Shown here piece by piece: positions 1 to 11,338 of a stretch of DNA of 11,338 bases (its first letter is position 1; every line of letters starts with the position of its first letter). A model generated the notes under the pieces. That model was not told the origin of the DNA, ran no database searches, and saw only the letters and a list, made by a program, of their open reading frames with translations. The position numbers and the translations under genes are program-made. This DNA is from an uncultured Helicobacteraceae bacterium (lineage in GTDB: Bacteria; Campylobacterota; Campylobacteria; Campylobacterales; Sulfurimonadaceae): NCBI GenBank assembly GCA_903903705.1, contig CAIUZU010000244.1:1-11338 (forward strand), written 5' to 3'.

Positions 1-59
1 AAAAAAAGAGGAAAAAAAAGAGTTGCTCACTTACTACTTCAAAGAATTTTTAGTATAAA

Positions 60-90
60 AGCCACAATATTATATTGATGGCTATTTTTT
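60..90 (+). terminator. Rho-independent terminator of an upstream gene
   Basis: The arms AGCCACAATA (60-69) and TATTG-A-TGGCT (73-83) pair over 10 bp with one bulged A at 78 and a 3-nt loop (TTA). A T-rich tract (85-90, TTTTTT) follows. This is the layout of an intrinsic terminator for a + strand gene that ends before the window. A run of A at 57-60 on the left flank would give a short U tract in the opposite direction, so weak bidirectional activity is possible. No coding sequence is visible in positions 1-59. Confidence 0.6.
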
Positions 91-129
91 AATCATAATA
101 TATTTTTATTATTGCTTATTTTTTAATCA
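83..129 (+). repeat. 13-bp direct repeat in the narK leader
   Basis: TATTTTTTAATCA occurs exactly at 83-95 and again at 117-129, a 34-bp offset. The first copy overlaps the T tract of the terminator. The second forms the right part of the dyad upstream of narK. The repeat may be a duplicated regulator half-site or simply AT-rich sequence. Confidence 0.4.
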
Positions 130-131
130 AT
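111..131 (+). promoter_or_regulatory. Candidate operator upstream of narK (ATTGnTTA dyad)
   Basis: An inverted repeat reads ATTGCTTA-N5-TAATCAAT, with half-site ATTGnTTA. Its centre (121) lies about 52 bp upstream of the start of transcription inferred from the TATAAT box at 161-166, a position typical of an activator site. A very similar element lies at 7141-7161. The half-site spacing is too wide for an FNR/CRP site (TTGAT-N4-ATCAA). The regulator is unknown. Confidence 0.35.
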
Positions 132-160
132 AAACTGTAAAACTGGCTCTATTTTGTCAC

Positions 161-187
161 TATAATTTTCATATCAATTTTAGGAGG
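161..187 (+). promoter_or_regulatory. narK -10 box and ribosome binding site
   Basis: A perfect TATAAT lies at 161-166 in a T-rich context with no clear -35 box, which is common in Campylobacterota sigma-70 promoters. It predicts transcription from about 173, giving a leader of about 20 nt. A perfect AGGAGG (182-187) sits 5 nt before the ATG at 193 and fixes that start. Confidence 0.6.
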
Positions 188-192
188 TTATT

Positions 193-1473
193 ATGGCTGG
201 ATTTAGCGCACTAAGAGGTCAAGGACATTGGCCGACACTTTTAGCTGCATTTTTGTACTTTGATTTTAGTTTTATGGTTTGGACTATGCTTGGACCACTC
301 TCTAGTGAGATTGCCGACTCTTTGGCGATTGGCGGATTTGTTATTAGTGAATCGCAAAAAGCGACACTTCTCTCTATTCCCGTTTTAGCCGGAGCGATTT
401 TGCGTATAGTTTTAGGATTTGGTGTTGATAAATTTGGTGCTAAAAAAACCGCACTTGCTTCTCAACTTTTAGTTATTATAGTTCTGTTTTATGCCTATTT
501 TAGAGGTGCAAGCATATCTTATGATGAGCTTTTGGTTGTAGCCGTCGGACTTGGTTTTGCAGGCGCTTCATTTGCCGTTGCACTTCCTCAGGCAGGGCAG
601 TGGTATCCGCCAAAACTTCAAGGTACGGTTCTTGGAATTGCCGGAGCAGGAAATATCGGCGTTGTAATCGACTTTCTTTTTGCTCCGAAAATCGCTGAAC
701 TTTGGGGTTGGGAGAGTGTATTTTTAGTCGGTGCGGTTTTGTCGAGTATCATTTTTGTAGCTTACATATTTATGGCAAAAGATGCGCCGCTTGAGGTTTA
801 TACTCCACGACCAAAAAAACTGCGAGATTACGGCAAGCTGCTTCAAGACAGAGATACTTGGTGGTTTAACCTTTTTTATGCGGTAAGTTTTGGAGGGTTT
901 GTAGGGTTTGCAGGATATATGAAAGTTTATCTTATGAACACTTATCAAACTGACATGAGTGCTTTTGGAATTGATATTTTAAACGAGCAAAATGTCAAAG
1001 TCGTAGCAGGTTATTTCGGTGCACTTTGTATTTTTGCAGGAGCTATATTGCGTCCGGTTGGAGGAGCTATAGCAGATAAATTTGGCGGAGTAAAATCGCT
1101 TTATATATTCTTTGGAGTGGTTCTTGCTTTAGTGCTTTTAAGTGCTTCGATAACACTTCCTTTTTACTTTGCGATTGGGGTTTTGTTCTTAATCATGGCA
1201 AATCTAGGCATGGCAAACGGGGCAGTTTTTCAGCTTGTACCGCAAAGATTCGGTAAAGACATAGGTATCATGACAGGACTTATCGGTGCAGGCGGCGGAC
1301 TTGGCGGAACACTGCTTATCAATACTCTTGGATGGAGTAAAGAGGCATTTGGAGGATACTCTGCCGGATTTCTGATCTTTGGCGGACTTGTGTTGCTGGC
1401 GATTGCTGGAATAAGTTTAGTAAAAACAAGATGGAGAACTACATGGGGAGTAAGTGCAGGTGGTAGGATCTAA
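193..1473 (+). CDS. narK: Nitrate/nitrite MFS transporter (NNP family)
   Basis: This 426-residue inner-membrane protein of about 12 helices belongs to the nitrate/nitrite porter branch of the major facilitator superfamily. The NNP signature AGAGNIG (150-156) and its second-half counterpart GAGGGLGG (365-372) are both present. So are the two arginines expected in helices 2 and 8 to bind the anion (R71 in ILRIVLGFGVDKFG, R287 in ILRPVGGAIADKFGG). ANGAVFQLVPQRF (341-353) is also typical of the family. The start is set by AGGAGG 5 nt upstream. The 3' end overlaps the kinase/phosphatase gene by 20 bp, so the two are co-transcribed. Beside assimilatory nitrate and nitrite reductases its likely job is nitrate uptake, although uniport, symport and nitrite export cannot be told apart from sequence. 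A nasA or nrtP label would be equally acceptable. Confidence 0.9.
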   Translation: MAGFSALRGQGHWPTLLAAFLYFDFSFMVWTMLGPLSSEIADSLAIGGFVISESQKATLLSIPVLAGAILRIVLGFGVDKFGAKKTALASQLLVIIVLFYAYFRGASISYDELLVVAVGLGFAGASFAVALPQAGQWYPPKLQGTVLGIAGAGNIGVVIDFLFAPKIAELWGWESVFLVGAVLSSIIFVAYIFMAKDAPLEVYTPRPKKLRDYGKLLQDRDTWWFNLFYAVSFGGFVGFAGYMKVYLMNTYQTDMSAFGIDILNEQNVKVVAGYFGALCIFAGAILRPVGGAIADKFGGVKSLYIFFGVVLALVLLSASITLPFYFAIGVLFLIMANLGMANGAVFQLVPQRFGKDIGIMTGLIGAGGGLGGTLLINTLGWSKEAFGGYSAGFLIFGGLVLLAIAGISLVKTRWRTTWGVSAGGRI

Positions 1474-3082
1474 CATAAAAAGCTCTGCATTTGGACTTGC
1501 CAAAGGCAGAGATATAAAAACGGATGATTTTTACGCTATCACTTCCACTTCAAACCTAACTATCGCAATAGTTTGCGATGGTGTCGGAAGTGCCGAAGCC
1601 GGTGCTGAGGCTGCAAAAAGAGTTACAAACTATCTGCTCAATAACTTTAAGATTCGCCCTCGTGCTTGGAGTATTGAAAAATCAATCGGCACGTTCATAT
1701 CATCCATCAACTCTATTTTATATGAAGAGGGCATGGCAAACTTTGAGAGATCCGAACTTTTAACGACTCTTGCTTTAGTGGTTATAGAGGGCAACAGACT
1801 CTATGGTGCAAATGTTGGTGACAGCAGAGTTTATCTGCACAGAAACGGCTCTTTGATGCAACTCTCATTAGACCATGTGGAGCATGAGGGAAGCCATATT
1901 CTCACCCATGTTCTCGGCGGCGAGAAGAGTGTAAAGCCATTTTATTTTGAAAATATTCTCTCAAAAAATGACATTATACTCCTGTGCAGCGACGGTCTTT
2001 ACAATACGCTCAGTCACGGTCTTATAGAGAAAAATGTCTATCTGGGCGCACACCTGCTTATAAAAAAAGCGAGTCATTCTACGTATGACAATCTGTTAGA
2101 TGATACTACAGCCATTGTGCTTGAGATACTGCAAGATGATGAGAGATCTTCATTAAAGCACCAAAAGATTCCAATTGCAAAAAGCGTACAGGCTGGGCAA
2201 AATATAGACGGCTATAAACTGGAAAAATCTTTCAACGATAACACTTGGTTAGCAAGTAAAAAAACAAAAGAATACATACTAAAGTTCGCTCCAAAAGAGG
2301 CTATAGATGATGAAAACCTGCTTAATCTCTTTGTCAAAGAGGCATGGAATGCAAAGAGGTTAAAATCCCCTTCCTTCCCAAAGGCGGTTATTCCAAAAAA
2401 TAGAAGTTATAGATACTATGTTATGCAAAAAATTGATGGGCAGGATCTCCATGCTTTTTTAAAACAAAAGACATTAACCATCGATGATGCTATCAATCTT
2501 GGTAAAATTTTGCTTCAAATGTCACAATTTTTACTGCGATACGATCTTGTTCACGGTGATATAAAACCCCAAAATATTATGATAGAAAAAAAAGCACAGG
2601 AGATGGAGTTTAAAATTATAGATTTTGGCTCGATCACCGAGATCTTCTCCATAAGTTCAAAGGCAGGAACGCCTAGTTTTCTCTCTCCAGAGAGGTTTTT
2701 AAATGAGGCGATAAGCGAATCAAGCGAAATGTTTTCCCTAGGAGTTACGCTCTATCTCTCATTGACAAAAAAGTACCCTTATGGCGAGATAGAGCCGTTT
2801 CAAAACCCTGTTTTTAAAGAGCCAAAAGCGCCTAGTTTTTATAATGAAAATATACCGCATTGGCTTGACAGTGTTATTTTACGCTCTATCGCCATAGACA
2901 AAGAGAAACGATATGCCCACTACTCAGAGATGGCTTATGAACTTCAAAATCCACAAAAAGTAGCTCCGTTTTTTCTCAAAAACAGATTTTTTATAAAAAG
3001 CCATGGACTCGCTTTTTATAAAGCAGGTTTTATCATTATGACAATCGTTAATGCTATTTTGCTTATTTGGATGAATGCATAA
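1454..3082 (+). CDS. PP2C phosphatase / Ser-Thr protein kinase fusion with C-terminal membrane anchor
   Basis: A 542-residue two-enzyme protein. Residues about 8-228 form a PP2C-type phosphatase, with metal-site motifs CDGVGS (D42), VGDSR (D123), CSDGL (D180) and DDTT (216-219). Residues about 250-500 form a eukaryotic-like kinase. It has the ATP lysine in YILKFAP (K277), catalytic loop HGDIKPQN (D369, N374), IIDFG (D390) and an activation segment GTPSFLSPE. The usual glycine-rich loop is poorly preserved and the HRD arginine is glycine. A single hydrophobic helix (about 522-541) ends the protein, so the enzymes probably face the cytoplasm from the membrane. The GTG start at 1454 overlaps narK by 20 bp. 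A GTG at 1460 is an alternative and is better spaced (9 nt) from GGGGAG at 1445-1450. As recalled, Pseudomonas aeruginosa also keeps such a kinase between its nitrate transporter and nitrite reductase genes. That supports a regulatory role in nitrate assimilation, with targets unknown. Confidence 0.88.
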   Translation: MQVVGSNIKSSAFGLAKGRDIKTDDFYAITSTSNLTIAIVCDGVGSAEAGAEAAKRVTNYLLNNFKIRPRAWSIEKSIGTFISSINSILYEEGMANFERSELLTTLALVVIEGNRLYGANVGDSRVYLHRNGSLMQLSLDHVEHEGSHILTHVLGGEKSVKPFYFENILSKNDIILLCSDGLYNTLSHGLIEKNVYLGAHLLIKKASHSTYDNLLDDTTAIVLEILQDDERSSLKHQKIPIAKSVQAGQNIDGYKLEKSFNDNTWLASKKTKEYILKFAPKEAIDDENLLNLFVKEAWNAKRLKSPSFPKAVIPKNRSYRYYVMQKIDGQDLHAFLKQKTLTIDDAINLGKILLQMSQFLLRYDLVHGDIKPQNIMIEKKAQEMEFKIIDFGSITEIFSISSKAGTPSFLSPERFLNEAISESSEMFSLGVTLYLSLTKKYPYGEIEPFQNPVFKEPKAPSFYNENIPHWLDSVILRSIAIDKEKRYAHYSEMAYELQNPQKVAPFFLKNRFFIKSHGLAFYKAGFIIMTIVNAILLIWMNA

Positions 3083-3111
3083 ACTCTTTGAGGTGTAAAG
3101 AGGATGCATTC
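3073..3111. terminator. Hairpin between convergent kinase and nirA genes
   Basis: The outer arms GAATGCAT (3073-3080) and ATGCATTC (3104-3111) pair perfectly over 8 bp. The inner arms CTCTTT (3084-3089) and AAAGAG (3097-3102) pair over 6 bp. They are separated by an AAA/G internal loop and closed by a 7-nt loop. GTTTT follows on the + strand. The left arm lies within the last codons of the kinase gene. The element is probably a bidirectional terminator for the two converging transcripts, although the U tract is weak, especially on the - strand. Confidence 0.5.
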
Positions 3112-3127
3112 GTTTTAGCATGTAACA

Positions 3128-5020
3128 TCAGATATTTAGTTCCGAAAAAACAACTGCCCTGCTTTGCTCTTTTGTATGTAAAATTTTCTCACACATGAGA
3201 GCTAAATTTTCATCTACGCCTTGAACCAACTCACGGATATCTTCAAGTTTTTCGCTCTTTAGAGTGTTTGTAAATCTATCGTATGCGGAGTATGGCTCTT
3301 TGTTTGAGAGTTTGTAGTAAATCTTGCGTCCTATCTCAAAAACTTCAAACTCTTCATTTTTGCCTGTGTTTGTTTTTTCGCTAAAACCGATATCTATGTC
3401 GATTTTCTTCTCTCTTAAATATGCTCCGAGTTTCATCACAAAGCCTATGCAAGAGGGTGTGTAGAGTTTTAAAACTCTCTCGCTAAAATCTTCAAAACTC
3501 TCATTTGAGCGCTTATGTTTTTTATACTCCAGCATAAGAGTTTCTACATAAAAATGAGCATATCTAAGCGGAGCAGACTTTAAAACCGTATAACCCTCAA
3601 CTCCCTCGCTTATGAGTTTTCCGCCTATTGAGATATTTACCGCTCCTTCCATTTCACCGTTTACTTTTGCTTTGCAACCCTCAAAGCCGATATCGCCGAT
3701 TCCATGCAGACCGCATCCTTTAACGCATCCTGACCAGTACATTCGTACTTTACCGTTCTCTATGGGTACATTTTTTTCCAGATACCCAGCCATTTTTATA
3801 GCATCGCTTTTGTTTTCTATCACTCCAAAGGGGCAGTGCTGAGAGCCTGCACATGCTATGAGATGATTGTTATAAAGCGAATCAACGCTTTTGTATTTTT
3901 TAAAAATAGCCTCTTGCAGTGTTTCCTCAACATCTCTCACTCCCATGATATAAAGGTTCTGCTCTATGTCAAACCGTATCTGTGAATCCCCATGTTTTTG
4001 GCTTATATATGCAACTTCCATCAAGTCGCTTCCGCTGAAAATTCCGCTTGGAATTATCATATGAACGCCAAAACCACCGCTTTTTAGCTGCACTTTTCCA
4101 TGATCTGGGTCATTAAAATCAAGTTTTGTCATAGTCTCGCCTGCAGTTGCAAAATCCACTCCTGCATTTTCTCTTATGGCTTGGCTTATCTCACGCATTC
4201 CAACTGCTTCTATGAGAAAAGAGAGTCTGTTTTTGTTTCTGTTGTCTCTAAAACCAAATCTCTTAAAAATGTCCGTAATGGAGTCGTATGCTGTTTCAAC
4301 TTCATTTGGGAGAAGAAAAATATCTGCACTTTTTGCGATTTTGCCAACTTTTCCGCCAAGATAAACGTTGTATCCGTAAACACCGTTCTTTTGTGCCAGA
4401 ACAAAACAGCAGTCATGCCCAAAAACATTGCATCTGTTTGAGATTGAGCCTGTTATAGAAGTGTTAAATTTTCTAGGAAGTGCAGAGATCCACTCATAGT
4501 TGTGTAAAAATTTGCTCTCTAGTTTTTTTAAAATCTCAAAAGACGGCAAAACATTATCAAATCCATCGCTATCAAGCGGATCTGTTACAATATTTCTAAA
4601 GTTGTCCACCCCTGTTTGATATGAAGTAATTCCCACACTGAGCATTTTTTGGATTATTGACGGTATGTCTTTTATATCAAGATAGCGAAACTCTATCTGC
4701 GCTCTTGTCGTGATGTCTATATAATCCTCTCCGAACTCTCTTGCGATTTGCCCTAAAACCAGAGCTTGAATGGAGTTTAGATAGCCACCCGATATGCGAA
4801 CACGCATCATAAATTTTTGTGGAGTTTGTGAATCTTTATCGTAGATCCCAAAACACTTTAAAAAATAATTTTTGTCTTCTTCTTTGATAGAGCTATAACC
4901 GTTTAAGGCATAAAACCCCAGTTGCTCAAATGCTTCTTTTGGAGTTCTAAGTGCCTTTAGCTCTTCTACTTTGTTTAATTTTTTAGCTCTAGCTTCATAA
5001 GCTTTTTGTAACTCTTGCAT
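3128..5020 (-). CDS. nirA: Ferredoxin-type siroheme nitrite reductase, with C-terminal extension
   Basis: A 630-residue member of the nitrite/sulfite reductase family, which reduces nitrite to ammonium with six electrons at a siroheme coupled to a [4Fe-4S] cluster. The cluster cysteines are C390 and C396 (CAGSQHC) and C432 and C436 (GCVKGC). Siroheme-contacting motifs include TTRAQIEFR (104-112), DNFRNI (139-144) and LPRKFN (181-186). The two ferredoxin-like halves typical of the family are present (about 68-130 and about 310-375). There is no signal peptide, so it is cytoplasmic. No NAD(P)H/FAD domain is present, pointing to ferredoxin as donor. The start is supported by GGAG (5027-5030) 6 nt upstream. 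About 90 residues beyond 540 exceed the usual family length and are unexplained. Sulfite reductase is the main alternative, but the neighbouring nitrate reductase and transporter favour nitrite. Confidence 0.88.
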   Translation of the reverse strand: MQELQKAYEARAKKLNKVEELKALRTPKEAFEQLGFYALNGYSSIKEEDKNYFLKCFGIYDKDSQTPQKFMMRVRISGGYLNSIQALVLGQIAREFGEDYIDITTRAQIEFRYLDIKDIPSIIQKMLSVGITSYQTGVDNFRNIVTDPLDSDGFDNVLPSFEILKKLESKFLHNYEWISALPRKFNTSITGSISNRCNVFGHDCCFVLAQKNGVYGYNVYLGGKVGKIAKSADIFLLPNEVETAYDSITDIFKRFGFRDNRNKNRLSFLIEAVGMREISQAIRENAGVDFATAGETMTKLDFNDPDHGKVQLKSGGFGVHMIIPSGIFSGSDLMEVAYISQKHGDSQIRFDIEQNLYIMGVRDVEETLQEAIFKKYKSVDSLYNNHLIACAGSQHCPFGVIENKSDAIKMAGYLEKNVPIENGKVRMYWSGCVKGCGLHGIGDIGFEGCKAKVNGEMEGAVNISIGGKLISEGVEGYTVLKSAPLRYAHFYVETLMLEYKKHKRSNESFEDFSERVLKLYTPSCIGFVMKLGAYLREKKIDIDIGFSEKTNTGKNEEFEVFEIGRKIYYKLSNKEPYSAYDRFTNTLKSEKLEDIRELVQGVDENLALMCEKILHTKEQSRAVVFSELNI

Positions 5021-5036
5021 GATAAGCTCCAGTTGT

Positions 5037-5062
5037 TATATTGTTAAAATTTTAGCAATATA
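5037..5062. promoter_or_regulatory. 26-bp near-perfect palindrome upstream of nirA
   Basis: The arms TATATTG (5037-5043) and CAATATA (5056-5062) flank TTAAAATTTTAG. Of 13 base-pair positions 12 are Watson-Crick and one is T-G, with no loop. It lies in the 68-bp gap between the nitrate reductase stop and the nirA start, on the 5' side of nirA. Its half-site ATTGYTAA resembles the ATTGnTTA dyads upstream of narK and at 7141-7161. It could be an operator over a nirA promoter (a TATAAC lies at 5035-5040 on the - strand) or an intercistronic RNA hairpin. Confidence 0.45.
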
Positions 5063-5088
5063 AACAGAGGAAGCAGGCAGTTTTATGT

Positions 5089-7077
5089 CTATTTTTTATA
5101 CAGCTTTTCTATTCTTACGGTACTATGGTTATAATCAGGCTGAAACGACTCTGGATCTAACAAATCATCTGTCAGATAGTTTATCTCACGATTTGTGATG
5201 GGTATAAATATAGTTTTTTCATTTATCTCTTCGCTTAGGACGGCTTTTGATAAAAGTTCACCTCTTCTTGATATGACCTTTATTTCATCACCGTTTTGTA
5301 TGCCTAGCTTGAGGGCATCTTTTGTATGTATCTGGCAAAAATTTAGCTCTTTATATTTAAGAAGAGATGGAGGCACGGTCGTTTTTGTACCGCTATGCCA
5401 CTGATCTCTTGTTCTGCCCGTGAGGAGTATAAACGGATACTCTTCGTCTCTTTTCTCGCCCAGCTCTTTGTTTTGCACAAAAAACAGGTTTCCTTTTTTA
5501 TCTTTTGTTAAAAAAGTTTTAATCTGTTCTCCCCAAATAAAAGGCTTTTGTGAGAGTTCATCATAAGAAGTTTGGCTTATATCCATGTAAGAGTTTAGTT
5601 TTGTCATCTCTTTATACTCGTCAAATATCTCTTTAGGATTTTTATAGTTAAACTCTTTTTTGTATCCGAGTTCCCATGCCAAAAGCTGAAATATCTCCCA
5701 GTCTGCCTTTACCCCTTGGGCAGTTTTGATCAATTTTTCCTGCTTTGTTATGGTTCTGTCAAGGTTTGTCTGCGTTCCCTCTTTTTCACCCCATGGAGCT
5801 GAGGGAAGCCTAATATGAGCAAATTTTGCACTCTGGGAATCTTCATAAGCGTTTATCTCTACAACCAGCGGTATCTTGCTCATTAACGCCTCTGTTTTGT
5901 TTCTGTTTGGCAGATGGTAGATCGGATCCGTATGAGAGATGAGAAGCACTTCAAGCTCTGCATCCATCATCTGCGTGGCACTTAAACCTGCTTTTGTACT
6001 GACATTTTTACTCTCCCAAAAATTCGAGACTTTTTTAACGCTCTCTTCATCAAAACCAAGATGTACTGCCAGCATTGTTGCAAGTCCGCCGACCTCTCTT
6101 CCGCCCATAGCGTTTGGTTGCCCCGTAAGGCTAAGCGGTCCGTTTCCGCTTTTAAATATTTTTCCGCCCAGCAGATGTGTATTTATAAGTGCGAGATTTT
6201 TATCTACTCCTTGAGAGGATTGGTTTAGCCCCATAGTCCATGCAGTGATGATATTTTTACTATTTTTATAGAGCAAAAAGAACTCATCAAACTGTTCATT
6301 TGTAAGCCCTGTTCTGCTTAACATATCATCACAATCGAGCGAATCAAGTCCGTTTTTTAAAACATCGAAGCCGTTTATATGGCTATTTACAAACTCTTTG
6401 TCATACAACTCTTTATCGATCAGGCGTTTGGAGATAAGGTTGAAAAAATCTATATCGCTTCCTGCGTTTATGCCCAGATATATGTCTGCGCTCTTTGCCG
6501 TATCGGTAAAACGAGGGTCTATTACTACGACTTTGAGTCCATGTTTCTTTGCTTTTTTTATTTTGCCGTGGAAGACTACATGTGATTCTGCCGTGTTTGA
6601 ACCTGCCAGTATTAACAGATCTGCTTTAAAAATATCATCCATTCTTAGAGGAACAAAATCCGCACCGATAGATTTTTTATAAGCAACAACTGCACTTGAC
6701 ATACATGTACGGCTGTTCGTATCAACGTTTGAAGTGCCGATAAAGCCCTTGCCAAGCTTGTTTGCGATGTAATAGTCTTCTGTTAGAAGCTGCCCTGAGA
6801 GATAAAATGCAACCTTCTCTTTTTTGGTCTGTTTTATTTTGCGGGCTATAAAAGAGATACACTCCTCATAAGTTGCAATTCTAAAATCATCTTCAATATT
6901 TTCTCTGATTTGCGGCTTTAGCACTCTTGTTTGCGGGTTAATGCTAAGCAGTCCCGAAGCGCCTTTTAGACAAAGGTTTCCGTTATTTGTCGGATATGAA
7001 GCATCCCCAAACAGTTTTGAATCATCATAAACAACACCGCAACCGACTCCGCAATATCCACATACTGACTTTATCAT
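5089..7077 (-). CDS. narB: Assimilatory nitrate reductase, molybdopterin subunit (NarB/NasC type)
   Basis: A 662-residue molybdopterin-guanine-dinucleotide oxidoreductase that reduces nitrate to nitrite. An N-terminal [4Fe-4S] site is formed by C6, C9, C13 and C36 (CGYCGVGC, then LCLKG). C125 in RTCMSSAV matches the cysteine ligand of molybdenum in Nap/Nas enzymes. TGQPNAMGGREVGG (318-331) and the C-terminal cofactor motif GRTRDQWHSGTKT (554-566) are typical of assimilatory nitrate reductases. There is no twin-arginine signal, so it is cytoplasmic. There is also no C-terminal [2Fe-2S] domain, as in ferredoxin-linked NarB. It is somewhat short for the family. Only a weak TAGG precedes the ATG, 7 nt away, but the CGYCG motif right after it supports this start. 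It is followed by nirA after 68 bp and probably shares a transcript with it. Formate dehydrogenase-like enzymes are related but lack these nitrate reductase motifs. Confidence 0.88.
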   Translation of the reverse strand: MIKSVCGYCGVGCGVVYDDSKLFGDASYPTNNGNLCLKGASGLLSINPQTRVLKPQIRENIEDDFRIATYEECISFIARKIKQTKKEKVAFYLSGQLLTEDYYIANKLGKGFIGTSNVDTNSRTCMSSAVVAYKKSIGADFVPLRMDDIFKADLLILAGSNTAESHVVFHGKIKKAKKHGLKVVVIDPRFTDTAKSADIYLGINAGSDIDFFNLISKRLIDKELYDKEFVNSHINGFDVLKNGLDSLDCDDMLSRTGLTNEQFDEFFLLYKNSKNIITAWTMGLNQSSQGVDKNLALINTHLLGGKIFKSGNGPLSLTGQPNAMGGREVGGLATMLAVHLGFDEESVKKVSNFWESKNVSTKAGLSATQMMDAELEVLLISHTDPIYHLPNRNKTEALMSKIPLVVEINAYEDSQSAKFAHIRLPSAPWGEKEGTQTNLDRTITKQEKLIKTAQGVKADWEIFQLLAWELGYKKEFNYKNPKEIFDEYKEMTKLNSYMDISQTSYDELSQKPFIWGEQIKTFLTKDKKGNLFFVQNKELGEKRDEEYPFILLTGRTRDQWHSGTKTTVPPSLLKYKELNFCQIHTKDALKLGIQNGDEIKVISRRGELLSKAVLSEEINEKTIFIPITNREINYLTDDLLDPESFQPDYNHSTVRIEKLYKK

Positions 7078-7104
7078 TTTTCAACCTATTTAAAAAAGTA
7101 AAAA

Positions 7105-7110
7105 ATTATA
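7105..7110 (-). promoter_or_regulatory. Putative -10 box of the nitrate reductase gene
   Basis: TATAAT reads on the - strand from 7110 to 7105, inside TGTATATAAT. It predicts transcription from about 7098, about 20 nt before the ATG at 7077. No clear -35 box is seen. The dyad at 7141-7161 is centred about 53 bp upstream of this inferred start. Confidence 0.45.
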
Positions 7111-7140
7111 TACAAAATAAGCGATCTTTTTCTTTTTTAT

Positions 7141-7161
7141 ATTGTTTAAAAATTAATCATA
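7141..7161. promoter_or_regulatory. Candidate shared operator between narB and the gNOR-like operon
   Basis: This reads ATTGTTTA-N5-TAATCATA, an imperfect dyad. It matches the narK-upstream element in the pattern ATTGYTTA-N4-TTAATCA. Its centre (7151) lies about 53 bp from the inferred nitrate reductase start of transcription and about 52 bp from the inferred start of the divergent operon. One bound regulator could therefore serve both. The sequence is very AT-rich, so chance similarity remains possible. Confidence 0.35.
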
Positions 7162-7187
7162 TTATTGCTCTTTAAAATTGCTTTTTC

Positions 7188-7196
7188 TGCTAAAGT
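7188..7196 (+). promoter_or_regulatory. Possible extended -10 of the gNOR-like operon
   Basis: TGC-TAAAGT fits an extended -10 (TGn plus a TATAAT-like hexamer) with two mismatches. It would start transcription near 7203 and leave a leader of about 38 nt. ATTGCT is repeated 13 bp apart just upstream (7164-7169 and 7177-7182). An AAGGAG (7230-7235) 5 nt before the ATG at 7241 is a strong ribosome site. Confidence 0.25.
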
Positions 7197-7240
7197 TTTG
7201 TCGTTAGTTTTTTTTATCAAAAAATTTTTAAGGAGAAAAG

Positions 7241-7834
7241 ATGACGGATTCGGTTGATGTGTTAAACATGTTAAAGATTGTATATACATTATACACTTTA
7301 GCAGTTATTTCACTTATATGTTGGTTTGGGCTTGGGGTTGTAAATCCAAAAGGCAAACCTAGAATAGTAAAAGCTTCTACATTTTATGTTTATGTAGGTG
7401 CGCTTATAACGGTTGGAGTAGCGATTCATATCGTTACATTTAACAAGATTCCATGGGTGGAGATAGACTTTAAAAGAGACTCTCTCAAAGCTGCTCAAGT
7501 TGTAAATATAACGATTGAAGATCACAAGTTTATGCTTCCTAGCCCAAAAATAGAACTTAACTGTAATGAGTATGTTATGTTTGATGTCGTATCAAAAGAT
7601 TTGACATACGGTTTTGGTATTTTTAGACAAAACAACTCAATGGTTACGCAGATGCAGGTAGTTCCGGGGAGTAAAAACGACCTTATGTGGAAGTTTGGCA
7701 AAAACGGAGTCTATCATTTAAGATCTACTGAATATTCGGGGCCAAAAGGTGCACACATGTATATAAAAGATGTTTTTGAAGTAACAGGCTGTACTGAGGA
7801 TGACAAACATTCACAAAAAAGGGGAAGTTTATGA
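7241..7834 (+). CDS. Heme-copper oxidase subunit II-like cupredoxin without CuA ligands (gNOR-type partner)
   Basis: A 197-residue protein with two N-terminal membrane helices (about 12-32 and 47-67) and an outward-facing cupredoxin fold (about 85-182), the layout of cytochrome oxidase subunit II. The fold is recognisable from VNITIEDHKFMLP and from DLTYGFGIF, which lines up with DVxHGFGI of real subunit II. The CuA site is not intact. The first ligand His is Y123, and the CxEYC motif reads S162-T-E-Y-S166 with both cysteines replaced by serine. H172 and M173 remain but are shifted in spacing. It therefore cannot take electrons through CuA as an ordinary oxidase does. AAGGAG lies 5 nt before the ATG. 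The stop overlaps the subunit I start as ATGA, implying translational coupling and a two-subunit complex. Confidence 0.8.
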   Translation: MTDSVDVLNMLKIVYTLYTLAVISLICWFGLGVVNPKGKPRIVKASTFYVYVGALITVGVAIHIVTFNKIPWVEIDFKRDSLKAAQVVNITIEDHKFMLPSPKIELNCNEYVMFDVVSKDLTYGFGIFRQNNSMVTQMQVVPGSKNDLMWKFGKNGVYHLRSTEYSGPKGAHMYIKDVFEVTGCTEDDKHSQKRGSL

Positions 7835-9468
7835 GTTTTTTACACACTTTGATACACGGTAATGAGGGCGGACTTAAAACCGACGGTCTGACGCCTACTC
7901 AAAAAGTTACCCTTAGAGCCGTAATTATAGGCGTTCTTTACTATGGTTTGTCAGCTTTAGAGGGAATGATGATGAGAGCTCATGCCATAACTCCGCTTCC
8001 TATGCTAAATGACACGCACTACTTTTCCGTTATGACGGTTCACCCGATAGTTGGGATTTTCGGCTCGACTTATCTCATAGTTTTTGGGGCGTTTACATTT
8101 CTTGTTCCCTACTTGATGAAAAAACCGCTCTATAGCATTAAACTTGCAAACGCTACATGGATGCTGATTGCTCTTGGTGCTCTGCTCGCTTGGCTTGGCG
8201 GTTTCTTGTTTCACTATGCTCCGCTTTATACGCTCTACTGGCCGCTTCCGGTTGATTTTAAACAGTTTGATGCACTTGGCGGTCTTGTGTTTATTTCCGG
8301 AATTGCACTCATCATGATAGGGACTTTGGGCTTTATCTACAACATTTTTGCAACTGTTTTTTATACCGAAGAGGGTCATGAAAAAAGACCGTTTAAACCG
8401 CTTCTTCTCTCTGCTTTGGGGATTGACGGTGTATTGAATATCTGGTACAAAATGACGGGTCGTGAGCCATACTCAAAAGAGCCTGCGGTTTCGCTTCCTG
8501 TTGTAGCTATTTTTCGCGGAACGATTGACACTTTTCTTGATGCGCTTGTGATTTTGACATGCGGAATTTTAATCTTAGTATATATTGTCAGTGACCTCTC
8601 AGGCGCTCCTATGGACTACACAGCGGTAAATGCACTGCTTTACAAAAACTTTTTCTGGTGGGGGCTTGACCTCATTGCAGACGGTTTAGTGCTTATTTAT
8701 ATAGCAGGATCTTGGTATCTTTTAGCAATGCTTATCACGGGTAAAAAACTCTTTATGCAAAATATCGCAAGAGCGGCACTTTTACTTGAGCTGATCGTTT
8801 CATGGGCTGTTTGGTCGCATCACTTATTGGCAGATCAAGGTCAGTACAATATGATGAAACTTGTAAGCGGCGAGATGGTAACGGCATTTGAGCTTGTTAC
8901 ACAGGGAATAGCTATTTTCATTACGCTTGTAACTTTATGGAGTGCAAGACCTCTGAAAATGACAAATGAGCTGAAGTTTTTACTTGGCGGTATTTTAGGT
9001 TTTATGCTTGCCGTTCCTGCGGGAATCATTCAAGCGGATATGGGACTAAACAGAATTTTGCACAACACTCAATGGGTTGCAGGACCGCACTTCCATGTCG
9101 CAATCCTTGTCGGACTTACGATGACGCTTTATAGTGCCATCTATATACTTTGGCCGACACTTACAAACAACGTTAAGCTTTACAGTCAAAAAATGGCAAC
9201 GTATCACTTTTGGGCGCATTTAGTCGGCGGTATAGGAATGGGTGCATTTATGGGAATGGCTGCGATGGACGGGATGTTAAGACGAACACTCTATCTTGAG
9301 GGCGAATACCAAACATATATGATACTGGCAGGTATTTGCGGTCTTTTGCTTCTCTCTGCATGGGTCGTGTTTTTGCTAAATGTTGTACTTAGTATCGGTG
9401 TAAAAGGGCTTATCGGTGTTTTTACAAAGTCAAAACTTCAAACTAAAGATTTAGTTCCACAAGCGTAA
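7831..9468 (+). CDS. Heme-copper superfamily subunit I, probable nitric oxide reductase (gNOR-like)
   Basis: A 545-residue, about 12-helix catalytic subunit. The low-spin heme ligands are H71 (TVHPIVG, helix II) and H422 (helix X). The high-spin heme ligand is H420 (PHFH). Helix VII keeps two active-site metal histidines, H330 and H331 (WSHHLLADQ). Helix VI does not carry His-Pro-Glu-x-Tyr. The aligned stretch is WWGLDLIADG (276-285), giving D280 and D284 but neither the third histidine nor the cross-linked tyrosine. Oxygen reductases need both, so nitric oxide reduction (2 NO to N2O) is favoured. As recalled, the gNOR group of Campylobacterota has an aspartate in place of one active-site histidine, which fits. 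GGGGAAG precedes the ATG, which overlaps the subunit II stop. The product probably handles NO formed during nitrate or nitrite metabolism. A divergent oxygen reductase is the alternative. Confidence 0.8.
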   Translation: MSFLHTLIHGNEGGLKTDGLTPTQKVTLRAVIIGVLYYGLSALEGMMMRAHAITPLPMLNDTHYFSVMTVHPIVGIFGSTYLIVFGAFTFLVPYLMKKPLYSIKLANATWMLIALGALLAWLGGFLFHYAPLYTLYWPLPVDFKQFDALGGLVFISGIALIMIGTLGFIYNIFATVFYTEEGHEKRPFKPLLLSALGIDGVLNIWYKMTGREPYSKEPAVSLPVVAIFRGTIDTFLDALVILTCGILILVYIVSDLSGAPMDYTAVNALLYKNFFWWGLDLIADGLVLIYIAGSWYLLAMLITGKKLFMQNIARAALLLELIVSWAVWSHHLLADQGQYNMMKLVSGEMVTAFELVTQGIAIFITLVTLWSARPLKMTNELKFLLGGILGFMLAVPAGIIQADMGLNRILHNTQWVAGPHFHVAILVGLTMTLYSAIYILWPTLTNNVKLYSQKMATYHFWAHLVGGIGMGAFMGMAAMDGMLRRTLYLEGEYQTYMILAGICGLLLLSAWVVFLLNVVLSIGVKGLIGVFTKSKLQTKDLVPQA

Positions 9469-9483
9469 AAGAAGGAATTTGTT

Positions 9484-10080
9484 ATGGTAAACATAGAAAA
9501 AGTATCAAATCAGATTTTGAATGATGGGCTATACAACACGCTTCTCTTTGAGATAAAAGAGAAGCTGTCTGTGCAGGATGTTACGCCCATGATGACTGAG
9601 ACTCTTTTACGAGCAGAGCCATCACTTATACAAGAGTACAAAGAGATAAACAGACAAAGCGAACTCTCAAGTATTCAGGTAAAAGAGCTTAGTATTCATA
9701 AAAGCGATACGTACAAGATCACAAAAATAAAAAAAGAGATAAATCAAAATATTCAGGTTTTAAAAAATCTTGAAAACTTTGAAACAGACTCCAAAAACAG
9801 TGCCTATTCCATTTGGATTGGCAGTGTCGGGGTTATGGTAATTTTTATGGCTCATAATGTAATAGCTCTCTTTAGTGAACTGTATGCTACCCATAGCTTG
9901 CTTGTTTACGGCTCATTTGCACTGATTTTGTTTTTTACGTATGTTGGCTATGTAAAGATTAAAAAGAACCATGACTCTCAGCATGAGATCTTTAAAAAAG
10001 TATACGTAACAACTCAAAAAATGATAGAAAATGGACTTAAAGCTTCAAATTTTACGTATGATGAAGTATATGAAAAATAA
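9484..10080 (+). CDS. Two-helix membrane protein of unknown function, third gene of the gNOR-like operon
   Basis: I do not recognise this 198-residue protein. The first 105 residues are hydrophilic and rich in Lys, Glu and Ile, probably helical. The segment around 60-100 (EINRQ to LKNLENFE) has a spacing that suggests a coiled coil. Two membrane helices follow (about 109-129 and 139-159), then a charged tail of about 40 residues, so both ends probably lie in the cytoplasm. No cysteine is present and no heme or metal motif is evident. It starts 15 bp after subunit I with AAGGA 7 nt before the ATG, so it is very likely in the same operon. An assembly or anchoring role for the reductase is possible but rests only on position. 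The stop lies 4 bp from the end of the convergent GGDEF-EAL gene. Confidence 0.7.
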   Translation: MVNIEKVSNQILNDGLYNTLLFEIKEKLSVQDVTPMMTETLLRAEPSLIQEYKEINRQSELSSIQVKELSIHKSDTYKITKIKKEINQNIQVLKNLENFETDSKNSAYSIWIGSVGVMVIFMAHNVIALFSELYATHSLLVYGSFALILFFTYVGYVKIKKNHDSQHEIFKKVYVTTQKMIENGLKASNFTYDEVYEK

Positions 10081-10084
10081 AATA

Positions 10085-11275
10085 TTATGCCTGTAACACT
10101 GTTTCTATCTCATTTAGAGGCATTGGTTTTGCATAGTAGTAACCTTGAATCGAGTCAATTTTATTTTCTACTAAAAAATCGACCTCTTCTTGTGTCTCTA
10201 CTCCCTCTGCGAGGATATCTATGCCAAGCTCTTTTGCTAAAAAGATAATGGTTTTTACAATTATCTGATTTTTCGGTTCATTTTGTATATTTGTTATAAA
10301 AGATTTGTCAATTTTTAATTTATCAATCGGAAGATTTTTCAAATAAGAAAGAGAAGAGTATCCTGTTCCAAAATCGTCCATTGATATATAAAATCCCAAT
10401 GCTTTTATCTGCTGGAGTAAACTTATTGTTAGTTTTGGATTTTCCAAAATAGAACTTTCCGTTATTTCTAACTCTATCCACAACGCTTCACATTCAGTCT
10501 CTTTTAGCATAGCTTTAAGAGTCTTTATAAAATCTAGATGAACGAGTTGACGAGCAGAAATATTTATGGCAACTCTGCCCTTTAATATCCCAAGTTCATG
10601 CCATCTCTTAACAGTCTTAAATCCGTTTCTGAGTACAAAATTTCCTATATCTATGATTAATCCGCTTTTTTCGGCTAATGGTATAAATATATCCGGAGGT
10701 ATCATTTTATCTTGGTGCCTCCATCGCAAAAGAGCTTCTATACCTACTATTTCTCCTCTCGTCGAATCGTTTTGAAGTTGAAAGTAGAGTTCAAGTTCTT
10801 CGTTTTTAATTGCTTGTTTGAGATTTGTTACCATTTGCGTATAGGAGATGGCATCTTTTTTAAATTGTGCGTGGTAAAAACTAAATCTGTTTTTCCCTCT
10901 TTTCTTAGCATTATACATTGCCACATCTGCTTCTTGATAGAGATCTTCCATAGTTTTGGCATTATCCGGAAAAATGCAAATTCCCGAGCTTGCAGTAATA
11001 TAAATGTCTATAAAATCTATCGTAAAAGGGTTGCTAAATTTATCAAGCAGTTTTTGCATAAAAAAAGTTATCTCTTCTTTATCGCCTGAGTTAAGAATAA
11101 TTCCAAACTCGTCACCACCCATGCGGGCGATAAAAGCGGTAGAGTCAAAAACTTCTTTGAAAACTTTAGATATTTCAAAAAGAAGTTTGTCTCCAAAACG
11201 ATGCCCGTATGAATCATTTATCATTCCAAATTCATCAAGATCTATAAAGATCAAGCAAAACGGCGAATTTTGCAA
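10085..11275 (-). CDS. GGDEF-EAL cyclic-di-GMP protein, 5' end missing or disrupted
   Basis: From the first usable codon (TTG at 11275) the frame gives 396 residues: a GGDEF domain (about 1-135) and an EAL domain (about 150-396). The GGDEF signature is intact (GGDEF, 53-57), but the inhibitory RxxD site reads DSTA (44-47). All main EAL residues are present: E180, N238, E270, D300, D301, K321, E357, Q377, plus the loop DFGTGYSS. Phosphodiesterase activity is therefore likely. Coding similarity continues upstream of the TTG, since the same frame reads ILTGRNIAKC, matching the LTGxxNR start of GGDEF domains. A TGA at 11315-11317 interrupts it and there is no ATG. No sensor domain is attached. 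Either the gene is a 5'-truncated or frameshifted remnant, or the sequence has an error near 11300-11320. The window ends at 11338. Confidence 0.75.
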   Translation of the reverse strand: MQNSPFCLIFIDLDEFGMINDSYGHRFGDKLLFEISKVFKEVFDSTAFIARMGGDEFGIILNSGDKEEITFFMQKLLDKFSNPFTIDFIDIYITASSGICIFPDNAKTMEDLYQEADVAMYNAKKRGKNRFSFYHAQFKKDAISYTQMVTNLKQAIKNEELELYFQLQNDSTRGEIVGIEALLRWRHQDKMIPPDIFIPLAEKSGLIIDIGNFVLRNGFKTVKRWHELGILKGRVAINISARQLVHLDFIKTLKAMLKETECEALWIELEITESSILENPKLTISLLQQIKALGFYISMDDFGTGYSSLSYLKNLPIDKLKIDKSFITNIQNEPKNQIIVKTIIFLAKELGIDILAEGVETQEEVDFLVENKIDSIQGYYYAKPMPLNEIETVLQA

Positions 11276-11338
11276 ACATTTGGCAATATTTCTTCCCGTT
11301 AATATGAATTTGTATCAACTTGTCTCGAAACGAATTAT

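Follow-up and report, generated by a model that had tools for sequence, protein, structure and literature searches.

A predicted gNOR-type nitric oxide reductase with two conserved active-site aspartates and an associated third gene in an uncultured Sulfurimonadaceae bacterium

What reaction is served by a heme-copper subunit I in which aspartate takes the place of the metal-binding histidine of helix VI? The question was raised by a contig of 11,338 nucleotides (CAIUZU010000244.1; the window, meaning the whole stretch of DNA that was analyzed) from an uncultured Helicobacteraceae bacterium, whose draft genome comprises 1.76 Mb in 429 contigs and is 79% complete. A sequence-only reading of the window had noticed that the subunit keeps both heme sites and the histidine pair of helix VII, and had suggested an NO reductase of the gNOR group. 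Sequence comparison strongly suggests that the window encodes gNOR, a two-subunit NO reductase of the heme-copper superfamily, plus a third gene, the NO reductase activity being predicted. The family is a known one, of which the window protein is an ordinary representative, and gNOR is already listed for its genus; the nearest named relative for subunit I is Sulfurimonas sp. RIFOXYB12 (99% identity).

Gene arrangement and active-site residues of subunit I

The genes of the window were named after their best matches, all of which except the GGDEF domain were under the NCBIfam cut-offs (Table 1). For the molybdopterin oxidoreductase, the best models were formate dehydrogenase alpha and then assimilatory nitrate reductase NasC. 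Subunits II and I overlap at the stop codon of the former and the start of the latter, and the third gene begins 16 bases past the end of subunit I, so that the arrangement of the three genes is operon-like.

Table 1. Features of the predicted gNOR locus and of neighbouring genes in the window.
Feature	Positions	Strand	Remarks
PP2C phosphatase + Ser/Thr kinase fusion	1454-3082		Between the NarK-like and nitrite reductase-like genes
NarK-like MFS transporter gene	In the window		Best match below NCBIfam cut-off
Nitrite/sulfite reductase-like and molybdopterin oxidoreductase genes	3128-7077	-	Best matches below NCBIfam cut-offs
Predicted gNOR subunit II, 197 aa	7241-7834	+	Profile match to CuA domains, best 1.1e-7
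Predicted gNOR subunit I, catalytic heme-copper subunit, 545 aa	7831-9468	+	Pfam COX1, 1.8e-48
H71, low-spin heme ligand	8041-8043	+	His in 81/81 gNOR rows and 57/57 others
D280, position of helix VI metal-ligand His	8668-8670	+	GAC; Asp in 81/81 gNOR rows, His in 57/57 others
D284, position of cross-linked Tyr/cNOR Glu211	8680-8682	+	GAC; Asp in 81/81 gNOR rows
H330-H331, helix VII metal ligands	8818-8823	+	81/81; aligned with the HH pair of 57/57 others
H420 and H422, proximal ligands of the two hemes	9088-9096	+	Invariant in 81/81
Third gene, 198 aa, unannotated	9484-10080	+	Recurs downstream of gNOR
GGDEF-EAL protein gene	After the third gene	Opposite strand	GGDEF domain above NCBIfam cut-off

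From 147 relatives, 80 loci (64–99% identity) were kept, giving 81 rows together with the window. H71, D280, D284, H330, H331, H420 and H422 were identical in all of them. The five histidines named in the sequence-only reading were found at their codons when these were checked (H420 at 9088–9090 and H422 at 9094–9096). The span it had given for the feature, 8644–9110 (residues 272–427), contains the other four histidines and both aspartates; H71, at 8041–8043, lies outside it.

Helix VI of subunit I reads WWGLDLIADG, and the reported absence of a His-Pro-Glu-x-Tyr motif was borne out by comparison with 57 other heme-copper proteins. This set, which includes near-copies, was obtained from 83 hits after removal of 15 fragments shorter than 440 aa, one non-heme-copper frame and 10 gNORs. 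D280 falls into the column that is occupied by histidine in 57/57 of these proteins. The role of the second aspartate had been called unclear; the alignment now assigns D284 a position in the superfamily, since its column contains Tyr in the A- and B-family rows and Glu in the cNOR and qNOR rows, where it corresponds to Glu211 of cNOR. Of the remaining rows, one sNOR-like protein has Asn, and the C and C-like proteins have Ala or Gly. As read from this alignment, both the helix VI metal histidine and the Tyr/Glu are replaced in gNOR, each by Asp.

A helix VI histidine hidden by misalignment was looked for, and none was recovered in the 57-protein comparison. Misalignment was rejected because the motif region is free of gaps in the alignment of 16 gNORs with these proteins. 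HMMER local alignments of some PDB hits placed a gap at the helix VI motif. An assembly or sequencing error, or chance, as the origin of D280 and D284 was also rejected, given their conservation in 81/81 rows. One gNOR subunit I copy, on contig C60 of genome G096, carries a single in-frame TAA. The loop before H420 was found to be one residue longer in gNOR than in other heme-copper proteins, the distance from position 411 to 420 being 9 in 16/16 gNORs and 8 in 57/57 others. The spacing between the HNxQW and HxH motifs is four residues in 81/81 gNORs.

Two histidines and a carboxylate form a common non-heme iron site, and by analogy the set H330/H331/D280 appears to resemble the 2-His-1-carboxylate sites of non-heme iron enzymes. 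The sequence-only reading had proposed just such a site of two histidines with one aspartate. Its exchange of histidine for aspartate stands; as D284 also occupies the Tyr/Glu211 position, the site may hold two aspartates beside the two histidines (2-His/2-Asp), one more than had been proposed, and both D280 and D284 would then be predicted to face the active-site metal. In the Pseudomonas aeruginosa cNOR structure Glu211 ligates FeB, and in qNORs the equivalent Glu has been found both bound and unbound (PMC10256718).

Subunit II, superfamily placement and known NO reductases

Subunit II consists of two hydrophobic N-terminal segments, which by hydropathy suggest two membrane segments, and a cupredoxin-like domain. 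Its match to CuA domains (best 1.1e-7) was obtained with a profile built from 20 sequences. The two CuA histidine positions are occupied by Y123 and G170, each in 81/81 rows, and the two cysteine positions by S162 (79 Ser, 2 Thr) and S166 (71 Ser, 10 Ala). The Met and Glu of the CuA site are kept as M173 (80/81 rows) and E164 (81/81). Since no cysteine was found in the second loop and no histidine in the first loop in any of the 81 rows, the CuA site is, from its ligand positions, lost throughout the set and not in the window alone. This loss is a refinement that the sequence-only reading did not contain.

A subunit II homologue adjoins gNOR in 80/80 loci, four of which are cut by the contig end. 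The window thus has the two subunits expected of gNOR, with a cupredoxin subunit II that carries no heme c, and no heme c gene was found beside gNOR in the window. With CuA lost and no heme c subunit to replace it, quinol is favoured as the predicted, most likely electron donor on the basis of these ligand positions. This prediction is compatible with the published label of the Methylomirabilis gNOR, encoded by norGH, as quinone-oxidizing and non-electrogenic (PMC8906906). A cytochrome c donor is possible, because an ORF with a CxxCH motif was present somewhere in the examined stretch of 15/80 loci.

A quick maximum-likelihood tree was built from 63 rows, and in it the 16 gNOR rows formed one clade (SH-aLRT 100). 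For this tree 10 near-duplicates had been removed by hand and family labels were set from motifs; the set was without named gNOR, eNOR or bNOR references, and the tool warned of long branches meeting (the sNOR-like row has a branch length of 2.7). The gNOR clade lies on the A+B side, away from cNOR and qNOR, and inside none of the A, B and C families. The grouping with oxygen reductases that would have spoken against an NO reductase was therefore not obtained in the tree with its motif-labelled references. The PDB searches gave best matches of different kinds, mostly ba3-type chains for the single subunit I sequence, and mitochondrial A-type and cbb3 chains for the gNOR profile. gNOR has been counted as a B-family relative (PMC11388526).

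The position on the A+B side, the nearest matches of subunit II, which are CuA domains of oxygen reductases, and the names of the listed relatives, which are called cytochrome c oxidase where the source names them, would all suit an unusual oxygen reductase working with neither the third histidine nor the cross-linked tyrosine. Against this, the positions of the metal histidine and the cross-linked tyrosine are Asp in 81/81 rows. The A- and B-family oxygen reductases have three metal histidines and the tyrosine, where gNOR has D280 and D284. The ba3-type enzymes of the B family share with gNOR a cupredoxin subunit II and the HNT motif of helix X, whereas their helix VI His, Tyr and CuA are all absent from gNOR. 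For the C family (cbb3), neither the helix VI histidine nor a common clade with CcoN was found.

The tree also bears on a heme-copper relative with another substrate, or with NO dismutase-like activity. To our knowledge, an active site of two His and two Asp is unlike those of the characterized heme-copper members, so the substrate cannot be read with certainty from this unusual set. Putative NO dismutases are relatives of qNOR, and gNOR does not group with qNOR in the tree; the denitrification context described below also argues against this reading, to which we give hardly any weight.

Several other heme-copper proteins were observed in the course of this comparison. L106 and L107, of about 460 aa, come from two gNOR-bearing Aquificota genomes; their helix VI reads IHDLVG and their helix VII GVHHFLWS, with neither Tyr nor an acid in the D284 column, and they fall outside the C clade. 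L125 is a C-like protein (AHNVLG, GAHHLMG) next to which another heme-copper-like ORF (162 aa) was seen; the subunit may have been split or duplicated.

Both substitutions are already in print. Tyr is stated to be replaced by Glu, Gln, Asp or Asn in NORs, and one metal-binding His by Asp in certain NOR types, with reference to Hemp & Gennis 2008 and Sievert et al. 2008 (PMC3475470); the passage on His to Asp does not name gNOR. Table A4 of PMC8756737 lists gNOR with the active-site residue D for Sulfurimonas, Sulfurovum and Persephonella. The window and its relatives carry both marks, namely D284 at the Tyr/Glu position and D280 in place of the histidine that all 57 other proteins retain. The assignment to the gNOR group in the sequence-only reading was supported by this published mark and the matching taxa, by the separate clade and by the denitrifier genome context.

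The gNOR (NorGH) of the accessible parts of these papers resembles the window in its Asp at the Tyr/Glu position, its genera, its two subunits and its cupredoxin subunit II, and no active-site difference was found there. Seen here in addition to those parts were the third gene, the insertion of one residue into the loop preceding H420, and members from Bacteroidota and Woeseiaceae. The cNOR (NorBC) proteins, as exemplified by NorB of the window's own genome, are like gNOR in that a carboxylate follows the helix VI ligand at a distance of four residues (HLWVE in cNOR versus DLIAD in gNOR) and in their two helix VII histidines. They differ in their retained helix VI His, their heme c subunit and their separate clade, and the HxxxE of cNOR and qNOR is DxxxD in gNOR. 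sNOR and bNOR (CuA NOR) are, like gNOR, cupredoxin-type NORs with the tyrosine replaced, by Asn according to PMC8756737 and by Asp in gNOR; the sNOR-like row L122, named from its motif, keeps the helix VI His, unlike gNOR.

cNOR, qNOR, bNOR and eNOR are described as biochemically characterized and gNOR as proposed (PMC11388526), and gNOR has been reported in Methylomirabilis (PMC6094997). No activity, metal content or structure of gNOR was found in print. In the parts of the sources available, statements on its energy conservation disagree: gNor is predicted to translocate protons in PMC6349771, conserved proton channels are ascribed jointly to sNOR, gNOR and nNOR in PMC11388526, and gNOR is listed without a proton channel in PMC8756737, beside the non-electrogenic label of PMC8906906.

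Genome context and neighbourhoods of gNOR

The genome context was surveyed in 249 genomes of the window's phylum, 27 with gNOR (the window's own included) and 222 without. NirS-class genes were defined as Cytochrom_D1 matches of at least 150 bits, of NirS or NirN class, because this Pfam model cannot separate NirS from NirN; it matched in 2/14 control genomes, one of them over the cut-off. By this definition 37 genomes had a NirS-class gene. Such genes were present in 24/27 gNOR genomes versus 13/222 others (Fisher p 5e-21, inflated by kinship), and by genus in 11/12 with gNOR versus 4/43 without (p 1.3e-7, likewise inflated by kinship). Thirteen of the 37 NirS-class genomes were without gNOR. 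NosZ was found in 20/27 gNOR genomes and not found in 7/27; it was present in 11/13 of the NirS-class genomes without gNOR, and 0/14 control genomes matched. The genome context of gNOR is that of denitrifiers, which fits NO reduction.

The co-occurrence with NirS-class genes across genomes, and the presence of at least one further PF00115 match in 26/27 gNOR genomes, also speak against the unusual oxygen reductase considered above. The exception is genome G131, in which no other oxygen reductase was found, so that gNOR would be its only one. In view of this and of the substituted ligands, we regard an oxygen reductase as very unlikely.

cNOR NorB was detected in 36 of the 249 genomes, among them 23/27 gNOR genomes including the window's own. 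Contig C397 of that genome (L001) carries a canonical cNOR operon (NorC, NorB) adjoining the start of a NirS-class gene; the window genome therefore holds two NOR types. Among the 37 NirS-class genomes, cNOR was missing only in G131, which has gNOR. This genome is rated 99% complete and has a NirS-class gene (a frame of 597 aa with a Cytochrom_D1 domain), NosZ and a single PF00115 match overall, which is gNOR itself (3.3e-49; WWGLDLVADG and WSHHL), followed by a 217-aa frame that contains the third gene. Neither cNOR nor a match to cytochrome bd was found in G131.

A simple role in denitrification is spoken against by three gNOR genomes, G125, G146 and G229, which carry a gNOR with WWGLDLVADG and have neither a NirS-class gene nor cNOR; NosZ was found only in G229, and G125 has cytochrome bd. 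NirK as the NO source in gNOR genomes without NirS was considered and rejected, as no match exceeded the cut-off in the five genomes queried, these three included (best match 50.7 bits, in G125, versus a cut-off of 296.3).

These distributions raise the question of role. In the 23 genomes with cNOR, gNOR would be redundant, and it may instead serve to detoxify NO, with a link to the respiratory chain, and not be the main NOR of denitrification. This proposal concerns role and not reaction, and is compatible with gNOR as an NO reductase. The three genomes without NirS-class genes, cNOR and NirK above the cut-off, two of which are also without NosZ, are in line with it, as is an Rrf2-family regulator gene directly before gNOR in the Bacteroidota locus L081. 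The strong overlap of gNOR with NirS-class genes argues against it, and G131, with no NOR found besides gNOR, points to use in denitrification as well. A detoxifying role is thus possible, leaning towards doubtful. Regulation by NO through the L081 regulator was itself rejected, its NsrR match being far below the NCBIfam cut-off.

Close to gNOR itself, a NirS-like (about 29% identity), NirJ, NirDLGH or NorB gene was found in the examined stretch of 10/80 loci. At E 1e-20, relatives of the window's molybdopterin or nitrite reductase-like gene were found in 17/80 loci, with an identity of at least 50% in 10 of these. The PP2C phosphatase-kinase fusion family recurs near gNOR in 19 loci, the window included. 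gNOR was also observed in MAGs of Bacteroidota and Woeseiaceae (L039, L045, L070, L080, L081 and L071), beyond the taxa of the PMC8756737 table.

The third gene and the proposed mechanism

The product of the third gene has two hydrophobic segments in its second half. Homologues were found downstream of gNOR in 65/80 loci; 7 of the 15 loci without one end within 700 bases, which gives 65/73 assessable loci. The eight assessable loci without it comprise four Campylobacterota, three Bacteroidota and one Woeseiaceae. By genome, the third gene was present in 24/27 gNOR genomes (missing in G053, G125 and G225). Among the 222 genomes without gNOR, there was one hit of 20 bits with six stops, in G207, which is spurious. 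When mapped onto a subunit I tree made with FastTree, its presence and absence in the 74 rows whose state is known require a single change.

No NCBIfam match to the third gene was found down to 0.001, and for 20 members Pfam gave nothing better than E 0.003. Among the 120 homologues listed of 1474, none had a Pfam domain, and those with a name were called hypothetical protein with one exception, an amino acid permease. The third gene probably encodes an accessory subunit or an assembly factor. Judged by titles and the starts of abstracts, no paper found on gNOR or norGH treats the third gene, and its tie to gNOR is possibly new. In 34 loci a further family, represented by positions 4226–5107 of L069 and its relatives, comes after the third gene, about 2.3 kb downstream from where gNOR starts.

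A mechanism can be proposed from the alignment. The non-heme metal would be iron (FeB), bound by H330, H331 and D280, with D284 serving either as a fourth ligand or as a second-sphere proton relay. Electrons would be delivered from quinol via the low-spin heme, and two NO would be reduced to N2O at the heme and FeB. The third protein would act as the accessory subunit or assembly factor.

More tentatively, gNOR may be a three-component system, in which a 2-His/2-Asp heme-FeB subunit and a cupredoxin subunit without CuA are joined by a dedicated membrane protein (9484–10080), accessory or inserting the metal site, whose gene was gained or lost once. In the same proposal, gNOR would be the sole heme-copper enzyme of at least one Campylobacterota genome, G131, and alone close the NO-to-N2O step of complete denitrification there. 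We put this combined picture forward as plausible and somewhat less than probable.

So far, gNOR counts among the NO reductases that are proposed, not biochemically characterized. Two points deserve further work, namely the third gene and G131: the conservation of the former, and the search of the latter that gave gNOR as its one heme-copper enzyme and no match to cytochrome bd, make gNOR directly testable. If the function proposed here is true, an iron site of two His and two Asp can serve the heme-copper scaffold, and the relatives that are named cytochrome c oxidase in databases would be unrecognized producers of N2O.
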